Assembly: GCF_000381045.1 (NCBI RefSeq)
Contig: NZ_KB905729.1
Span: 1 to 64,000, forward strand
DNA length: 64,000 nt
Reading direction: 5' to 3'
From: Thermus scotoductus DSM 8553
GTDB lineage: Bacteria > Deinococcota > Deinococci > Deinococcales > Thermaceae
Shown: positions 1 through 64,000 of the stretch, piece after piece
Position numbering within the stretch: the first letter of the stretch is position 1
How the letters are laid out: the number at the start of each line of letters is the position of its first letter
Notes under the pieces: generated by a model
Databases searched by the model: none
Seen by the model: the letters and a program-made list of their open reading frames with translations, nothing else
What the model was told of the DNA's origin: nothing
Translations under genes and position numbers: made by a program

Positions 1-543
<543 letters not shown>

Positions 544-583
544 AGCATGATGCCCCTGCTCTCCCCTTTTTGAGGTCCTTTGG

Positions 584-607
584 GGGCGCCTTCGGGCGCC
601 CTTTTTT
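584..607 (+). terminator. Intrinsic terminator after 16S rRNA
   Basis: Stem GGGCGCC / GGCGCCC with a TTCG tetraloop (584-601), followed by six T residues. A textbook rho-independent terminator ending the rRNA transcript 45 bases after the mature 16S end. Confidence 0.93.
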
Positions 608-628
608 GTTGCCAGGAGGCGGAACAGC

Positions 629-1111
629 GTGCGGAGGAAGCGTCAGGTCCGGGTGGCCAGAAAGCGGGTGGTGTCCGCCGGGGGTGTGGTCCTTCGGGGA
701 AGGGTTCCCGAGGTATTGGTGGTGTCCCTGAAGGAAGGACGGGTGGTGACCCTTCCCAAGGGGCAGGTGGAGCCTGGGGAGCGTTACCCGGAGACGGCGG
801 TGCGGGAGGTGCGGGAGGAAACCGGGGTGGAGGCGGCGGTGGTTTCCCCCTTGGGCAAGGTGCGCTACTACTTCACCGTGCGGAACGGAGGAGAACCGGT
901 CACGGTGAGCAAGGAGGTGTACTACTTTCTCATGGCCTATCGCGGGGGCGAACCCAGGCCCCAGCCCACCGAGGTGGAGGAGGCCTTTTTCCTGCCTGCC
1001 TCGGAGGCCCTGGAGCGCCTTTCCTACCCCAACGAGCGGGAGATGCTCTTAAAGGCCCTGGCCCGCTGGCGTCCCTCCCGGCAGGATTCCTCCCCGGAGC
1101 CTGGGGCCTAG
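629..1111 (+). CDS. Nudix hydrolase (MutT-like)
   Basis: 160 aa, GTG start preceded by AGGAGG at 614-619. The Nudix box lies at about residues 43-66: a glycine and glutamate (GQVEPGE) followed by REVREETGV, so the metal-binding REXXEE core is intact. Members hydrolyse a nucleoside diphosphate linked to another group (oxidised dNTPs, diadenosine polyphosphates, NDP-sugars); the substrate cannot be told from the sequence. It follows the 16S terminator closely and converges on meaB: the two genes share the CTAG at 1108-1111 as overlapping stop codons. Cytoplasmic; no signal peptide seen. Confidence 0.88.
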   Translation: MRRKRQVRVARKRVVSAGGVVLRGRVPEVLVVSLKEGRVVTLPKGQVEPGERYPETAVREVREETGVEAAVVSPLGKVRYYFTVRNGGEPVTVSKEVYYFLMAYRGGEPRPQPTEVEEAFFLPASEALERLSYPNEREMLLKALARWRPSRQDSSPEPGA

Positions 1112-2040
1112 GGGTCCAGAAGGGCCAAGGCGGCTTCCTCCGGGGAAAGCTCCCCCCGGGCCACCCGGGCTACCAGGTCGCCTGCGCCTTGGGTCCGCTT
1201 CCGCCCCCACTCCTGGATGACGCTTTCCACCTCAAAACGGGCCCGTTCCAGGCGGTGGGCCTCGAGGAGCCCGTGGGCCACGAGGTGCTGGTAATGGGCC
1301 TCCAGCCCCTCAAAGAGAGCTTCCACCCCTTCCCCGGTGGCCGCCACCGTGGGGTAGATGGGAGGGTGCCATCCCCCGGGCCGGGGAGGGGCCAGCTCCA
1401 GGGCGCTTTTCAACTCCTGGATGATCCTCTCCCCGCCGGGTAGGTCAAACTTGTTCACGGCGAAGAGGTCGGCGATCTCCATGACCCCGGCCTTGAAGGC
1501 CTGCACCGCATCCCCCGCCGCTGGGGTGAGGACGAGAAGGGTGGTGTCCGCCACCCGGGCGATGTCCACCTCGCTTTGCCCCACCCCCACGGTTTCCACG
1601 AAGATGCGGTCAAAGCCGAAGGCCTCCAGAAGGGCCAAGGCGGCCACCGTGGCCCCCGCCAGGCCCCCCAGGGCTCCCCTCGAGGCCAGGGAGCGGATGT
1701 AGACCCCCGGGTCCTGGTGGTGGCGCATCATGCGGATCCGGTCTCCCAGGATGGCCCCTCCGGTGAAGGGGCTGGAGGGGTCCACCGCCAAGACCCCTAC
1801 CCGCTCCCCCCGCTTCCTGGCCTCCAGGATCAAGCGGTCGGTGAGGGTGCTCTTGCCGGCTCCCGGGCTTCCCGTGATGCCCACCACCTTGGCCCGGGCC
1901 TGTCCCCGCAGGCGCTTAAGGAGCTCCTGCCCCACAGGGTGTCCCGATTCCACCAGGGTGAGGGCCCGGGCCAGGGCCCGCACATCCCCTTGGCGAAAGC
2001 GGTGGAGAAGTTCTTCCGCTTGGCTTACCTGGGGCGTCAT
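1108..2040 (-). CDS. meaB: MeaB/ArgK-type GTPase, chaperone of methylmalonyl-CoA mutase
   Basis: 310 aa. The G domain shows Walker A GSPGAGKST at about residue 56, the family segment VDPSSPFTGGAILGDR, a switch region VETVGVGQSE and the NKFD base-specificity motif. In this SIMIBI-class family GTP hydrolysis gates loading and protection of adenosylcobalamin in methylmalonyl-CoA mutase. The mutase genes are not in the window. It is the last gene of a leftward run with ridA, a Ser/Thr kinase and a small DNA-binding protein. Length matches the family (about 310-330 aa). Confidence 0.93.
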   Translation of the reverse strand: MTPQVSQAEELLHRFRQGDVRALARALTLVESGHPVGQELLKRLRGQARAKVVGITGSPGAGKSTLTDRLILEARKRGERVGVLAVDPSSPFTGGAILGDRIRMMRHHQDPGVYIRSLASRGALGGLAGATVAALALLEAFGFDRIFVETVGVGQSEVDIARVADTTLLVLTPAAGDAVQAFKAGVMEIADLFAVNKFDLPGGERIIQELKSALELAPPRPGGWHPPIYPTVAATGEGVEALFEGLEAHYQHLVAHGLLEAHRLERARFEVESVIQEWGRKRTQGAGDLVARVARGELSPEEAALALLDP

Positions 2041-2072
2041 GCTGGTATTTTACGCTTTTTTACCTATCTGCC

Positions 2073-2447
2073 CTAATCCGCCAGGGCGATGCAGGCCACC
2101 TCCACCCGGACCCCTCTGGGCAAGGCCTTCACCGCCACCGTGGCCCGGGCCGGGTAGGGGGGCGAGAAATAGCGGGCGTAGACCTCGTTAAAAAGGGGAA
2201 AGTCCTCCATGTCCGAAAGGAAGCAGGTGGTTTGAACCACCCGGGAAAGGCTGGAGCCTGCGGCCTCCAGGATGGCCTGCAGGTTCTCCATGACCTGCTC
2301 CGTCTGGGCGCGGATATCCCCCTCCACCAGGGTGCCGTCGGGCTTCAGGGGAATCTGACCGGAAACGAAGACCAGCCCCCCGGCCCGCACCGCCTGGGAG
2401 TAGGGGCCGATGGCCTGGGGAGCTTTATCCGTGCTCACCGCTTCCAT
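2073..2447 (-). CDS. ridA: RidA family enamine/imine deaminase
   Basis: 124 aa, the usual RidA length. Diagnostic segments are AIGPYSQAV near the N-terminus, FVSGQIPL, and the C-terminal RGVRVEVACIA segment. The conserved arginine (ARATVAV) that binds the substrate carboxylate is present. RidA proteins hydrolyse reactive 2-aminoacrylate and other enamines and are trimeric and cytoplasmic. It lies between the kinase gene (4 bases away) and meaB, so the three are probably co-transcribed leftward. Confidence 0.93.
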   Translation of the reverse strand: MEAVSTDKAPQAIGPYSQAVRAGGLVFVSGQIPLKPDGTLVEGDIRAQTEQVMENLQAILEAAGSSLSRVVQTTCFLSDMEDFPLFNEVYARYFSPPYPARATVAVKALPRGVRVEVACIALAD

Positions 2448-2451
2448 GCCC

Positions 2452-4269
2452 CTATCCTACGCCAAAGCGGAAGAGCTTCCCCGCCAGGTTGGCCACCAGG
2501 ATCTCCTGGGCCAGGGGCAGAGGCGGTACCTGCACCGCCCCCAGACCCGTGGCTTCAAAGACCACCTGGCCCCTTTGGTCCACCGCCAGGAAGCGCCCCT
2601 CCTCCGTGGCCACGTACACATGCCCGGCAGCGTAGGAAAGGCCTGCCGTCACCTTGCCCACCTCGAGGCTCCACACCTCCTCCCCCGTGGCCTGGTCCAG
2701 GGCCCTCAAGACCCCGTCCCAGGCGGCCACATAGACCCGCTCCTCGTCCAGGGCCAGCCCGCCCCAGATCTCGCCCTCCACGGCGGTGTTCCAGAGGGTT
2801 TCCCGGCTCAAGGGATCAAAGGCGTAGATCTCCCCCTCCCAGGTGGGGATGAAGAGCACCCCCCGGTAGGCGGCCACGGGAGCGTGCACGGGGCTGGTTT
2901 TCACCTTGTAACGCAAGGCGCCCGTGTCCGGGTCCAGGGCGTAGAGGAACCCGTCCTCCGAGGCCAGGAAGAGGAGGCCCCGGTGGAAGGTGGGGCTGGC
3001 GGAGAGATGGCCTCCCGCCTGGAAACGGTAGAGGAGGCGGTCCCGCTCAAAGGCATAGAGGCTTCCGTCCCGGCTGGCCACGAAGACCCGCTCCCCCAAG
3101 ACCAGGGGAGCGGCGGTGATCTCTGCCCCCGTGTCGGCGCTCCACTCCAGGGCCTGGGCCTTGAAGCGGCGCACCCGGCCGTCCCAGGCGGCCACGTATA
3201 CCCCACCCCGCACCACCGGGGGAGCGGTGACCTCCTCGGGAAGGTTTTCCCGGCGTACCGTTCCCGAGAGGAGGTCCACCTCCACCAGGCCCCGCCCCGC
3301 CCCCAGGTAGACCCGGCCGTGGGCGTAGACCATCTCCCCGGGCCAGGCGGCCTCCCCTCCCAGGTCCACCTTCCCCTTCAGGGAAAGCCTGCGGGGGTCA
3401 GGGGCCAGGGGATAGTGGCCCGAGCGGCTGGACCCGGCCCGGGGGGTGGCAAGGCGAAGGGCCTGGAACTCCTGCAGGGGGCTCTTGAAGAGGCTGGGGT
3501 GGGAGGGTCTTTCCTCCGGGTGCTTGGCCAAAAGGGAGAGCACCGCCTCCGCCACCCCGGAAGGGATGGTGGGGTTCAAAGCCTGGGGAGGCTTAGGGGA
3601 CTCGTAGACGTGCTGGAAGAGGATGGCCTGATCGTTTTCCCCCTCGAAGGGGGGTTTGCCGGTAAGGGTGCGGTAGAGGACCGCCCCCAGGCTGTAGAGG
3701 TCAGCCCGGGGGGTAAGGGGCAGGCCCTTGGCCTGTTCCGGGGCCATGTAGGTGGGGGTGCCCAGGGTGTACCCGGTGCGGGTCAGGTGGCGGCTTTCCT
3801 GCAAGAGGTAGGCTAGACCAAAGTCCATGACCTTGGGATGCCCCTCCTTGGTGAGGAGGATGTTTTTAGGGGTGAGGTCCCGGTGGAGGATGCCCTGGGC
3901 GTGGAGGTGGGCCAGGGCTTCCATCACCTGGATGGCTGCCTCGAGGATTCTTTCCCCTTCCGGGCCCTCCTCAAAGGGGCCGAGGCGGTCAAAGGTACCC
4001 CCCTCCACCAGCTCCATCACGAAGTAGGGGTGCCCCTCCACCTCCCCCAGGTCGAGCACCTGGACGATGCCCGGATGGAAGAGACGGGAAAGAGCCCGCA
4101 CCTCCAGGAGAAACCGCTCCCTCTCGGGGGGAAGGGCCCGGGGGTGGAGGAGCTTCACCGCCACCTTGCGGCCCAGGCGCTCGTCCACCGCCCGCCACAC
4201 CTCGGCCATGCCTCCAGAACCCAAGGAGGCCTCGAGGCGGTACCGCCCGCCCAGGACCATGCCCGTCAT
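2452..4269 (-). CDS. Serine/threonine protein kinase with C-terminal PQQ-type beta-propeller
   Basis: 605 aa. Residues about 1-265 form a Hanks-type kinase: glycine loop LGSGGMAEVW, VAVKLL lysine, HRDLTPKNILL catalytic loop, DFGLA, and YMAPEQ. Residues about 300-605 contain repeated units around the pattern YALDPDTGAL / AFDPLSRETLW, typical of PQQ-like or WD-like propeller blades. I see no transmembrane helix between the halves, so it is probably soluble; the propeller may bind a partner or ligand. Its start follows the stop of the ribbon-helix-helix gene by one base, suggesting translational coupling. Substrate unknown. Confidence 0.9.
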   Translation of the reverse strand: MTGMVLGGRYRLEASLGSGGMAEVWRAVDERLGRKVAVKLLHPRALPPERERFLLEVRALSRLFHPGIVQVLDLGEVEGHPYFVMELVEGGTFDRLGPFEEGPEGERILEAAIQVMEALAHLHAQGILHRDLTPKNILLTKEGHPKVMDFGLAYLLQESRHLTRTGYTLGTPTYMAPEQAKGLPLTPRADLYSLGAVLYRTLTGKPPFEGENDQAILFQHVYESPKPPQALNPTIPSGVAEAVLSLLAKHPEERPSHPSLFKSPLQEFQALRLATPRAGSSRSGHYPLAPDPRRLSLKGKVDLGGEAAWPGEMVYAHGRVYLGAGRGLVEVDLLSGTVRRENLPEEVTAPPVVRGGVYVAAWDGRVRRFKAQALEWSADTGAEITAAPLVLGERVFVASRDGSLYAFERDRLLYRFQAGGHLSASPTFHRGLLFLASEDGFLYALDPDTGALRYKVKTSPVHAPVAAYRGVLFIPTWEGEIYAFDPLSRETLWNTAVEGEIWGGLALDEERVYVAAWDGVLRALDQATGEEVWSLEVGKVTAGLSYAAGHVYVATEEGRFLAVDQRGQVVFEATGLGAVQVPPLPLAQEILVANLAGKLFRFGVG

Positions 4270-4270
4270 T

Positions 4271-4483
4271 TTATTCCTCGGGCTCCAGCTGCTTCAGGAG
4301 TTCGGCCAGCTCCTCCTTGTTGCCCTCCAGCTCCTGCACGATCTTGGCGATGGCCAGGCGCACCACCTCCGACTTGGAAACCAGCCTTTCGGGGCTGGAA
4401 AGGGCGTAGGCCGCCCGGGTGAGGAGGGCGTCCTGTTCCTCGGAGATGACCACCTGCAGCCGCTTCTTCTCCTTCTTGGGCAT
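4271..4483 (-). CDS. Small ribbon-helix-helix-like DNA-binding protein
   Basis: 70 aa from the ATG at 4483 (MPKKEKKRLQVVISEEQ). The N-terminal short strand (LQVVIS) followed by two helices (EEQDALLTRAAYAL and VSKSEVVRLAIAKIV) resembles the MetJ/Arc/CopG fold; the C-terminus is acidic and coiled. A longer reading upstream is open but would overlap the murA promoter region. First gene of the leftward operon with the kinase, so it may be an autoregulator. Family assignment is moderate because the motif is short. Confidence 0.7.
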   Translation of the reverse strand: MPKKEKKRLQVVISEEQDALLTRAAYALSSPERLVSKSEVVRLAIAKIVQELEGNKEELAELLKQLEPEE

Positions 4484-4521
4484 ACCTTCCCTTGGGAGAG
4501 TGTAGCAAAGAACGCATGCTC

Positions 4522-4550
4522 TTGACAATGTGGATGGCCCCTTTTATTCT
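4522..4550 (+). promoter_or_regulatory. Sigma-A promoter of murA
   Basis: TTGACA at 4522-4527, 17-base spacer, TATTCT at 4545-4550. Expected transcription start near 4557, which rules out the upstream in-frame ATG at 4492 and supports a start at 4570-4573. Confidence 0.85.
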
Positions 4551-4572
4551 CACTTTGAGTAAGGTGTGTATG

Positions 4573-5865
4573 ATGCTCAAGGACTCGCGGCGGGGCAGCA
4601 GGATCTTGCGGATTGAGGGAGGCCAGCCCCTTTCCGGCGAGTTGCGCATTTATCCGGCTAAAAACGCCGCCTTGCCCATCCTGGCGGCAAGCCTTCTCAC
4701 CCCCGAGCCCATCACCCTCGTGGAGGTGCCCAGGCTGAGGGACGTGGAGGTGATGCTGGAGCTTCTTTCCCACCTGGGCACCCGTTACCAGTGGGAAGGA
4801 CGCACCCTCCACCTGCACACCCCGGAGATCCGGAACACCCACGCCCCCTATGAGCTGGTGGGGCAGATGCGAGCCAGCTTCATCGTCTGGGGGGCCCTTC
4901 TTGCCCGGGTGGGGGAGGGGCGGATCTCCCTGCCGGGGGGGTGCGCCTTTGGGGCCAGGCCCGTGGACCAGCACGTGAAGGCCTTGCGGGCCCTGGGGGC
5001 CGAGGTGGTGGAGGAGGAGAACACCTTCTACGCCCGAAGGACCCGTCCCCTGGCGGGGAGGGTGGTCTTCGACCTGCCCACGGTGGGCGGAACCGAGCAG
5101 GCCATGCTGGCGGTGGCCCTTGGGGGCGAGGCCACCGTGGTGCAGGCGGCCATGGAACCGGAGGTGGAGGACCTGGGCCATTTCTTGCGGATGCTGGGGG
5201 TGGAGGTCCACGGCCTGGGTAGCCCCATCCTGCACATCCGGGGTGCCAGGCAGCTTGGTGGGGGTACTTACCGCATCATCCCCGATCGCATAGAGGCCGG
5301 CACCTACCTCCTGGCGGCGGCGGCCACCCGGGGGTCCATCACCCTAAGGGAGGTGCGCCCCGACCACCTGGATGCCCTTTTGGATAAGCTTCAGCAGTCC
5401 GGGCACCGGGTGGAGGTGGGGAAGGACTGGGTGCGGTTCTGGGCCGTACCGGATCCCAAGCCCTTCTTCGTGGAGGCCCGGGAGTACCCCGGCTTCCCCA
5501 CGGATCTTCAGCCCATCGTTACCGCCTATCTGGCCACGGTTCCCGGGCAGAGCGCCATCACCGACCGGGTTTACCCGGACCGCTTCACCCATGTGGGGGA
5601 GCTGGCCCGGATGGGGGCGGAGCTCTACCTCCGGGACCGGACCCTCTTGATTAACGGCAAGCGGCTGCGCGGGGCCCAGGTGAAGGCCCTGGATATTCGC
5701 GCCGGGGGCGGGCTGGTGGTGGCCGCCCTGAGCGCCGAGGGGGTTTCCGAGATCGAAGGGGTCTACTTTCTGGAACGGGGGTATGAGCACCTGGAGGAGC
5801 GCCTGAAGGCCTTAGGGGCCAGGGTGGGTTTGGAGGAGACCCCCTTGGCCCTGGCGGCGGACTGA
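4573..5865 (+). CDS. murA: UDP-N-acetylglucosamine 1-carboxyvinyltransferase
   Basis: 430 aa. First committed step of peptidoglycan synthesis: transfer of enolpyruvate from PEP to UDP-GlcNAc, in the cytoplasm. Visible are the KNAALPILAASLL segment with the catalytic lysine, RASFIVWGALLAR, and LPGGCAFGARPVDQH, which keeps the fosfomycin-target cysteine. Length agrees with MurA (about 420-430). Two adjacent ATGs (4570, 4573) are possible starts; both lie just downstream of a strong promoter whose start point is about 4557. Monocistronic: a palindromic terminator-like hairpin follows. Confidence 0.95.
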   Translation: MLKDSRRGSRILRIEGGQPLSGELRIYPAKNAALPILAASLLTPEPITLVEVPRLRDVEVMLELLSHLGTRYQWEGRTLHLHTPEIRNTHAPYELVGQMRASFIVWGALLARVGEGRISLPGGCAFGARPVDQHVKALRALGAEVVEEENTFYARRTRPLAGRVVFDLPTVGGTEQAMLAVALGGEATVVQAAMEPEVEDLGHFLRMLGVEVHGLGSPILHIRGARQLGGGTYRIIPDRIEAGTYLLAAAATRGSITLREVRPDHLDALLDKLQQSGHRVEVGKDWVRFWAVPDPKPFFVEAREYPGFPTDLQPIVTAYLATVPGQSAITDRVYPDRFTHVGELARMGAELYLRDRTLLINGKRLRGAQVKALDIRAGGGLVVAALSAEGVSEIEGVYFLERGYEHLEERLKALGARVGLEETPLALAAD

Positions 5866-5866
5866 T

Positions 5867-5904
5867 ACCACCCCATGCGGGCTTGGGCCCGCACGGGGTA
5901 GTAT
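5867..5904. terminator. Hairpin between convergent genes
   Basis: Long imperfect stem, TACCACCCCATGCGGGC paired with GCCCGCACGGGGTAGTA around a TTGG loop. It sits between convergent murA and the leftward gene at 5922-6368. No T tract follows, so it may act as a weak bidirectional terminator or an mRNA end stabiliser. Confidence 0.6.
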
Positions 5905-5921
5905 GAAGCCCCCTGGCGCGC

Positions 5922-6368
5922 TTAGACGTAGAGGCGTAGGGCTTCGGGGAAACGGAACAGGAGGCGGTCCCGTACCTGCTCGGGGTGGTAGGCCTTTTCC
6001 ACGTAGCCCGCGGCCCGGAGGGCCTCCAGCACCTCTTTGGCCACCTGACGGTCCCCCTCCAGGCGGAGGGCGAGGAAGGCCAGGGCCTCTTCCTCCTCAT
6101 CCCCCTCCCCCACGAACTCGGGGTATTCCTGGTCCAGGGCCCGCATGAGGGCCTTGAGGTCCACGGGGCGGCGGGTGAAGGCCCAGCGGGGCCTTTCGCC
6201 CGGAAGGAAGTGGGCGTAACCCTGGGCCTCGAGGGCCCGGGCCAGTTCCAGGGCCTCCGGCTGGGGTATCCCCCGCCTTAACAAGAGGGTCACCAAAGCC
6301 TCCCGCTCCCCCGGCAGGCCCTGGGGATAGGCCTCTTGTAGGCTGGCGGCCAGCTTCTGTAAGTCCAT
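5922..6368 (-). CDS. Hypothetical protein, helical
   Basis: 148 aa from the ATG at 6368 (MDLQKLAASLQEAYPQG). Not recognised. Predicted mostly helical, with two similar-looking segments around LALRL/LVTLLL and a basic RPRWAFTRRPVDLKALM stretch that could resemble a winged-helix arrangement. An acidic run GEGDEEEEA lies near residue 95. No signal peptide or membrane segment. It is divergent from prfB and convergent with murA. A slightly longer reading from 6386 is open. Confidence 0.6.
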   Translation of the reverse strand: MDLQKLAASLQEAYPQGLPGEREALVTLLLRRGIPQPEALELARALEAQGYAHFLPGERPRWAFTRRPVDLKALMRALDQEYPEFVGEGDEEEEALAFLALRLEGDRQVAKEVLEALRAAGYVEKAYHPEQVRDRLLFRFPEALRLYV

Positions 6369-6412
6369 AGCATAACTATCATACATCCTTAGCCTATTAG
6401 ACGCAAGGGTGC

Positions 6413-6441
6413 TTGTATCGGGCTTCGCCTTTCCCTATACT
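6413..6441 (+). promoter_or_regulatory. Sigma-A promoter of prfB, near-leaderless
   Basis: TTGTAT at 6413-6418, 17-base spacer, TATACT at 6436-6441. The expected start point is about 6448, only a few bases before the prfB ATG at 6452, so the mRNA would be leaderless or nearly so. Confidence 0.8.
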
Positions 6442-6451
6442 GGGATGCGGT

Positions 6452-7550
6452 ATGGACCTGGAACTCTTGCGCGAACGCCTGGATAGCCTCCGGGGGTATC
6501 TTTGACATCCCCGGAAAGGAAGCCCGTTTAAAGGAGCTGGAGAAACGCCTGGAAGACCCGGCCCTCTGGCAGAACCCGGAGGAGGCTAGGCGGATAAGCC
6601 AGGAGGCTGCCCGCCTGCGGCGCACGGTGGATACCTTCCGCTCCCTGGAGAGCGACCTCGAGGGCCTCCTGGAGCTGTGGCAGGAGTTTCCCGCAGAGGA
6701 GCGGGAGGCCCTTAGGCCTGAGCTTCTGGAGGCGGCCAAGAAGCTGGAAAGCCTTTACCACGAGACGCTTCTTTCCTTCCCCCATGCGGAGAAGAACGCC
6801 ATCCTCACCATCCAGCCCGGGGCTGGGGGCACAGAGGCCTGCGACTGGGCGGAGATGCTTTTGCGGATGTACACCCGTTTCGCCGAGCGCCAGGGGTTCC
6901 AGGTGGAGGTGGTGGACGTGACCCCCGGGGCGGAGGCGGGCATCGACTACGCCCAGATCATCGTCCGGGGGGAGAACGCCTATGGCCTCCTCGCCCCCGA
7001 GGCGGGGGTTCACCGCCTGGTCCGTCCCTCCCCCTTTGACGCCTCGGGGCGCCGCCACACCTCCTTTGCCGGGGTGGAGGTGATGCCCGAGGTGGACGAC
7101 ACCGTGGAGGTGGTCATCCGGCCCGAGGACCTGCGCATCGACGTGTTCCGCTCCCAGGGGCACGGGGGCCAGGGGGTGAACACCACCGATAGCGCCGTGC
7201 GCATCGTGCACCTGCCCACGGGGATCACCGTCACCTGCCAGACCACCCGGAGCCAGATCAAGAACAAGGAGCTGGCCATGAAGGTTCTCCGCTCCCGGCT
7301 TTACGAGCTGGAGTGGAAGAAGAAGCAGGAGGAACTCAGGAAGCTCCGGGGCGAGGTGCGGCCCATCGAGTGGGGAAGCCAGATCCGTAGCTACGTCCTG
7401 GACAAGCAGTACGTGAAGGACCACCGCACGGGCCTCATGCGCTTTGACCCCCAGAACGTCCTGGACGGGGACCTCCTGGACTTCATCTGGGCGGGGTTGG
7501 AGTGGAAGGCGGGCCGCCGCCAAGGGGTAGAGGAGGTGGAAGCCGAGTAG
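6452..7550 (+). CDS. prfB: Peptide chain release factor 2, with programmed +1 frameshift
   Basis: RF2 recognises UGA/UAA and triggers peptide release. Translation begins at ATG 6452 and reads MDLELLRERLDSLRGYL before an in-frame TGA at 6503-6505. The sequence CGGGGGTATCTTTGAC at 6491-6506 is the classical RF2 shift site: internal Shine-Dalgarno GGGGG, slippery CTT, TGA, C. After a +1 shift, reading continues at GAC 6504 to 7550, giving 365 aa, the normal RF2 length. The recognition motif SPF (PSPFDASG) and the catalytic GGQ (HGGQGVNTTDSA) are present. Low RF2 lets ribosomes shift, giving autoregulation. Annotating only the downstream frame would lose the N-terminus. Confidence 0.96.
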
Positions 7551-7551
7551 C

Positions 7552-8214
7552 TTAGTAAACGTCCTCCGGGGCCTTGTACACCTCCCCGGTGAGCCAGTAG
7601 ATGACCCTTTCGGCGATGTTCTCCAGGTGGTCCCCAAGCCGTTCGTAGCTCCGGGCCACCCGCATGAGGGTGAGGGCCTTGGTGAGGGTGCGGGGATCTT
7701 CCAGCATGTAGGTGATGAGCTCCCGGGTCACCTCCTCGTAGAGGCCGTCCACCTGGTCGTCCATCTCCACCACCTTGCGGGCAAGCCCGGGGTCCCGCTC
7801 GGCCACCGCCTTGCCCAGGGTGTCCATCATCTCCAGAAGCCTCTTGCCCATCTCGGGGAGGGTGACGTAGCGCTTAAGGGGGGGTTCCTGCGCCAAAAGG
7901 AGGGCGTCCTCGGCCACGTGCATGGCGTAATCTCCGGCCCGTTCCAGGTCGGTGAGGGCCTTGATGATGGTGAAGATGAGCCGAAGGTCCGAGGCCACGG
8001 GCTGGTGCCGGGCGATGACGGCTACGGCCTGGTTCTCGATCTTAAGCTCCAGGGCATCCACCTCCTGGTCCTTGGCGATGACCTCTTCGGCCTTGGCCCG
8101 GTTCCCCTCCACCAGGGCCTCCGTGGCCTTTTGGGTCATCTCCCGAACCAGGGAGAGCATCCTCAGGGTTTCCCCCACCAGTTCGTTTAGGGCTTTGTCC
8201 AGTACCTCGCGCAT
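7552..8214 (-). CDS. phoU: Phosphate signalling regulator PhoU
   Basis: 220 aa, two tandem three-helix bundles. Characteristic segments are KDQEVDALELKIE, QPVASDLRLIFTIIKALTDLERAGDYA in the first half and the equivalent RVARSYERLGDHLENIAERVIY in the second; the E/D-rich metal sites (DLERAGD, RLGDH) are intact. PhoU damps PhoR signalling and links to the Pst phosphate transporter. It lies downstream of the response regulator and histidine kinase genes, forming a PhoB-PhoR-PhoU type set. Its stop codon is two bases from that of prfB, with no visible terminator between. Confidence 0.93.
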   Translation of the reverse strand: MREVLDKALNELVGETLRMLSLVREMTQKATEALVEGNRAKAEEVIAKDQEVDALELKIENQAVAVIARHQPVASDLRLIFTIIKALTDLERAGDYAMHVAEDALLLAQEPPLKRYVTLPEMGKRLLEMMDTLGKAVAERDPGLARKVVEMDDQVDGLYEEVTRELITYMLEDPRTLTKALTLMRVARSYERLGDHLENIAERVIYWLTGEVYKAPEDVY

Positions 8215-8228
8215 CTCGCCTCCTTGCC

Positions 8229-9122
8229 TCAGTTTAGAGGAAGAGCCACGCCAAAAACGTTCTCGGCCCCGTCCCTCAGGGCGTAGGCCTCCCCACCCAG
8301 GCCCTGGGCGATCCGGCGTACCAGGTAGAGGCCCAAGCCCTGCCCGGCTCCTCCCTGGAACCCCCGGTGGCGGGGCAGGAAGAGGAGTTCGTAATCCGGA
8401 AGTTCCGGCCCTTGGTCCCGCACCTCCAGCAAAAGGCGCCCCCCCTCTTCCCGGGAGAGGAGGCGGATGGGATCTTGGCCGTACTTGAGGGCGTTGTCCA
8501 GAAGGTTAAGGAGGATCTGGAAGAGGGCCTCGGGGTCGGTGTGGGCGGTGTGGGGCAGGTGGACCTCCACCCGCCTTTCCCGGATTTTCTCCCTAAGAAG
8601 CCTCTCCAGGCGAGGCCAGAGCTCCTCCAGGGGGAAGGTGCGCTTGGGGCCCGGTTGGATGAGGGAGAGGTCCCGCACCAAGCGGGATAGGCGGGCCACC
8701 TCCCCCTTGAGGAGGTCCAGCACCTCCTTCTCCTGGAGGGTCCTGGGGGTGAGGGCCTCGAGGAGGGGCCCCATCCCCGCCAGGGGGGTGCGAAGCTCGT
8801 GGGCCAGGGCCTGGGTGGCTTCCTCCAGGGCCTCCAGGCGCCGGCTTAGCTCCGTTTCGTCCAGAAGGTAGAGTCTGCCAGGAAGGGCCCTCACCCTAAG
8901 GGTACGGCTTCGCACCTCCAGGGTGCGCTCGCCCCCGTGGAGGGCCAGGGCCTCGAGGCGGTGGTCCCGGAGGGCGAGGAGTAGGGGGCGGCCCACCACC
9001 TTTTCCCGGCTCACCTCCAAAAGCTCCTCTGCCTTGGGGTTCAGGTAGAGGACCTGCCCGTCCCGGTGAAGGACCAGGCCCTCCAGGGCTTTCTCCCAGG
9101 CCTCGGCCAGAAGTTCGTTCAC
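8229..9122 (-). CDS. Sensor histidine kinase, PhoR-like, soluble
   Basis: 297 aa. N-terminal PAS-like segment (about residues 5-60, HRDGQVLYLNPKAEELL), then the H box LAHELRTPLAGM with H108, N box LLDNALKYG, and G2 box GQGLGLYLVRRIAQGLGG. No membrane helix is visible, unlike classical PhoR, so input is probably cytoplasmic through PAS or via PhoU. The start overlaps the response regulator stop by four bases (ATGA type coupling). The neighbouring phoU points to phosphate sensing. Confidence 0.9.
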   Translation of the reverse strand: MNELLAEAWEKALEGLVLHRDGQVLYLNPKAEELLEVSREKVVGRPLLLALRDHRLEALALHGGERTLEVRSRTLRVRALPGRLYLLDETELSRRLEALEEATQALAHELRTPLAGMGPLLEALTPRTLQEKEVLDLLKGEVARLSRLVRDLSLIQPGPKRTFPLEELWPRLERLLREKIRERRVEVHLPHTAHTDPEALFQILLNLLDNALKYGQDPIRLLSREEGGRLLLEVRDQGPELPDYELLFLPRHRGFQGGAGQGLGLYLVRRIAQGLGGEAYALRDGAENVFGVALPLN

Positions 9123-9832
9123 CCTTCCCCCTTGGTCTGGCTGGGACCGTGGTTCGCTTCTTGCGGGGCCACCTTGAAGCGGTACCCCATGCCCCGCACG
9201 GTTTCCAGAAAGCGAGGGGCCTTGGGATCTTCGTCTAGCTTCTCCCGGAGCTGGAGCACGTGCTGGTCCACCGTCCTCGGGGTGCCCAGGTAGTCCTGAC
9301 CCCAGACCGCTTCCAGAAGCTCCTCCCGGGAGTAGACCCGGCCCGGGCGCTGGGCCAGGAAGGCCAGCAGTTCAAACTCCCGCCGGGTTAAGGGTAGGGG
9401 CCTGCCGTCCAGGCTGGCCTCCTTGCGCTCCAGGTCCAGGAGAAGGGGTCCGCGCCGGAGCACCTTTCGCCTGCCCGCACGGCGCAGGAGGGCCTCGAGG
9501 CGGGCCAAAAGTTCTTCGGTGGCGAAGGGTTTTACCAGGTAGTCGTCGGCCCCTCGGGAAAGCCCCTCCACCCGATCCCGGACCTCGGCCCTGGCGGTGA
9601 GCATGAGGACGGGAAGCTCGGGGTAGGCTCCTTGACGCATACGCTCCAGGAGCCGGGTGCCGGGTTCGTCGGGGAGCATCCAGTCCAGGACCACGGCTTC
9701 CGCCTCCCGCAACCTTGGCCAGGCTTCCTGGGAGGTGGCGGCCTCCAGCACCCTGTGTCCGGCTTTTTCCAGGGCCAGCCGCACCCCAAGCCGCACCGCT
9801 GGCTCGTCCTCCACCACAAGGACCGTGGCCAC
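9119..9832 (-). CDS. OmpR/PhoB-family response regulator
   Basis: 237 aa. Receiver domain (1-120) with acidic pocket EDE at 8-10, phosphoacceptor D50 in VVLDWMLP and LVKPF lysine. C-terminal winged helix (about 125-225) with LTRREFELLAFLAQRPGRV and TVDQHVLQLREKL ... GMGYRF. DNA-binding transcription regulator, partner of the overlapping histidine kinase; with phoU downstream the system is probably the phosphate regulon controller. The last 15 residues form a polar tail. Confidence 0.92.
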   Translation of the reverse strand: MATVLVVEDEPAVRLGVRLALEKAGHRVLEAATSQEAWPRLREAEAVVLDWMLPDEPGTRLLERMRQGAYPELPVLMLTARAEVRDRVEGLSRGADDYLVKPFATEELLARLEALLRRAGRRKVLRRGPLLLDLERKEASLDGRPLPLTRREFELLAFLAQRPGRVYSREELLEAVWGQDYLGTPRTVDQHVLQLREKLDEDPKAPRFLETVRGMGYRFKVAPQEANHGPSQTKGEG

Positions 9833-9880
9833 GACCTTAGTCTAGCCCGAGCCTTGTCAGAGGAAGGTCAGGGCCTTTGC

Positions 9881-9910
9881 TTGACAGGCCTCCTTGGCCC
9901 ATGCTACCCT
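9881..9910 (+). promoter_or_regulatory. Promoter of tRNA-Val
   Basis: TTGACA at 9881-9886 and TACCCT at 9905-9910 with an 18-base spacer and a TGC extension; the tRNA begins 14 bases further on. Confidence 0.7.
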
Positions 9911-9923
9911 GCAAAAGGCCTGG

Positions 9924-9998
9924 GGGCGGCTAGCTCAGCGGAAGAGCGCTCGCCTCACACGCGAGAGGTCGTAGGTTCAAGTCCTACGCCGCCCACCA
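9924..9998 (+). tRNA. tRNA-Val(CAC)
   Basis: 75-nt cloverleaf including encoded CCA. Acceptor GGGCGGC / GCCGCCC, anticodon arm CTCGC-CTCACAC-GCGAG giving anticodon CAC (reads GTG), T arm GTAGG-TTCAAGT-CCTAC. It marks the border between ordinary chromosome and the integrated element, so its 3' half is the likely attachment site (attL); a second copy of that segment is not found in the window. Confidence 0.96.
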
Positions 9999-10012
9999 CG
10001 ATGGGAACGGAG

Positions 10013-10046
10013 AAATCCCCGGGTCAGTCCCCGGGGTTTCGGTTTT
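10013..10046 (+). terminator. Terminator after tRNA-Val
   Basis: Stem of AAA plus CCCCGGG paired with CCCGGGG plus TTT (10013-10039, one T bulged), followed by CGGTTTTTC. Intrinsic terminator of the tRNA transcript. Confidence 0.88.
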
Positions 10047-10117
10047 TCTTACCCCCTGTCTACCCCTTATCCCGGTTGGGCTCCTTGCCGAACGGCAAAT
10101 GGGGTTAGCATGGGGGT

Positions 10118-10447
10118 GTGCGGGAACTCCACTGGGCTCTGGTGCCCGTCCTCTACCTGTGGGGCTCGTATCTCTCCGGTAGTCCGGGCAAGGGCCTCAC
10201 GGTGGAGAACTACTCGGGCCGGGGAAAGCAGGGCAAACTGCGCCTGTTCGGCGGGCTTATCCAGTCCACCGACCAGCTCAGGGGAACGATCAACCCTTCG
10301 GGGGCCCTTACCTCGGGGTACATGGAAACCTACGACTACGACCTGCGCTTTGCCGATAGCGCCCTCGCCCCGCCCAACTTCCCCACCGTTACCATCTTCG
10401 ACGTGCAAAAGATCCTGCCCACCCCCCTGTCCTTCCGGGAATTCTAG
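10118..10447 (+). pseudogene. Remnant of a DUF4900/ComZ-like pilus-associated protein (C-terminal part)
   Basis: The 109 residues read as the C-terminal tail of a larger protein: a surface-protein segment LFGGLIQS ... GTINPSGALTSGY followed by YDYDLRFADSALAPPNFPT. This layout (GGLIQ, GT, GY, YD-R, PP-FP) is what I recall from Thermus ComZ/PilX-neighbour proteins with DUF4900. The expected N-terminal pilin-like helix and bulk of the protein are missing, and the frame is closed by a TAG just upstream of a GTG. It is therefore probably a host gene stump left at the insertion site, or cargo broken during an earlier integration. Family call is inference; degenerate status is clear from length. Confidence 0.5.
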
Positions 10448-10584
10448 CTGGCTATTTAGCTTAACTCTTCTGCCCTTGACCTGCGCCCCTCCCGGGAGCA
10501 TCCGGGAAAGTCCAGCACCCGGGATATCCACCCAGGTGAAGAAGGTGTTTGCCACGCGCAATCCCTGGGAGTCCTGTTCCCGGA

Positions 10585-10658
10585 AGTGGGTACGCTTTGG
10601 GGAAAATGCCCACCAGGACGGCACAAAAGCGTCCCCACTTTTTCCAGGCGTACCCACT
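10585..10658. repeat. Three-copy 11-bp repeat, possible integrase arm or operator sites
   Basis: AGTGGGTACGC at 10585-10595 is the inverse of GCGTACCCACT at 10648-10658; a one-mismatch direct copy GCGTCCCCACT lies at 10629-10639. They sit between the tRNA-side remnant and the integrase stop codon, where attP arm-type sites or excisionase sites of tyrosine integrase elements usually lie. Confidence 0.6.
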
Positions 10659-10681
10659 GTGATGGTGATTACATTCCGGGG

Positions 10682-11818
10682 CTATTCTTTCCCTTCCGGT
10701 TTGGGCAGGAGTTTCAGGGAGCGGAGGGTGGCTTTGAGGTCTTCCTGGGACACTCTGGCGTAGTGCTGGAGGGCGGTTTGGAGGCTTTTGTGGCCTGCGA
10801 GGGCGGCGGCGAGTTTGGGGTTTCCGGTTTGGCGGATGATGCGGGTGATGAAGGTGCCCCGGAGGTCGTGGAGGCGGGCTCTGGGCACGCCTGCTTTTTT
10901 GAGGATGTCCAGCCAGACCCGGCGGAGGTTTTCCGGGCGGATAGGGGTGCCGTTGAGGGAGGGGAAGACCAGGCCGTGGGGGTGGTAGAGGCCGTCTTCC
11001 CGCAGGTGTTCCCGGTGCTGGCGGAGGAGTTCCACGGCTTCCTGTGGGAGGGGGAGGGTGCGGTTGGAGCCGGAGGTTTTGGTGGGTCCCAGGACCACCT
11101 TACCGGTGAGGAGGTTGGGGACGAGGGCCTGGCGGATGTGGATTTCTCCCTTTTCCAGGTCCACATCGGGCCAGGTGAGGCCCAGGACCTCACCCCTTCT
11201 GAGGCCCAGGGCGGCCAGGAGGTAGAAGGCGGGGAAGAGGCGGTGCCCTCGGGCGACTTCCAGGATGCGGGCCAGTTCCTCCTCGGTGATTTCCCTGCCG
11301 GTTTCCCGGCTGGGGAGTTTGGGTAGCTGGGCCAGGTCCACGGGGTTGTGGGTGGTTCTGCCGTAGCGCACGGCCCGCTCATACGCCCCGTGGAGGAAGT
11401 TGCGCACGTGGGTGATGACGCTTCGGGAATACCCCCGGCCTGCCAGGTGGCGGAAGAAGGCTTCCAGGGTTTCCGGGGTGATACGGTCCAGGGTGGGGTT
11501 GCCGAGGTGTTCCTGGACGAGGGCGATGTAGCGGGTGTAGTGGTAGAGGGTGTTGTGGCGGCGGCCTTCGGTGCGGAGGGCTTCGGTGTGGGCTTCCAGC
11601 CAGTCCAGGAGGGGTGGGGGTGAGCCTTCCAGGGGTGTGAGGCCGTAGGCGAGGGCGAGTTTACGGCGGAGGAGGTCGGCCCGTTTGTCGTTTTCCCGGG
11701 TTTTGGGGCCTTTGAGGTAGAGGCTTTTGCGCACCCCGGCCACGGTGATGCGGATTTCGTAGGCCCGGAGGTCCTTGCGGTAGCGGACAGAGCCTTCGCC
11801 TTTGGGACGGCGGGGCAT
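10682..11818 (-). CDS. int: Tyrosine recombinase (integrase) of the element
   Basis: 378 aa. N-terminal AP2-like arm-binding region (SVRYRKDLRAYEIRITVAGVRKS), SAM-like core-binding domain (about 70-160), catalytic domain from about 175. Catalytic residues visible: R207 in LGLRRGEVLGL, K247 (TKTSG), H317 and R320 in HDLRGTF, H343 in AGHKS, Y353 in HYARV. All six are present, so it should be active for integration and excision at tRNA-Val. It is the second gene of a leftward operon with the repressor; two bases separate the repressor stop and the integrase ATG. Integration would thus be controlled with lysogeny-type repression. Confidence 0.95.
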   Translation of the reverse strand: MPRRPKGEGSVRYRKDLRAYEIRITVAGVRKSLYLKGPKTRENDKRADLLRRKLALAYGLTPLEGSPPPLLDWLEAHTEALRTEGRRHNTLYHYTRYIALVQEHLGNPTLDRITPETLEAFFRHLAGRGYSRSVITHVRNFLHGAYERAVRYGRTTHNPVDLAQLPKLPSRETGREITEEELARILEVARGHRLFPAFYLLAALGLRRGEVLGLTWPDVDLEKGEIHIRQALVPNLLTGKVVLGPTKTSGSNRTLPLPQEAVELLRQHREHLREDGLYHPHGLVFPSLNGTPIRPENLRRVWLDILKKAGVPRARLHDLRGTFITRIIRQTGNPKLAAALAGHKSLQTALQHYARVSQEDLKATLRSLKLLPKPEGKE

Positions 11819-11820
11819 GG

Positions 11821-12567
11821 TTACCGAAGCAGATGGCGGCCCGGTTTGCCGTTGGGGAGGGACCGGACCACCTGGATTACCGGACCCCAGATTTTGGAGC
11901 CTTCGGGGACGGGTTCATCGGCGTATCTGGGGTTGAGGCTGTGCATGATGGCTTCACCTTTGGGGCCGTAGTAGAGTTGCTTGACGGCGATGCCGTTGCC
12001 GGGGATGCCGATGGCTACGATGGTTCCCGGGCCGTAGGCTCCCTCGGTCCAGACGATGGCGATGTCGCCTTCGTAGAGGAGGGGTTCCATGGAGTCGCCT
12101 ACGATGCGGACCCCGAACACCCGGTTTTCCTTGCCCCTGAGTTCGGGGAGGTAGAGGGTGAGGGTTTCCCGGGCGTCGTCCCATGCGGGGGAACCGGCCC
12201 CGGCTTCCACCACGGGGAGGTGAAGGGGGGTAAGCCTGACCTCGCTTTCCGCCAAAACATTGGTCACTTCTAGCCTTTTAGCCATTTCCTTGAATGGCTC
12301 ACTCCAGTGTTTGATAACCTCCATAATCAGTTCCTCGCTCAGACCGTAAGCCCTGAGGATGGGTATCGCCATCTGGGGCCTTGCCTTGCGCAGGTCCTTA
12401 TTCCCCGCCTCCAGGTGGGATATGTAGGACGGGTGCACCCTGGTCCTGGCCGCCACCTCGTGTTGCCTCAGCCCTCTCTTTTCCCTGATGTCCCGCAAAA
12501 ACTTCCCGAACTCCATGGGGGACATCTCCGCTAAAAGTTTCGGGTCCAACCCCTCCATGCCGCTCAT
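11821..12567 (-). CDS. LexA/CI-type repressor: XRE helix-turn-helix plus S24 self-cleaving peptidase
   Basis: 248 aa. XRE HTH at about 20-60 (FLRDIREKRGLRQHEVAARTRVHPSYISHLEAG). The C-terminal half is a LexA-like peptidase: nucleophile S159 in VGDSMEP, base K196 in AVKQL, 37 residues apart exactly as in LexA; Ala-Gly candidate cleavage sites lie at 122-125 (VEAGAG). Expected to repress the divergent gene at 12674 and its own operon with int, and to inactivate itself when RecA is activated by DNA damage. Leaderless start: the ATG lies 6 bases past the -10 box. Confidence 0.93.
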   Translation of the reverse strand: MSGMEGLDPKLLAEMSPMEFGKFLRDIREKRGLRQHEVAARTRVHPSYISHLEAGNKDLRKARPQMAIPILRAYGLSEELIMEVIKHWSEPFKEMAKRLEVTNVLAESEVRLTPLHLPVVEAGAGSPAWDDARETLTLYLPELRGKENRVFGVRIVGDSMEPLLYEGDIAIVWTEGAYGPGTIVAIGIPGNGIAVKQLYYGPKGEAIMHSLNPRYADEPVPEGSKIWGPVIQVVRSLPNGKPGRHLLR

Positions 12568-12573
12568 GCATAT

Positions 12574-12601
12574 ATCCTATCGGGCCATTGCCAACTGTCA
12601 A
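12574..12601 (-). promoter_or_regulatory. Promoter of repressor-integrase operon
   Basis: On the minus strand TTGACA (12596-12601), 16-base spacer, TAGGAT (12574-12579), then six bases to the repressor ATG at 12567, so the transcript is leaderless. Confidence 0.8.
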
Positions 12602-12637
12602 CATCTTTCCCTTCAGGTCATGATGACTGGTAGGGAC

Positions 12638-12666
12638 TTGACAAACTGGAATGACATGATTACTGT
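12638..12666 (+). promoter_or_regulatory. Divergent promoter of the early regulator operon
   Basis: TTGACA at 12638-12643, 17-base spacer, TACTGT at 12661-12666. Start point about 12673, next to the ATG at 12674. Back-to-back with the repressor promoter, it forms a genetic-switch-like region of about 90 bp; CATGATTACTGTGAGG and TCATGATGACTGG at 12619 share a CATGATNACTG motif that may be an operator. Confidence 0.8.
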
Positions 12667-12673
12667 GAGGGGC

Positions 12674-13126
12674 ATGGTAGGGGAGCGGTTGTGGCGTTTA
12701 CGGGAGCGGCTGGGCATCAGCCGTGGGGATTTAGCGAGGGCGGTTGGGTTGGACGAAACCACGGTCTGGCGGTTGGAGCGTGGGGAGAGGAGGGGGTCCA
12801 TTGAGGTGGTGGTGCGTTTAGCGAGGTTTTTAGCGGAAGCTCTTGGGGAGGATTTCAAGGAGGTTCTGGCCTATCTGTTGGGTGAGCCGTCCAGGGTGGA
12901 GGGATGGAGGGAGCCCGTGGGGCCTGTTCGTTATCTGACGGTGAAGGAGGCCGCCAGGTTTCTGGGTATCCCCATTTGGCAGGTGAAGCAGGCGGTGCGG
13001 TCCGGTTTGATGCGGTCCCGGTCCCGGCCAGGGCCACGGGGGGCCATCATGATTTCCATTCAGGAGGTGGAGCGGTACGCCCGGGAGGTTTTGGACAGGG
13101 ACGAGCACGAGGTGGTTTATGGGTAA
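12674..13126 (+). CDS. Two-domain DNA-binding regulator (XRE plus excisionase-like HTH)
   Basis: 150 aa from the ATG at 12674, chosen because it lies one base after the predicted transcription start. Residues 1-60 are an XRE/Cro-type HTH (LWRLRERLGISRGDLARAVGLDETTVWRLERGE). Residues about 90-140 are a MerR/Xis-like HTH_17 segment (LTVKEAARFLGIPIWQVKQAVRSGLM). Head-to-head with the CI-like repressor, it fits the role of Cro-like antagonist and/or excision factor. It overlaps the next gene by 8 bases. Confidence 0.85.
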   Translation: MVGERLWRLRERLGISRGDLARAVGLDETTVWRLERGERRGSIEVVVRLARFLAEALGEDFKEVLAYLLGEPSRVEGWREPVGPVRYLTVKEAARFLGIPIWQVKQAVRSGLMRSRSRPGPRGAIMISIQEVERYAREVLDRDEHEVVYG

Positions 13127-14717
13127 GACTCGTGTGGAGAAGGCCCTGGATATTCTTCAGCAGGAGATTGTTCTTTGGCGGGCGGAGGGTACCGGGGAGG
13201 TTTTTGCGGATTTGCCCGGGATGCGGTTTTATCCCGTGGGGGACCCCAGGTTTTACCAGTGGGGGTTGAGGCTGGTTTGGGAGCGTTCGGGGGATGGCAC
13301 GGTTCTCCGCCGGGATGAGTGGCAGACGGTGGTGGACAATCTGAGGGCACGGGTTTCTGACACGGCGTTCCCGGTTTTTGTGCGGGTAGGGGGTGTGCCC
13401 GGGGCCGTCTTCTGGGACCTTGGGGAAGGCTTGCCGGTGGTGCGCATCACCGGGAACGGGTGGGATTTGGTGGATAAGCCTGAGGCACTCCCCGTGCGCT
13501 TCAGGCGTTCGGCGTACATGCACCCTCTGCCTGTGCCCGATTCGGATGCGAAGCCGGAGGACGTTTTTCTCATACGGGAGCTTCTGAACCTTTCGGGAGA
13601 AGAAGAGGAGAAAGTCAAGGAGTCCCTGCTTCTCCTGGTGGGTTGGCTCCTGGGGACGCTCAATCCGTTTGGGTCCTATCCCGTGCTCCTACTTAAAGGG
13701 GAAAAGGGGTCGGGGAAAACCACGGCGGCCAGGATTCTCAAGGGGCTGGTTGACCCCCACCAGGTTCTCTCCATGGCCCCCTCCAGGGATATGAAGGACC
13801 TCATGGTGGCTGCCTACTGGTCGCACCTGGTGGTTATGGACAATGTTTCGGTGTTTTCCCAGGAGTTTGCCGATGCGCTGTGCCGCATGGCAACAGGGGA
13901 GGCCCTTTATCTCCGAAAGCTTTACACCGACTATTCGGAGGAGGTTGTGGTCTACCGCCGTCCCCTGGTCATAACCTCCGTGGTGGACCCCATGACCCAA
14001 CCTGACCTCATTGACCGGGCTCTTTCCGTGGAACTCTACCGGGTGCCCGATACAGACCGCAAACCGGAGGAGGACCTTTATGCCCGCCTGACCGAGTTGC
14101 GCCCCAGGATTATGGGGGCCTTGGCCCACCTGGTTTCCCATGCCCTGAAGGAAACAACGGAACCCCAGTTTCTCCCCAGAATGGCGGATTTCGCCAGGTT
14201 TGTCTGGCGGGGGTTGAAGGCCCTGAACCTGGGGGATGCTTTCCTGAGCGCTTACGAGAAATCCCGGGGCATGATGGAACTCAGCGCGGTCTTTGACGAT
14301 GTTGCCATGTCGGTTCTGGTGGCGTACATCCAGGAAAAGGGGTCTTTCAGCGGCACTGCCCAGGAACTCTTGACGGAACTGGAGGGCTTCGCCGGGTATA
14401 CCAGGCAGAAACCCCGGGGGTGGCCGGGTTCCCCCGTAGCCCTTGGACACCGTTTGGCCCGGTTCAAGGCCTCCATGGCCGCTCTTGGAATAACGGTGAA
14501 CTACCACCGCACCCGGGACGGAAACATCTGGACCCTCGGTTTGGGTCACGGGCAAAGCCCGTACCTTGAAGGGTTTGACCGGACTGATTCCCATTCAAAT
14601 CCGCAAGCAGGGGGGGTTGCTTTGCCCTACGGGCAAACACATTTGCGTGAGCAAGATGATGAGGCGGTTATCCTTCTCCCAAGGGAGAAGGGGCAGTTAA
14701 GGGCGGGGTTGGTGTGA
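13119..14717 (+). CDS. D5/SF3-like ATPase, probable replication protein of the element
   Basis: 532 aa. A P-loop lies at about 194-202 (GEKGSGKTT), Walker B-like HLVVMDNVS at about 232, and a sensor/arginine-finger segment RRPLVITSVVDPMTQPDLIDRAL near 285. This layout matches phage and plasmid DUF927/D5-type helicases used in replication initiation; no primase catalytic motif is obvious in the N-terminal 180 residues. The C-terminal about 57 residues (from 476) look unlike the rest: they contain copies of two palindromic in-frame insertions (GHGQSPYLEG, then GQTHLREQ) plus a third palindrome. Second gene of the rightward early operon. Function inferred. Confidence 0.72.
   Translation: MGKTRVEKALDILQQEIVLWRAEGTGEVFADLPGMRFYPVGDPRFYQWGLRLVWERSGDGTVLRRDEWQTVVDNLRARVSDTAFPVFVRVGGVPGAVFWDLGEGLPVVRITGNGWDLVDKPEALPVRFRRSAYMHPLPVPDSDAKPEDVFLIRELLNLSGEEEEKVKESLLLLVGWLLGTLNPFGSYPVLLLKGEKGSGKTTAARILKGLVDPHQVLSMAPSRDMKDLMVAAYWSHLVVMDNVSVFSQEFADALCRMATGEALYLRKLYTDYSEEVVVYRRPLVITSVVDPMTQPDLIDRALSVELYRVPDTDRKPEEDLYARLTELRPRIMGALAHLVSHALKETTEPQFLPRMADFARFVWRGLKALNLGDAFLSAYEKSRGMMELSAVFDDVAMSVLVAYIQEKGSFSGTAQELLTELEGFAGYTRQKPRGWPGSPVALGHRLARFKASMAALGITVNYHRTRDGNIWTLGLGHGQSPYLEGFDRTDSHSNPQAGGVALPYGQTHLREQDDEAVILLPREKGQLRAGLV
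14544..14573 (+). repeat. Palindromic in-frame element, family A, copy 1
   Basis: Core ACGGGCAAAGCCCGT (6-bp arms, AAA loop) with conserved flanks GGTC and ACCTTGAAGGG. Read in frame as GHGQSPYLEG near the C-terminus of the ATPase. Confidence 0.85.
14616..14655 (+). repeat. Palindromic in-frame element, family B, copy 1
   Basis: TTTGCCC-TAC-GGGCAAA palindrome inside an outer TTGC...GCAA pair; right flank CACATTTGCGTGAGCAAG. Read as VALP-Y-GQTHLREQ. A longer-loop copy is at 41868-41925. Confidence 0.75.
14676..14693 (+). repeat. Third palindrome in the same C-terminal tail
   Basis: CTTCTCCCAAGGGAGAAG, an 18-base perfect palindrome lying inside the coding region just before the stop of the ATPase gene. 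It could be a transcription attenuator or another inserted unit. Confidence 0.55.
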
Positions 14718-14767
14718 ACCATGTGTTTTACTGCAGGAGTTGAACATGCTACTGTAAAGTCAGGAGT

Positions 14768-15127
14768 ATGCTCAAGAGGCATGAGGCGGAAAAGCTTTCC
14801 CGATACCTGGGTTTGTTGGGTGCCCGGGGGGTGAAGGTGGTATCCAGGGGTGGGACCTGGTGGGCCGAGCAAGATGCGGGCTATGCCCTTGACCTGGGGG
14901 GTGTTTTGGGGGAGGTGGACCGGTTTTACCGGGTTCCCCTGGTGGAGCTTTTGATGCTGGCCGGGGGTTCGTTGGAGCCCGAGGCTTTGCGGTTGCTGAG
15001 CTATGCGGGCAGGCACCGGGGTTGGAGCGGTATGGTGGAGGCGGCCAAAGCGATAGGCATTTTGCGGAAGTACAGCCTCTTGGAAAGGGAGGTGGCTAAG
15101 GTTGTGGAAGGGATTCCCGTGGCCTAG
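14768..15127 (+). CDS. Hypothetical protein
   Basis: 119 aa, ATG preceded by CAGGAG. Not recognised. Contains YLGLLGARGVKVVSRGG and a central DLGGVLGEVDRFYRVPLVELLMLAGG hydrophobic helix, but no clear signal peptide; probably soluble and mixed alpha/beta. It overlaps the next gene by 26 bases, indicating a rightward operon. Confidence 0.55.
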   Translation: MLKRHEAEKLSRYLGLLGARGVKVVSRGGTWWAEQDAGYALDLGGVLGEVDRFYRVPLVELLMLAGGSLEPEALRLLSYAGRHRGWSGMVEAAKAIGILRKYSLLEREVAKVVEGIPVA

Positions 15128-15596
15128 GGTCTTGGTGGCGGGAGGTCTTATCCTTGCCCTGGGTTTCCTTTGGGCCTGGACTGGGGTACCCAGGGAACCT
15201 GTAGTTCTCACCCCGTGGCTTATGGCGGAGGCGTGGCCCAGGCGGGGGGAGCCCTATGTTCTGGTCTTTACGGACCCCCTGTGTCCCTTTTGCCAGCGGT
15301 TGGAAGCGGGGTTGGCGGGGGATGATGCCCTGAAGCCCTACGTGCGGTTTGCTCCCGTGTTGGGGCACGAGGGGTCTTATGAAGCGTGGTTGTTTAGGCT
15401 TGTGCACGAGGGTTGGAGTGAGGATGAGGCCAGGGTCTGGTTGGAGCGTGGAGCGGAGGAAGCGAGGGCTTCCGGGGTGCGTCTGACCCCCACCACGGTG
15501 GTGGTGGATGGGGGTGTGAGCAAGAAGACCCTGGTGGGGTTCACCGCCTATGCCAGGTGGCGGAAGGAGGTGATGGATGCCCTTGCTGGCCGTTGA
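15102..15596 (+). CDS. Membrane-anchored thioredoxin-fold protein (DsbC/DsbA-like)
   Basis: 164 aa, TTG start (GGGAGG at 15087-15092 is the likely binding site). One N-terminal signal anchor (VLVAGGLILALGFLWAW), then a thioredoxin fold with active site CPFC in FTDPLCPFCQRLEAGL and the cis-proline segment TPTTVVVDG. Predicted to act outside the cytoplasmic membrane in disulfide formation or isomerisation. Several secreted conjugation proteins downstream contain cysteines and are plausible clients. Overlaps the next gene by 20 bases. Confidence 0.82.
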   Translation: MWKGFPWPRVLVAGGLILALGFLWAWTGVPREPVVLTPWLMAEAWPRRGEPYVLVFTDPLCPFCQRLEAGLAGDDALKPYVRFAPVLGHEGSYEAWLFRLVHEGWSEDEARVWLERGAEEARASGVRLTPTTVVVDGGVSKKTLVGFTAYARWRKEVMDALAGR

Positions 15597-16107
15597 CCCT
15601 GGGGTTCACCTGGGTTATGCCCTGATACCCGCCGGGGAGGTGGGGGTTCTGGTTTTGCCGAAGGATGTGGAAGGGGCGGTTAGGGGGATGATGGAAGAGC
15701 TTCGTCCCCTGCTCCTTTCCTCCACGGACCTGGTGGTGGAGGGGTGGCAGGTGCGGGGCAGGCGTCCGGGGAGGGACAGTTTGGTTCCCCTGGCCCTCAT
15801 TGGAGCCCTGGTGGCCCTTGGGGGGAAAACGGTTCCTCCCACCTGGAAGAGGGAGTTTGCTCCAAAGGTGCCTCAGGATTTCAGGGGGGTACCCGGTCTT
15901 CGCTTCCCCACTGGGTTGGACCCCACGGACCGTGGCATCTGGCTAAGGCTTTACCTTGACGGCTGGTTGCCTCTGCTGGACAGGGTCAGGGCGCTTCCCA
16001 GGAAGCATCGTCCTCATGCTCTGGATGCTCTGGGCCTGGCCCGGTATGCAAGTTTGTTGCAGGGCAAACATGTTGAAGGAGGTTGGGCGGATGCCAGGGC
16101 AGTTTGA
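15577..16107 (+). CDS. RuvC-like nuclease fold protein
   Basis: 176 aa. The N-terminus LLAVDPGVHLGYALIPAG matches the first RNase H-fold strand with catalytic aspartate; DLVVEGW supplies the second acidic position, and HRPHALDALGLARY at the C-terminus resembles the last RuvC motif (H-A-D-A). Likely a Holliday-junction or branched-DNA resolvase of the element. Overlaps both neighbours. Catalytic assignment rests on these three motifs only. Confidence 0.72.
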   Translation: MPLLAVDPGVHLGYALIPAGEVGVLVLPKDVEGAVRGMMEELRPLLLSSTDLVVEGWQVRGRRPGRDSLVPLALIGALVALGGKTVPPTWKREFAPKVPQDFRGVPGLRFPTGLDPTDRGIWLRLYLDGWLPLLDRVRALPRKHRPHALDALGLARYASLLQGKHVEGGWADARAV

Positions 16108-16444
16108 TTACGCTCAGGTTTTCACCGCCGTTGGCCTGGCTTTTCTTCTGGGGATGCTGGTGGGAAGTTTGGTGCGGACACCGGTGCGGGTTTTTCTGGG
16201 TCTTGTGGGGGTTGTAATTGGGGTGTACTGGTTCCTCAGCCCAGGGGAAGTGGAGGGGTGGTTGAGGTCCTGGGCTGGGTACTTGGAGCGGCAGGTACCT
16301 CTTTGGACCGAGTGGGGTGTCCGGTGGTTGGCGTGGATGCTCAGGAATCCTCAGGAGGCCATTGCCTACATCGGGGGGGTTTTGTTGAGCGCTGGACCCA
16401 CCTACGCTTTCTGGGCCGGTCTTTTGGGGAGGGTTTTGGTGTGA
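16091..16444 (+). CDS. Small membrane protein
   Basis: 117 aa from the ATG at 16091, which follows AAGGAGG by 8 bases. Two or three hydrophobic segments: VFTAVGLAFLLGMLVGSLV, VFLGLVGVVIGVYWFL and a C-terminal AIAYIGGVLLSAGPTYAFWAGLLG. No known family seen. It overlaps the RuvC-like gene and the next gene (GTGA), so it is part of the same operon, which supplies envelope functions. Confidence 0.7.
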   Translation: MPGQFDYAQVFTAVGLAFLLGMLVGSLVRTPVRVFLGLVGVVIGVYWFLSPGEVEGWLRSWAGYLERQVPLWTEWGVRWLAWMLRNPQEAIAYIGGVLLSAGPTYAFWAGLLGRVLV

Positions 16445-16950
16445 AGCCGGTGGTGCGGTTGAGCCTTGAGGTGTTGCGTCTTTTGAAGGGTGGGAAGGTT
16501 TTTCAGGGCCTGGCCCTTTTGGAGGCCGTGGGGGTGTTGTGGCGGAGGGAGGTGCGGGAGCTTTTACGGCTTGTTGAGGAAGGGAAGACCTGTGATGCGG
16601 CGGTGCTTTCGGTGATGATGGTGCGTTCTCCCTGGTTTCACAAGGACCACCGGGTCAGGCCCCTGGGAGGCTGGAAGGAGCTGGACCCTTTGGCGGCGGA
16701 GTTGCTTCGCTTAGGGGAGCGGGAGGCTTTGGAGGGTCTGTACCGGTTGAAGCGGGAGGGGACCTGGCCCGAGGCCAGGTGGTTGGAGCTTTTGCATCGC
16801 CGATATGGGCATGAGGTTTCCGCTGACGACCTACTTTTTGCTGTGAGGTTCCTGGCTTCTCGCAGGGTTATGGTGGAACGCCTGGGCATAGGTGTGGGAG
16901 GTTGGCATGAGGGCCGTTCGCTTGCGGAACAAGCGGGAGTTGGTGGTTAA
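16441..16950 (+). CDS. Hypothetical helical protein, paralog family P (member 1)
   Basis: 169 aa from GTG 16441, overlapping the previous stop as GTGA. Mostly helical. Its centre (LLRLVEEGKTCDAAVLSVMMVRSPWF, then GGWKELDPLAAELL) aligns with the next gene and with the gene at 61020-61526: a repeated pattern of basic/acidic helix, hydrophobic helix, a P-W/Y turn, GW-E/P-L, and a second pair of helices. Function unknown; the triplication within one element suggests a structural or regulatory set. Confidence 0.65.
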   Translation: MKPVVRLSLEVLRLLKGGKVFQGLALLEAVGVLWRREVRELLRLVEEGKTCDAAVLSVMMVRSPWFHKDHRVRPLGGWKELDPLAAELLRLGEREALEGLYRLKREGTWPEARWLELLHRRYGHEVSADDLLFAVRFLASRRVMVERLGIGVGGWHEGRSLAEQAGVGG

Positions 16951-17440
16951 GATTCTGGAGGTTCTTCGCTCGGACACTTTCCTGGGAAAGGCGCTTATCC
17001 TGGGGTACAAGGTGCTTCTCAACCGGGAGTTTGAGCGGTTTGAGGACTTGTTGAAGAAGGGCAGGGTAGGGGAGGCCGGGGTGATGGCCCTGGTTCTGGC
17101 CCACAGTCCTTACGCTTACAAGCTCCCCAACCGCAAGGCCCCCCGTGAGGGGTGGCGGGAGCTTGTGCCTGTGGTGGAGGCGGTCATGCTTACGGGGGAT
17201 GTGGGTGCGGTGGAGGCGGCGGTGCGCCTTCGGGCGGAGGGGGATGAGGCGGAGGTTCTCTTCCTGCTGGAGCTTCTCGCCGCTGAAGCGAGTCCCGGGG
17301 ATTTGCGGGACGCCGTCTTGCGCCTGGCCCGGCATCTGCCCGAGGACCGGCGGCATAAGGCCAGTGAGCCCGTGGCTCCCTATGTGGGGCCATCCGGCAA
17401 GCAGACGGATTCGCGTAAGCAGGAGGTAACTCATGCTTGA
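16907..17440 (+). CDS. Hypothetical helical protein, paralog family P (member 2)
   Basis: 177 aa from ATG 16907 (GGGAGG just upstream). Aligns with the preceding gene around LLKKGRVGEAGVMALVLAHSPY and REGWRELVPVVEAV. The C-terminal tail ends GKQTDSRKQEVTHA, a degenerate form of the family B insertion peptide (GQTHLRKQ). The last bases double as the Shine-Dalgarno site of the M50 protease gene, which it overlaps by 8 bases. Confidence 0.62.
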   Translation: MRAVRLRNKRELVVKILEVLRSDTFLGKALILGYKVLLNREFERFEDLLKKGRVGEAGVMALVLAHSPYAYKLPNRKAPREGWRELVPVVEAVMLTGDVGAVEAAVRLRAEGDEAEVLFLLELLAAEASPGDLRDAVLRLARHLPEDRRHKASEPVAPYVGPSGKQTDSRKQEVTHA

Positions 17441-18131
17441 GGTGCTGACGCTGGTACTGATGGTCTACCTCATCCTGGGCCTGCACGAACTGGGCCACTT
17501 TCTGGCCTTGCGGCGCTATGGAGTCAGGGTGGAGGTTTTCGCCCTGGGCGGGCCTCCCTGGGTGTGGCGAAAGCACTTCAAGGCGGTGGAGTACCGCCTG
17601 GGCCTGGTGCCCTTTCTGGGTTTTGTAGCCCCTGACCAGCGGGAGGTGGACCGTCTGTCCCCGGTGAGGCTTACCTGGGTTTTCCTGGCGGGTCCTGCCA
17701 TGAACTTTCTGGGAGCCCTTGCGGGGGCTGTTCTGCTTTCCCTGTGGATGGGAAGCTGGGGTCCTCTGGTTCGGACTTCGGAGCTTATGTTTTCCCTGCC
17801 TTACCTGCTGGTGCAGGGGTTGGTGGACTTCTTCAGGGGCACTGCCCCGGCGGATGCCACCGGGTTTCTGGCTTTCTTCAAGCAGGGGGCATCGGTGGTG
17901 GGGAGTATAGAGGGGGTTTTAGGGCTGTGGGTGGCTTTGCACCTGATTGTTGGGTGGTACAACCTTTTGCCCATAGCTCCCCTGGATGGCGGGCAGGTGC
18001 TCCTGGCCTGGCTGAAGGGATGGCGGTATGCGGAGGCGGTGAAGCTGGGCTTCACCCTTCTGGGTGTGGGCTTCCTGCTGGCAACCCTGGTGTTTGCCCT
18101 GGGGTATGACCTGGGATTTTTAGGGAGGTGA
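17433..18131 (+). CDS. M50 (site-2 protease-like) membrane metalloprotease
   Basis: 232 aa with about five hydrophobic segments. Zinc motif HELGH at residues 18-22 in the first transmembrane helix and the partner motif LLPIAPLDGGQ at about 183 in a later helix, as in RseP/SpoIVFB-type intramembrane proteases. No PDZ domain is seen; a loop of about 40 residues lies between helices 2 and 3. Possible roles are anti-sigma factor or signal-peptide processing; the element encodes its own sigma factor (52181), but a direct link is speculative. In a rightward operon with a lipoprotein gene. Confidence 0.88.
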   Translation: MLEVLTLVLMVYLILGLHELGHFLALRRYGVRVEVFALGGPPWVWRKHFKAVEYRLGLVPFLGFVAPDQREVDRLSPVRLTWVFLAGPAMNFLGALAGAVLLSLWMGSWGPLVRTSELMFSLPYLLVQGLVDFFRGTAPADATGFLAFFKQGASVVGSIEGVLGLWVALHLIVGWYNLLPIAPLDGGQVLLAWLKGWRYAEAVKLGFTLLGVGFLLATLVFALGYDLGFLGR

Positions 18132-18134
18132 GGC

Positions 18135-18944
18135 GTGTCTGGGAGCAGGTGGGTTTTGTTCCTGGCTCTTCTGCTGGCTTCCTGTGCGCCCACTGTGGGC
18201 GGTTTTTTAGGTGAGGTGGACCTTCTCGGGGTTCTGCCTGGGAGCGGCACGTATCGGGGTCCTGAGCCGCTTCCCCAGGTGGCGGAGAGTTCCCTGGAGC
18301 ACCCGGACTACCGGGTGAGGGACGAGGCTTTTGCCCTGCTTTCCTCGCAGAAGAGGAGTGCGGATGCTTCCGGGCGTGGGGCCGGACCGGAGTTCATGTA
18401 TCTCTATGGGGTCTACCATGCGGCTTCCGGGGACTACGGCCAGGCGGCATTCTACTTCAACTCCGGGCTGAGGAGGCTTGCACCCTATGCTTTTGACCGG
18501 CAGGGGAGGGACATCTGGCTTTACGGGTACCGGCGGACGGAAGCCTACTTGCAGGTGGAGCCTGTGAAGGCGGTGAGGGATGCCCGTATCCTGATGCGGT
18601 TCGCCGCTCCACCGGTCCAGGGGCGGATGCCTCAGAAGCTCCTGGCCCTGGAGCTTCTGGTAAAAGCCCAGGTGAGGACAGGGGATTACGGTGGAGCCCT
18701 GGACACCGCCCAGGAGTACTTCAAGGCCTGGGAGGAACTCAAGGGGATGTTGCCCTATGTCCAGGGGTTCTACTCCTTCTACCGGGTGGTCCTGGAAAGG
18801 GCCAAAGCCCTGGAGGGCCTTGGACGCCTTGACGAAGCCCGTAGCGTCTACCGGGCCATCCTGAACTCTCCTCCCAAAGTCCCGGTAGAAAGCACTGTCC
18901 TCAAGGAAGCCGAGAACCGGCTGAAGGCCCTGGGACTGGAATAG
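18135..18944 (+). CDS. Lipoprotein with TPR-like helices
   Basis: 269 aa, GTG start after GGGAGGTGAG. Signal peptide ends in a lipobox (LLLASC), so it is probably lipid-anchored outside the inner membrane. From about 85 the sequence shows repeated helix pairs with aromatic/alanine spacing (YLYGVYHAASGDYGQAAFYF, QVRTGDYGGALDTAQEYF, LEGLGRLDEARSVYRAIL), typical of tetratricopeptide units. Possibly an assembly factor for the secretion channel. Last gene before a double hairpin. Confidence 0.78.
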   Translation: MSGSRWVLFLALLLASCAPTVGGFLGEVDLLGVLPGSGTYRGPEPLPQVAESSLEHPDYRVRDEAFALLSSQKRSADASGRGAGPEFMYLYGVYHAASGDYGQAAFYFNSGLRRLAPYAFDRQGRDIWLYGYRRTEAYLQVEPVKAVRDARILMRFAAPPVQGRMPQKLLALELLVKAQVRTGDYGGALDTAQEYFKAWEELKGMLPYVQGFYSFYRVVLERAKALEGLGRLDEARSVYRAILNSPPKVPVESTVLKEAENRLKALGLE

Positions 18945-18957
18945 CCAAAACCGAAAA

Positions 18958-19004
18958 CCCACCCCTGGGGTCAGGGGTGGGCTGGGCTTCTGAGGTCAGA
19001 AGCC
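18958..19004. terminator. Double hairpin between convergent genes
   Basis: CCCACCCCT...AGGGGTGGG (18958-18981) followed by GGCTTCTGAGGTCAGAAGCC (18985-19004). It separates the rightward operon ending at 18944 from a leftward gene; the second hairpin includes the latter's 3' end. Confidence 0.7.
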
Positions 19005-19253
19005 GAGCAGTCTGGCCACCAAGGCCATTGCGAGCCAAAAGCCCGCAATGGCCCAGAAAATGGTTCCCCAAAACTTGATAAAGTTCAAGATGCGGGAACC
19101 CTCCTGACCTTTCCTCTTGACCTCAACCACCTCTACGGGTATCACCCGTAGAGGTCCCCTCTTGACAAGGGGTTCTTCCCTTGCCACCTCTACCACCTCT
19201 ACCACTTCCCTCCTTAAAGCAGGGAGGTCCTCATGCCACTTCCTCTTCCTCAT
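18996..19253 (-). CDS. Small protein with C-terminal membrane anchor
   Basis: 85 aa. The N-terminal 55 residues are highly charged with repeats of VVEVVEV; the C-terminal LNFIKFWGTIFWAIAGFWLAMALVARLLGF is one membrane helix. Tail-anchored topology. A 27-base perfect palindrome (19129-19155) sits within the reading frame and encodes PLRVIPVE. Function unknown. It is divergent from the VirB9-like gene at 19338. Confidence 0.65.
   Translation of the reverse strand: MRKRKWHEDLPALRREVVEVVEVAREEPLVKRGPLRVIPVEVVEVKRKGQEGSRILNFIKFWGTIFWAIAGFWLAMALVARLLGF
19129..19155. repeat. Perfect palindrome inside a coding region
   Basis: Arms ACCTCTACGGGT and ACCCGTAGAGGT with an ATC loop. In frame in the minus-strand gene; another candidate palindromic insertion. 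Confidence 0.6.
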
Positions 19254-19299
19254 CTTCCCCTCCTTTCGGATCGTTCACATCTTACTACTTCAGTAGCGG

Positions 19300-19328
19300 T
19301 TGGTCAACTTTCGCCTACCGTGTATAAT
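19300..19328 (+). promoter_or_regulatory. Promoter of the VirB9-like operon
   Basis: TTGGTC at 19300-19305, 17-base spacer, TATAAT at 19323-19328. The start point near 19335 is three bases before the ATG at 19338, so the mRNA is essentially leaderless. Confidence 0.82.
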
Positions 19329-19337
19329 CTATGGCGG

Positions 19338-19694
19338 ATGGGCTCTCTGCTTAGGCGATGGATGTGGGTTTTGGTGTGTTTAGCCCCGATGCTTATCCCT
19401 TTGGGGTCAGCGGCGGGGTCTTTTGGGTTTGAGCGGCGGGGGGTTCGTGTGTACCAGGTGGATTTGGTGCCTTATGCCACCACGGTGCTTCGTTTTGGCG
19501 AGGGGGTGAGGTATGTAGCCACAGGGTGGCCTTATGTGCAGGTTCAGGTTCTGGAAGGAGCCCTTGTTCTCCTACGCCCCCTGGTGAAGGAGGGAGAAGG
19601 GGAGCTTTGGGTGATGCTTCAGGATGGGAGGGAGTATCGGCTGAGGTTGGTGGTGAGAGAGGGCGTAATCGCCAGAACTTACCGCTTTTTCTAG
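19338..19694 (+). CDS. Secreted VirB9/TrbG N-terminal-like protein
   Basis: 118 aa with a signal peptide (LRRWMWVLVCLAPMLIPLGSAAG). The mature part (RVYQVDLVPYATTVLRFGEGVRYVATGWPY) has the beta-rich pattern of VirB9/secretin N0-type domains, where a VDLVPYATTVLRF-like strand precedes a GE turn. Short compared with VirB9 (about 260-290 aa); with the next gene it looks like a pair of related domains. Assigned to the type IV secretion outer-membrane-side complex by resemblance and position. Confidence 0.55.
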   Translation: MGSLLRRWMWVLVCLAPMLIPLGSAAGSFGFERRGVRVYQVDLVPYATTVLRFGEGVRYVATGWPYVQVQVLEGALVLLRPLVKEGEGELWVMLQDGREYRLRLVVREGVIARTYRFF

Positions 19695-19708
19695 CCAGGA
19701 GGTAGCAG

Positions 19709-20488
19709 GTGAAGCTGTCGGCGTTTCACAAGGTGCTTGCAATCGGCATTCTCGGTACGGCTTTAGGCGCTTGGGCACAGTTGGGGCCTTATGTGGAGCG
19801 GGTCTACGATGTCCGGGATTTGATGGTGCGTCCCGGCATTGTGGTTTTGACCCCGGGGTTCCTGACGGTGGTGGATGTGGACGAGCAGGTGGAGCAGGCG
19901 GTTTCTGCCCGTTCGGACCTGTTTGAGCTTCGGGTCTTTGGCAACAGCATTTACCTGAGGCCCACGAAGCGGGCGGGAACCACCGATTTGGTGGTGACGG
20001 CTGGGGGAAGGGTGTTTCTGCTCCGCCTGGTGATAGACGAGAAGAACTTCACCACTTACCGCTACCGCGTCCGGTATCCTCAGCAGACCACGGATTTCCC
20101 CACGCCGCTCCCGGAAAGCAAAACGGCTTCCAGGGGAGATGCGTCTGTTAAGGGGGATGTCCCCTTCAATCCCCTTCAGGGGGAGTTTACCCTTACCAGG
20201 GCGGGGGGAGGGTTGCTTTTGGAGTACCGGGTGCTGAACGTGGGGCGGGATCCGGTGGTGCTGGACCCTGCCCGGCTTTCCCTCAAGGGGAAGGATGGGC
20301 CTTTTTCCTTCCGGCTTCTTTGGCGGGAAGGAGCGGCGGTACCGGGTAGGCTTCTGCCCAACGAAACGGAGCGGGGGGCGTTCCTGATTGAGCGGGGAAC
20401 GCCGCCGGTGGAGCTTACTTGGACGGCCACGGTGGTGGGCAGTGGGCGGCAGGTAGTGTTGAGCCAGCGGTGGGGTGAGGTGAAGTGA
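19709..20488 (+). CDS. VirB9/TrbG-like secretion channel protein
   Basis: 259 aa with a signal peptide ending LGAWA. Segment VRPGIVVLTPGFLTVVDVDEQVEQAV, then LRVFGNSIYLRPTKRAGTTDLVV, follows the VirB9/TrbG pattern (strand, turn, a G-N motif, LKP-like and GTTNLLV-like strands). The C-terminal half after a linker at about 130 contains another beta domain. In related systems VirB9 forms the channel core with VirB7 and VirB10. It overlaps the next gene by 4 bases. Confidence 0.68.
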   Translation: MKLSAFHKVLAIGILGTALGAWAQLGPYVERVYDVRDLMVRPGIVVLTPGFLTVVDVDEQVEQAVSARSDLFELRVFGNSIYLRPTKRAGTTDLVVTAGGRVFLLRLVIDEKNFTTYRYRVRYPQQTTDFPTPLPESKTASRGDASVKGDVPFNPLQGEFTLTRAGGGLLLEYRVLNVGRDPVVLDPARLSLKGKDGPFSFRLLWREGAAVPGRLLPNETERGAFLIERGTPPVELTWTATVVGSGRQVVLSQRWGEVK

Positions 20489-21639
20489 TGAGGCGTTGGG
20501 TAGCCCTTCTGGCCCTGGTTTCTTTAGGGATGGCGCAGGGGTGGTCTGAGGAGGCCGCCAAGCAGTTGGCGCAGGAGGGCATCCTTTACGGGTATCCCGA
20601 TGGGTCTTTGCGGTTGGACATGAACACAACCCGTGGGGAAGTGGCGGCCCTGTTGTGGCGGCTTATCCTCCAGTACCGGCTCAAGGAGTTGCGGGAGCTT
20701 ACCCAGGAGGATGTGGAGAAGCTGAAGGAGCTTGTCCAGGCGGTGGAGCTTTGGCGCAAGGAGGCCCTGGCTTCCCAGGAGGCGGTAGGGGGTTTAGCGG
20801 ACAGCCTCAAGGACCTTCAGGCCAAGCTGGCTTCTCTGGAGGCGGAGCTTTCCGCCCTGGCCGGTAAGGGTGTGGAAGGTTCTCAGGAGGCTCTGCGCCA
20901 GCTTCAGGAAGTTTCTGCCCGCCTTTCCGACCTGGAAGGTCTGGTTTACAAATCCCTCAAGGACTACCGGGAGGAGTTGAACACCCTTGGTGAAGCCTTG
21001 CGGAATGTGGATGCCAGGCTGAGGGATTTCGGTGAGGCCCTGAAGACGGCAAGGGAAGAGGACCGCCGGGTTTTGGAGGAAAAGTGGGCCGGTGTTAATG
21101 CCAGCCTTACCCAGTTGAGCGGGAAGCTGGCTTCCGTGGAAGCCCTTGGGGCCAAAGTAGGGGAGTTGGAGCGGAAGGTTTCCCTTTTCACGGACAGGTT
21201 GGACTCCGTGGAAGCCCAGGTGCGGGCGCTCAGGGAGGACCTCAGCCGTCTTAGGGGGGAGGTTCCCAAGGTGCGCTATCCGAAGGCCTTTGGCCTGGGG
21301 GTGTACCTCACGGGGTTGGACTCAGGGTTCGCCATAGTGGAGTACACCTTGCGTTCGGGGCTTTCTTTGAGGATATTGGGGGCTCTGGGAAATCCCGGGC
21401 CGTATGTTTCCGCCGGGGTAGGATACCGGTTTGAGGGCGAGGGCGTGGGGTACCGTCTGGGCCTGGGTGTGGGCCGGGGATTTTACGGTCCCGGCTTCAA
21501 CTATGGTGAAGGTTCTTTTGGCCTTAAGGCGGATTTGATTGGCGGGTTGTCGCTGGCGGTAGAGGGGGTGCAGTCGTACCCCTTCGGGAGCGGGCCTATT
21601 GTGTCCCGTTTTGGTTTGGGGGTGGTGTACCAGTGGTAA
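20485..21639 (+). CDS. SLH-coiled-coil-beta-barrel outer-envelope protein
   Basis: 384 aa. Signal peptide (MRRWVALLALVSLGMAQG); SLH domain at about 20-70 (EEAAKQLAQEGILYGYPDGSLRLDMNTTRGEVAALLWRL); coiled coil with heptads at about 75-265; C-terminal region about 270-384 with alternating beta strands ending VVYQW, as in outer-membrane barrels with a final aromatic residue. This architecture matches Thermus/Deinococcus proteins such as SlpM-type envelope tethers: SLH binds peptidoglycan-linked polymer, the barrel sits in the outer layer. Here it probably holds the conjugation channel across the thick envelope. Confidence 0.8.
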   Translation: MMRRWVALLALVSLGMAQGWSEEAAKQLAQEGILYGYPDGSLRLDMNTTRGEVAALLWRLILQYRLKELRELTQEDVEKLKELVQAVELWRKEALASQEAVGGLADSLKDLQAKLASLEAELSALAGKGVEGSQEALRQLQEVSARLSDLEGLVYKSLKDYREELNTLGEALRNVDARLRDFGEALKTAREEDRRVLEEKWAGVNASLTQLSGKLASVEALGAKVGELERKVSLFTDRLDSVEAQVRALREDLSRLRGEVPKVRYPKAFGLGVYLTGLDSGFAIVEYTLRSGLSLRILGALGNPGPYVSAGVGYRFEGEGVGYRLGLGVGRGFYGPGFNYGEGSFGLKADLIGGLSLAVEGVQSYPFGSGPIVSRFGLGVVYQW

Positions 21640-23327
21640 GGATGCTGTCCCTTCTGCTTCTCCTGCTCCTGGGGGCCTGTACCAGCGTGCAGGGGTCTTT
21701 GACGGGGAAGCTGTCCGTTCAGGTAGATGGGCTTCCATCGGGAGTGGAAGCCCGGGTGGTGGTCCAGCCTTTGGGGAAGGCGGTTTCCGCCTCACAGGTC
21801 CTTGAGGTGCCCGAAGGCACCTATGAGGTGGTGGCGGAGGCCGTGGAAGGCCCCTCTGGGGAGCGGTATGTCCCCACGGTGGAAGGGAGCCCTGCCAGGG
21901 TGGAGTACGGGAAGGTGGTGCAGGTGAGGGTCAGCTACCAGGTGGACCGGGACACCCTTCCTGCCACTCTCATCCTGGTGATAGAGGGGTTGCCCGAGGG
22001 AGCGGAGGGAAGCCTTCGGGTTTCCGGTGAGGGTGTCAACCAGGTGGTGAAGTCCACAGGGCGTCTGACCCTACGCCCCGGGGTGTACACCTTGCGGGCC
22101 GATGCGGTTTCCTACGCCGGGGAAAGGTACATCCCTTCCCCAGCTTCCGACTATGTGGTCCTGGCCCCGGGAAGCACGGTTTCCAAAACCTTCACCTATG
22201 CCAGGGAAGTCCGCACCGGGGAGCTACTCATCACCATCCAGGGCCTGCCCACGGGCACCCAGGCCCGGGTGCGGGTGCGGGACGGAAACGGGACCGGCGT
22301 GGCCTCCCTCACGGAAAGCCGCCTCCTTACCCTGCCCGCAGGCACCTACTTTGTGGAGGCCGACCCCGTGGGCACCTATGTACCTCAGGTTTCCGGCTCC
22401 CCGGCCAATGTCCAGGCGGGAGGCCGGGCCGAGGTGCAGGTGGCCTACCAGAATCGCCCGGCATCCCTCAGCCTGACCCTGGAACCCACCAGCCTCACCA
22501 TCCCCAGGGGAGCCACCGGTACCCTTCGGGCGACCCTGACTCCTCAGAACTTCCAGGGCCAGGTGAACTTCAGCCTGCAAGGAGCACCCAGCGGGGTTAG
22601 CGTAAGCCCCAGCACCGTGCAGGTGAGCGGCACCACCCAGGCAACCCTCATCCTGAGTGTGGGCACCGGCGTGGCCCCGGGCACCTACCCCATCACCCTC
22701 ACCGCCCAGGGACAGGGCGTCAGCGCCAGCGCCGGTTTCTCCCTGGTGATACCCCAGCCGGACTTCACCTTCTCCCTCTCCCCCCAAAGCGTGAGCGTAT
22801 CCCAGGGGCAGAGCGCCACCCTCATCGCTTCGGTAAGCCCCCAGAACGGCTTCAGCGGGCAGATTAGCTTCTCCTTGGTCAACCCGCCTGCTGGGTTCAG
22901 CCTTTCCGGGGGACCCGTGAGCCCGAACGGCCCCACGGATGTGCCCCTGGTCCTGAGCGTGGGGATCGGCGTGGCCCCGGGCACCTACAGCCTGGTGGTG
23001 AAGGCCGAGGGGGGTGGCGTGAGCCGCACGCAGACCCTGAGCGTGCAGGTATCTCCCAGCACGGGCCAGCTTGCCCTGTCCATCCTCTTCCAGGGTGCCC
23101 CCGCAGGCACCGAGGGGTATGTGGTGGTGTCCGGCCCCGGTGGGGACCAGATAATCACCCGGAGCCAGGTCCTCACCCTTGCTCCCGGCACCTACACCAT
23201 CACGGCTTACTCGGTGGTGGTGGGCGGAACACAGTACAACCCTGAGCCTCCTGGGGGAACCGTTCAGGTGCTGGCAGGGCAGACGGCATCCTTCACTATC
23301 ACCTATAAGCCACCTACTGGGCCATAA
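21633..23327 (+). CDS. Lipoprotein with repeated PEGA-like and Ig-like domains
   Basis: 564 aa. Lipobox LLLLGAC near residue 15. Three PEGA-like units (L-V-GLPSG-A-V, about 25-110, 110-195, 195-275; each has a GLP(S/E/T)G turn and a PGTY/PEGTY strand), then two Ig-like units each starting F(S/T)LSLxPxS(V/L)(S/T) and ending VAPGTY (about 275-375 and 375-465), and one more PEGA-like unit to the end. Surface-exposed adhesive or scaffold lipoprotein. Codon use shifts at about 22,240 from G-rich to C-rich. Start may be GTG 21633 or ATG 21642; the gene overlaps the barrel gene. Confidence 0.75.
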   Translation: MVRMLSLLLLLLLGACTSVQGSLTGKLSVQVDGLPSGVEARVVVQPLGKAVSASQVLEVPEGTYEVVAEAVEGPSGERYVPTVEGSPARVEYGKVVQVRVSYQVDRDTLPATLILVIEGLPEGAEGSLRVSGEGVNQVVKSTGRLTLRPGVYTLRADAVSYAGERYIPSPASDYVVLAPGSTVSKTFTYAREVRTGELLITIQGLPTGTQARVRVRDGNGTGVASLTESRLLTLPAGTYFVEADPVGTYVPQVSGSPANVQAGGRAEVQVAYQNRPASLSLTLEPTSLTIPRGATGTLRATLTPQNFQGQVNFSLQGAPSGVSVSPSTVQVSGTTQATLILSVGTGVAPGTYPITLTAQGQGVSASAGFSLVIPQPDFTFSLSPQSVSVSQGQSATLIASVSPQNGFSGQISFSLVNPPAGFSLSGGPVSPNGPTDVPLVLSVGIGVAPGTYSLVVKAEGGGVSRTQTLSVQVSPSTGQLALSILFQGAPAGTEGYVVVSGPGGDQIITRSQVLTLAPGTYTITAYSVVVGGTQYNPEPPGGTVQVLAGQTASFTITYKPPTGP

Positions 23328-23341
23328 GTCTACGATAGTTG

Positions 23342-23347
23342 TATAAT
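23342..23347 (+). promoter_or_regulatory. -10 box before a secreted-protein operon
   Basis: TATAAT at 23342-23347, with no good -35 element. Start point about 23354, giving a very short leader to the ATG at 23364. The ATG overlapping this box (23346) is therefore unlikely to be used. Confidence 0.6.
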
Positions 23348-23363
23348 GGCTCCCGAGGTGAGT

Positions 23364-24590
23364 ATGCGTTTCCTAGCCTTGGGAGCCGTTTTCCTATCCC
23401 TGGCCCTGGCCCAGACCTGCCAGGTGCAGATGACGCCTCCCGACTACAAGGAGCTTCCCGTGTACATGCCCCAGATTTCCCTCCAGGTGTTCCCCAACGC
23501 CCTGACCCAGAGGGGGAGCTTCACCGTGAGCGCCAGCACCACCAACCCTTCCGCCACCGCCTGGGTGCGGGTGCGCTGGAACGGGGGCCAACTGGCCCTG
23601 AAGGACGTAAACTGGGGCACCCCGGGGTACAGCCCGCCCCTTCAAGGGCCGAACAGGAGCCAGTGGGTGCAGGGGTGTCCCTCGGTGAGCACCAGCACCC
23701 GTGAACTGGACGACCGGGACAACGGGAAGCACACCTTCTACGCCGAGGCCCTGGTGTACTGGCGGGAGCAGTGGGCAACCTTCAAGTGCACCACCCAGCA
23801 GTGGAATGGGAGCAACTGGCAAACGGTTACCTACAACCAGAACTACCAGGTTTACCCCAGCTACACGGCTCCCTCCTACTGCCAGGAGGTTCCCAACACC
23901 CGGTACTGGCAGGTGCGGAGCCAGGTGGTGAGCACCAGCCAGACCGCCTACGCCTACATCTCATGGGAGCAGAGGGCGGGTACCAGCTATGACGCCGTCT
24001 TAGCAGACCTTGCCAACCGCATCGTGGAGGACCACAAGCGGGCCACCGCCAGCATGGTGGCCTACGCCTACGCCAAGGAGATCAACGACCCGGTGAAAAG
24101 CGCCCTCGCTAAGGTGGCCCAGGGGTACTTCTACGACTGCAACTGGCTGGGCATCTGCCAGAGGGCAGACCCCGCCGGGGAAATCAAAATCCTCACCGAT
24201 GTGCCCAGCATCCTCACAGGCCTCCTCTACACCGGAAGGCTTTGCGGAGGCTTCATCACCTTCTGCTTTGGGGCTCAGAACAGCCGAGGGGCGGACATCG
24301 GTCCCAAGGTGGAAATCAAGACCTTCCTCATGGTCAAGGGCTGGAGGCACGACTACCTCCTCCTGGACCGGCTCATCCCCCGCAAGTACTACGACCCCTC
24401 GGACCGGGAGTACCCCGGGGTTCCCGAGGAGGAAAGGAACCAGGTCCTCCAGTCCTGCCGCCTCTACAAGGACACCCAGGAGGGCAGGCGGTGCCTGGCC
24501 CTGGTGGAAACCCCCACGGGCATCGTGCCCACCCTGAAGGCCCTCCTGATGATTGACCCCATGTTCCAAAGAGGGAGGCAGTACCCATGA
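23364..24590 (+). CDS. Secreted cysteine-containing protein, putative transfer-apparatus component
   Basis: 408 aa from ATG 23364 with signal peptide FLALGAVFLSLALAQ. The first half is rich in Ser/Thr/Trp/Tyr beta strands (SFTVSASTTNPSATAWVRVRW); the second half is helical, with paired cysteines (FYDCNWLGICQR, GRLCGGFITFCFG). No family recognised. It begins a run of six genes whose first five products carry signal peptides; with a DsbC-like gene upstream, disulfides in the mature protein are likely. It overlaps the next small gene by 4 bases (ATGA). Confidence 0.65.
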   Translation: MRFLALGAVFLSLALAQTCQVQMTPPDYKELPVYMPQISLQVFPNALTQRGSFTVSASTTNPSATAWVRVRWNGGQLALKDVNWGTPGYSPPLQGPNRSQWVQGCPSVSTSTRELDDRDNGKHTFYAEALVYWREQWATFKCTTQQWNGSNWQTVTYNQNYQVYPSYTAPSYCQEVPNTRYWQVRSQVVSTSQTAYAYISWEQRAGTSYDAVLADLANRIVEDHKRATASMVAYAYAKEINDPVKSALAKVAQGYFYDCNWLGICQRADPAGEIKILTDVPSILTGLLYTGRLCGGFITFCFGAQNSRGADIGPKVEIKTFLMVKGWRHDYLLLDRLIPRKYYDPSDREYPGVPEEERNQVLQSCRLYKDTQEGRRCLALVETPTGIVPTLKALLMIDPMFQRGRQYP

Positions 24591-24712
24591 GGCTTTCCCT
24601 TCTTTCCTTCGCCTTCGGTTTGGCCCTGGTACCCCTGGCCCCTGTGATAGGGCTTTCCCTGATGGGGTATGGGCTTTTTAGGACACAGCAGGAGGGTTTA
24701 TGCGGTTGCTAG
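24587..24712 (+). CDS. Small membrane protein
   Basis: 41 aa: MRLSLLSFAFGLALVPLAPV is followed by a second hydrophobic stretch, so one or two membrane passes. The start overlaps the upstream stop (ATGA) and its last bases overlap the next start at 24700. Too short for family assignment; the coupling on both sides supports translation. Confidence 0.55.
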   Translation: MRLSLLSFAFGLALVPLAPVIGLSLMGYGLFRTQQEGLCGC

Positions 24713-26622
24713 CGCTTTTGCCCTTTCTATCCTTAACCCTGGCCCAGGTGGGCCTTCTGGACGGCCCCAGGCCCCCCACGGAGGTGCGGGGGTACCTGGA
24801 GGGCAACGCCCAGGAGGGCTACCGGGTGCGGGTGGAGTTCTACCTGGAAACCGGGACCAACCCCATCCAGGGGACCAGCTACCAGTCCCTCACCTGGAAC
24901 GGCAGGCTCTACCTGTGCGTGGGGGGGTGCGACACCTTCAGCCTTTCCGGCTTCACCCCGGGCACCTACCCCAACGGGCAGGTGTACGACCTCTACGACA
25001 GCCAGAACCGGCTCAGGGGCAAGGCGGGCGTGACCACGGAGTACGACGCCTACAACAAACCCTACCGCTACCGGGTGGAGTACGCCGTCTGGCCCCTTCA
25101 GGGCACCAAGACCTGGCAGGCTTCCCCGGACAACCCCGTGCCCATGGAAACGGGAGGGTGGCTCACGGCCAGGCCCCCAGGGGGAAGCCCGGAGCGCTAC
25201 CGCTACCCGGGAATGGAAAGCTACCGGCCCCCTTCCGGGGGGAGCATCTTCGCCGGGATTAGCCCCCAGGACCGGGACCTGGCCCAGAAGAGCCTGATTG
25301 ACAGCATGGCTAAGCTGAGGGCCTTTTTCGGGAGGCTGGTGCGGGGGAGCGAGCTATGGTTCTTCGTGCCCGAGGTTACCCCCTGGACCTTCCAGCTGGC
25401 CCAGGAGTTCCAGGCCCGGGTGAGGGGACCGGTGCGCTTTGTGGTCCCCGAGGGCACGGCCACCAGCTACTGCCCCACGGTCTACCGGTCTGACCCCCGC
25501 TTCCACGTCCTTCCCAGGCCCTCCCTGGACAAAAAGGACGCCCTGGCGGTCATCTGGCCTCCCCAGAACGCCAGCCAGAAGGGGGCGGCCATGGCGGGGC
25601 GGTACCTGGTGGACCGGCCCGACTGGCCCGACGGACCAGACTGCCTGAGCCAGACCGTGGCCCTGGTGCCCACGACCTCGGACCTGCCCGAGGCCCGGGC
25701 GTACCTCTACGGGTGCATCTCCCAGGCCAACCTGAAGGCCCAGGTGCAGTTTAAGGAAACCAGCCTTGGTCCCGTGGGGTATGTGGACTACCGCACCTAT
25801 AGGGGGAACTGGGACGGCAAGGACAGCTTTGACCTAGGAAACGGCTGGGAAACGATTCGTCTTTCGGTGAAGGGGGTGAGCACCAACACCTGGATCCGGG
25901 TAGAACCGGCGCTGGATGCCCAAGACCGGAACCGGGGATATGCGCGGGTATACAAGCAGGGTACTGTGAGCGTGGACACTAGCCAAACGGAAACCGCTAC
26001 AACTCCCTGGTACATCAATCAAGGTCCCCCCCATAGCTACCTCCACAACGGGGAAAGCCTGACCATCAGGGATTGTCGGCTCACGAGGCAAATAGGAATC
26101 GAACACAGCTACGATAGCGGATTTGACGAAATCACGTACATCTACGAAGCCGTCTGCCAAATCTACGACACTGCCGGAAGGTGGAGAGGGACTACGGTCA
26201 GCGAATACCGCTACACCTATCGGTTCGTGGATTGGGAAGATAGGTTTTACTCCTACGTAACGGATAGCCGTTGGAAGCACAACCTTACTGTTTACCCCCT
26301 TCGGGAAACCATTCAAGGCTACTACGTCTACTGGTACCTCTCCCGCTGGCAGACCACCTGGCGGGCGGCCAAGGACAACGACCGGCCCGTGGAGGCGGGA
26401 GGGTATGTGACGGCGGAAGGGAAGCGGTACCGCATCCCTGGCCTCGAGGGGTACCTGATGCCCCAGGGCAGGGAGATTGAGGCGGTGGAGGGGGACCCCT
26501 ACGTGACCTACATCACCCGTAGCCTCCTGCCCGACCGGAATCCCTACGCCGCCCTGAACCGGGAGGAGGGGAGGGTATGGTATAAACCCCTCTCCCAGTG
26601 GTGCCAGGAAAGGGGGAAGTAA
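24700..26622 (+). CDS. Large secreted protein with internal duplication
   Basis: 640 aa, ATG after GGAGGG; signal peptide LLALLPFLSLTLAQ. Two related modules: about 15-185 (YDLYDSQNRLRGK ... TWQASPDNPVPMETGGWLTA ... RYRYPGMESY) and about 430-605 (CQIYDTAGRWRG ... TWRAAKDNDRPVEAGGYVTA ... RYRIPGLEGY). Between them a region (205-330) with LWFFVPEVTPWTFQLAQEF and VRFVVPEG strands is reminiscent of a phospholipase-D-like fold without HKD motifs. DNA of the second module (about 25,950-26,310) is much richer in A/T than its surroundings, so it may have been replaced by recombination. Role unknown; position suggests the cell-surface part of the transfer machine. Confidence 0.65.
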   Translation: MRLLALLPFLSLTLAQVGLLDGPRPPTEVRGYLEGNAQEGYRVRVEFYLETGTNPIQGTSYQSLTWNGRLYLCVGGCDTFSLSGFTPGTYPNGQVYDLYDSQNRLRGKAGVTTEYDAYNKPYRYRVEYAVWPLQGTKTWQASPDNPVPMETGGWLTARPPGGSPERYRYPGMESYRPPSGGSIFAGISPQDRDLAQKSLIDSMAKLRAFFGRLVRGSELWFFVPEVTPWTFQLAQEFQARVRGPVRFVVPEGTATSYCPTVYRSDPRFHVLPRPSLDKKDALAVIWPPQNASQKGAAMAGRYLVDRPDWPDGPDCLSQTVALVPTTSDLPEARAYLYGCISQANLKAQVQFKETSLGPVGYVDYRTYRGNWDGKDSFDLGNGWETIRLSVKGVSTNTWIRVEPALDAQDRNRGYARVYKQGTVSVDTSQTETATTPWYINQGPPHSYLHNGESLTIRDCRLTRQIGIEHSYDSGFDEITYIYEAVCQIYDTAGRWRGTTVSEYRYTYRFVDWEDRFYSYVTDSRWKHNLTVYPLRETIQGYYVYWYLSRWQTTWRAAKDNDRPVEAGGYVTAEGKRYRIPGLEGYLMPQGREIEAVEGDPYVTYITRSLLPDRNPYAALNREEGRVWYKPLSQWCQERGK

Positions 26623-28472
26623 TGAGGGCGTTGTTCGCTCTGCCTCTCTTGGGCTTGGCACTGGCCCAGCAGAACCCGGGGCCTCAGTACCAGGACTGGA
26701 CCAAGTACCTCCTCTCCCAGCCCGACTACCGGCTGGAGCAGGTGCTGAAGGGGAAGTGGCCCTACCTGGAGGTGTTGAGGAAGGACCGCTTCCGGGACTA
26801 CCAGAAGGGTCCATGCGACTCACAAAAGGACCCCAACCAGTGCAAGGACCGGCTCCCCTGGGCGGAGGCCCAGGCCCACGAGTTCCGCCTCCCCATGTCC
26901 AGCCTGGAGGCCACCCGGGAGGTAGCTAGGGACCTCCGGAAGGCCTGGCAGAGGTTTGAGGAGCGGTACTACTGGCGGGTGATAACGGCCCTGAACAACC
27001 CCGCCTTCTACCTGGCCTACTGCACCTTCGGCCTGAAGGGGCCGGACCTGAATCCGCCTCTGCCGGACTTCCGCCTGAACATCCCCTCGGAGAGCTTGGA
27101 CACCGCCATGCTGGGGAAGCTCACCCCCTTTGACCCGGGAAAAATGGCCTCGGCGGGGCTCCACAGCCTGGACCGGTACCTGCCCATCCCCCAGATTCCC
27201 AGGCAGGACTTCTGCGATGACCTGGGGCTGGAAATCCTCCCCATCATGTACATCCCGGGGTTTAAGGTGATGGTGCAGGGGTGGGAGGTCTTCCGCACCC
27301 CCGGGTACCCCTCGAGACCCCTCTGGTTTAACTGGGACGCCGCCGATGCCCGGGTGAAGGCGGCCATGGAGCACGCCTGGCAGAAGTACTACCCCGAGTA
27401 CCTCCGGGAGGTGGCGGAAATCCTCCTGAAGCCCAGGCCCTCGGACCCAGGGAGTTTCGTCAGCAACTTGGGTATAACGGACTTCGCCAACCTGGGAGCC
27501 CCCAAGGTCTACCTCCCCATCCCCTGGCAGGGGCACCTCCTGAACGGTGGGGCGGTGGTGGCCCCGGTGTACACGGAACTGGTGCCCCGGGACCCCCAGG
27601 CCCTGTGGCAGTCCCTGGAGGGCATGTGGAACACCTACAAGGGGCTGATTGACCGAACCGGGAGCGAGGTGGAGAAGGTCTACTACTATGTGCACTTCTA
27701 CCGCTCGGCGAGGACCCTGTACAACTCCCGGGCCTTCTACGGCATCCCGGGGCTGGCGGACACCCTGAAGCAGGGCCTGGTGCGCCTGATTGAGAGCCCC
27801 CTGCGCACCCTGACCCAGGGGATACCGGTCCTGAAGGGGTGCACGGGAAGCCTGGATGAGGTGGCGGATTGCGCCGCCAGCGCCCTCATGAAGGTGGACT
27901 GGGCGGTGAAGGCGGGGAACGATGTGGCCCAGCTTACGGGCAACAAGCCCCAGAACGAGCCCATCAAGGCGGGGAAGGAAAGCCCCGGCCTCTGGAAGTT
28001 TGAGGAGGCCAAGCGGTGGTTGGGCCCAGCTTCCTTGCCGGTCTATGAGAGTTTCGGGTACACCACCTTCTTCCAGGCCATGAACATCATGGAGGCCACC
28101 AACATCCCTGACGTCCGCAACATTGACCTTTCCCAAATCAACGCCAGCAACTGGGTAGGCTGGGCCTGGAGCCAGCTATCCCGGCTCATCGTGTACTGGC
28201 ACGTGCCCATCACCATTGACATCCGCATGGAGTACTGCCCCCCATGCGTGCTGGCCTACCCGTCCCCTCCCCTGGAAGGCCCGGCCCAGCCCCTGGGGGT
28301 GGCCCCCTACACCCTGCCCTTTGTGGCGGAGAGGACCCACTGGCGCTGGGTTTCTGTGCCCGAGGGGTATGAGATACCCGGGGTGAAGGGGACGCCCTAC
28401 AAGGTCCTTGGGGACCTGGGGGGCATCGCCCCGGACCTTTCGGCCCTGTACCGGCCTCTTTTAGGGAGGTGA
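26622..28472 (+). CDS. Secreted protein of unknown family in the transfer block
   Basis: 616 aa; ATG shares a base with the upstream stop (TAATG). Signal peptide ALFALPLLGLALAQ. Few recognisable motifs; tryptophan- and proline-rich with cysteines at CDSQKDPNQCKD, CDDLGLE, CTGSLDEVADCAA and the C-terminal CPPC. Several cysteine pairs suggest disulfides. Comparison with F-type TraU (secreted, cysteine-rich, near TraW/TrbC) is a possibility only. Dense operon context. Confidence 0.6.
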   Translation: MRALFALPLLGLALAQQNPGPQYQDWTKYLLSQPDYRLEQVLKGKWPYLEVLRKDRFRDYQKGPCDSQKDPNQCKDRLPWAEAQAHEFRLPMSSLEATREVARDLRKAWQRFEERYYWRVITALNNPAFYLAYCTFGLKGPDLNPPLPDFRLNIPSESLDTAMLGKLTPFDPGKMASAGLHSLDRYLPIPQIPRQDFCDDLGLEILPIMYIPGFKVMVQGWEVFRTPGYPSRPLWFNWDAADARVKAAMEHAWQKYYPEYLREVAEILLKPRPSDPGSFVSNLGITDFANLGAPKVYLPIPWQGHLLNGGAVVAPVYTELVPRDPQALWQSLEGMWNTYKGLIDRTGSEVEKVYYYVHFYRSARTLYNSRAFYGIPGLADTLKQGLVRLIESPLRTLTQGIPVLKGCTGSLDEVADCAASALMKVDWAVKAGNDVAQLTGNKPQNEPIKAGKESPGLWKFEEAKRWLGPASLPVYESFGYTTFFQAMNIMEATNIPDVRNIDLSQINASNWVGWAWSQLSRLIVYWHVPITIDIRMEYCPPCVLAYPSPPLEGPAQPLGVAPYTLPFVAERTHWRWVSVPEGYEIPGVKGTPYKVLGDLGGIAPDLSALYRPLLGR

Positions 28473-28475
28473 ACC

Positions 28476-29237
28476 ATGCGTAGGATGCTCGTGCTGGCCG
28501 CTTTAGCCCTAAGCCCCGCCCTGGCCCAGTTTGACTGGCTCAGCAATCTGGACTGGGGGGGCATCAGCAACAACCTACAACGGGTGGGGGCGGTGATGAG
28601 TTGCAACCCCCAGTCCCTTTCCCAACTGGACTTCAGCCAGCCCAGCCTGGTCTTTCGGGGGGTGTACAAGGTTACCAAGTGCGTGCTCTGCCTGACCCTC
28701 AAGATGTGCGGCTTTCCCGACGACATGCTCTACCCCGCCGGGTGGAATGAGGTCCTGTCAGGGTTTAACCGGGGGGACATCATGATTGTGGGTTCGGGAG
28801 CCGGGGTGGAGGCCATCCTGGACTACCTCATCCTCATCGCCAAGGGGGGCACCTGCCAGAACATCTCCTACGGGGGTGTGCCCATCTACACCTGTCCCCC
28901 TGGGGGGATGCGGATCAGCAAGGCCTATGTGGTCACGGACACCACCACCGCAAGGCGGCTTAAGGAGAAGTTGAAGTCCCTCAATGACCCCAACCTCTTC
29001 AAGGTGGTGGGGGTGGGGGGCGAGAGGGACAGCCCGGAGCTTTCCCGGGTTCTGCTGGGCCTGCCCCTGGTGTGGTCCGGGGGGAAGCCCTACCTGTTCG
29101 CCCCGGGGTATTCCACCCCGGACCGGTGGCTCTGGCTCACCTTTGACGGGCCGGTGAGTTCCAAGGTGGCCCTGGTGGTGAACATCGCCACCCGGTATGT
29201 GGCGGACGCGGCCAGGAGGGAGGAGGAAACGAGGTGA
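28476..29237 (+). CDS. Secreted protein of unknown family
   Basis: 253 aa; GGGAGGTGAACC precedes the ATG. Signal peptide MRRMLVLAALALSPALAQ. Cysteines at CNPQS, KCVLCLTLKMCG and CQNISYGGVPIYTC. The central segment IMIVGSGAGVEAILDYLILIAKGG and AYVVTDTTTARRLKEKL suggests an alpha/beta domain, comparable in general layout to TrbC/TraW-type secretion accessory proteins. Overlaps the next gene by 4 bases. Confidence 0.6.
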   Translation: MRRMLVLAALALSPALAQFDWLSNLDWGGISNNLQRVGAVMSCNPQSLSQLDFSQPSLVFRGVYKVTKCVLCLTLKMCGFPDDMLYPAGWNEVLSGFNRGDIMIVGSGAGVEAILDYLILIAKGGTCQNISYGGVPIYTCPPGGMRISKAYVVTDTTTARRLKEKLKSLNDPNLFKVVGVGGERDSPELSRVLLGLPLVWSGGKPYLFAPGYSTPDRWLWLTFDGPVSSKVALVVNIATRYVADAARREEETR

Positions 29238-29632
29238 GGCGTGCGCTTTTGAGCCTTGTGGTGCTTTTGGGCCTGGCCCTGGCCCAGGGCCTGCCGCAGG
29301 TAAGGGAAGTAGACGAGGACACCTTTTACTGGTTTGTGGTGAACCAGGTGCGGGAGGCCTTTGTGGTGGGCCTGCCTCCGGAGCGCATCGGGGATGCCCT
29401 TAAGGGCAAGCGGATTACCCTGGTCCTGGGCAGTGAAAAGCCCCCCGCCTGGGCCAAGGACGCCAAAGTGGTGCGGTTAGGGGGCACCCCCTTCAGCGGG
29501 GGGTTTATCCTGGCGGATAACCGGTGGTTTTTGGGCCGGAAGGTGGAAAGGGGGAAGGCCATCTGGGTTATCGTGGACAGCCCCCAGGTGGTGGCGGTGC
29601 TGAGGGGGTACTTTTCCATGGTGGTGAAATGA
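29234..29632 (+). CDS. Short secreted protein
   Basis: 132 aa from GTG 29234 (GTGA overlap). Signal peptide ALLSLVVLLGLALAQG. The mature part of about 113 aa contains KRITLVLGSEKPPAWAKDAKVVRLG and GKAIWVIVDSPQVVAVLRGYF, an alternating beta/alpha pattern. Similar in spirit to the upstream secreted proteins but no family recognised. Confidence 0.58.
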   Translation: MRRALLSLVVLLGLALAQGLPQVREVDEDTFYWFVVNQVREAFVVGLPPERIGDALKGKRITLVLGSEKPPAWAKDAKVVRLGGTPFSGGFILADNRWFLGRKVERGKAIWVIVDSPQVVAVLRGYFSMVVK

Positions 29633-30201
29633 GGAGGGTCCTTGCGCTGAACTATAAGGAATACCAGAACAATCCCCTGGATAGGGCCAGGTTTTTTGGG
29701 GTGTTGCCGGTGTGTGAAGGCGAGGTGCGGGGCCTGAAGAGGGAGCGGTACCTGTGGGGTGAGGTCCTGGTGCTGGACAGGTACGGCAGGGAAGGGTACT
29801 TCTCTTACCCGCACTACACGCCGTCTTCCGATGGGGCCAGGAACGCCCTCGTGCGGTACGCTTTCGCCAAGGTCCTGGAAGCCAAAGGATACACCCTGAA
29901 AGGCAGGATAGGGGAAGTCCTGGTCTTCGCCTCCCCCGTGGGACAAACGGTTTTCCTTGCGGTCAAATGGGGAGGATACAGCCCTTCCGGGGTTAAGCGT
30001 TTGTACGAAAACCTTGCCCGGTATGTGTTTCAGACGGGAGGGGTGTTCTGGTTCCTCCCCGCCCCACACAGGCGGTTCGGGAAGTTTCTCAAAAAACACC
30101 CTTCAGCCGAACCTATCCCACAGGAGGTAGCCACAGCGGGGTTAGAGGCGTTTGCAAGGTTTGCGCAAGCGATTGAACCCAGAGAAGCCGTGAGCGGCTA
30201 G
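29629..30201 (+). CDS. Hypothetical cytoplasmic protein
   Basis: 190 aa from ATG 29629 (ATGA coupling). No signal peptide, in contrast to the genes before it. Contains GEVLVLDRYGREGYFSYPHYTPSSDGARNALVRYAFAKVLEAKGY and GEVLVFASPVGQTVFLAVKWGGYS, an alpha/beta pattern. Its last 89 bases overlap the end of the opposite-strand gene 30113-30562, an unusually long tail-to-tail overlap. Function unknown. Confidence 0.58.
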   Translation: MRRVLALNYKEYQNNPLDRARFFGVLPVCEGEVRGLKRERYLWGEVLVLDRYGREGYFSYPHYTPSSDGARNALVRYAFAKVLEAKGYTLKGRIGEVLVFASPVGQTVFLAVKWGGYSPSGVKRLYENLARYVFQTGGVFWFLPAPHRRFGKFLKKHPSAEPIPQEVATAGLEAFARFAQAIEPREAVSG

Positions 30202-30562
30202 GGGAAGCCCAGAAGAGCCTGTCGGCGTTCTTTGTGAAGAAACGCAACTTATCCCTGACCACCTCCCTGGTGTAGTGGCCGGTGTCCACTTCCAGGTAGG
30301 CTTCTCCCCAGGGGAAGACCATGTAGGCATCGGGGGTTAAGGTATCCCCGTAAAGGGGGATTTCCCATTGGGAAGGAGCCAGCAGAAGCACCGCCTGAGT
30401 AGCCAGGAGAGCGTGGTAGAGGGCGGTGTCCGGGAGTTCGGCAAAGGGGGGGAGAGGGTAGACATCCAGAACCACCCTATTCCCCCCCTTGGCCTTTTCC
30501 CTGGCGATTTCTATCCGGCGAGAAACCCTACCTTCCAGGGGAAGCCGGTGTTTGGAGGCCAT
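30113..30562 (-). CDS. Replication-relaxation-like protein (candidate transfer accessory)
   Basis: 149 aa from ATG 30562. Segment PDAYMVFPWGEAYLEVDTGHYTREVVRDKLRFF resembles the conserved core of replication-relaxation (PF13814-like) proteins, where a predicted nuclease-type E-V-D is followed by a K in the next helix (family F-hEhD-GT ... Kh). It is the only protein in the window with any resemblance to a relaxation/nicking accessory. Last gene of the leftward VirB10 operon; its start lies within the upstream gene. Confidence 0.5.
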   Translation of the reverse strand: MASKHRLPLEGRVSRRIEIAREKAKGGNRVVLDVYPLPPFAELPDTALYHALLATQAVLLLAPSQWEIPLYGDTLTPDAYMVFPWGEAYLEVDTGHYTREVVRDKLRFFTKNADRLFWASPSRSRLLWVQSLAQTLQTPLTPLWLPPVG

Positions 30563-31346
30563 TCCCCTGGTCAGCACCGGGTAAGAAGAGGACATAGAGG
30601 GTTGTGCCACGGTCCACCTTCACCGTGCGGATGACCGCCGTCTGGTCTTGGGGAAGGGCCACAAGGTTTGCGGCCCGTGCCAGAAGGAAAAGTTCCAGCG
30701 AAGGAACCGTCTTCTGAACCGCCTGTCCCCCACCGGGCAGAGGCACCACGGTGGTGGCCTCCAGGGTGGCCTTGACAAAATCCGAGATGCCCCCCAAAGA
30801 CCCCCGAACCAAATCGGCCAGCAGGGTGGGAGCCTCTTCCCCTACCCTGGCCGGTAGTCCATGGGTGGCCTCGGTAGCTTCCAGGGCCACGGCGTTGACG
30901 CTGAACACCTGCTTTTCCTTGACCATGGTGTCCAGGTCAATCCAAACCCGCCCCGTGGGGTCAAACCTGGCCCTGCCCACCAGCACGGCCCCGTCCTCCA
31001 ACTCCACAGCCACCGGGACGGTTTTCCCGGGAACAAGATAAACCCCGGTGAGGAGCTTGCCCTTCATTAAAGTCCCCGGCAGGGGGTGTTTCCCTGACGG
31101 GAAAGCAGCCTGGGCCGGAACAGGAGAAGGAAATGAGGGCATACCGGGCAGAGAAGGCAACCCTGGGGTGGGCAGTGGGGCTGAAGACGGTGGAGGGGGC
31201 GCAGGCTGGGATTCCGCAGGCTTGCTCTCCCTGGGCGCTTGGTACAGCACCCAGGGGTCCTCAAGGTACGGGCTTTGCCCGTGACGAACAGACTGGGCCA
31301 AAACGGCCCCCATCAACAACAACCCCCAGGTCAAAGCCCGCATCAC
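30528..31346 (-). CDS. VirB10/TrbI-like C-terminal domain with its own signal peptide
   Basis: 272 aa. Signal peptide MMRALTWGLLLMGAVLAQS, then HGQSPYLEDPW at 22-32 from a family A palindromic insertion, a proline-rich linker (45-90), then the VirB10 beta-barrel core from about 90: LPGTLMKGKLLTGVYLVPGKTVPVAVEL, RVWIDLDTM and a C-terminal strand-helix-strand region. In normal VirB10 this part is joined to a cytoplasmic/TM segment; here that part is the separate upstream gene, overlapped by 4 bases. See finding on the split VirB10. Confidence 0.72.
   Translation of the reverse strand: MMRALTWGLLLMGAVLAQSVRHGQSPYLEDPWVLYQAPRESKPAESQPAPPPPSSAPLPTPGLPSLPGMPSFPSPVPAQAAFPSGKHPLPGTLMKGKLLTGVYLVPGKTVPVAVELEDGAVLVGRARFDPTGRVWIDLDTMVKEKQVFSVNAVALEATEATHGLPARVGEEAPTLLADLVRGSLGGISDFVKATLEATTVVPLPGGGQAVQKTVPSLELFLLARAANLVALPQDQTAVIRTVKVDRGTTLYVLFLPGADQGNGLQTPASPGR
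31261..31285 (-). repeat. Palindromic in-frame element, family A, copy 2
   Basis: Minus-strand copy of the ACGGGCAAAGCCCGT core with flanks TC and ACCTTGA, read as HGQSPYLE directly after the signal peptide of the VirB10 C-terminal protein. Orientation and reading frame agree with the other copies. Confidence 0.85.
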
Positions 31347-32392
31347 CGACCACCTCCCGGCATCTCAGATGGGTAGCTGGGCGGGTTTACAGGCGGTAGC
31401 GTAGGGGTGGCTTCCTGCCCCACCCCGGATACGCTCATGCCCGAGGGAGCGGGCGAGGAAACCACCAGCATCCCCCCGGTCTGCCCCGTGTAAACCTGCA
31501 TGCCCCCCGGAAGGCTCTGACCGGAAGCCGTCTGCTCCACCGTAGGAGCGGGAGCCGGTGAAGCCGCTTGCGGAGCAGGTGAAGCCCCCTGAGGCATACC
31601 AGAAGCCGCATAGAGGACCATGGGGGGCGGGGAAACCGTGTACCCGCCAGTCTGACCCGAAGCCAGTGAAGAATCTGGTGGCGGCGGAGCACTGCTCCCG
31701 TAAGAACCGTACACAGGCGGTGGCGGAGGCGGCAGGTTGGGAACCGCACCGGTCCCGCCGGTAGCACCGGCGGTTGCCGAAGCACCGTTTGCACCTGTTG
31801 CCGAAGGGGTAGACGAGGACCCATCCGTGGCGGCAAGGGAAGAAACCGCCCCCGCTACGGACCCCTCGGATGGCGAAGCGTTTACCACCGGTAAATCCTT
31901 GTTTGGACCTTGGGTGTTTTGAGCACTCTCCTTGGTGGAGCTTTGGAAACTCTGTTCCCCTTCCCCCTTTACGGAACCGCCTTCAGCCAACTTTCCAGCC
32001 GCTACCGCTCCTATACCACCCCCTTTGGCCTCCTTCTTGGGGGCGGTGCCGAAGAAGAAGGCGAAAGCGAAAAGCCCCCCGACCACAAGGAACAGAAGAA
32101 GCCCGATCTTCCTCTTATCGGGAACTTTGCCGGTGGGGTGTTCCCGCATGAAAAGGCGGGAAAACAGGTTGTTGATGGCGTCCCGGCGCTGTGAGCGGGC
32201 GATTTCCCTCTGAAGCGCCTGGGTAAGACCGCCCCCCAAAAGGAGAGCAGAGCGGTAATCCTCAGGGGCTTCCTCCTTAAGCCTCTTGAGGAAGTTCACC
32301 CAGGCCGGTGTACCCGGCTCGGGCATCTCCGGGTACTTCTCCTTCAAGGCCGACTTGATGGCTTCCCTGTCCACCTTCTTCTTACTTTCCAC
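31343..32392 (-). CDS. VirB10 N-terminal part: cytoplasmic segment, one membrane helix and proline-rich periplasmic linker
   Basis: 349 aa, GTG start. Residues 1-95 cytoplasmic and basic; one membrane helix (IGLLLFLVVGGLFAFAFFFG) at about 96-116; the rest is low-complexity Gly/Ala/Ser/Pro, with a run of prolines near 215. This is the layout of the VirB10/TrbI N-terminal half, which senses ATPases at the inner membrane and spans the periplasm. The conserved beta domain is absent and is encoded by the next gene. First gene of the leftward operon; leaderless promoter. Confidence 0.7.
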   Translation of the reverse strand: MESKKKVDREAIKSALKEKYPEMPEPGTPAWVNFLKRLKEEAPEDYRSALLLGGGLTQALQREIARSQRRDAINNLFSRLFMREHPTGKVPDKRKIGLLLFLVVGGLFAFAFFFGTAPKKEAKGGGIGAVAAGKLAEGGSVKGEGEQSFQSSTKESAQNTQGPNKDLPVVNASPSEGSVAGAVSSLAATDGSSSTPSATGANGASATAGATGGTGAVPNLPPPPPPVYGSYGSSAPPPPDSSLASGQTGGYTVSPPPMVLYAASGMPQGASPAPQAASPAPAPTVEQTASGQSLPGGMQVYTGQTGGMLVVSSPAPSGMSVSGVGQEATPTLPPVNPPSYPSEMPGGGR

Positions 32393-32398
32393 GATTGA

Positions 32399-32404
32399 AT
32401 ATTA
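32399..32404 (-). promoter_or_regulatory. -10 box of the leftward VirB10 operon
   Basis: TAATAT on the minus strand, six bases before the GTG at 32392, so the transcript is leaderless. It is back to back with the virB2 promoter; both use the hexamer at 32422-32427. Confidence 0.6.
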
Positions 32405-32421
32405 CGGCATCACTAGGCAAG

Positions 32422-32451
32422 TTGACAACCCCAGGAGATATGTGCTAGCGT
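32422..32451 (+). promoter_or_regulatory. Promoter of the virB2 operon
   Basis: TTGACA at 32422-32427, an 18-base spacer and an extended -10 TGC-TAGCGT at 32443-32451. A strong Shine-Dalgarno AAGGAGGTGA follows at 32461-32470, directly before the ATG. Confidence 0.68.
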
Positions 32452-32470
32452 TTGGATGAGAAGGAGGTGA

Positions 32471-32812
32471 ATGGTGAAGGCAAGGAACGTGCTGAAGCTG
32501 GTGAAGGCCAATCCCGGTTTGGCCCTGGGGGTTCTGATGGTCGTGGGGAGCCAGGTGCTGGCCCAGGCCGCCAACCCCCTTTCTGCCCCGATGACCCGGA
32601 TTCAGAACATCATTTGCGGCATCGTGGATGCGGTCACCGGGCCTTTTGGGGCGGCTTTAGCCATCATCATGCTGGCCCTGGGCTTTGGCGGGTTGATTAT
32701 CGGGAACCGGAACTCCATGGGGCTGATTATCACCGCTATTGCGGGCGGTGCCCTTCTCCTTGCGGCGAAGACTTTGGGCAACACCATTTTGGGTGCCACG
32801 GGTTGCGCATAA
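32471..32812 (+). CDS. virB2: VirB2/TrbC-like conjugative pilin
   Basis: 113 aa. Long signal sequence (about 1-33, ending VLAQA) followed by two hydrophobic helices (GPFGAALAIIMLALGFGGLII and MGLIITAIAGGALLLAAKTLG) joined by a short polar loop GNRNS: the pilin topology. Size and position upstream of virB3 and virB4 fit. A stable hairpin right after the gene (32830-32857) may raise pilin mRNA relative to downstream genes. Strong ribosome site agrees with high expression. Confidence 0.88.
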   Translation: MVKARNVLKLVKANPGLALGVLMVVGSQVLAQAANPLSAPMTRIQNIICGIVDAVTGPFGAALAIIMLALGFGGLIIGNRNSMGLIITAIAGGALLLAAKTLGNTILGATGCA

Positions 32813-32829
32813 GGCGGTACCTGGGGTGT

Positions 32830-32857
32830 GGAAAGGGGGACTTCGGTCCCCCTTTCC
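32830..32857 (+). promoter_or_regulatory. Strong intercistronic hairpin after virB2
   Basis: 12-bp perfect stem GGAAAGGGGGAC / GTCCCCCTTTCC with TTCG loop and no T tract. Probably an mRNA stabiliser or partial terminator between virB2 and virB3. Confidence 0.75.
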
Positions 32858-32875
32858 AAGGTTAGGAGATTGGAG

Positions 32876-33247
32876 ATGAGGAGGAGAGTACCCAGGTTAG
32901 ACACTTCCCTTACGCTTTTTGGTCTTCCCCTGGGGATAGTTGTTGCTTCTCTGTTTGGAGGATTCCTGGCGCTTCAGGTGGTGCAGACGCTGGTGGCGAA
33001 CATCTGGGTTCGTGGGCTGGTGTCCCTGGCCGCCGTGGTGCTGGTGTACAGGGTGAGCATCTGGATTAACGACAACTACGGGTACGGTTTTGGCTGGCGG
33101 TTTATCCGGTTTATCACGAAAGCGGATGTGTACTACCCTTCCGAACCCCAGAAGGAAATCCCCTTAACCCTTTCCAGGGCTGGGTTGCCCGATGAAGGAG
33201 CGGACCATGAGCCTCTTGGGAACGAAGACCTTGCCTTTAGCCGATGA
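32876..33247 (+). CDS. virB3: VirB3/TrbD-like membrane protein
   Basis: 123 aa from ATG 32876 (TTAGGAG just upstream). Two hydrophobic helices at about 13-60 (LTLFGLPLGIVVASLFGGFLAL and VRGLVSLAAVVLVYRV), a basic N-terminus and a polar tail: VirB3 topology. It lies between virB2 and virB4, the usual order, and overlaps virB4 by 41 bases. Confidence 0.8.
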   Translation: MRRRVPRLDTSLTLFGLPLGIVVASLFGGFLALQVVQTLVANIWVRGLVSLAAVVLVYRVSIWINDNYGYGFGWRFIRFITKADVYYPSEPQKEIPLTLSRAGLPDEGADHEPLGNEDLAFSR

Positions 33248-35666
33248 GCTTAACCAGTGGGAGTTGGAGAACGGGGTTATCTTCACCCGGGACGGGAGGA
33301 TGGAAGTGGGGGTGCGGATTCACCTCCCCCCCATGCTCCTGTTTTCCGACCAGGACCTTCTGGACTTCACGGAAAAGTTCGCCCAGTTTCTCCGGTTAAC
33401 GGTTCCCGAGGGGGAACGCTTCCGCCTCCTGGTAGAGGCCCGCAGGGAAGCCCAGGAATACCTCGAGGCCATCCGAAGGGAAAGGGGAACCTTCACCCAC
33501 CCCATGGGGCAGGTGTTTTTTGAAGAGAAGCTCCGGCTTTTTGAAAAGCTGGCGGCAGAAGGCATTTTGCGCACCTGGCGCTATTACGGGTTCTTAAGCC
33601 TCACGCCCCCCCGGGGGAGGGTAAGGGGGATGTTTTCCGAGAGGGAGTTGCGGGAAGCCATGGACAAAGCCCAGGCCGTGAGGTCTGAGATGGCGGTCCA
33701 GTTGGCTTCCGCAGGGGTAAAGGTGGAAGTGGCGGATGACGAGGAGCTTTTCAGCGTCATGTGGCGGTGGTTCAACCCCGAGAAGCCGACCCCCAGGTAC
33801 GAGCCGCCCAGGGAGCGGGCACCTTACGGTACCCCCGATTACCGTGGTTTGACCCAGCAGTTAGCCCAGACGGAGGTGGATAACGCTTATCCCACGTACA
33901 TCCGGGTGGGCAACTACTGGATAGGCGGAATAGCCATGGCTACCTCCCCGGATGTGACCTGGCCGGGCATAGCGGATGCTCTGCTGATGACGGAAGGGGA
34001 GTTTTACCTGGTGGTGGACTGGTACCACAAGCCGATAGAGCGGGAACTCCGAAGGATGTCCACCACCTTGCGCACCGCCACGGCCATGAGCAAGAGCGAT
34101 ACCGTGGTGGACCCCAGCGTGCATGTCAAGGCGGAGAACTACGGGGAAGCCATGAGGCGGGTGCAGGGGGAGAACCGCCACATCTTTGAGGTGGGCATCC
34201 ACCTGGTGCTCCTGGAAAACGATTTGCGGAGCATCAAGCGCAAAATCCCCATGGCGAAAGGCAGGTTTGCCAATGTGGGAGCCGCCAGGGCTATTCCCGT
34301 AGCCGATTTCTTTGAAGCCTGGGTTTCCCTTTCCCCCGGGTCGGGAAGGGTGCCCTACTACAAGGCCACCCTGCTGGAGGACAACGCCTCGGACCTCATG
34401 CCCACCTGGACCCCCTGGCGGGGATTGGACCGGGCCATGGCCGTGTACGAGGGGTCTGGGGGTGTGCCGGTGCAGATAGACCTCTTTTCCGACCGGTTCC
34501 CCGCCAAGCACGGGATTGTGGTGGGGGGCAGTGGACGTGGCAAGAGCTTTTTCGTGCAGTCCCTCATCAACCAGGTGGCCCTCAGGGGGATAGAGGTCGT
34601 CATCGTGGACCGGGGGTTCAACTATGTGTCCCTGGTGGAGCTTCTGGGGGGGAGCGTGGTGGTACTGGACCCAATAGAGGGAGCCAGCATCAATCCCTTT
34701 GAACTCAGGGAAGGTGAACTCTTCCCCCCGGAAGAGAAGAGGGACCTGATACGAGCCCTGTTCCGGGCCATGGTGCCCCCGCCCCAAAACGAACAGGAGG
34801 CTTCCGTGGAAGAAGCCATCTTCATGAGTGCCGTGGAGCAGACCTACCTCATGCAACAGCAGGAAGACGTCCACGGGAACAAAATTCTGGAACCCTTCAC
34901 CCTTTCCACCGTGGTGCGGAAGCTGAGGAACATGGAGCAGGTCAACGGCAAGCCCATGGGTCCCCAGGAAAAGGAAATCGCCAACCGGCTGGCCTACGTT
35001 CTGGACAACTGGACCGGGGATTCGGTATACGGCAGGTTGATAGACCGCCCCTCCACGGTTAACCTGGACAGCCCCATCATCTACTTTGAAACCAGCAGGT
35101 TGGGAAGCGATGGGCCGCTAACCCAGGTGGGGCTTCTCCTCATCTCCGACCTCATCTGGAAGAAGATAGCCAAGAAGCCGGGACCCAAACTGGTGGTCCT
35201 GGACGAAGCCTGGGCGCTTCTGAAAACCCGGTACGGGGCTACGGTGGTGGAGAGCCTGTACCGGCGGAGCCGGACCTTCGGTGCGGCCATCTACGCCATC
35301 ACCCAGGAGCTTAAGGACTTCACCACCGGGTACGCCCAGGGCATCATCAGCAACACCTACTACCACTACTTCCTTCCTGCCCCCGGGCAGGAAGAACACA
35401 TCATGAACCTCTTCAACATCCCGGAGAGGGCCATCCGAAATGCCTACAAGAACCTGGAGTTTAAGAAGGGGCAGTACTCGGAAGTGCTGGTGGTGCTACG
35501 GACGGGAACCGGTTTGGAAGGGGGAGTGGTGCGGGTGAGGGTTTCCCCCCTGGAGTACTGGGCCTATACTACGGATGCGAAAGACAAAATCCGTAGAGAG
35601 CAGGCAGTGGAAAAGTATGGTAGTCTAAAGGAGGCCCTTCTTGCTCTGGCCCGAGGGGAAGCATGA
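33207..35666 (+). CDS. virB4: VirB4/TrbE conjugation ATPase
   Basis: 819 aa. Start at ATG 33207 because AAGGAG lies 5-10 bases upstream; an in-frame ATG at 33192 has no such site. C-terminal ATPase: Walker A GSGRGKS at about 441, Walker B KLVVLDEAWALL at about 660, and ITQELKDF after it. The N-terminal half is the CagE/TrbE domain (GVIFTRDGRMEVGVRI). Energises pilus assembly and substrate transport at the inner membrane. Typical length (about 790-830). Overlaps the next gene (ATGA). Confidence 0.95.
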   Translation: MSLLGTKTLPLADELNQWELENGVIFTRDGRMEVGVRIHLPPMLLFSDQDLLDFTEKFAQFLRLTVPEGERFRLLVEARREAQEYLEAIRRERGTFTHPMGQVFFEEKLRLFEKLAAEGILRTWRYYGFLSLTPPRGRVRGMFSERELREAMDKAQAVRSEMAVQLASAGVKVEVADDEELFSVMWRWFNPEKPTPRYEPPRERAPYGTPDYRGLTQQLAQTEVDNAYPTYIRVGNYWIGGIAMATSPDVTWPGIADALLMTEGEFYLVVDWYHKPIERELRRMSTTLRTATAMSKSDTVVDPSVHVKAENYGEAMRRVQGENRHIFEVGIHLVLLENDLRSIKRKIPMAKGRFANVGAARAIPVADFFEAWVSLSPGSGRVPYYKATLLEDNASDLMPTWTPWRGLDRAMAVYEGSGGVPVQIDLFSDRFPAKHGIVVGGSGRGKSFFVQSLINQVALRGIEVVIVDRGFNYVSLVELLGGSVVVLDPIEGASINPFELREGELFPPEEKRDLIRALFRAMVPPPQNEQEASVEEAIFMSAVEQTYLMQQQEDVHGNKILEPFTLSTVVRKLRNMEQVNGKPMGPQEKEIANRLAYVLDNWTGDSVYGRLIDRPSTVNLDSPIIYFETSRLGSDGPLTQVGLLLISDLIWKKIAKKPGPKLVVLDEAWALLKTRYGATVVESLYRRSRTFGAAIYAITQELKDFTTGYAQGIISNTYYHYFLPAPGQEEHIMNLFNIPERAIRNAYKNLEFKKGQYSEVLVVLRTGTGLEGGVVRVRVSPLEYWAYTTDAKDKIRREQAVEKYGSLKEALLALARGEA

Positions 35667-36718
35667 AGCGGTGGGTAGTGGTTCTGACAATCGCTATCCT
35701 CTCCCTGGGAACCCCTTCCCGGGCGCAAACCTTCTGGGACACCCTGGGCAATCTCCTGAACCAGGGGTGCAACCTGACCGGGCAGTTCAACTTCGGGAGC
35801 AACTGGGAATGGCTCTGCACCATTAAAAGCGTGTACAGCAACTTCAAGTGGATTGCGGACAACTTCAGCCAGTACATGCAGGACCTCACGGTGCAGATGT
35901 TTATCGGTGCCCTGGAGGGCACCATGCAGTCCCTGGGGTGGTACATCGGTCCCGGGGTCAACCAGTTTGCGGAGGACCTGGCGAACTTTGCCAAGGATGT
36001 CCGCCGGGCTCCTCAGCTTCTGCGGCAGGCCATTGCCAGAGCCATGCTGGAAGACGCCAAGCAGAAATACCTTCCCTTAACCGGCAGATACCCCGCCTAC
36101 AGTCCACCTGACCTTCTGGAACGGCAGAAGAACACCAACCCCACCATCGCCACGGGATACCTGGGGCAGTTTATGAACCAGGTGAAGCAAATCGGTAAGC
36201 GGGCGGGTGCGGTGGAGGCGGTGTCCAATATAGCCAAGGAAATGGAGAAAAAAGGTGAGTCCCTAACCAATGTGACAAAGCTGACATCGCAGATACTCAC
36301 ACCGAAAGAAGCCGAGCAGAGCACCAACGGCGTGGTAAAAACCGGTGTCGCGGACACGCTTGTGGAGAGGGCTAAGACGGCGGCTTCCGCCCGGGAGGTG
36401 ATGGAGATAACCGTGGAGGCCATTTCCTACCTCCTTCGCCTGCAGGCCGCCAGCAACCCCCTTCTGCTGGATTTCATGCAGGCCCAGTTGCAGGCCCAAC
36501 TGTACAGCAACGGGTCCATTATCGGGCTCTACGACCAGATGGCGCAACAAGCTGAGAACGAGGTGGGGCAGGCCGAGTTTGAGCTTCAGGCGTATGCCAT
36601 TGCCGCCAATGAGGGAGCAAGGGAGGCGGAGCTGGAGCTGGGCAACATCAGCAACATGTTCGTTGATATAGCCAGCATGGCCGACAACCTGCCGGACGGG
36701 GGGTCCTTGCAGTGGTAG
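35663..36718 (+). CDS. VirB5/TrbJ-like secreted protein
   Basis: 351 aa; signal peptide VVVLTIAILSLGTPSRAQ. Mature protein predicted helical, with QLLRQAIARAMLEDAKQKY, LVERAKTAASAREVMEITVEAISYLLRLQ and a QAQLQAQLYSN segment. Position between virB4 and virB6 and helical make-up match TrbJ/VirB5, which caps pilus tips or acts in the periplasm. Sequence motifs for VirB5 are weak, so the call leans on synteny. Confidence 0.66.
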   Translation: MKRWVVVLTIAILSLGTPSRAQTFWDTLGNLLNQGCNLTGQFNFGSNWEWLCTIKSVYSNFKWIADNFSQYMQDLTVQMFIGALEGTMQSLGWYIGPGVNQFAEDLANFAKDVRRAPQLLRQAIARAMLEDAKQKYLPLTGRYPAYSPPDLLERQKNTNPTIATGYLGQFMNQVKQIGKRAGAVEAVSNIAKEMEKKGESLTNVTKLTSQILTPKEAEQSTNGVVKTGVADTLVERAKTAASAREVMEITVEAISYLLRLQAASNPLLLDFMQAQLQAQLYSNGSIIGLYDQMAQQAENEVGQAEFELQAYAIAANEGAREAELELGNISNMFVDIASMADNLPDGGSLQW

Positions 36719-36728
36719 GAGGTGAAGC

Positions 36729-37889
36729 ATGAACCTTCCCGGAATACCCGACTACACCTACTTCATCTCGCAGTTCATCAACGGGGTGCAGGGTATAGGT
36801 CTGAGTACCTGGTTCAATGTAGCGGCCCAAACCGCTATTGTGTTCGCTTTCGTATGGGCCATAGCCCTCTTCGCCTGGGGAAACCGCATGGCGGCTCAGG
36901 CCACTTTCATCCGGGCTATGGTGGCCCTCCTTCTCTTCAACCTGGGCACCCGCCCGGAAGGACAGGCCCTCAGGGCGGCCCTTTACGACGGGTGGAAAGC
37001 CGCCCACCAGAGTGCGGTAAGGAAAGGTGTGTCCCCCGTGGCTAACGCCATGGGCAATGCCCTGAACGACCTGAAAGACATGACCAAGCAAACCCTGGTG
37101 GTAGCCAGCACCTTTGCGGTGGGTGGGTTCACCGCCCAGGTGCTGAAGGGTGGAGTCAGGGGAGCGCAGGTGGCGGTACGGGCGGCTACGGAAGCCAAGG
37201 GGAAGCTGGGTGGAGCCCAGAAGGGTATTGCGGGAACCGGTGTTTACCAGGCGGTGAGGGCCAGCACCCAAAGGATAGGATGGGGAGCCCTCATGCTCAC
37301 CGTTCCCTATACCGCCGCCATGATGATTTCGGGAATCATGGTGTACATGGCGCTGGTACTGTTTCCCCTCGCCGCCACGGGTCTGGCCCTGGGGTATTCC
37401 GGGCTGGTTCGGGCCGTGGCAACCCTGTACCTGTCCGGGCTTCTGTTGGGGGTGGCATCCCCCCTGGTGTTCGGGGCATCCGTTCAACTGATGATGCACA
37501 ATAGCGTCCGGCAGATACAGCAACAGGTACAGCAGGTCATGGCCCAGGCTGAGCAGATCAAGCAGGTGAACGAGGCCAACATCGCCCGCTTGCGGAGCGA
37601 GGTGGAAACCTATGCCCAGGAAGTCATCAGCTCCTCTGGACAGCAACAACCGCAAAATGCCTGGCAGAGGTTCGTGGACTGGATGGGGGACCGGGTGTCC
37701 GGGGCGGCCAATGCGATTAACAACGCCTTCAACGCCCTTCTCACACCCCTCAACAACATGCTGAATGCCCTGACCACCTGGCTGGTATCGGGGTTAGTGA
37801 GCATCGCCCTTCTCATCATCTCTACCCTGGCTATCATCATAGGTTCCGCCTGGACCGTCAACCGCTTGGCGGGGGCCATCAGGGTATAG
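36729..37889 (+). CDS. VirB6/TrbL-like polytopic membrane channel protein
   Basis: 386 aa. About six hydrophobic segments: TAIVFAFVWAIALFAWG, FIRAMVALLLFNLG, LMLTVPYTAAMMISGIMVYMALVLFPLAATGLALGY, LYLSGLLLGVASPLVF, LVSGLVSIALLIISTLAIIIG. A coiled stretch around 258-305 (QQQVQQVMAQAEQIKQVNEANI) lies between membrane helices. VirB6 family proteins guide DNA through the inner membrane. Shine-Dalgarno GGAGGTGAAGC precedes the ATG; 10 bases separate it from the previous gene. Confidence 0.85.
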   Translation: MNLPGIPDYTYFISQFINGVQGIGLSTWFNVAAQTAIVFAFVWAIALFAWGNRMAAQATFIRAMVALLLFNLGTRPEGQALRAALYDGWKAAHQSAVRKGVSPVANAMGNALNDLKDMTKQTLVVASTFAVGGFTAQVLKGGVRGAQVAVRAATEAKGKLGGAQKGIAGTGVYQAVRASTQRIGWGALMLTVPYTAAMMISGIMVYMALVLFPLAATGLALGYSGLVRAVATLYLSGLLLGVASPLVFGASVQLMMHNSVRQIQQQVQQVMAQAEQIKQVNEANIARLRSEVETYAQEVISSSGQQQPQNAWQRFVDWMGDRVSGAANAINNAFNALLTPLNNMLNALTTWLVSGLVSIALLIISTLAIIIGSAWTVNRLAGAIRV

Positions 37890-37892
37890 CCC

Positions 37893-40340
37893 ATGAAAGC
37901 CGGTGTGGGGAACAACTCGGGAAAGCGGATTTGGCTGGCGGTGTTCGTCCTGACCCTCCTCCTCATCTTCGGGGGGATGGTCTACGGGTTCTGGACCTTT
38001 GTCCGGGGGGTTATGGAAGCCGCCGGGGAGTTGCAGGCACGGGGTGTGAGCGTTTTTCAATGCCTGGGCAACCGTGCCTGCAACCAGTGGTTCCAGAACA
38101 AGGCGGCTTCTCGCTTTGACGCCAACCTGCCTTATTACCTGCTTCCCCTGGTTCCCCTGGCGGCCTTAGCCAGGGTGAGGCTGAACGAGAAGCCCAGGAA
38201 GGCTCCCGGGCTTTCCCGCTTCGCCACCAAGGACGACCTGAGCAGGTACCTGCACGGAAAGGACCGGAGCGGGTGGTTGGGGCTTTACGAGGGCAAAGTG
38301 GTTCGGTATCCCTTCAGGGCCAGGTTTGCCCACACCCTGGTGCTGGGCCAGCCCGGGGCGGGGAAGACCAGCCGTTTCTACGAACCCAACCTCCTGATGG
38401 ATGCCCTGGACGGCAACAGCGTGGTGGTCATAGACCTGAAATGGCCCAACACCCAGGGCTTTCCCCGGTTTATCCCCGTCTTTGAGAACACCGGGCACAG
38501 GATAGAGCTTTTCCTGCCGTACACGGAAGGTACCAAAAAGCTCCCCCTGCTTCGGGATGCCGCCGACCCCCTGGTAGCCATGGAGATTGCCGAGGGGATT
38601 ATCCCCGTAGACCAGAAGGCCACCACCATGACCTTCTACAAGGAGCAGGAACGGGCTATCCTCTCGGTGCTCCTTCGGCTGGAAGCCACCGTAGGCACGG
38701 GGTCCATGGGAAGGCTGGTGCGCCTGCTGAAGCAGGGGTACAAGGAAGTGGAAAGCTTCGTGGAGGACCTGGGGGACGAACGGGCCAAGGAAGAGATGGG
38801 CTTTTTCATTGACCTGACCCCGAACCAGAAGACGGGGTTGATAGCGGGCCTTCTGGGCAAACTCCAGCCCTTTGACGACCCCCGCCTTGAAAGGGCCACC
38901 AGCCGGGGCACCGAGGAGGAAGAGATTGATGTCACGGAAATCGCCCGCACCCCCACCTTCTTCTACATCGGCATTCCCCAGGACCAGCTTATGGAGGGTG
39001 TGGGGCAGGTGTTCCTGCAAATGGTGGTGCGCTACATCAACCGTACCCTGTTGCGGGAAGCCCGCTACCACGGTGGGAAGTGTCCCGTCCCGGTAATCAT
39101 CTACCTGGACGAGTGGGCCAACCTGGGATACCTGCCCGGCATGGACGTAATGTTGGCAACGGTGCGGGAACGCCAGATAGCCTATGTGCTCACCTTGCAG
39201 AACCTCTACCAGGGCATCAAGGACTACGGGGAAGCGGAGTTCCGGGCCATCGTGAACAACCTGGGACACTGGGTCATCTTCCCCTACGCCATCTCCATAG
39301 AGGACCGCATGTACCTCAGCAGGTTCATGGGGGAAACCACCGCTTACGAAACCGCCGTAGCCCGGGGATGGTCAGGGGTTATCCCCGTCTTTGACCCCAG
39401 ATTGCAGGTGGTGGAGAAGGAAGTGGCCCGGGCACTCCTATCCCCCCTGGAGATGAACGAGTTTCAGGAGGGCCAGGCCCTGGTGATCGGCCCCGGCATC
39501 TATCCCGTGCAGGTGTGGCTACCCCGGGTGGACGAAAGAAAAATCGGGGGGTACCGCAATCCCCTGTACGCCTACGGGAAATACCTCGGGGAACTCAGGA
39601 ATGCCCCGGAAGAGGTCATGGCAGAGGTGGAAAGGAGGCTCTTCGCCGTCCCGGAAGAAGCAGAGCGTTCCCCCGTGTCCCGCTTCCGGGAATGGGTAGA
39701 GGCGGTGCTGGAAGGCCAGTACCCTGTCAGGCTCTTCCGGGACCCCAAAACCCTGGCCCTCACCAAGGTCCATGTGGACCGGGAGCAGTTGCCCGAAATC
39801 CTGACCTCTCCCCCTTTCTTCCCCGAGTGGAAGCGGCAGGGGTGGGCTAGGTTTGAGAAAAACGACAAGGCCATCGCCATTCTTCCCAAAGGGATGGATG
39901 TTCTCCCCGGGGAAACCCTGAAGGCCCTGGAGCGCCTCGGCCTGGCCTGGAAGCTCATAGATTGGGTCAAGGACCACCGCAACCTCATCAAGGGAATATC
40001 GGAGGACGTCAAATCTCCCATGGCCTACTTTGAGGAAGCAACCCTGATTATCCCCGAAACGGTATACCGGGACATCTTCGGCGAAGAACTCCCCAGGGTC
40101 AGGGAACTCCTGTCCCCCCAGAAGTCTACTCGCAAAGGAATGAAGGGCGTAAAACTACCCGCTGTGGTAGAATACCCCTGGGATAACAGGGATGAGCCCG
40201 ATAAGGAAGCGCCCCGCAACCCACGCACCGACCGAACCCCCGGAGAACCCCAAGGGGTTCCCCCGGGAGAAGGGGATTCACCCAAGCAGGGCGCTGATAA
40301 GAAGCGGCATCCTGGCGGTTTGGATTGGCTTTTTGAGTAG
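37893..40340 (+). CDS. virD4: VirD4/TraG coupling protein
   Basis: 815 aa. N-terminal membrane pair (LAVFVLTLLLIFGGMVYGFW and YYLLPLVPLAALARV); Walker A LGQPGAGKTS at about 151, followed by VVVIDLKWPN; Walker B PVIIYLDEWANLGYLPGMDVMLATVRERQI at about 400 with the family segment. Couples DNA-protein substrate to the secretion channel. C-terminal about 80 residues are charged and disordered (DEPDKEAPRNPRTDRTPGEP). Overlaps the next open reading frame by 149 bases. Confidence 0.93.
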   Translation: MKAGVGNNSGKRIWLAVFVLTLLLIFGGMVYGFWTFVRGVMEAAGELQARGVSVFQCLGNRACNQWFQNKAASRFDANLPYYLLPLVPLAALARVRLNEKPRKAPGLSRFATKDDLSRYLHGKDRSGWLGLYEGKVVRYPFRARFAHTLVLGQPGAGKTSRFYEPNLLMDALDGNSVVVIDLKWPNTQGFPRFIPVFENTGHRIELFLPYTEGTKKLPLLRDAADPLVAMEIAEGIIPVDQKATTMTFYKEQERAILSVLLRLEATVGTGSMGRLVRLLKQGYKEVESFVEDLGDERAKEEMGFFIDLTPNQKTGLIAGLLGKLQPFDDPRLERATSRGTEEEEIDVTEIARTPTFFYIGIPQDQLMEGVGQVFLQMVVRYINRTLLREARYHGGKCPVPVIIYLDEWANLGYLPGMDVMLATVRERQIAYVLTLQNLYQGIKDYGEAEFRAIVNNLGHWVIFPYAISIEDRMYLSRFMGETTAYETAVARGWSGVIPVFDPRLQVVEKEVARALLSPLEMNEFQEGQALVIGPGIYPVQVWLPRVDERKIGGYRNPLYAYGKYLGELRNAPEEVMAEVERRLFAVPEEAERSPVSRFREWVEAVLEGQYPVRLFRDPKTLALTKVHVDREQLPEILTSPPFFPEWKRQGWARFEKNDKAIAILPKGMDVLPGETLKALERLGLAWKLIDWVKDHRNLIKGISEDVKSPMAYFEEATLIIPETVYRDIFGEELPRVRELLSPQKSTRKGMKGVKLPAVVEYPWDNRDEPDKEAPRNPRTDRTPGEPQGVPPGEGDSPKQGADKKRHPGGLDWLFE

Positions 40341-40812
40341 CGCCTGGGCGTTTTCCTGGGAGGGTTTTCTACCCCTGGTGGAGAGGGGTCAGCACGTGAT
40401 GGTGGTGGCCCCTGTTTTTCGGGAGAGGCCTCTGATGGAGGCCATATGGAGGCGGCTGAGGGATGGGAAAGGGGGGGTGTACCTGGTGGGGTCAAGGGAG
40501 GCCCCCAACGATGGGGCCAGCTACTTCCTGGTGTTTTCTTACTGGGGAGCGGGGCTGTATTTGGTGGACCCCTGGCCCTTGAAGCCTGAGGGGTCCTTTG
40601 TGCTGGTGGATGGGCGGCGTGGGGTATTGGGACCCCAGGTGGCGGGGCTTTCTGACCCTGACGGGAAAACCCGGGAGTTGAGCGAGGAGGAGGTCAAGGT
40701 CTGGTGGGAGTACGGGAGAAAGCTGATAGCGGCGGGCAGTGAGTACCGGTATGACCTGAAAGCGCAGGCTCTTCTGCATGTGATGCGGCGGTTAGGGCTG
40801 ATTAGGAGGTGA
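40192..40812 (+). CDS. Secreted protein with degenerate phospholipase-D-like fold
   Basis: 206 aa if it begins at ATG 40192; the first about 33 residues overlap the virD4 3' end in another frame and look non-native, so the true start may be later, near the signal peptide SGILAVWIGFLSSAWAFS. The mature part HVMVVAPVFRERPLMEAIWRRL, VYLVGSRE, YFLVFSYWGAGLYLVD and KPEGSFVLVDGRRGVLG follows the PLD half-fold pattern (strand-helix-strand, then a strand with K and VDG), but H of HxK is absent. Activity uncertain. Confidence 0.55.
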   Translation: MSPIRKRPATHAPTEPPENPKGFPREKGIHPSRALIRSGILAVWIGFLSSAWAFSWEGFLPLVERGQHVMVVAPVFRERPLMEAIWRRLRDGKGGVYLVGSREAPNDGASYFLVFSYWGAGLYLVDPWPLKPEGSFVLVDGRRGVLGPQVAGLSDPDGKTRELSEEEVKVWWEYGRKLIAAGSEYRYDLKAQALLHVMRRLGLIRR

Positions 40813-40814
40813 AG

Positions 40815-41000
40815 ATGAGGTTTCCCCTGTGGGCGAAGGTGCTCCTGTGGTTGGAAGTACCCATGGTGTTCCTGCTGAACATCTGGCTCACCCCGTATGC
40901 CGTTCTCGTGGCCTGGGGTGTACCCATCCTCTGGGACCGGTGGGTAAACCATCTGGAGCTTATGGAGGAGATGGCCTATCTGAAGGATGAGGGGCATTAA
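40815..41000 (+). CDS. Small membrane protein
   Basis: 61 aa; AGGAGGTGAAG before the ATG. One membrane helix (VLLWLEVPMVFLLNIWLTPYAVLVAWGVPILW) and an acidic C-terminus (ELMEEMAYLKDEGH). Overlaps the transglycosylase start by 14 bases. Function unknown. Confidence 0.65.
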   Translation: MRFPLWAKVLLWLEVPMVFLLNIWLTPYAVLVAWGVPILWDRWVNHLELMEEMAYLKDEGH

Positions 41001-41466
41001 GGCAGTCATCCCGGTAGCCGTTCTCCTGGGATTGGGATACGCTTGCGGGTATGTCCCGCACAACCTTTGGGAGAAAACCTGGCGCTACGCCATGGGATTC
41101 GGGGTAGACCCCTACCTGGTGGCGGCGGTGGTCTGGGTGGAAAGCGGCTACTGCACAGGTGCGGTGGGTAAAGCCGGGGAGCTTGGCCTGGGCCAGTTCA
41201 TGCCTGGGACCTGGAAGCGGGTGACGGGAGCCCCCCTGGAGTGGCGGGCTCATCCCGATTGGGCGCTCTGGGCCACGGCCAAGCATCTGAGGGAGCTTTG
41301 GGAGGCCACCCGGGACTGGCGGCTGGCCCTAGCCGCTTACAACGCCGGGCTGGGGGCAGTTAGGGCGGGGAGGATACCGGCCTCCACCCGGAGGTATGTG
41401 GAGAAGGTGCTGAGCACCTACTGGCATTGGGTCAGACGGGTTCAACCCGTGAGGGGAGAGAGATGA
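40987..41466 (+). CDS. VirB1-like lytic transglycosylase (SLT domain)
   Basis: 159 aa; N-terminal signal segment VIPVAVLLGLGYACG. Catalytic glutamate E52 in VVWVESGYC; GELGLGQFMPGTW and LALAAYNAGLGAV are the next SLT motifs, with YVEKVLSTYW near the end. Cleaves peptidoglycan to make room for the secretion channel. Overlaps both neighbours. Confidence 0.9.
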   Translation: MRGIKAVIPVAVLLGLGYACGYVPHNLWEKTWRYAMGFGVDPYLVAAVVWVESGYCTGAVGKAGELGLGQFMPGTWKRVTGAPLEWRAHPDWALWATAKHLRELWEATRDWRLALAAYNAGLGAVRAGRIPASTRRYVEKVLSTYWHWVRRVQPVRGER

Positions 41467-42206
41467 GGCTGAAAGGCTTCCTCAGCGGGCTTCTCATCCT
41501 GGCTTACACCTTTGCCCTGGTGATGTCCACGGGGCACCTCAGCGAGTGGTACCGGCTTACCCTGGGCAGTCTGCCCGGGTGGTTTGCCGTGGGATTGGCC
41601 GCCGCCCTGGAGATGAGTGCCTTCTTGCTTTCCCTATTGTCCAACTCCCTGCTAAAGGGGTCCAGGTGGGCTTCCTGGGGTGCAGTGGTAGCCCTGGGAT
41701 TGGTATGGGTAGGCAACTACTTCTCCATGCGCCGGGCCGGAGAAGGGATACCGGAAGTGGAAATCTTCCTGTCCTCCCTCTTCGTGCCTGTGTCTACCTA
41801 TGTGGTAGCAAAGGTTCTCGGTGAACTGCTGGAAGTAGACCCCAGGGTCGCCCGGGTTTCCAGCGTAGTTGCTTTGCCCGAGTCAGCGAAGCTATCTTGT
41901 GGGCAAACACATTTGCGTAAGCAAGGAGACCAGGATACGGGCTACGCCCATGACACGGGTTCCGCCCGTGATACGCCCGTACCCCCGGTTTTACCGGTAG
42001 ACCGGGACAGGCAACCGCCCCGAAGGGATTGGCGGAGAGCGTACCTGGAAGCCCTGGCAACGCCCAGGGGAGCCCGGGAGCTTGTGGAAACTCTCGGGGT
42101 AGCCAAGCCCACGGTGTACAAGCAACTGAAAATCCTGGAGAAGGAGGGCAGGGTGCGCAATCTGGGAGGCAAGTGGGTAAGGGTGGAAGAGGTTCATTTG
42201 GGGTAG
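41463..42206 (+). CDS. Membrane-anchored winged-helix protein
   Basis: 247 aa from ATG 41463 (ATGA coupling). Four hydrophobic segments in 1-125 (FLSGLLILAYTFALVMS, WFAVGLAAALEMSAFLLSLLSN, WASWGAVVALGLVWVGNYF, SLFVPVSTYVVAKVLG); linker about 125-185; C-terminal HTH (ALATPRGARELVETLGVAKPTVYKQLKILEKEGRVRNLG). The linker contains a family B insertion (VALP ... GQTHLRKQ) and nearby palindromes reading DTGYAHDTGSARDT. A DNA-binding domain tethered to the membrane may regulate transfer genes or hold element DNA at the channel. Confidence 0.72.
   Translation: MRLKGFLSGLLILAYTFALVMSTGHLSEWYRLTLGSLPGWFAVGLAAALEMSAFLLSLLSNSLLKGSRWASWGAVVALGLVWVGNYFSMRRAGEGIPEVEIFLSSLFVPVSTYVVAKVLGELLEVDPRVARVSSVVALPESAKLSCGQTHLRKQGDQDTGYAHDTGSARDTPVPPVLPVDRDRQPPRRDWRRAYLEALATPRGARELVETLGVAKPTVYKQLKILEKEGRVRNLGGKWVRVEEVHLG
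41868..41925 (+). repeat. Palindromic in-frame element, family B, copy 2 (long loop)
   Basis: GTTGCTTTGCCC ... GGGCAAACACATTTGCGTA then AGCAAG, the same ends as 14616-14655 but with 21 bases between the inner arms instead of 3. Encodes VALPESAKLSCGQTHLRKQ in the linker. Just downstream (41952-41966) ACGGG/CCCGT arms recur, an apparent composite. Confidence 0.72.
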
Positions 42207-42228
42207 GGGCCCAAAGCGGAGGCCGTCC

Positions 42229-43188
42229 ATGTGGGATGATGCCGAGCGGCTCAGGAAGATTGAAGAGGCGGAGAAGCAGGGTACGGAGAGGTTGCTTTCC
42301 TACTTCCCCGCCTGGATACGCAACATACTGACCGAGAACATTGACGGGGTGGAGGAAGTAGCCATGGACCTGGGTCGTCCCCTGGTGGTGCGCATCCGGG
42401 GCGAGCAGATACTCTACCGGGAAGTCAGCCAAGGGGACATTGAGTACTTCTACAACAAAGTGGGGAGCTTCCGGTCCAACGGGAGGGCCGGTATACCGGG
42501 AACCCTGCACCGCATATCGGTAATCCGGGATGCGGACGAACTGGCAATAGGGTTCACCATACGCTTTGGGAGGGCCATCCCGGGCATAGCCGCTCCTCTG
42601 AGGGAATGGATAGGAGGCAGGGAATCCACCCTCATCATCGGACCACCCGGTGTGGGCAAAACCACGCTCCTTCGGGGCATCGTGGAAGAAAAAGCGAAAA
42701 CCCTGAAAGCCCGTTTGGTCATCGTGGATACCTCCAACGAAATCGCCGGGGACGGCACAGTACCCCACCCCATCATCGGTTCCGCCCGCCGCATGATGGT
42801 GGGCGACCCCCGCAAACAAGCCAACATCATCATGCAGGCCATCACCAACCACTCCCCGGAAACCATCGTGGTGGACGAAATCGGCTACCACGGGGACGTG
42901 GAAGTCCTGGAAACCGCCAGACGCCGGGGCGTGGACATCGTAGCCACCGTCCACGGCGAAGACCTCCGGGACGTCCTGGAAAACCCCGTCCTTAAACCCC
43001 TCCTGGGCTACCCAGACCTGGAAACCGGTAAACGCCTCACCCGCCCTACCTTCCAAATCGGCATCGTCGTCCTGTCCAAAGGCATCTACAAAGTCTACCC
43101 CAACTTTACGGGGGCCATAGACCAGGCCCTGCGCAAGGAAGACCCCGAGGGTATCACCATCAACACGCTCACTAAAGCCCAGCCCTAG
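42229..43188 (+). CDS. SpoIIIAA/Ycf45-type AAA ATPase at the VirB11 position
   Basis: 319 aa. Walker A IGPPGVGKTTLLR at about 138-150; the family hallmark VDTSNEIAGDGTVPHPIIGSARRM follows, then PETIVVDEIGYHGDVEVLETARRRGVDIVATVHG. These are features of SpoIIIAA/Ycf45 (R3H-containing) ATPases, not of VirB11, which has different ATP and HIS-box motifs. VirB11 is otherwise missing from this T4SS; substitution is an inference from position. The first about 70 residues are a small N-terminal domain (WIRNILTENIDGVEEVAMDLGRPLVV). Codon use shifts from G-rich to C/A-rich in its last 500 bases. Confidence 0.78.
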   Translation: MWDDAERLRKIEEAEKQGTERLLSYFPAWIRNILTENIDGVEEVAMDLGRPLVVRIRGEQILYREVSQGDIEYFYNKVGSFRSNGRAGIPGTLHRISVIRDADELAIGFTIRFGRAIPGIAAPLREWIGGRESTLIIGPPGVGKTTLLRGIVEEKAKTLKARLVIVDTSNEIAGDGTVPHPIIGSARRMMVGDPRKQANIIMQAITNHSPETIVVDEIGYHGDVEVLETARRRGVDIVATVHGEDLRDVLENPVLKPLLGYPDLETGKRLTRPTFQIGIVVLSKGIYKVYPNFTGAIDQALRKEDPEGITINTLTKAQP

Positions 43189-43232
43189 GTTAAGCGAGAT
43201 ACTTCCTAACACAGAAAATAAGCCCATCAGAA

Positions 43233-43256
43233 CACCACGAGGTATAATCCGTGGTG
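43233..43256 (+). promoter_or_regulatory. Promoter with palindromic operator over the -10 box
   Basis: TATAAT at 43243-43248 lies between CACCACG (43233-43239) and CGTGGTG (43250-43256). A dimeric repressor on this repeat would block the -10 box. Drives the small-gene region after 43500. The -35 element is weak. Confidence 0.65.
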
Positions 43257-43374
43257 AAACCATTTTGGATAATGGCGGTTTAGGAGCTTAGAGGGGCGTT
43301 TAGGGGCGGGAAAAGCCGGGGGTTTTCCGGTGTTTTTGGTGCGCCCCGGGTGGGGATGTGTCCCCCCTCCCCTG

Positions 43375-43399
43375 CCCCTCCCCCCAAAGGGGGGAGGGG
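43375..43399 (+). terminator. Strong GC hairpin in the leader region
   Basis: CCCCTCCCCCC / GGGGGGAGGGG with AAA loop, 11-bp perfect stem. No T tract. Could be an attenuator downstream of the 43243 promoter. The rest of 43189-43505 holds the promoter, this hairpin and the long stem at 43407-43479, and no gene. Confidence 0.6.
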
Positions 43400-43406
43400 T
43401 TAAAGA

Positions 43407-43479
43407 CGGCAGGGCACCCGGTGGACCTGGTGTGGGGGTGTACCAAGTGAGCCCGATGTGCCCCTGATGTGCCCTGCCG
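43407..43479 (+). promoter_or_regulatory. Hairpin-plus-Shine-Dalgarno cassette 1
   Basis: CGGCAGGGCAC pairs with GTGCCCTGCCG over a 51-base loop; then GTCTGACAGGTGAAAGGAGG leads to the ATG at 43506, 26 bases after the stem. Same layout as the cassettes at 43696, 45030 and 47975. Confidence 0.65.
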
Positions 43480-43505
43480 GTCTGACAGGTGAAAGGAGGC
43501 AAACG

Positions 43506-43709
43506 ATGGAGCGAGGCATAGGTATGGCCTTCGCCCCTGCGTTCCTGCTAGCACTCTCCCTCCTCAGCTTCCTGCTGGGAAGGGAGTGCACCCCAGAAAT
43601 CCTGAGCGGCATCTGCGGAATGCCAGAAGCCAAAACTCCAGGGTGGTTCCTCCTGGGAGCCACTCTGGTGGCTCTCATGACTTACCGGAAACAACGGCGG
43701 GGGGCTTAA
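43506..43709 (+). CDS. Small membrane protein
   Basis: 67 aa, AAAGGAGG 7 bases before the ATG. Two hydrophobic helices (AFAPAFLLALSLLSFLLG and GWFLLGATLVALMTY) around a polar loop with two cysteines (ECTPEILSGICG). Basic tail KQRRGA. Function unknown. Its stop codon lies inside the next hairpin cassette. Confidence 0.7.
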   Translation: MERGIGMAFAPAFLLALSLLSFLLGRECTPEILSGICGMPEAKTPGWFLLGATLVALMTYRKQRRGA

Positions 43710-43719
43710 GCCCCCCGCC
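43696..43719 (+). promoter_or_regulatory. Hairpin-plus-Shine-Dalgarno cassette 2
   Basis: Perfect palindrome with arms GGCGGGGGGCTT / AAGCCCCCCGCC; then TGTCTGAGAAGCGAAGGAGG and the ATG at 43746, 26 bases after the stem. It also contains the TAA of the upstream gene. Confidence 0.72.
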
Positions 43720-43745
43720 TGTCTGAGAAGCGAAGGAGGTGGAAA

Positions 43746-43982
43746 ATGGTCTTCTATCTTACCACCGGTAAAACAGCCTTCGGTTCAAAACGGGTCAGCG
43801 ACAAACAGGTTCTCTACCACGCCCTCAACACAGGTGTGGTGTTCGTCCACCCCGATGCTATCCGGGATGGCACCGTCCACCCCAATGACTTCCCTGCCGG
43901 GGTGGAACTGGTGCTCACCGACACTCCACCACCGGATGCCCTGATACTGGCCCCGGCCCCAAAAGGCTGGGTGGTGAAGTAG
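43746..43982 (+). CDS. Hypothetical small protein
   Basis: 78 aa; GAAGGAGGTGG 4-14 bases before the ATG. Beta-rich: MVFYLTTGKTAFGSKRVSDK, TGVVFVHPDAIRDG, VELVLTDTP. No membrane segment. Not recognised. First soluble gene of the small-gene block that precedes the MoxR-VWA pair. Confidence 0.62.
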   Translation: MVFYLTTGKTAFGSKRVSDKQVLYHALNTGVVFVHPDAIRDGTVHPNDFPAGVELVLTDTPPPDALILAPAPKGWVVK

Positions 43983-44061
43983 TCCAACAAGCGTGGTTCC
44001 CCCTGGGAATATCCCGGGGGTGGGATTGGCCTGAGAGGGGAGGGGCTCAGGCAAAACACTT

Positions 44062-44223
44062 ATGGGCAAACGTAAAACACCTCTTCAGAGCCTTCCCCGT
44101 GGCCCCGAATGGGGACGGGGAAGACCAACCGAAATCCATCTGGACCGCAGAACAAAACGGCAACGGTCCCGTGGGGACCAAAAAAGAAAAGCTATCCGGG
44201 AAGCCCTGGAAGACCTGGATTAG
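44062..44223 (+). CDS. Small basic protein
   Basis: 53 aa, ATG at 44062: MGKRKTPLQSLPRG then GRGRPTEIHLDRRTKRQRSR and an acidic ending EALEDLD. Strongly basic and probably nucleic-acid binding. A hairpin GCCTGAG/CTCAGGC lies at 44030-44053 with a GAGGGGAGGGG stretch, but no close Shine-Dalgarno; evidence is the sensible composition and the tight fit to the next start (4 bases). A competing reading in another frame overlaps it. Confidence 0.48.
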   Translation: MGKRKTPLQSLPRGPEWGRGRPTEIHLDRRTKRQRSRGDQKRKAIREALEDLD

Positions 44224-44227
44224 CCGC

Positions 44228-44401
44228 ATGGGGAAAGCTATGAGAGAATACAAGAGCCTCAGAACAATCTCCCTCTTCCTTCAGTCCCGTAAACACACTA
44301 AACCTGTGGCCGGTCTTGGTAAGGAACTTAAAAAGCGGGCTCACAAAATCACCCGCCGTCGGAACAAGATCATTACCGCCCTGGAAACTGAAACCCTCTA
44401 G
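44228..44401 (+). CDS. Small basic protein
   Basis: 57 aa from ATG 44228: MREYKSLRTISLFLQS, then KELKKRAHKITRRRNKII and an acidic end. Also strongly basic. It starts 4 bases after the preceding stop and ends 11 bases before the next ATG, with GGAGGTGAAACC between. Function unknown; with 44062 it forms a pair of basic mini-proteins. Confidence 0.52.
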   Translation: MGKAMREYKSLRTISLFLQSRKHTKPVAGLGKELKKRAHKITRRRNKIITALETETL

Positions 44402-44412
44402 GAGGTGAAACC

Positions 44413-44787
44413 ATGGACAAAGTGAGGGAAACCGTTAGCAGGCTAGTGTCCCGGTTCCTCGGGGAAGTGTACCCAGAAGACCGGGACGTGCTCGTGGATA
44501 TCGGCGAAAAGCACATCGTGATAACCCTTTTCCTGTCCTCCGACAAACTCCAACTCGTGTACGACTTCTCTACCCAACTCGGGAAAATCATTGTTGTGGA
44601 CAAGGAATATGTTTACCTCGGGGACGAGGTAGAGGAAGAAAGGGAGGTGGTAAAGGAAGGAATACTGAAAAACTCCCAGGACCAGGTCCTATTCACCTGG
44701 ATAGGGCCAGGCAACCTTCCTTTCTGGGTTGAGAATATCCTCACCCAAGAGGGGATTAGGGTCCTCATGCCTGGGAGTACACAATAG
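44413..44787 (+). CDS. Hypothetical protein
   Basis: 124 aa; TAGGAGGTGAAACC before the ATG. Alternating beta/alpha: DVLVDIGEKHIVITLFLSSDKLQLVYDFSTQLGKIIVVDKEYVYLG, then an acidic EVEEEREVVKEG, and VLFTWIGPGNLPFWVENIL. No known family seen. The next short gene follows 17 bases later. Confidence 0.62.
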   Translation: MDKVRETVSRLVSRFLGEVYPEDRDVLVDIGEKHIVITLFLSSDKLQLVYDFSTQLGKIIVVDKEYVYLGDEVEEEREVVKEGILKNSQDQVLFTWIGPGNLPFWVENILTQEGIRVLMPGSTQ

Positions 44788-44804
44788 ACCCGGTACCCCC
44801 AGGC

Positions 44805-45023
44805 ATGCGGTACAAAGAATACCGGAGCTTAATCCTGTTCCTGTTCGCAAAGGGGAAAACAGATGTGCTTGCTGTCGTGTCTGTACCTCAAAGAAAGGAC
44901 CTTTTCCCCAGCCAGCTTTCCTGGCTGGAAACCATGGCCTGGTTGGCGGGAAAAGCCGGCTTCTCGGGCACCAACCAGGCCCTGAAAGCCATGCTCCTGT
45001 TCCTCAACACCGACCTTGATTAA
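44805..45023 (+). CDS. Hypothetical small protein
   Basis: 72 aa from ATG 44805. Sequence MRYKEYRSLILFLFAKGKTD continues VLAVVSVPQRKDL and SWLETMAWLAGKAGFSGTNQAL; an alpha/beta mini-domain. No strong Shine-Dalgarno. It is followed by a stop and the third hairpin cassette. Confidence 0.5.
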   Translation: MRYKEYRSLILFLFAKGKTDVLAVVSVPQRKDLFPSQLSWLETMAWLAGKAGFSGTNQALKAMLLFLNTDLD

Positions 45024-45029
45024 CCCCAC

Positions 45030-45051
45030 GGCGGGGGCTTTAGCCCCCGCC
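45030..45051 (+). promoter_or_regulatory. Hairpin-plus-Shine-Dalgarno cassette 3
   Basis: GGCGGGGGCT / AGCCCCCGCC with a TT loop; then AGTCCAATAAGCGAAAGGAGG and the ATG at 45077, 25 bases after the stem. Confidence 0.7.
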
Positions 45052-45076
45052 AGTCCAATAAGCGAAAGGAGGCAAC

Positions 45077-46174
45077 ATGTTCAGAGAAAACGTGGAGGCC
45101 CTCTACACTTGCCTTCTGGGCAACATCCCGGTCATCCTCTGGGGACCGCCAGGGGTTGGCAAAACCGCCACTGTGTCTTATCTAGCCAAGACCTTGGGGT
45201 GGCACCTGGAAGTGGTCATTGGGGCCACCCGGGACCGCACCGATTTCGGAGGGTTCCCGGTGGCCCGGGACGGAAGCGTGGACCTCGTTCCCATGCCCTG
45301 GGTGAAGCGCCTGATAGAGGCAGGAGAGAGGAGCATCTTATTCTTGGATGAACTCTCTTCCGTCCCGGAGGACGTGAGGCCCGCCTTGTTACGGGTCATC
45401 AACGAACGGTGCGCCGGGGACGTCTACCTCCCCGGCAGAATCGTGGCCGCCGCTAACCCCGGAAATGTTGCAGTGGGGGGCCTGGACCTGGAACCCCCCA
45501 TCGCTAACCGCCTCCTGCACCTGGAATGGACCCTGGAACCCAAGGAATGGGCCTTGGGCATGAGGGAAGGCTTTGACACCCTCTACCCACCCCTCCCTGA
45601 CCCCAAACCCTTCGCCCATGAGGTGGAATGGGCCAGGGAAATGGTGGCCCTGTACGTGGAGAGGAACCCTCTCCATGCTTACATGGCCCCCAAGGGCGAA
45701 GAGGCTGGGAAAGCCTGGCCCAGCTACCGCACCTGGGATATGGCCGCCCGTGCCCTCGGCGTGGCCCGCGCCCTGGGCTTCAAGGAAAACATCCAGGCCA
45801 CCCTGGTAGTGGGAGCCGTGGGGAAGGTGGGGTACTCCTTCATGGCCTTCCTGCAAGAACTGGACCTCCCAGACCCCAGGGAGGTCATGAAAAACCCCAG
45901 CCTCCTGCCCTCCCGGGACGACCGCACCTACGCCACCCTCATGGCCGTGGCCTCCACCACAGCAGGGGAGTGGAACGCTGAAGCCTGGAGAGCGGCCTGG
46001 CGGGTTATCGGCTACGCCGCCGAAATGGGTAAGGCAGACCTAGCCGTACCCGCCGCTGGAAGACTTCTCCGGGCTCTGGCCCAGGCAAGGGAAGAACGAA
46101 AGCCCTCCTTCCCCGTGCCCAAAGAAGCAGAACGGTTCCTGCCGCTACTGAACAAGGTGGCAGAGATGCGGTAG
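45077..46174 (+). CDS. MoxR-type AAA ATPase
   Basis: 365 aa. Walker A WGPPGVGKTATV at about 22-33, Walker B SILFLDELSSV at about 87-97, sensor GRIVAAANPGNVAVGG near 125, and ANRLLHLEW arginine-finger region. MoxR ATPases pair with VWA proteins to insert metals or remodel target complexes; the next gene codes for such a partner. GAAAGGAGGCAAC precedes the ATG. The cargo cannot be told from sequence. Confidence 0.88.
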   Translation: MFRENVEALYTCLLGNIPVILWGPPGVGKTATVSYLAKTLGWHLEVVIGATRDRTDFGGFPVARDGSVDLVPMPWVKRLIEAGERSILFLDELSSVPEDVRPALLRVINERCAGDVYLPGRIVAAANPGNVAVGGLDLEPPIANRLLHLEWTLEPKEWALGMREGFDTLYPPLPDPKPFAHEVEWAREMVALYVERNPLHAYMAPKGEEAGKAWPSYRTWDMAARALGVARALGFKENIQATLVVGAVGKVGYSFMAFLQELDLPDPREVMKNPSLLPSRDDRTYATLMAVASTTAGEWNAEAWRAAWRVIGYAAEMGKADLAVPAAGRLLRALAQAREERKPSFPVPKEAERFLPLLNKVAEMR

Positions 46175-46188
46175 ACCGGGAGGTAGCC

Positions 46189-47334
46189 ATGACCCAAAAC
46201 GAACGCATCCGGGCCGCCAGGACCGCCCTGGTGGCCCGTTTCCCCTACCTCTACCCCGTGGCCTACCTGCTGTCCCTGGTGGAAAGCGAAAAGCTACCCA
46301 CCATGGCCGTGGATAAGCGGGGAAAACTGTACTACAACCCCCGCTTCGTGGACGCCCTCACCGATACCCAACTGGTGGGGTTGCTGTGGCACGAGGTCCA
46401 CCACATCCTGCGGGAACACGTGGGACCCAGGGGGGAAGAACTCAAGAAACACCCCCTGGGCAACATCGCCCTGGACCTGGAAATCAACGACGACGCTGAA
46501 GAAGCCGGGGTTGACCTGCCCCGGCCTCCTCACCCTTACGGCGGCTACTTCCCCCAAGACCTGGGCCTGCCCCAGGGACTCCTGGCCGAGGAATACCTGG
46601 AACTCCTGAAGGACCAGCCCCCACCTAAGGAACAGGGAAGCATGGACCAACACGGTCCTGGACCCTGGGAAGAGGAAGAAGGCGGAGAAGAAGGGGTGAA
46701 CGAAGGCACCCTGGAGGTGGCCCGCAGGGCCGTGGCCCAGAAGGCTAAAGAGTACGAGGCCAAGGGCAGGGGAACCCTACCCAGCGGTATGCGCCGCTGG
46801 GTGGACCAAATCCTCAACCCCCAGGTGGACTGGCGAAGCGTCCTCCGGCGCATGGTCAAGGGAACCATCGCCCACCACCTGGGCAAAAAACGCCCCACCT
46901 ACACCAAACCTAACCGCCGGGGACACGCCTACCACCCGGTAATCATGCCCGGCTACTACGGCCTAAAACCGAAAGTAGCCATAGTGGTGGATACCTCCGG
47001 GTCCATGGGCAAAGAAGAACTCGCCCAGGCCCTGGGGGAAATCCAGGGCATCCTCCGCCAGGTTAGGGAAGTCACGGTCATCTCCACCGACGCCGCCGCA
47101 CATACCGCACAAAAAGTCTTCCGCCCGGAACAAATCACCCTCATGGGCGGCGGCGGCACCGACATCACCCAGGGCATCAAAAAGGCCGAGGAACTCAGGG
47201 CCGATATCGCCATCGTCATCACTGACGGCGATACCCCATGGCCCACCAAACCCCCCAAAATAACCACCCTCGCCATCATCATCGGCAACCACCAACCACC
47301 CCCACCCTTCATCCCCCACATCACCATCCCCTAA
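46189..47334 (+). CDS. VWA-domain protein with HExxH metallopeptidase-like motif
   Basis: 381 aa. Residues about 55-80 hold LWHEVHHILREHVG, a HEXXH zinc motif, as in DUF2201-type putative metallopeptidases; an acidic middle (EEEEGGEEG) follows; the C-terminal VWA domain has MIDAS motif VVDTSGSMGKEE at about 266-277, GGGGTD at about 322 and VITDGD at about 344. This is the partner of the MoxR ATPase (15 bases apart). The last residues are proline-rich (NHQPPPPFIPH). A proteolytic or metal-linked remodelling module is likely. Confidence 0.85.
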   Translation: MTQNERIRAARTALVARFPYLYPVAYLLSLVESEKLPTMAVDKRGKLYYNPRFVDALTDTQLVGLLWHEVHHILREHVGPRGEELKKHPLGNIALDLEINDDAEEAGVDLPRPPHPYGGYFPQDLGLPQGLLAEEYLELLKDQPPPKEQGSMDQHGPGPWEEEEGGEEGVNEGTLEVARRAVAQKAKEYEAKGRGTLPSGMRRWVDQILNPQVDWRSVLRRMVKGTIAHHLGKKRPTYTKPNRRGHAYHPVIMPGYYGLKPKVAIVVDTSGSMGKEELAQALGEIQGILRQVREVTVISTDAAAHTAQKVFRPEQITLMGGGGTDITQGIKKAEELRADIAIVITDGDTPWPTKPPKITTLAIIIGNHQPPPPFIPHITIP

Positions 47335-47376
47335 AAACCCACATCCCAACAACACCTGTGGCAGTTCGTCCTTCCG

Positions 47377-47560
47377 TGGAACCACTTTACACACCTGTGT
47401 AAGTTTGCCCGTGCCCTCCAGGACGGCATTTGTGATAGTTGACCCCCCGTGTGGAACTATGCTGACAACATACTTCCACACTTTTTATGCCGTCCTGGAC
47501 GGCATCTGTGATAGATGGGGGTTCATAGAGGGGGAAACTTTACCCTTTTGTAGTTGAGTG
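47377..47560 (+). repeat. 184-bp inverted repeat, left arm
   Basis: Near-identical to the reverse complement of 50824-51007, with 80-100% identity in the central 130 bp. Contains GTGTGGAA ... TTCCACAC and 17-19-base palindromes around GCCGTCC(T/A)GGACGGC. Flanks the helicase segment. Confidence 0.85.
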
Positions 47561-47974
47561 CATCACTGTCAACACAGAAGTCCTTCACAAGGCCAAAGTG
47601 GGCTACCGGTAGGCTTTTCTGCACCACCGGTAGCCCCATAACACTGAGTACCATGATATCAAGAGGGGGGAAAGTTTTCACAAACCCCCCTCTTCGTACC
47701 CCCTACCCCTGGTTCCATCTATCACAGATGCCTTAAGAAAGGCACTTTGGTGCACTTTGTGTACCAAAAATGCCTTGTGTGCACGCCTGGTGCCTTTGGG
47801 GCACCGGTGGTGCACCTACTGCACCACCGGTGCCAGGGGTAAACCAGGTTCTTTCAGGAGCCTTCTGAAGAAGCAAAGAGAGAGGGGCAACACTTTCCCC
47901 CTCTCTCCAATCCACCCTTTACGGTTCTCAGGTTAGCAGGTAAGGGGCGGTTTGTCAACTGATGTAGGCAAAAA
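47561..47974. other. Hairpin-rich non-coding region
   Basis: No convincing gene. Several long stems: GGGCTACCGGT / ACCGGTAGCCC (47600-47636), AAGAGGGGGG / CCCCCCTCTT (47661-47694), a 15-bp stem GGCACCGGTGGTGCA / TGCACCACCGGTGCC (47800-47834) and AGAGAGGGG / CCCCTCTCT (47879-47906). CTATCACAGATGCC (47718) repeats part of the inverted repeat. Possible origin, RNA genes or recombination site. Confidence 0.7.
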
Positions 47975-47996
47975 CGGTGGGGCGTAAGCCCCACCG
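47975..47996 (+). promoter_or_regulatory. Hairpin-plus-Shine-Dalgarno cassette 4
   Basis: CGGTGGGGC / GCCCCACCG with GTAA loop; then GTCTGAGTGGTGAAGGAGG and the ATG at 48022, 25 bases after the stem. Confidence 0.7.
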
Positions 47997-48021
47997 GTCT
48001 GAGTGGTGAAGGAGGTGAGTG

Positions 48022-48267
48022 ATGAAGAACGGCAAGAAGGCAAAGGAGCGGGAGCAGTACAGGGTTTTCACCACCCGTGAGTACACGGAGGGTGAGGAGG
48101 AGCGGACCTTCTGGGTCCGCATCGGCACGGCGTTCAAGGGGGAGAAGAGCATCCAGGTTCTCCTGGACGCTCTGCCTCTGAGCGGGAAGCTGGTCATCCT
48201 CCTGGAAAACGGGGAGGATGAGGACGACCAGGAGGCGGAACTCACCCTGCCCAAGCGCCGTAGGTAG
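48022..48267 (+). CDS. Hypothetical small protein
   Basis: 81 aa; GAAGGAGGTGA precedes the ATG. Basic N-terminus (MKNGKKAKEREQY), central beta-rich part YRVFTTREYTEGEEERTFWVRIGTAFKG and IQVLLDALPLSGKLVILL, acidic segment and basic end PKRRR. It resembles small DNA-helper proteins in size only; no family recognised. First gene after the left inverted repeat, just upstream of the helicase. Confidence 0.62.
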   Translation: MKNGKKAKEREQYRVFTTREYTEGEEERTFWVRIGTAFKGEKSIQVLLDALPLSGKLVILLENGEDEDDQEAELTLPKRRR

Positions 48268-48274
48268 TCAGTAG

Positions 48275-48302
48275 GGGCACCCCGGGTAAACCCGGGGTGC
48301 CC
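48275..48302 (+). terminator. Hairpin before the helicase gene
   Basis: GGGCACCCCGGG / CCCGGGGTGCCC with TAAA loop, 12-bp stem, 22 bases before the ATG at 48325. Member of the same intercistronic hairpin class, without the GTCTGA box. Confidence 0.68.
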
Positions 48303-48324
48303 GCATTTGCCCAGGGGGATAACC

Positions 48325-50223
48325 ATGCTAAACCCTGAACAGCTTGCGGTGGTAAACCACACCTGGGGGCCTGCCCTGGTTATCGCAGGTCCCGGTAGTG
48401 GGAAGACCCGTACCGTGGTTCACCGGACTGCCAGGCTTATTCAGGAGGGCATCAACCCGGAGGAGATTGCCCTCGTGACCTTCACCCGCAAGGCGGCGGG
48501 GGAGATGCGGGAGAGGCTTGCCCGCCTGGTGGGGGAGGAAGAGGCCACCAGGGTCTGGGTTTCCACCTTTCACTCCCTGGCGGCTTCCGTGCTCAGGGAC
48601 GCCTACGGCAACAACCTGAAAATCCTGGATGCCGAAGCCGCCAAGAAGGTTATCGCCCAGTTCCTGGAGGAGGAAGGGGCTCCCCACAAGTTAACCCCCA
48701 AGGCGGTCCAGGGAGCCATCTCCCGGGCTAAAAACGCCGGGTGGGACCGGTCTACCCTTTCCTCCCAGTACGCTGATATGGAACCTTACCTGACCCTGGT
48801 CTACGACCGGTACGAGGAGTTTAAGCGGGAAAAGGGCTACCTGGACTTTGACGACCTCCTGGGGACCGCTGTGGACCTGCTGGGACACGATGCGGAAATC
48901 CGCCAGGTCTGGTCCAGCCGAACCCGCTTCCTCACCGTGGACGAGTACCAGGACACCAACCTCCAGCAGTTCCGTCTTCTCCGCCTCCTCCTCGGCCCGG
49001 AAGAGAACATCGTGGCCGTGGGGGACCCCAACCAGGCCATCTACTCCTGGCGGGGAGCGGACTACCGCCTCATCCTGGAGTTCAAACGCCACTTCCCCCA
49101 CGCCCGGGTGTACAAGCTGTCCACCAACTACCGGTCGCACCGGGGCATCACCGAGGCGGCTTTGAGCATCATCCGCAACAACCGCTACCGGGAAGACCTG
49201 CCGCTTCAGGCACTCAGGGACGGCGAACTGCCCCTCAAGGTGACTGCCGAAACCCGGGAGGGAGAGGCCCTCTTTGTGGCCGAGGCCGCAAAGCTGGCCC
49301 TGGAAAGCGGGGTGCCGCCCGAGGAAATCGCAATCCTCATGCGCTCACTGTCCCACTCCCGTTCCATAGAGGCGGCGCTTCGCCAGTACCGCATCCCCTA
49401 CACCGTGGTGGGCGGGGTGGGGTTCTGGGCCAGGCGTGAGGTGAAACTGGTCCTCTCGTTGCTTCAGGCTTCTTACGGGGACCAGTTGGCCCTGACGGAG
49501 GTTGTGGCCCAGACGGTACCGGGGTTCGGCCCCAAGAAGGCGGCTAAGGCGGCGGCGGACCCGGTGCTTCTCAAGAAGGTGCCCGAGGGGGCGAAGCTTC
49601 TGGAAGTCCTTACCTCCGCCCAGGAGCTTCACGGCCACCACGGGTTCGCCCTGGCAAATGCCTTCGCTTCCTGGCTTTCCGAGTGGCGGGAAGACTTCTT
49701 CCTGCCCATCCTCCTTGACCTGGCCGAGGGGGTTCGGGAAGCGGCAGAAGACCGCTGGGCCAACCTGGAAGAGGTAGCCAATGCCCTTAGGGGATTTGCC
49801 GAACGCACCCCTAAGGGGGACCTGGCACTCTTCCTCCAGGATGTTTTCCTGAGTCTTGAAGACCCCGAGGAAAAGGAAGAGGGGGTCAAAATCATGACCC
49901 TCCACGCCTCCAAGGGCCTGGAGTTCCATACGGTCTTTCTGGTGGGGCTAACCGAAGGCTTCTTCCCCTCGTGGCAATCCACCAAAAAACAGGACTCCCT
50001 GGAGGAGGAACGCCGTCTCTTCTATGTGGGCATCACCAGAGCTAAGGAAACCCTCTACCTCACCACCTACCAAATGGGCGAAAGAGGCCCCATCCAACCC
50101 AGCCGCTTCCTGAACGAAGTCCTCGGCCAACACCTCCACTACAACCCCGCCATCGGCTACCACGGCAAAGATACCACCCAGGCCGCTAACTCCCTCGCTA
50201 AAATCGCCTCCTTTGACTGGTAA
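48325..50223 (+). CDS. UvrD/PcrA-type superfamily 1 helicase
   Basis: 632 aa from ATG 48325 (CAGGGGG upstream). Motifs: Q motif LNPEQLAVV, Walker A AGPGSGKTRTVV at about 20, Ia FTRKAAGEM, II VDEYQDTN at about 206, III GDPNQAIYSWRGAD, IV YRSH, V TLHASKGLEF at about 525, VI VGITRAKE. Translocates 3'-5' on single-stranded DNA in repair, replication or transfer. Somewhat shorter than UvrD (about 720). Flanked by the 184-bp inverted repeats. The 3' end switches to C-rich codon use. Confidence 0.93.
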   Translation: MLNPEQLAVVNHTWGPALVIAGPGSGKTRTVVHRTARLIQEGINPEEIALVTFTRKAAGEMRERLARLVGEEEATRVWVSTFHSLAASVLRDAYGNNLKILDAEAAKKVIAQFLEEEGAPHKLTPKAVQGAISRAKNAGWDRSTLSSQYADMEPYLTLVYDRYEEFKREKGYLDFDDLLGTAVDLLGHDAEIRQVWSSRTRFLTVDEYQDTNLQQFRLLRLLLGPEENIVAVGDPNQAIYSWRGADYRLILEFKRHFPHARVYKLSTNYRSHRGITEAALSIIRNNRYREDLPLQALRDGELPLKVTAETREGEALFVAEAAKLALESGVPPEEIAILMRSLSHSRSIEAALRQYRIPYTVVGGVGFWARREVKLVLSLLQASYGDQLALTEVVAQTVPGFGPKKAAKAAADPVLLKKVPEGAKLLEVLTSAQELHGHHGFALANAFASWLSEWREDFFLPILLDLAEGVREAAEDRWANLEEVANALRGFAERTPKGDLALFLQDVFLSLEDPEEKEEGVKIMTLHASKGLEFHTVFLVGLTEGFFPSWQSTKKQDSLEEERRLFYVGITRAKETLYLTTYQMGERGPIQPSRFLNEVLGQHLHYNPAIGYHGKDTTQAANSLAKIASFDW

Positions 50224-50225
50224 AA

Positions 50226-50249
50226 CGGGCGGGGCCTAGGCCCCGCCCG
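50226..50249 (+). promoter_or_regulatory. Intercistronic palindrome after the helicase
   Basis: Perfect palindrome with arms CGGGCGGGGCCT / AGGCCCCGCCCG. It lies 37 bases before the ATG at 50287, with GGTCCAG after it, similar to the other cassettes. Confidence 0.65.
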
Positions 50250-50286
50250 GTCCAGTCAGGTGAGCGTACATCCACGGAGGTGGTGG

Positions 50287-50517
50287 ATGAACCTGAAGCC
50301 ATTTGTTCCCGAGCGGTACGAGAAGATTGTGGTTTCGGTGGTTTTTGAGAACGAGGAGGAACGGGCGACCCTGGCGTCCGATGCCGGGTCGCTTAAGGAT
50401 GCGCTGAGGTTCCTCCAGCGGGGGTTGGACAGAGGAGCTGTGTTGGCGGAAATCGTCTGGGTGCTGGAGGAAGCGGAGGACTATCGGGTGGAAAAGCGGG
50501 TGGTGATTTTCCCCTAG
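50287..50517 (+). CDS. Hypothetical small protein
   Basis: 76 aa; CACGGAGGTGGTGG leads to the ATG. Sequence NLKPFVPERYEKIVVSVVFENEEERATLASDAGSLKDALRFLQRGL shows two charged helices and a beta strand; ends VVIFP. Not recognised. Followed within 8 bases by the next small gene. Confidence 0.58.
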   Translation: MNLKPFVPERYEKIVVSVVFENEEERATLASDAGSLKDALRFLQRGLDRGAVLAEIVWVLEEAEDYRVEKRVVIFP

Positions 50518-50525
50518 GAGGTTCC

Positions 50526-50816
50526 ATGACTGTAGCCAGAATGCACCAGGTCGCCACAACAGACCCCGTGGTGGTGGTTCGCCACCACCACGGTAGGGTG
50601 GATACCATCGGCGGAGAGGCTGTCTTTGTAGATGAGGAAAGGCTTCTCATGAAAGGAGCCGTCCTGTACGAGCTTCACTACGATGACTACACCGACATCT
50701 ACGATAAACTCTACCCGGCTATCCTCGCCCTCTGGTACGCCCACCAGTCCGGCTACAACGCCTACCTCCTCGCCCTCAACCGAGAAGGCGAAGCGGTAGA
50801 CCGGATTGAACTTTAG
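50526..50816 (+). CDS. Hypothetical small protein
   Basis: 96 aa; CTAGGAGGTTCC before the ATG. Contains VVVRHHHGRVDTIGGEAVFVDEERLLMKGAVLYELHYDDYTDIYDKLYPAILALWYAHQSGY. Histidine/tyrosine-rich alpha/beta mini-domain. No family recognised. Ends 7 bases before the right inverted repeat; its 3' half is C/A-rich like other gene ends in this block. Confidence 0.6.
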   Translation: MTVARMHQVATTDPVVVVRHHHGRVDTIGGEAVFVDEERLLMKGAVLYELHYDDYTDIYDKLYPAILALWYAHQSGYNAYLLALNREGEAVDRIEL

Positions 50817-50823
50817 CGCACCC

Positions 50824-51007
50824 CACTCAACTACAAAATGGTAAAGTTTACCCCCCTCTAACCCCCCATCTATCACAGATGCCGTCCAGGACGGCATAAA
50901 AAGTGTGGAAGTATGTTGTCAGCATAGTTCCACACGGGGGGTCAACTATCACAAATGCCGTCCTGGACGGTGTAAAGCAACTTCCACAAGTACAAAGAAT
51001 GGTTCCA
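50824..51007 (-). repeat. 184-bp inverted repeat, right arm
   Basis: Reverse complement of 47377-47560 with only scattered changes in its central 130 bp and a more diverged outer 40 bp. Palindromic boxes GCCGTCCAGGACGGC at 50881 and GCCGTCCTGGACGG at 50957 are preceded by CTATCACA(G/A)AT. The remaining gap to 51086 holds a related CTACCACGAATGTTGTC at 51020 and no gene. Confidence 0.85.
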
Positions 51008-51086
51008 TAAGGAGGTCAACTACCACGAATGTTGTCAAGATAGCCCCTACGGGGCTGACCCAGAACGGGACAGATGGAGGTGTGAG

Positions 51087-51524
51087 ATGGCAAACGAGGT
51101 CTTTGAGCGGCTTGCGGCACCATTTCCGCCCGATGAGGTGGGGTGGAAGGTTCAGGCCACCAATCGGGACCGTACTCGGGGGTTGGTGGTGGCCTATGTG
51201 GATGCCCGTACTGTGCTGGACCGGTTGGACGAGGTGGTGGGTCCCGAGGGTTGGCAGGATGCTTACGAGGTGTTGGCCGACCGGGAAACGGATAAGGGCC
51301 GCATTGTGGAGGTGCGGTGCCGTCTTACCATCCTTGGCACAACCAAGGAGGACGTTGGGGAAGGCGATACCCTCAAGGCCGCTTTCTCGGATGCCCTGAA
51401 GAGGGCCGCCGTGAAGTTCGGGGTTGGGCGGTATCTTTACCGCCTGGAGAAGCTGTGGGTGCCTCTTAAGGACGGGCAGATAGAGGAGAAGACCCTGGCT
51501 AAGCTCAGGGAGCTTTTGACCTGA
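51087..51524 (+). CDS. Rad52/22-type single-strand annealing protein (DdrA-like)
   Basis: 145 aa. Rad52/22-family features: MANEVFERLAAPFPPDEVGWKVQ, VVAYVDARTVLDRLDEVVGPEGWQDAY, and GDTLKAAFSDALKRAAVKFGVGRYLY, the C-terminal signature of this fold. Such proteins form rings that bind and anneal single-stranded DNA; DdrA in Deinococcus protects DNA ends. It sits next to the right inverted repeat and near the helicase, sigma factor and RecB-like nuclease, forming a recombination gene set. ATG follows GGAGGTGTGAG. Confidence 0.88.
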   Translation: MANEVFERLAAPFPPDEVGWKVQATNRDRTRGLVVAYVDARTVLDRLDEVVGPEGWQDAYEVLADRETDKGRIVEVRCRLTILGTTKEDVGEGDTLKAAFSDALKRAAVKFGVGRYLYRLEKLWVPLKDGQIEEKTLAKLRELLT

Positions 51525-51529
51525 TTTCG

Positions 51530-51551
51530 GGGGGGTGCTACAGCACCCCCC
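51530..51551 (+). promoter_or_regulatory. Intercistronic hairpin
   Basis: GGGGGGTGCT / AGCACCCCCC with an AC loop, between the Rad52-like gene and the ATG at 51565 (13 bases away). Confidence 0.65.
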
Positions 51552-51564
51552 CAGGGGGGTGGAG

Positions 51565-51966
51565 ATGTTTGTTCTCTACAGGGGTAGATACCCTTATCGG
51601 TCCTTTGCTTCTTTGGAGGAGGTTCCCGAGGGTCAGCTTGTGTACTACTTTCCCGAGGAGGACCACCCCGTACCGGTGATAAGGGCTGGCGACCGCCTTC
51701 TGTACCCCGAGCCCAGTGGGGTTTACCGGTACTGGGTGAAGTACGAGGAGCCCAGGGACTTTACCGTTCCCCGGGCACGGGGGGATGCTCTGGTGGTCTT
51801 CTATGACCCTCAGGAACCCTTTTTTGGTCTGGAGGTATGGCTTGGGGAAACCCTGGTAGCCAGGGAGGTACTGCACCAGGGACCCCTGGCTTTGGAGGCC
51901 TTCAAGGCTGTCTTTACCGGGAGGAGCCATGAAAATGGTGGAAGCTTTGGAGTTCATAGAGGCTAA
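51565..51966 (+). CDS. Hypothetical protein
   Basis: 133 aa from ATG 51565 (GGGGTGGAG upstream). Beta-rich: FVLYRGRYPYRSFASLEEVPEGQLVYYFPEEDHPVPVIRAGDRLLYP, later ALVVFYDPQEPFFGLEVWLGETLVAREVL. No membrane segment or known motif. Overlaps the next gene by 38 bases. Confidence 0.58.
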   Translation: MFVLYRGRYPYRSFASLEEVPEGQLVYYFPEEDHPVPVIRAGDRLLYPEPSGVYRYWVKYEEPRDFTVPRARGDALVVFYDPQEPFFGLEVWLGETLVAREVLHQGPLALEAFKAVFTGRSHENGGSFGVHRG

Positions 51967-52171
51967 TGCCCGCCTCATCCGTTTGGAGGCGGTTAAGCTT
52001 ATGGAGTTCTACCAGAACAACCCCCAGGCTTTGCGGGTGCTTTTGCCGGAAGTCAAGGCCCTGGCAGAGGAACTGAATGCCTTGCGGGACCGGTTGTACC
52101 GCCTGCATGTTCGGGTCAAGAAGCCTCTGGAAGATAACTCCGCAGAGGCTTTGCGCAGGGAGTTTTTCTAG
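51929..52171 (+). CDS. Hypothetical helical protein
   Basis: 80 aa; CGGGAGGAGCC before the ATG. Predicted single helical hairpin (MVEALEFIEANARLIRLEAVKLMEFY, then LLPEVKALAEELNALRDRLYRLHVRVKK). May oligomerise. Immediately upstream of the sigma factor gene (GAGGTGCAG begins within its 3' end). Anti-sigma role possible but no evidence beyond neighbourhood. Confidence 0.58.
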   Translation: MKMVEALEFIEANARLIRLEAVKLMEFYQNNPQALRVLLPEVKALAEELNALRDRLYRLHVRVKKPLEDNSAEALRREFF

Positions 52172-52180
52172 GAGGTGCAG

Positions 52181-53371
52181 ATGGTAAACCACATCTTAGC
52201 ACCGGAGCCCGTGTCTATCAGCCCAGACCTTGACCAGGAACTCATCCCGGAGCCAACGCCCGAAGATTTGCTTGCCATTGAGGAAGAACTTCCCCAGGGT
52301 GAAGGGGCTGACCCTGGTCACGGGCAAAGCCCGTATCCTGACTTTGTTCGCCTGTACCTGCACGAAATCGGCCAGGTTCCCCTTCTCACCCTGGAGGAAG
52401 AAGTGGAGCTTGCCCGTAAGGTGCGGGAGGGTAACGAGGCGCTGGAAAGGCTTTCCCAAGCTACGGGGTTGGACCGGGGTTTGATTCAAGAGGTGGTGCG
52501 GGCCAAGATTCTGGGCACGGCCCGCATTAGCCAGATCCTTGGCCTCAGGGACAAGCTGAATCCCAAGATGGTGGACGAGGTGGACGCCAAGCTGAAGAGT
52601 CTTCTCAAGGAGCTTAAGCGGTACCTTCACCTTGTCCGTGAAGGCGAGGCCGCCCGCCAGCACCTCATCGAGGCCAACCTGAGGCTGGTGGTGTCCATCG
52701 CCAAGAAGCACACGGGCCGGGGATTGGACCTCCTGGACCTTATCCAGGAGGGCAACCTGGGCCTTATACGGGCAGTAGACAGGTTTGATTACCGCAAGGG
52801 CTTCAAGTTTTCCACCTATGCCACCTGGTGGATTCGCCAGAGCATCAACCGGGCCATTTCGGAGAAAGCCCGCACCATTCGGCTTCCTGTGCACATGGTG
52901 GAAACCATCAACAGGCTTTTTCGTGTGATTAGGGACCTGGAGACGCAGTTGCATCGGGAGCCTACTCCTGAGGAGGTGGCCCGGGTTATGGGTGAAAACT
53001 GGGATGCCCGGCGGGTGGAGGAGGTGCTGAGCTACGCCCAGCACACCATTTCCCTGGAAATCCCCGTGGGGAATGATGAGGAGAACTTCTTTGGGGACTT
53101 CATCCCCGATGAGTCTTCCCCTTCCCCCATGGACAGGGCTTTCCAGTCCATTCTGAAGGCCGAGGTGGAGAAGGCGCTGGAGCACTTGACGGATAGGGAA
53201 GCCACGGTTATCCGCCTCCGCTACGGGTTAGCGGATGGGGTAATGCGCACCCTGGAGGAGGTTGGGGACATCCTCCACATATCCCGGGAACGGGTGCGCC
53301 AGTTGGAAAAGAAGGCACTCAGGAAACTGCGCTACGGTCGCTTCTCACGCAAACTTCAGGGGTGGAGGTAG
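52181..53371 (+). CDS. Element-encoded sigma-70 factor, SigA paralog
   Basis: 396 aa; TAGGAGGTGCAG precedes the ATG. Region 1.2 ([27 protein letters not shown]), the SigA-type non-conserved region ([21 protein letters not shown]), regions 2-3 ([16 protein letters not shown] ... [25 protein letters not shown] ... [16 protein letters not shown]) and region 4 ([15 protein letters not shown] ... [27 protein letters not shown]) are all present. It resembles Thermus SigA far more than a small phage sigma. A family A insertion (GHGQSPY) lies at 46-52, just before region 1.2. Probably redirects host RNA polymerase to element promoters. Confidence 0.9.
52316..52341 (+). repeat. Palindromic in-frame element, family A, copy 3
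   Basis: GGTC, core ACGGGCAAAGCCCGT, then ATCCTGA. Read as GHGQSPYPD in the N-terminal part of the sigma factor. Confidence 0.82.
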
Positions 53372-53372
53372 C

Positions 53373-54557
53373 ATGCCGTACGATAACGAGGCTGAGGTTT
53401 TGGACCTCTGGAGAAAAGAAGAGTTAGACGATGTAGAGGTACCCATCAAGCCAGAAACCCTCCGGTGGGCCATGGACTGGGCGGGCCTCGAGGCAGAAAG
53501 CCTCGCCCGGAAGGTCCAGGTCAAGCCGGAGAAGGTGGAGCGCTGGCTAGAGGGGAAAGAGAAGCCCACCTACCCCCAGGCCCTGAAGCTGGCCCAGGCC
53601 CTTCATTTGGGCTTGGGGCACCTCCTCCTGCCCCCGCCCGAGGTCAAGCTTCCTTTGAGGGACTTTCGTCGGGGAAGAGGGCGGCAAGCCCCCCCAAGCC
53701 CGGAGCTCCTCGAGGCCTACCACGACGCGCGACGTAAGCAGGAGTGGTGGCGGGAGCGCAAGGGGAAGCCCCTTCCCTTCGTGGGAAGCGGCAAGGGCGC
53801 TTCCCCGGCAGAGGTGGCCCGCGAGATGGCGACCTTCCTGCAAGTGGAAGCCTTGCGGAGAAGGGCCCGGGACCATCAAGGCTTCCTCAAGGCCCTTGCG
53901 GACAGGGCGGAAGCCCTTGGGGTTCTGGTCCTCCGGCAAGGGCACGTGGGCACCCACACCCGGAGGACCTACGACCCGGAGGAGTTCTCCGGCTTCGCCC
54001 TGGTGGACCCCGTGGCCCCCGTGGTCTTCCTGAACGCCCGCGAGCACCCTTCCCGCCAGGTCTTCACCCTGGCCCACGAGCTGGCCCACGTGTGGCGGGG
54101 AGAAGGGGGACTGGAGGGCGGGCTGGAGGAAGAGGCCCGGGACGAGGTGGAGGTCTGGGCGGACCACGTGGCCGCGGAGCTTCTGATGCCCGAGGAGGAG
54201 TTTCGCGCGGCTTGGAACGGGCACCTTCCCCCCTTGGAGGCCGCCCGGGAGGCTTCCCGGCGCTTCTTCGTGAGCCCGAGGGCCGCCCTGGAGCGGGCCT
54301 TTCGCTTGGAACTTGTGCACCGGGAGGGGTACATGGAGGCCCTCGAGGCCCTGCGGAAGACCGCGCCTCCCCGTCCCAGGAAGGGGGGCGGGGACTTCTG
54401 GAAGACCCTGGTGGTCCAGAACAGCCCCGCCTTCGTGCGGGAGGTCAGGCGGGCGGCCCTAGAAGGGGAAGTGGACGCCAAGGACGTGGCCTTTCTCCTC
54501 AATGTGGACCTCAGGACGGCCTGGGCCTTCCTGGAGGGCAAGGGTGTACCTACTTGA
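53373..54557 (+). CDS. XRE-ImmA/IrrE protein (antitoxin or metallopeptidase)
   Basis: 394 aa from ATG 53373 (GGAGGTAGC). XRE-like HTH at about 25-75 (LRWAMDWAGLEAESLARKVQVKPEKVERWLEGKEKPT), zinc-peptidase motif HELAHVWRG at about 235 with a downstream VEVWADHVAAELLMPEEEF helix, and a C-terminal helical domain. This is the layout of the antitoxin that pairs with a DUF4411/PIN toxin. From about 53,470 its DNA is much richer in GC and has host-like codon use, unlike the neighbours: probable acquired cargo. The expected toxin follows only as a truncated piece. Confidence 0.85.
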   Translation: MPYDNEAEVLDLWRKEELDDVEVPIKPETLRWAMDWAGLEAESLARKVQVKPEKVERWLEGKEKPTYPQALKLAQALHLGLGHLLLPPPEVKLPLRDFRRGRGRQAPPSPELLEAYHDARRKQEWWRERKGKPLPFVGSGKGASPAEVAREMATFLQVEALRRRARDHQGFLKALADRAEALGVLVLRQGHVGTHTRRTYDPEEFSGFALVDPVAPVVFLNAREHPSRQVFTLAHELAHVWRGEGGLEGGLEEEARDEVEVWADHVAAELLMPEEEFRAAWNGHLPPLEAAREASRRFFVSPRAALERAFRLELVHREGYMEALEALRKTAPPRPRKGGGDFWKTLVVQNSPAFVREVRRAALEGEVDAKDVAFLLNVDLRTAWAFLEGKGVPT

Positions 54558-54648
54558 CGCCAACGCCATCATCACTCCCTTCGTCCCAGGCTTCCTGGAA
54601 GCCCTGGAAGATATTGAGGACATTGTGAACTCCTGGGAGAAAGAATGA
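54544..54648 (+). pseudogene. Truncated PIN-domain (DUF4411-like) toxin
   Basis: 34 codons from GTG 54544, overlapping the antitoxin stop. Begins VYLLDANAIITPF, the first PIN strand with catalytic aspartate, then PGFLEALEDIEDIVNSWEKE and TGA. An intact toxin of this family is about 150-170 aa; the middle, with the other acidic residues, is missing. The join near PGF suggests an internal deletion. Toxin loss with antitoxin retention. Confidence 0.7.
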
Positions 54649-54857
54649 GCCACCTTTTGTTCCTTACCCTCATTCCCCTTCCAGATAGGCCGGGGACTTA
54701 CCAGACCACCATTAGGGGATACTCCGCCCTCTTTGCCCCGTGTGAGAGGGGCTATAGGGTGGAAATCCCCCAACTGGGCCTCACCCTGGAAAGGGAAACC
54801 CTGACCGAAGCCTTGGAAGCTGCTGATGACCTTATCCTTGCCTATTCTGTCTTTTAG
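54645..54857 (+). CDS. HicB-like small protein
   Basis: 70 aa from ATG 54645 (ATGA overlap with the toxin remnant). The sequence GYRVEIPQLGLTLERETLTEALEAADDLILAY matches the HicB antitoxin core (Y-V-PEL-G, G-T-EEAL-A). No HicA toxin gene is adjacent, so it may be an orphan antitoxin-fold protein. N-terminal MSHLLFLTLIPLPDRPGTY and a beta strand with CERGYRV precede it. Confidence 0.6.
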   Translation: MSHLLFLTLIPLPDRPGTYQTTIRGYSALFAPCERGYRVEIPQLGLTLERETLTEALEAADDLILAYSVF

Positions 54858-54870
54858 GGGAAACAAAGGG

Positions 54871-55284
54871 ATGGTACAGGAAAAGATCCAAATCCGGCCC
54901 CGTAAACCGCCCAGGTTTGCTACCTGTTCTACCTGTGGGGGAGAAGGTGGACGCATGCCCTCCTATCGGGACATGTTGGCCTATGATGGCGACCCCCAGG
55001 ACCTGGTGGTCTGGTGCCCCCAGTGCGGGGGAGAGGGGATGGTCTGGGAAACCCCCGAGGAGTGGGAAATGGAATGGGAGGACCCCTATGAGGTCATCTT
55101 TGGGCGTTCCGAGGAACGAACCGAGGAGCTAGCTCAGTGGGTGCGGGTCTATCGGGAAGCCCGCCACCAGGCCCACCTGCCCCCTCATGAAGCGGCCCGG
55201 GTAGCAGATGACGCCGTATACGGGCCATTGCCCTTGATTCATGGAGGAAGCCATGACCAGAATCAGAAGGGGCTACACCCTTAG
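54871..55284 (+). CDS. Zinc-ribbon protein
   Basis: 137 aa from ATG 54871 (AAAGGG upstream). Two CXXCGGEG knuckles (CSTCGGEGGR and CPQCGGEGMV), the DnaJ-type zinc-finger spacing, about 35 residues apart with SYRDMLAYDGDPQDLVVW between. The rest is acidic and helical (EEWEMEWEDPYEVIF). Possibly binds DNA or a protein partner. Overlaps the RecB-like nuclease gene by 32 bases. Confidence 0.68.
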   Translation: MVQEKIQIRPRKPPRFATCSTCGGEGGRMPSYRDMLAYDGDPQDLVVWCPQCGGEGMVWETPEEWEMEWEDPYEVIFGRSEERTEELAQWVRVYREARHQAHLPPHEAARVADDAVYGPLPLIHGGSHDQNQKGLHP

Positions 55285-55984
55285 TTTTGACGAAAAGGAG
55301 CACCGGTATCTTCTCAGGACCCCTACGGGGGAGGAAAGGGTTCTGCCGTCCGTTACCCGGATCATCTCCCTGCTTTCCAAACCCAAGGTGCACGAATGGG
55401 CCATGGACCTTATGGCCCGGCACATCATGGACAACTACACCCCCGGCATGACCCATGAAGAGATGCTCTACCTGGTCCAAGAAAGCCAGGAACTCCACCG
55501 CAGGGAAGCCCGGGGAGCCGCCCAGACCGGCAGTGAGGTGCACGATTGGGTAGAGGCTTTCCTTCAGGGAATGCCCCGGGGATACCCGGTAGACCCCAAG
55601 GCGAAAACAGCGGTGGAGCGGTTCCTTGAGTGGTGGGGGACTACGGGCCAGAAGTTTCTGCTTTCCGAGGCCATCGTTGCTCACCCGCCCCTGGGATTTG
55701 CGGGGAAGGTGGACCTTGTTCTCTCCGATGGTACCCTTGTGGACCTCAAGACCTCCAAGGCCCTTTACCCCGAGTACGACCTTCAGCTTGGGGGCTACGC
55801 TTTGGCCCTGGAGTGGTGGGAAGGTATCCGCCCTCCCAAGGGGCTCCTGGTGCGCCTGGGGAAGGATGGGGCCTTTGAAACCCGGGAAGTGAACCTCACC
55901 AGGGCCAGGGAAGCCTTCCTTGGCCTGCTACAGGTCTGGCGCTACTTGTCTACCACAGAGGTGAAAGGTTATACTCTCACCTGA
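55253..55984 (+). CDS. PD-(D/E)XK nuclease, RecB/Cas4-like
   Basis: 243 aa from ATG 55253 (GGAGG five bases upstream; the earlier ATG 55241 lacks a site). Motif region LGFAGKVDLVLSDGTLVDLKTSK contains the catalytic D, then D-X-K (DLK), followed by YDLQLGGYALALEWW, the usual RecB-family helix with Q and Y. N-terminal EKEHRYLLRTPTGEERVLPSVTRII is typical of exonuclease-type PD-(D/E)XK proteins. With the Rad52-like protein and helicase it forms a DNA-processing set. Confidence 0.85.
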   Translation: MTRIRRGYTLSFDEKEHRYLLRTPTGEERVLPSVTRIISLLSKPKVHEWAMDLMARHIMDNYTPGMTHEEMLYLVQESQELHRREARGAAQTGSEVHDWVEAFLQGMPRGYPVDPKAKTAVERFLEWWGTTGQKFLLSEAIVAHPPLGFAGKVDLVLSDGTLVDLKTSKALYPEYDLQLGGYALALEWWEGIRPPKGLLVRLGKDGAFETREVNLTRAREAFLGLLQVWRYLSTTEVKGYTLT

Positions 55985-55996
55985 AAGGAGGTGAGG

Positions 55997-56089
55997 ATGA
56001 AGCGGCTAACCCTCATCAGCCAATCCCTAATCTGGGCTCTGGCCCTGGTAGGGCTGGCAGTGGCGGCTGGTGGCGGTTGGGTTTGGTAA
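55997..56089 (+). CDS. Micro membrane protein
   Basis: 30 aa: one basic start (MKRLTLISQS) and one membrane helix (LIWALALVGLAVAAGGGWVW). AAAGGAGGTGAGG is directly upstream of the ATG, a strong ribosome site, which supports real translation. A terminator-like hairpin follows. Confidence 0.6.
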   Translation: MKRLTLISQSLIWALALVGLAVAAGGGWVW

Positions 56090-56096
56090 AGGTTGC

Positions 56097-56123
56097 AACC
56101 CCCTGGGGGAACCCCAGGGGGTT
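56097..56123 (+). terminator. Hairpin at the end of the nuclease operon
   Basis: AACCCCCTGGGG / CCCCAGGGGGTT, a 12-bp stem around GAA, with no T tract. TTGACA follows immediately at 56122-56127. Confidence 0.7.
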
Positions 56124-56183
56124 GACAGTAGTTGCCATGCGGCGTTGGGCAAAGGTAGCCTGGCGGGTTCTTGAGGTGATGGG

Positions 56184-57435
56184 ATGCGGGTAACCCAGGC
56201 CTTCCGCTTTGAGCTGGACCCCAACCGCGCAACCCGTGTGCTATTGGCCCAGCACGTGGGCGCCGCCCTCTTCGCCTACAACTGGGGCCTCAACCTCTGC
56301 AAGAAGGCCCTGGAAGAGGGCAAGGCTATCCCCAACGCCGCCCAACTCCACCGGGAGTGGAACCGGTGGAAGCGGGAGAACGCTCCCTGGTGGACCGAGG
56401 TCTCCAAGTGCGCCCCCCAGGAGGCCTTCCGGGACCTGGAGAAGGCCCTGAGGAACTGGAGGCAGAAACGAGCCCGCTTCCCGCGTTTCAAGAAGAAAAA
56501 GCACATGGATGACAACACCGCCCGCCTCACGGGCTCCATCCGGGTCTTCCCCAGACATGTGCAACTCCCCCGCATTGGAAAGGTAAGAACCAAGGAGCGG
56601 ACGGACAAACTCCTAGCCTTGCTGGAATCCAACAAGGCCCGCATCCTCTCGGCTACGATTTCCCGGGAGGCGGACAGGTGGTATGTGAGCCTCACCTGCG
56701 AGGTGGAAAGGCCTGACCCTCCCCAAAGGGAAGGGGAACCCATGGGCATAGACCTGGGCCTCTCTTCCTTCCTGGTCCTCTCCGACGGGACCAGGATAGA
56801 GGCACCCAAACCCCTGGCAAAATCCCTGCGCCTCCTTCGCCGCAGGTCCAGGCAGCTTTCCCGCAAGCAGAAGGGCTCAAACAACTTCCGTAAGGCATCC
56901 CTGAGGCTTGCCCGGCTTCATCGGAGGGTCCAAAACATCCGCCGGGACTTCCTGCACCAGGTCACCACCTGGCTGGCGAAAACCAAGCCGGTCATGGTGG
57001 TGGAGGACCTGAACGTGAGGGGTCTGGCAAGGGGGCCTCTATCCCGCCCCGTGGCCGATGTGGGCTGGGGGACTTTCAGGCGGATGCTGGAGTACAAGGC
57101 GGGGTGGTACGGGGTCAGGATTATCGTTGCCCCTCGCCACTTCCCCTCTACCAAAATGTGCTCAAGGTGTGGGTGGGTGGGTGGTCCCGAAGATGCCCCT
57201 CTCCGTTCGGACCTTCCGGTGTCCGCGGTGTGGGCTGGAGATAGACCGGGACCTGAATGCCGCCTTGAACCTGAGGCAGTACGGGCTGGCCGTCCTAAGC
57301 GGCCCTACCGAGAGTTCCCCGGGAAGTCACGCCTGTGGAGATCCCTCTGGCGGCGGAACGGCTGGTACCAGCCGGTCTACGAGCTATGGGTCGATGAAGC
57401 AGGAAGCGGGCACTGGTCGGCTATTTGCCGGGTGA
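56184..57435 (+). pseudogene. tnpB: TnpB (IS200/IS605 family) with a GGGT-repeat frameshift
   Basis: RNA-guided nuclease family. Reading from ATG 56184: N-terminal FRFELDPNRATRVLLAQHVG, RuvC-I GIDLGLSSFL at about 188, RuvC-II VVVEDLNVRG at about 273, then the zinc finger begins CSRCGWV and the frame is lost. The second half (MPLSVRTFRCPRCGLEIDRDLNAALNL, RuvC-III aspartate and remaining cysteines) continues in the +1 frame to 57435. The break lies in (GGGT) repeats at 57168-57182; removing one 4-base unit restores CGWVVPKMPL. Inactive unless slippage corrects it. No tnpA nearby; element ends were not identified. Confidence 0.85.
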
Positions 57436-57472
57436 AATAGACGACTACGAACCGCAGAACGGTTGCAGTGCT

Positions 57473-58681
57473 ATGAACGGGAAAGCCTGGGTTCTCACAG
57501 GGATTTTGGCGGTCTTTGCCCTGGGGTATCTCCTGGGGCAGTATCCGCCGGTGCGTTTTTGGGATGTGGTGTTTTGGGCGGGGGTGGTTTTTCTCCTCTC
57601 CCTTATGGATGTTCCCCTGCCATTTGTGGGCAGGGTTACTATGGGTTTTGTGGGGGCTTTGGCGGCTTCCACGATTTTCTGGCCCAACTGGGCTTTTGTG
57701 GTGGGGGCCTTAGGGTACTTTGCTCCCCGTCCCGCCTGGTATAAGGAGCTTTTCAACCGCCTTCAACTGGGCGTCAGCGCCGGAACTGCCAGCTTTGTGT
57801 ACTACTCCCTGCCTTCTCCTCTAACTGCTCCTTTTACGGCGCTGGCCTATTTCCTGGTGAATACCCTCTCCGTTCTGTTCTTGTTGTGGACCCTGGGCAT
57901 GGACCCCAGGTCCATGTGGAAGAGGCAGTACCGGTCCTTTGCCATAGCCTATGTGGGCCTTTCTCCCCTGGCGTTCCTCATGGCGGAACTGTACCGCTCC
58001 TGGGGAGGATGGAGCGTCCTGGTGATGCTCATCCCTGTGGTCTATGCCTGGCAGATGTGGCGGTACCAGACCCGTCTTATCCAAGCGGTGAACGCTATGA
58101 TTTACAGCCTGGTGAACCTGCTGGAAGCCCGGGACCCTTACACGGCCCGGCATTCCGAAAGGGTAGCCGCCATTGCTGTGGATATCGGACGGGAGATGGG
58201 GCTTCCCCCTGAGGACCTGGACCTTCTGGAAAGGGCCGCCAAGCTTCACGACATCGGCAAGGTGGGGATTCCCGACGCTGTGCTCAGGAAGACGTCCCAT
58301 CTTTCCCCGGAGGAGTGGCATCTGATGCGCTCTCACCCGGTGATGGGGGAGGTTTTGCTGTGGCCTCTTTTTCCTTACCTGGGTCAGGTGGGTCCGGGTG
58401 TGCGGTACCACCATGAGCGGTGGGACGGCAGGGGATACCCGGAAGGTTTAGCGGGACACGATATACCCCTCCTGGCCCGCATCATTGCGGTGGCGGACGC
58501 CTACGAGGCCATGACCTCAGACCGTCCGTACCGAAGGGGGAAGTCCCCCGAAGAGGCTTTGAAGGAAATCCAGGACCTTGCCGGGGTTCAGTTTGACCGG
58601 GATGTGGTCAGGGCTTTTGAGCGGGCGTGGCGTAAGGACCCTCCCTGGAGGCGCAAGGAGCGTTTTCTCACCGTGGCATGA
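57473..58681 (+). CDS. HD-GYP domain membrane protein (cyclic-di-GMP phosphodiesterase type)
   Basis: 402 aa from ATG 57473. Six or more membrane helices in 1-205, then HD-GYP: RHSERVAAIAVDIGREMGL, HDIGKVGIPDAVL at 259, HPVMGE, HHERWDGRGYPEGLAGHDIPLLARIIAVADAYEAMTSDRPYR at about 313-355. All metal ligands (H, HD, H, HH, D) are present; the GYP motif is intact, so c-di-GMP hydrolysis is likely. The membrane part may sense envelope state or transfer contact. ATG lies 37 bases after the TnpB remnant. Confidence 0.92.
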   Translation: MNGKAWVLTGILAVFALGYLLGQYPPVRFWDVVFWAGVVFLLSLMDVPLPFVGRVTMGFVGALAASTIFWPNWAFVVGALGYFAPRPAWYKELFNRLQLGVSAGTASFVYYSLPSPLTAPFTALAYFLVNTLSVLFLLWTLGMDPRSMWKRQYRSFAIAYVGLSPLAFLMAELYRSWGGWSVLVMLIPVVYAWQMWRYQTRLIQAVNAMIYSLVNLLEARDPYTARHSERVAAIAVDIGREMGLPPEDLDLLERAAKLHDIGKVGIPDAVLRKTSHLSPEEWHLMRSHPVMGEVLLWPLFPYLGQVGPGVRYHHERWDGRGYPEGLAGHDIPLLARIIAVADAYEAMTSDRPYRRGKSPEEALKEIQDLAGVQFDRDVVRAFERAWRKDPPWRRKERFLTVA

Positions 58682-59163
58682 CCGGAGCGGCTCTCTTTTC
58701 CCTGGGTCTGGGAGCGCTGTTGCGGTATCTGGGGGTTCGGTGGGGGACACCCTTAACTCTTCGCCACTTCTGGCTTCCCCTCTCAGTCCTGGCCGTGGAG
58801 GTTCTGGGGGTGCTTATGGGATTTCCCCTGCAAGGGTTGGTGTACCTGGGAGTTTTTCTTTGGCTTGCCCTTAACTGGCATCCCATCTTTCTCCCTTCCC
58901 TCCTGGGTGCCGGGTTAAATGCCCTGGCCATCCTGCTGTATGGGGGTATGCCCGTGGACCCCGTGGCTTTGGAAAGGGCAGGTTTGGCCCATACCGTTTC
59001 CCATCTGGCTTCCAGGGGGGACGGTTTGCACCATCTGGGACCGGCTTTTCCGCTGGGGGACTGGATAGCGCTACCGGGCCGGGTGCTGTCCCCGGGGGAC
59101 CTGCTTATCTGTCTGTCCCTCTTTCTGGTGGCTTTACGGGGAGTGAAGGTGGTGAGGGAGTAG
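58678..59163 (+). CDS. DUF5317-like integral membrane protein
   Basis: 161 aa; start overlaps the HD-GYP stop (ATGA). Five hydrophobic segments; the stretch LNALAILLYGGMPVDPVALERAG followed by LASRGDGLHHLGPAFPLGDWIALPGRVLSPGDLLICLSLFLVALRG matches my memory of DUF5317 (G-MPV, then P-LGD-I-LP and ISIGD). Such proteins often neighbour HD-GYP proteins and may be sensors. Function not known. Confidence 0.72.
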   Translation: MTGAALFSLGLGALLRYLGVRWGTPLTLRHFWLPLSVLAVEVLGVLMGFPLQGLVYLGVFLWLALNWHPIFLPSLLGAGLNALAILLYGGMPVDPVALERAGLAHTVSHLASRGDGLHHLGPAFPLGDWIALPGRVLSPGDLLICLSLFLVALRGVKVVRE

Positions 59164-59165
59164 CC

Positions 59166-59552
59166 ATGGTACCTGATGGGGTTTGGAGGTTGCTTAAGGA
59201 CATGTACCGCATAAACCGGCCAGTGGCGGAAAGCTGGGAGAAAATCTTTAAGACTTTCCCCCGGTGGTGTCTACCTCTTCTGGTGGAGAGGTTCAAGGAG
59301 GAAGCCCACTTCATGGGTATTCCCGTGCCGGGGTTTCTTCCCAAAAGAGCCAGGGTGGGTTATGTTAGGGGTCAGTTCAGGGCAGAGCTGGTCGGGGTTT
59401 GGAAGGAGGCTTGGAGGCTTGTGGATTCTGCCCGTTTCACCGACCCCGAGTGGGCTATGGAGTGGAGCGTGCGCCTGAACCGCTCTCCCCTGGAGAAGGT
59501 TCCCGTCCTGCTGGATGAGATGCGCCGGTCACGGACAAAACCTGTACCTTAG
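59166..59552 (+). CDS. Hypothetical helical protein
   Basis: 128 aa, three bases after the previous stop. Basic and aromatic: VWRLLKDMYRINRPVAESWEKIFKTFPRWCLPLLVERFKEEA, then RARVGYVRGQFRAELVGVWKEAWRL. No family recognised. Probably soluble. Part of the operon that continues to 60826. Confidence 0.55.
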   Translation: MVPDGVWRLLKDMYRINRPVAESWEKIFKTFPRWCLPLLVERFKEEAHFMGIPVPGFLPKRARVGYVRGQFRAELVGVWKEAWRLVDSARFTDPEWAMEWSVRLNRSPLEKVPVLLDEMRRSRTKPVP

Positions 59553-59599
59553 CAGGGGGTTGTTATGCGGGAATACCCGGTGTCGGAAAAGCCTCTTCT

Positions 59600-60088
59600 T
59601 TGGCGGGACCTTTTGGTGTCTGGGGGTTCTCATCTGGGGCTGTTTATGGACCGGTTAAGGTGAAAGAAGTGCTTCCCCCGGGTTTGGTGGTGTTGGAAAG
59701 CGGACACCGGTTGGTTTTGGGGGGTTTGGAGCTTCCCCACTGGGGGGATGAGCGGTACCTTCAGGGACAGGCCAAGCGCAGGTCGTACTCCCTGGGTACC
59801 CTTCGTGGCAGGGTGCAGGAAGCTTTTGCCTGTGTGTCTACCCTTTTGCGTAAGCAAGAGGTCTACCTAGAGCTTGAAGAGGTGGGGGGAAACTACCTGG
59901 CTTACCTTTACACGCCCCAGTTGCGGTCCCATGAGTTTCTTCTGGACAGGCCCCTTTTCTCCTATGCGGGGCAGAGCCCGTACCTTGATAATCTCGGCTA
60001 CATATGGGTTCGTCAGGGGTGTGCCTGGGCAACCCCGTTCCAGGAGGCTCAGGAAAAGGCTAAGGCGGATGGGCGGGGGTTGTGGTGA
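59600..60088 (+). CDS. Staphylococcal-nuclease-like (SNase) protein, degenerate
   Basis: About 162 aa, start uncertain (TTG 59600; a 32-codon reading from ATG 59564 overlaps in another frame). Resembles the SNase/TNase fold: VKVKEVLPPGLVVLESGHRLVLGGLELPHWGDERY, then EVYLELEEVGGNYLAYLY and the family's C-terminal GYIWVRQGCAWA ... FQEAQEKAKADGRGLW. The usual arginine/glutamate catalytic residues are not obvious. Contains both in-frame insertion peptides: LRKQE (59846) and GQSPYLD (59969). May have lost nuclease activity. Confidence 0.6.
   Translation: MAGPFGVWGFSSGAVYGPVKVKEVLPPGLVVLESGHRLVLGGLELPHWGDERYLQGQAKRRSYSLGTLRGRVQEAFACVSTLLRKQEVYLELEEVGGNYLAYLYTPQLRSHEFLLDRPLFSYAGQSPYLDNLGYIWVRQGCAWATPFQEAQEKAKADGRGLW
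59968..59988 (+). repeat. Palindromic in-frame element, family A, copy 5 (degenerate)
   Basis: GGGGCAGAGCCCGTACCTTG, two changes from the consensus core; read in the common frame as GQSPYLD. Confidence 0.62.
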
Positions 60089-60531
60089 CCCTGATGGACC
60101 CTTTGCTCATCATCATCCTGGCTTTTACGGCGGGGTACTGGGCTCATTCCCGTTGGTGGGGTTCGGTGGCCGCCGTGTTGGTATCGTTGGGTGGAGGTGT
60201 TCTTCGGGATGTGTGGTTGGGGTTGCCCCTATGGGTGCTGGGTCAGCCCCAGTACCTCATCCTGGCGGCCCTGACGGGGTTTCTAGCCAGCGGGGTGCGT
60301 TTCCCCGCAGATACCAGGTGGGTTGGAATGCTTCTGCTGGTGCTGGACTTTGGTGCATCGGTGGCCTTTGGGGTTTCGGCGGGTGAGCGGACCTTTGCCC
60401 TTACTCGCAACCCCGAAGCCACGGCGTTGGGGAGCGTTCTCACCGCTAGTGGGGGTGGTTTTCTGGCCGCCCTAATCGGACGGCATCTGCTTTCCCGTGC
60501 AAATGACCGAGGAGGTGCCAATGAGCTATGA
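60085..60531 (+). CDS. TRIC/UPF0126-like membrane protein
   Basis: 148 aa from GTG 60085 (GTGA overlap). Four to five hydrophobic helices; the sequence LVSLGGGVLRDVWLGLPLWVLGQPQYLILAAL matches the conserved G-G-G-h-R-D motif of UPF0126/TRIC-like channels, and GVSAGERTFALTRNPEATALGSVLTASGGGFLA is the second half. These are small-molecule or cation channels; here possibly membrane homeostasis. An ATG at 60094 is an alternative start. Confidence 0.75.
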   Translation: MTLMDPLLIIILAFTAGYWAHSRWWGSVAAVLVSLGGGVLRDVWLGLPLWVLGQPQYLILAALTGFLASGVRFPADTRWVGMLLLVLDFGASVAFGVSAGERTFALTRNPEATALGSVLTASGGGFLAALIGRHLLSRANDRGGANEL

Positions 60532-60826
60532 AACCCTGGACACCCTGGGCCGCAGAATGGTCCAGAAGCTCAGGGAAGCGGCGGGGGCTTCCCAGAATGC
60601 CCCCGCTTACCTCTTCTGGGGACAAACTCCAGAGGAACTGTGGAAGGTCTTGCGGGATTTTGCCCAGAATGAAGCCCTTAGAGCAGGTATTCCGCCCGAA
60701 ATCCTCTTTCCTCTACGCTCCGTAATCACAAGGAACGGGTACACCGTCATGGCTATCCTCTTCCACCGAGGGAAACTGCACCTAACGGGTGCCCGGGTTC
60801 AGGTGATGCCCACGGCAAAAGCATAG
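60521..60826 (+). CDS. Hypothetical small protein
   Basis: 101 aa from ATG 60521 (CGAGGAGGTGCCA). MSYETLDTLGRRMVQKLREAAGASQNAPAYLFWGQTPEEL, a helical start, then a beta segment VMAILFHRGKLHLTGARVQVMP. Overlaps the TRIC-like gene end by 11 bases. Not recognised. Confidence 0.58.
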   Translation: MSYETLDTLGRRMVQKLREAAGASQNAPAYLFWGQTPEELWKVLRDFAQNEALRAGIPPEILFPLRSVITRNGYTVMAILFHRGKLHLTGARVQVMPTAKA

Positions 60827-60829
60827 AAA

Positions 60830-60853
60830 CCCCCCACTGAGGTCAGTGGGGGG
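60830..60853. terminator. Hairpin between convergent genes
   Basis: CCCCCCACTGA / TCAGTGGGGGG with a GG loop. Ends the rightward operon and lies just before the leftward micro-gene 60863-60946. The rest of 60854-61019 holds that micro-gene and the divergent promoter. Confidence 0.75.
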
Positions 60854-60862
60854 AGTATGAGA

Positions 60863-60946
60863 TTACCTTATGAGAGCCAGGGCTAGAGTTATGGTAAACG
60901 CTAGCCCCAGACCGGAAGCGAATATCACTCGCCCCCAGTTTATCAC
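60863..60946 (-). CDS. Micro membrane protein
   Basis: 27 aa with a GTG start: INWGRVIFASGLGLAFTITLALALIR, one membrane helix. Minus-strand AAAGGAGGTGA six bases before the start is a perfect ribosome site; a TATAAT is upstream on the same strand (60981-60986). Too short for similarity-based calling, but signals are strong. Confidence 0.62.
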   Translation of the reverse strand: MINWGRVIFASGLGLAFTITLALALIR

Positions 60947-60980
60947 TGAGATTCACCTCCTTTCCTCTGAGATTGCCCGT

Positions 60981-60997
60981 ATTATACCACGGTGGTA
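60981..60997 (-). promoter_or_regulatory. Promoter with palindromic operator
   Basis: Minus-strand TATAAT at 60981-60986 partly overlapped by TACCACGGTGGTA at 60985-60997, a perfect 13-base palindrome. Its CCACG/CGTGG half-sites recall those at 43233-43256, so one regulator may serve both. Confidence 0.6.
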
Positions 60998-61019
60998 GAG
61001 TAATGGGGGAGGTAATCTC

Positions 61020-61526
61020 ATGGTAGCGGTGCTGGATCGTGATACGGAGAAGGTGTACAGGCAGGGTTTGGCCTATGCGGGGGCGGGTCTTTTGCTGAAG
61101 GGGAAGGTGCGGGAGGGTTTTGCTCTTATCCTGGCTTCTCAGGCCCTTTATTCCCGTCAGCTTTCCGAGGTGATGGGGAAGCTGGACGAGGGGGATATTG
61201 ACGAGGCCGTCTGGCTTGCTTTCGGCTACACCCATCACCCCACGCTGGAGAAGCGTCCCCCTTTACTGCCCCCTGAGGGAGGGTGGAAGCCCTTGTGGAG
61301 GCTTATGGCGAGGGAGAACCTTAACGGCAGGGAGGAGCCTGGGGCTACCCTGGTGGCCCTGGCCCACACTGCCCATCTGGGGGAGCTTACCGCCGTCCTG
61401 GTGACAGACGAGAGAAGGGGCTTTGCCAAGGCCCTGGAGGTGGCTAAGGCGATACTGGAGTACCGGCCCATGGCCTTCCGCTACGGGCTGCATCAGGTTT
61501 CCGGTGCGCTTCCCCAGACCAGGTGA
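61020..61526 (+). CDS. Hypothetical helical protein, paralog family P (member 3)
   Basis: 168 aa; GGGGGAGGTAATCTC before the ATG. Helical; MGKLDEGDIDEAVWLAFGYTHHPTLEKRPPLLPPEGGWKPLWRLMAREN aligns with LKKGRVGEAGVMALVLAHSPY ... REGWRELVPVVEA of 16907-17440 and with its neighbour 16441. The three genes lie 44 kb apart within the element. Function unknown; located beside the ClpA-type AAA gene here. Confidence 0.62.
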   Translation: MVAVLDRDTEKVYRQGLAYAGAGLLLKGKVREGFALILASQALYSRQLSEVMGKLDEGDIDEAVWLAFGYTHHPTLEKRPPLLPPEGGWKPLWRLMARENLNGREEPGATLVALAHTAHLGELTAVLVTDERRGFAKALEVAKAILEYRPMAFRYGLHQVSGALPQTR

Positions 61527-61563
61527 TGAAACCCATGCTAATCTCAACCTGACGGGGTGGCCT

Positions 61564-62922
61564 ATGCTGGCGAAGCAGAATCTCAGGCTGTCTGAGGTGC
61601 ATCTCATTCTTTCCCTTGCCCTTGTGGCGGCAACCTTGTTCGGCCTAACCGAAAAGGACCTCAAGCCCTTTTCCCCCTTAATGGCCCTTCTGGCCCTGGC
61701 CTACGGTCTGGCCTGGTCCTACCTTCGCTTTGGCCGCCCCCGGTTCTTCAAGACCGGGGCACGGGTGTTCGCCGCCATCGCCCTCGCCTTTTTCGCCCTG
61801 GCGGAAGCGGTCCTTCTCCTGAGCCTCTTCATGCGGTGGGACACCGTGGCCTTTGCCCTGGCCCTCGGTTTTCTCCCTCTTCTGGGTGCCCTCTGGACCA
61901 CCCTACAGGTTTCGCCTGTGAACCAGGTGCCCGGGCAGACGGCCCTTGCGGGTGAGCGGGTGGTTCCCGTTTCCCAAGGCCGGGTGCACCTGGGGAGGAG
62001 CGGAGTGTCCCTTGGTCACGGGCAAAGCCCGTACCTTGAAGGGGTAGACTTCGCCGAGCTTTCCCGGAAGCTTCGGGAGCGGGTCATCGGCCAGGAGGAG
62101 GCCGTGGATGCCCTTATCCGGGGGCTCAAGCGGAAGGCGGCAGGCTTTGGACGCAAGGGTAAGCCCTTTTCCGCCATGCTTCTGGGACCTACGGGAACCG
62201 GCAAGACCGAGCTGGCTAAGGCGCTGGCGGAGAGCCTGGGGCGTCCCCTGGTGCGCTACGACATGAACGCCTTCGGCCAGGAGCACACCGCCGCCCTGCT
62301 GGTGGGGTCTCCGCCGGGGTATGTGGGTTCCGACAAGCCCGGCAGGCTTTACGAGGACCTCCTTCGGGCACCCGAAGCGGTGGTTCTGTTTGACGAGATG
62401 GAGAAGGCCCACCCCTTTGTTCTGGACCCCCTTTTGCAACTTCTGGACGAGGGGCGCTTCCAGGAGCTTTCCCAGGGGCTGGTGGTGCAGGCTTCGGATG
62501 CGGTTCTCCTCTTCACCACCAACCTTCTCACGGAAGTGCCCGAGGGGGCGGACCTCCGGGGCCTTCTGGTGGCCCGGGGTTTGAGGCCGGAGTTCGTGAA
62601 CCGGGTGGATGAGGTGGTGGCCTTCCGTCCCTTTACCCGGGAGGTGCTTCTGGAGGTGGCGAGGCGGCATCTTCTGGGCTACCTGGAGGGGTGGAAGAGG
62701 GCGAGGGGTTTGGCTTTCCGCCTGGAAGTGGACGAGGCGGTGCTTCACCGCCTGGTGTCCCTGTGCGACCTGCGGTTTGGAGCCCGGGACCTGCAACGGG
62801 TGATAGAGGGTACCGTGGGGGATGCCCTGGCGGATGCTTATCTCCGCCGTGGGGGTAGGAAGTTTTCCCGTCTGAGGATTTACCTGGACGGGGACAACCT
62901 GGTGGCCGTTTTGGAAGACTGA
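61564..62922 (+). CDS. Membrane-anchored ClpA/ClpB-type AAA+ ATPase
   Basis: 452 aa from ATG 61564. Four hydrophobic helices in residues 10-120, linker 120-160 with a family A insertion (GHGQSPYLEG at 151-160), then the AAA+ D2-type domain: VIGQEEAVDAL, Walker A GPTGTGKTELAKAL at about 209, GQEHTAALLVGSPPGYVG, Walker B VVLFDEMEKAHP at about 273, LLTEV sensor region and a C-terminal small domain (LRFGARDLQRVIEG). Clp-like unfoldases lack a membrane anchor; here the motor faces the cytoplasm at the membrane. No peptidase-binding LGF loop noticed. Confidence 0.85.
   Translation: MLAKQNLRLSEVHLILSLALVAATLFGLTEKDLKPFSPLMALLALAYGLAWSYLRFGRPRFFKTGARVFAAIALAFFALAEAVLLLSLFMRWDTVAFALALGFLPLLGALWTTLQVSPVNQVPGQTALAGERVVPVSQGRVHLGRSGVSLGHGQSPYLEGVDFAELSRKLRERVIGQEEAVDALIRGLKRKAAGFGRKGKPFSAMLLGPTGTGKTELAKALAESLGRPLVRYDMNAFGQEHTAALLVGSPPGYVGSDKPGRLYEDLLRAPEAVVLFDEMEKAHPFVLDPLLQLLDEGRFQELSQGLVVQASDAVLLFTTNLLTEVPEGADLRGLLVARGLRPEFVNRVDEVVAFRPFTREVLLEVARRHLLGYLEGWKRARGLAFRLEVDEAVLHRLVSLCDLRFGARDLQRVIEGTVGDALADAYLRRGGRKFSRLRIYLDGDNLVAVLED
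62014..62043 (+). repeat. Palindromic in-frame element, family A, copy 4
   Basis: Same 30-base segment as 14544-14573 without a change (GGTC, core, ACCTTGAAGGG), read as GHGQSPYLEG between membrane and AAA domains. Confidence 0.87.
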
Positions 62923-63294
62923 CTACCGCCTGAGCAGTTGCCCCGTGTTCCAAATGGTGCCCACCAGGTGCCCGTGTCCCCCGATGGTGAGGGCCAGGGC
63001 ATAGGACAGCAGGGGGTCATCTGTAAGACGGTTCAGGAAAACCGTTTTCAGGGAGATGAGGCCCAGGTCCACCAGGGGCATGCCCCAGGGACCGAGGGTG
63101 AGAGCCCTGGCGTACAGAAGGTTCCCCTCCCGGTACCCCTTTTCCAGACCCTTCAGAGTGGTAGCCAGGTCCCCTAACAGCGCCATTCCGTAGTACACCA
63201 GGACCCAGGGCCACTCGTTCTTAAAAAGGGAGGGGTTTTCCAGCCCGAGTGCCAGGGTATATACCGTGAGAAGCCCTATCAGCAACCAGGGCAT
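62923..63294 (-). CDS. Small integral membrane protein, DUF5658-like
   Basis: 123 aa, about three or four helices. The segment VYYGMALLGDLATTLKGLEKGYREGNLL corresponds to a D-x-x-T-T ... G-x-E-N pattern as in DUF5658. Its stop is immediately next to the AAA gene's stop. Related to the neighbour 63298-63639. Confidence 0.62.
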   Translation of the reverse strand: MPWLLIGLLTVYTLALGLENPSLFKNEWPWVLVYYGMALLGDLATTLKGLEKGYREGNLLYARALTLGPWGMPLVDLGLISLKTVFLNRLTDDPLLSYALALTIGGHGHLVGTIWNTGQLLRR

Positions 63295-63297
63295 TGT

Positions 63298-63639
63298 TCA
63301 GGAAGCGGAGAGCCGTAGAAGGCCCCGCAGGTTGTTGCTTCCGGCCACCAGGTGAACCATCCCCAGGACAAAGGCGGCCTGGAAGAAACCCCAGGTAGCT
63401 CCCGTGAGGACCAGTATCAGAAGGCTCATGAAAGGCAACCCCCAGATTCCCAGCCTCAGGAAAACCCGGGCCAGGGGGTTTTCTTCCCTGCCCCCCAGAT
63501 CCAGGGCCTCGAGGGTGGTCCACAGGTCCAGCACCAAACTCCCGGCATACACATAAAGACCCCACGGGTAAACGGGGAAGCCAAGGTGAACCCCGAGAAC
63601 TCCCAGAAGGGCACCTATAAAGCCCAGACGCCACCACAT
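63298..63639 (-). CDS. Small integral membrane protein, DUF5658-like (paralog)
   Basis: 113 aa with LVLDLWTTLEALDLGGREENPLAR, the same pattern as its neighbour, and two or three further helices. Transcribed first in a two-gene leftward operon. A TACATT -10 with TGC extension (63646-63651) puts the start point at the ATG (leaderless). Confidence 0.64.
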   Translation of the reverse strand: MWWRLGFIGALLGVLGVHLGFPVYPWGLYVYAGSLVLDLWTTLEALDLGGREENPLARVFLRLGIWGLPFMSLLILVLTGATWGFFQAAFVLGMVHLVAGSNNLRGLLRLSAS

Positions 63640-63654
63640 GCTCTCAATGTAGCA

Positions 63655-63680
63655 ACAGCTTCCCCTTGAAGGGAAGCTGT
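63655..63680. promoter_or_regulatory. Hairpin in the divergent region
   Basis: ACAGCTTCCC / GGGAAGCTGT around a six-base loop, upstream of the leftward promoter. CCGCTATTGCGG occurs at 63694 and again at 63814. The 63640-63785 gap otherwise holds only promoters. Confidence 0.6.
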
Positions 63681-63772
63681 ATGGGCAGGAAGACCGCTAT
63701 TGCGGCACCTCCACTATACCACCCTGCCCGGTCCCTGTCCAAGGGGGAACATGATGGAAAAACATGTCATGC

Positions 63773-63778
63773 TATAAT
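63773..63778 (+). promoter_or_regulatory. Extended -10 promoter, leaderless
   Basis: TGC-TATAAT with the -10 box at 63773-63778; start point about 63785, at the ATG 63786. No -35 element is needed with the extension. Confidence 0.75.
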
Positions 63779-63785
63779 GACTTCC

Positions 63786-64000
63786 ATGGGCAGGCCAAAC
63801 GCTTTACACTGGGTTGCCGCTATTGCGGCGGCCCTCGGGCGGGACCCCAGGACGCCCGAGGAGGCTTTGGGGGTGCTGGGGAACCTTCTCCGTGCTGACC
63901 CCACGGAGAAGGCTCGGTTTCTTGAGGAGGCTCACGCTGCCTGGGTCAGGGGTGGGTGGGCAGTCAGGGGGGATAATACCCCCACCGCTGGGGTTGTCCT
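63786..64000 (+). CDS. Hypothetical protein, cut by the window end
   Basis: At least 71 aa, incomplete at the 3' end. MGRPNALHWVAAIAAALGRDPRTPEEALGVLGNLL is helical with a basic/acidic pattern (KARFLEEAHAAWVRGGW). Not recognised. An in-frame upstream ATG at 63681 would extend it by 35 codons, but the strong extended -10 promoter supports the later start. Confidence 0.55.
   Translation, partial: MGRPNALHWVAAIAAALGRDPRTPEEALGVLGNLLRADPTEKARFLEEAHAAWVRGGWAVRGDNTPTAGVV

Follow-up and report, generated by a model that had tools for sequence, protein, structure and literature searches.

Inverted iteron-like arrays around a helicase gene in an integrative conjugative element of Thermus

A locus in Thermus scotoductus DSM 8553 raises the question of why two nearly identical modules should face each other across a helicase gene. 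The window analysed here is a 64,000-nucleotide stretch of this genome, and a sequence-only reading of it had proposed that the two modules delimit an invertible segment, constitute a duplicated origin or partition site, or are regulatory regions kept similar by gene conversion. We find that the paired-array structure is real and conserved, and that the duplicated origin or partition site fits best of the three options, while the invertible segment is unsupported. On comparative grounds, the two repeats are probably a bipartite replication origin, or a copy-control pair, of the kind known from phage P4.

The inverted repeat and its host element

The locus lies on a 148-kb contig within a ~57-kb integrative element of the Thermus genome that is inserted in tRNA-Val, with attR, the other 49-bp copy, at contig positions 66879–66927 beyond the window. 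Three features of this element are needed below:

9953–10001, unstranded: attL in tRNA-Val, a 49-bp direct repeat of the 3' part of tRNA-Val
10682–11818, − strand: tyrosine integrase
13119–14717, + strand: P-loop ATPase, candidate replicative or initiator helicase with a predicted winged-helix-like C-terminal domain

The element also encodes a CI/LexA-like repressor, an HTH protein, a PcrA/UvrD-like helicase, a Rad52-type protein, a phage-type (PDDEXK) exonuclease and components of a T4SS, of which the VirB4-like gene was recognised by Pfam (PF19044) and the VirD4-like and VirB11-like genes were named from sequence and synteny. With att sites in a tRNA gene, an integrase and T4SS ATPases all present, the host of the arrays is an integrative conjugative element. 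It was compared with three relatives, namely G008 (G8; collinear, on a complete contig), G001 (G1; on two contigs) and G011 from T. brockianus YIM 77927, while plasmid, phage and IMG/VR collections yielded no close relative of the locus.

Several further features of the element were recorded. A 26-bp palindromic repeat, GGTCACGGGCAAAGCCCGTACCTTGA, is dispersed within coding frames, where it encodes the peptide HGQSPYLE in several proteins; its sites are at 14544–14569, 31261–31286, 52316–52341 and 62014–62039 of the window and at about 760, 6479, 7940 and 7964 of locus L183 in G001. The window regions 61423–62922 and 52175–53371 encode a ClpX-like AAA+ protein, hydrophobic in stretches of its N-terminal part, and a sigma-70 family factor of the element's own, which had no counterpart in those stretches of G008 and G001 that were compared. 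A protein of ~540 aa at contig positions 63666–65423, whose start falls in the window, is conserved, apart from a variable middle part, across the four elements and has no Pfam, PHROGs or NCBIfam match.

The inverted repeat, the segment that it brackets and the next gene are arranged as follows, the two copies having been delimited by repeat search, direct comparison and local alignment:

47377–47560, + strand: inverted repeat copy 1
47561–48010, + strand: hairpin-rich non-coding DNA from copy 1 to the first gene (z −8.7 as single strand)
48022–48267, + strand: small ORF of about 81–82 aa, conserved in all four elements
48325–50223, + strand: UvrD/PcrA-like helicase (PF00580, 4.6e-73; TIGR01073, 445 bits, under the family cut-off)
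50287–50517, + strand: small ORF of 76 aa, outside the repeat pair in relatives
50526–50816, + strand: small ORF of 96 aa, outside the repeat pair in relatives
50824–51007, − strand: inverted repeat copy 2
51087–51524, + strand: Rad52/22 single-strand annealing protein (PF04098, 4.6e-21)

The repeat search returned an ungapped inverted repeat of 147 nt at 95% identity (47414–47560 and 50824–50970), and direct comparison revealed that the 105 bp at 47417–47521 are identical to their reverse-complement partner, with divergence increasing toward both ends. Local alignment matched 181 of 210 positions between 47349–47560 and 50824–51034, indicating that the true arms are a little longer than first given. 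The alignment score of the arms is 96 SD above shuffles, and an exact inverted repeat of 105 bp is far beyond chance. The repeat sequence occurs twice in the host genome, in just these two arms, and no match to it was present in the 26 other Thermus genomes searched. The equal-length, reverse-complementary arms of the sequence-only reading, near-identical centrally and more diverged at their ends, were thus recovered at the positions that it gave, as was the hairpin-rich stretch inside them; its count of four genes plus a UvrD helicase between the arms has to be corrected to the helicase and three small ORFs (82, 76 and 96 aa).

GC skew shifts abruptly along the co-directional genes of window positions 46000–51500, and in several of them (the VWA gene, the UvrD gene and the 96-aa ORF) third-position G falls and C rises toward the 3' end. 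Cumulative GC skew was rejected as an origin marker, as coding bias dominates it and renders it uninformative. At 47975–47996, 50229–50250 and 51036–51050 of the window, G+C-rich hairpins followed by a short conserved stretch lie just upstream of the ribosome-binding site, and leader hairpins of the same type, with the stretch GGCCGCCCCAGACCAAA, occur in T. brockianus (locus L003) at 2345, 3612, 6472, 8721, 9947, 11410 and 13060. Such hairpins precede many element genes, their sequence is element-specific, and they may represent a repeated leader or processing hairpin.

Cores, spacing and conservation of the arrays

Alignment of six copies from three elements (the window element, G001 and G008) revealed an iteron-like core, GTGAWRGWTG, common to all of them, and the notion that the array motifs are unrelated between elements was therefore rejected. 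The core reads GTGATAGATG or GTGATAGTTG in the window, GTGAAAGATG in G001 and GTGAAGGATG in G008. The cores of the window and the features around them are:

47432–47441, + strand: core GTGATAGTTG of copy 1
47449–47488, unstranded: AT-rich stretch between the two cores of copy 1 (mirrored at 50895–50934)
47488–47504, unstranded: 17-bp palindrome TGCCGTCCTGGACGGCA adjoining a core (others at 47412, 50880 and 50956)
47508–47517, + strand: core GTGATAGATG of copy 1, 76 bp from the GTGATAGTTG core
47552–47560, + strand: AGTTGAGTG box, inner limit of copy 1 (mirrored at 50824–50832)
47716–47725, − strand: extra lone core CATCTATCAC within the hairpin-rich region
50867–50876, − strand: core GTGATAGATG of copy 2
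50943–50952, − strand: core GTGATAGTTG of copy 2, 76 bp from the GTGATAGATG core
51017–51026, − strand: degenerate third core GTGGTAGTTG, 74 bp beyond the GTGATAGTTG core of copy 2

Neighbouring cores in the arrays are 74–76 bp apart. The core was counted 7 times in the window element versus 0.58 expected and 15 times in the G008 region versus 0.81 expected, and a search of 50 Thermaceae genomes for core pairs 73–77 bp apart gave 8 matches in 2 genomes, found only in these arrays; the reversed core pattern and a spacing shifted by 18 bp, used as controls across the same 50 genomes, each gave 0 matches. Between the two G008 copies, which are 80% identical over 289 bp, 1 of 65 core columns is mismatched versus 56 of 224 columns elsewhere (Fisher p = 2e-6), indicating that the cores are the part that is kept.

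Other elements of the copies recur as well. The palindromes at 47412 and 50956 are imperfect, and the GTCCTGGAC part of the palindrome is common to the window and G001, while AGTTGAGYG is found at the inner end of all six copies compared and forms the exact repeat limit in the window and G008. In each element, certain 40-mers from the copies rank among the most AT-rich (99.68–99.97 percentile), and the stretch at 47449–47488, at the 99.92 percentile of its element, is a candidate unwinding element. DnaA boxes were also considered; TTCCACA is present in the copies, yet matches to TTATCCACA are too poor for such a claim.

An inverted pair surrounds the helicase gene at the same place in two of the three relatives, the otherwise collinear G008 and G001, with one copy between the VWA gene and the 82-aa gene and the other directly after the helicase; window copy 2 sits two genes further on, and array positions vary between elements. 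In T. brockianus, the more distant relative, the pair is absent at the helicase locus, and 9-bp iterons, TTGCGGTGG, are grouped into three clusters. The first falls within the 3' end of the gene orthologous to that of the 13119–14717 ATPase, the second is made up of two ~105-bp direct repeats 177 bp apart, and about 1 kb further comes the third, an inverted single copy. In G001, a 53-bp piece of copy 2 recurs 149 bp apart (C13:1–201, locus L204, and the start of C4, locus L183); both contigs end there, and this may be a tandem duplication or an assembly artefact.

The best explanation for copies that are alike within an element and different from one element to the next is that they co-evolve with a single binding protein and also undergo gene conversion, which Rad52 and the exonuclease could supply. 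The earlier suggestion of regulatory regions kept similar by gene conversion was partly right, in that the copies track each other within each element.

Likeness to two-part origins and the proposed mechanism

In the P4 GenBank record, type 1 repeats (GGTGAACA) are annotated in ori1 and crr; the latter adjoins the gene of the alpha primase-helicase and comprises a pair of 120-bp direct repeats at a distance of 180 bp. The arrays described here resemble this system in having identical short iterons in two separate cis regions, in the partly opposed orientation of these iterons with AT-rich DNA within, and in an iteron spacing of ~75 bp. Same-strand iteron distances are 10/65/75/76/86 bp in P4 ori1, 10/64–65/74–75/85 bp in G008, 9/56/65/74–75/84 bp in T. 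brockianus and 74/76 bp in the window, so that the ~10-bp runs are shared by G008 and T. brockianus and not by the window. Under random placement of an equal number of sites over an equal span, pairs at 74–76 bp had p = 0.02 for the window, 0.002 for G008 and 0.023 for T. brockianus, values that are indicative only, as 75 bp was first seen in these data, with P4 as the independent reference and the only outside system against which the spacing was set. The 180 bp between the crr direct repeats compares with 177 bp in the T. brockianus array, and the hexamer GGTGAA, common to P4, G001 and G008 iterons, is suggestive; the window core TGTGATAG is less like GGTGAACA of P4 than the cores of its relatives are.

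The window also departs from P4. Here a PcrA-like helicase is enclosed by two near-identical modules in inverted orientation, 3.3 kb apart, and the gene for the candidate initiator (13119–14717), which has no primase part, lies about 33 kb from the arrays; a cis region beside the initiator gene was found only in T. brockianus. The C-terminal domain of this ATPase is predicted to be winged-helix-like (pLDDT 74, single-sequence model), the ATPase resembles P4 alpha only weakly (hhalign probability 3.5% for the whole protein and 23% for the C-terminal piece), and fold searches of the domain against PDB and viral collections gave no confident match. As these comparisons are weak or indecisive, the ATPase is a putative binding partner of the cores. 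Primases were recognised in two relatives only, as a PrimPol gene adjoining the helicase in T. brockianus (PF09250, 3.5e-31) and as an NrS-1-type primase region in G008 (PF22763, 1.4e-19), indicating that these elements carry replication modules; no primase was recognisable in the window element. In G008, the primase and helicase parts at C1:981074–983397 (L197 11074–13397) fall in two overlapping frames, as might result if a single fused primase-helicase gene had undergone a frameshift or been misread in sequencing. Taken together, the proposal that the arrays work like a P4-type bipartite origin is moderately supported, while their membership of the P4-type origins is not established, since the window arrays are not beside the initiator gene and homology of the initiator is unproven.

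Two iteron arrays flank a gene and serve initiation and copy control in oriR-repA-incA of P1 and ori2-repE-incC of F. There the flanked gene is that of the initiator, whereas in the window it encodes a UvrD/PcrA-like helicase, and a Pfam scan of the neighbouring genes found no RepA/RepE-type initiator gene beside the arrays. In SaPI and SCCmec, the Rep/Cch helicases are element-encoded and have a DNA-binding domain at the C terminus, and an iteron origin follows immediately after their gene (PMC7581432). The likeness of the iterons in the 3' end of the T. brockianus helicase gene to this system is one of layout, and the window arrays lie elsewhere. From Thermus itself, passages of the published accounts describe ICETh1 and ICETh2 of T. 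thermophilus HB27 as small elements of 11–15 kb at tRNA genes (PMC7693054, PMC5365140, PMC7767461), ICETh2 lying by tRNA-Val and carrying a primase-polymerase and a helicase, and ICETh1 being reported to work without a T4SS or relaxase (PMC7693054, PMC5365140). The ~57-kb element of the window differs from these small elements and shares with them integration at a tRNA gene; no description of paired arrays was found in those passages.

The arrays themselves, with their conservation, spacing, AT-rich composition and restriction to these elements, are observed; we infer a binding protein, replication, looping and gene conversion, and propose the following mechanism. An element-encoded initiator, most likely the replicative helicase at 13119–14717, with an accompanying primase in relatives, would bind the 10-bp GTGAWRGWTG cores 74–76 bp apart around the AT-rich stretch. 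Binding at both arrays, between which the PcrA-like helicase gene sits, would open the DNA, or the arrays would pair or loop for copy-number control, upon excision of the element for transfer. The Rad52-type annealing protein and exonuclease of the element would be the likely means of keeping the copies alike.

Other readings of the arrays

A rather unlikely alternative is that the arrays are operators at which a regulator of the element controls the helicase operon from copy 1 and a Rad52-recombination operon from copy 2. Each copy does lie upstream of an operon, the cores are partly dyads in G008, and several HTH proteins are encoded by the element. Against this, the G008 core is essentially confined to the two arrays, inverted modules of 150–290 bp before co-directional genes would be unexpected, the region yielded no promoter above chance, and a promoter-like sequence in G001 lies hundreds of bp downstream of copy 1. 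As the core is also absent from the divergent CI/HTH2 promoter region of the window element, operators for the CI repressor are disfavoured, although another regulator is possible. When CI, HTH2, XRE and membrane wHTH proteins were compared, the recognition helices of CI and HTH2 varied between elements, leaving both as possible readers of the core. XRE660 is disfavoured as reader of the core, its recognition helix being identical across elements with different cores, as is the membrane wHTH protein wHTH414, which is nearly identical between G0 and G1.

We regard as improbable the reading of the region as oriT, in which a relaxosome would recognise the hairpin-rich DNA and repeats and the PcrA-like helicase would unwind the nicked strand. 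PcrA-type helicases serve relaxase-initiated rolling-circle replication in ICEBs1, and with this precedent, the T4SS genes and the hairpin-rich DNA (z −8.7), a transfer origin is conceivable here. However, the scanned subset of element proteins contained no recognisable relaxase, and the hairpin-rich region lacks conservation in G008, while in G001 its structure is weak (z −2.2).

Inversion of the segment by recombination between the arms is very unlikely. Although homologous recombination could act on 105 bp of perfect inverted identity and the element has Rad52 and the PDDEXK exonuclease, the segment genes have one orientation in all four elements, including G011, which is without the pair at this locus. 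The sequence-only reading rightly saw no adjacent invertase gene; in the Pfam scan and ORF list the only integrase is the att recombinase of the element, about 36 kb away. The host assembly contains no alternative junction, and the opposite orientation proposed by that reading was absent from the assemblies of host and relatives alike; inversion is thus disfavoured, and conservation of the copies as iteron arrays is not something that it needs. There is little reason to favour centromere-like partition sites of the excised circle, for which clustered, element-specific repeats would be suitable, as Pfam detected no ParA or ParB in the subset of element proteins to which it was applied and the architecture fits origin iterons better. 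We also give scant credence to a variant in which both modules would be active origins and recombination between the arms, aided by the annealing protein and exonuclease, would turn a fork and amplify the excised circle, as in the yeast 2-micron plasmid, here in a bacterial conjugative element.

Little is understood of how integrative elements replicate in a plasmid-like manner in Thermus. If the P4-like bipartite origin proposed here is correct, a family of large T4SS elements in this genus would have in these arrays a concrete candidate for its origin, and the range of P4-type two-part origins would widen to include conjugative elements from an early-branching phylum. The co-varying arrays also offer a natural series for studying the joint evolution of two distant cis sites.
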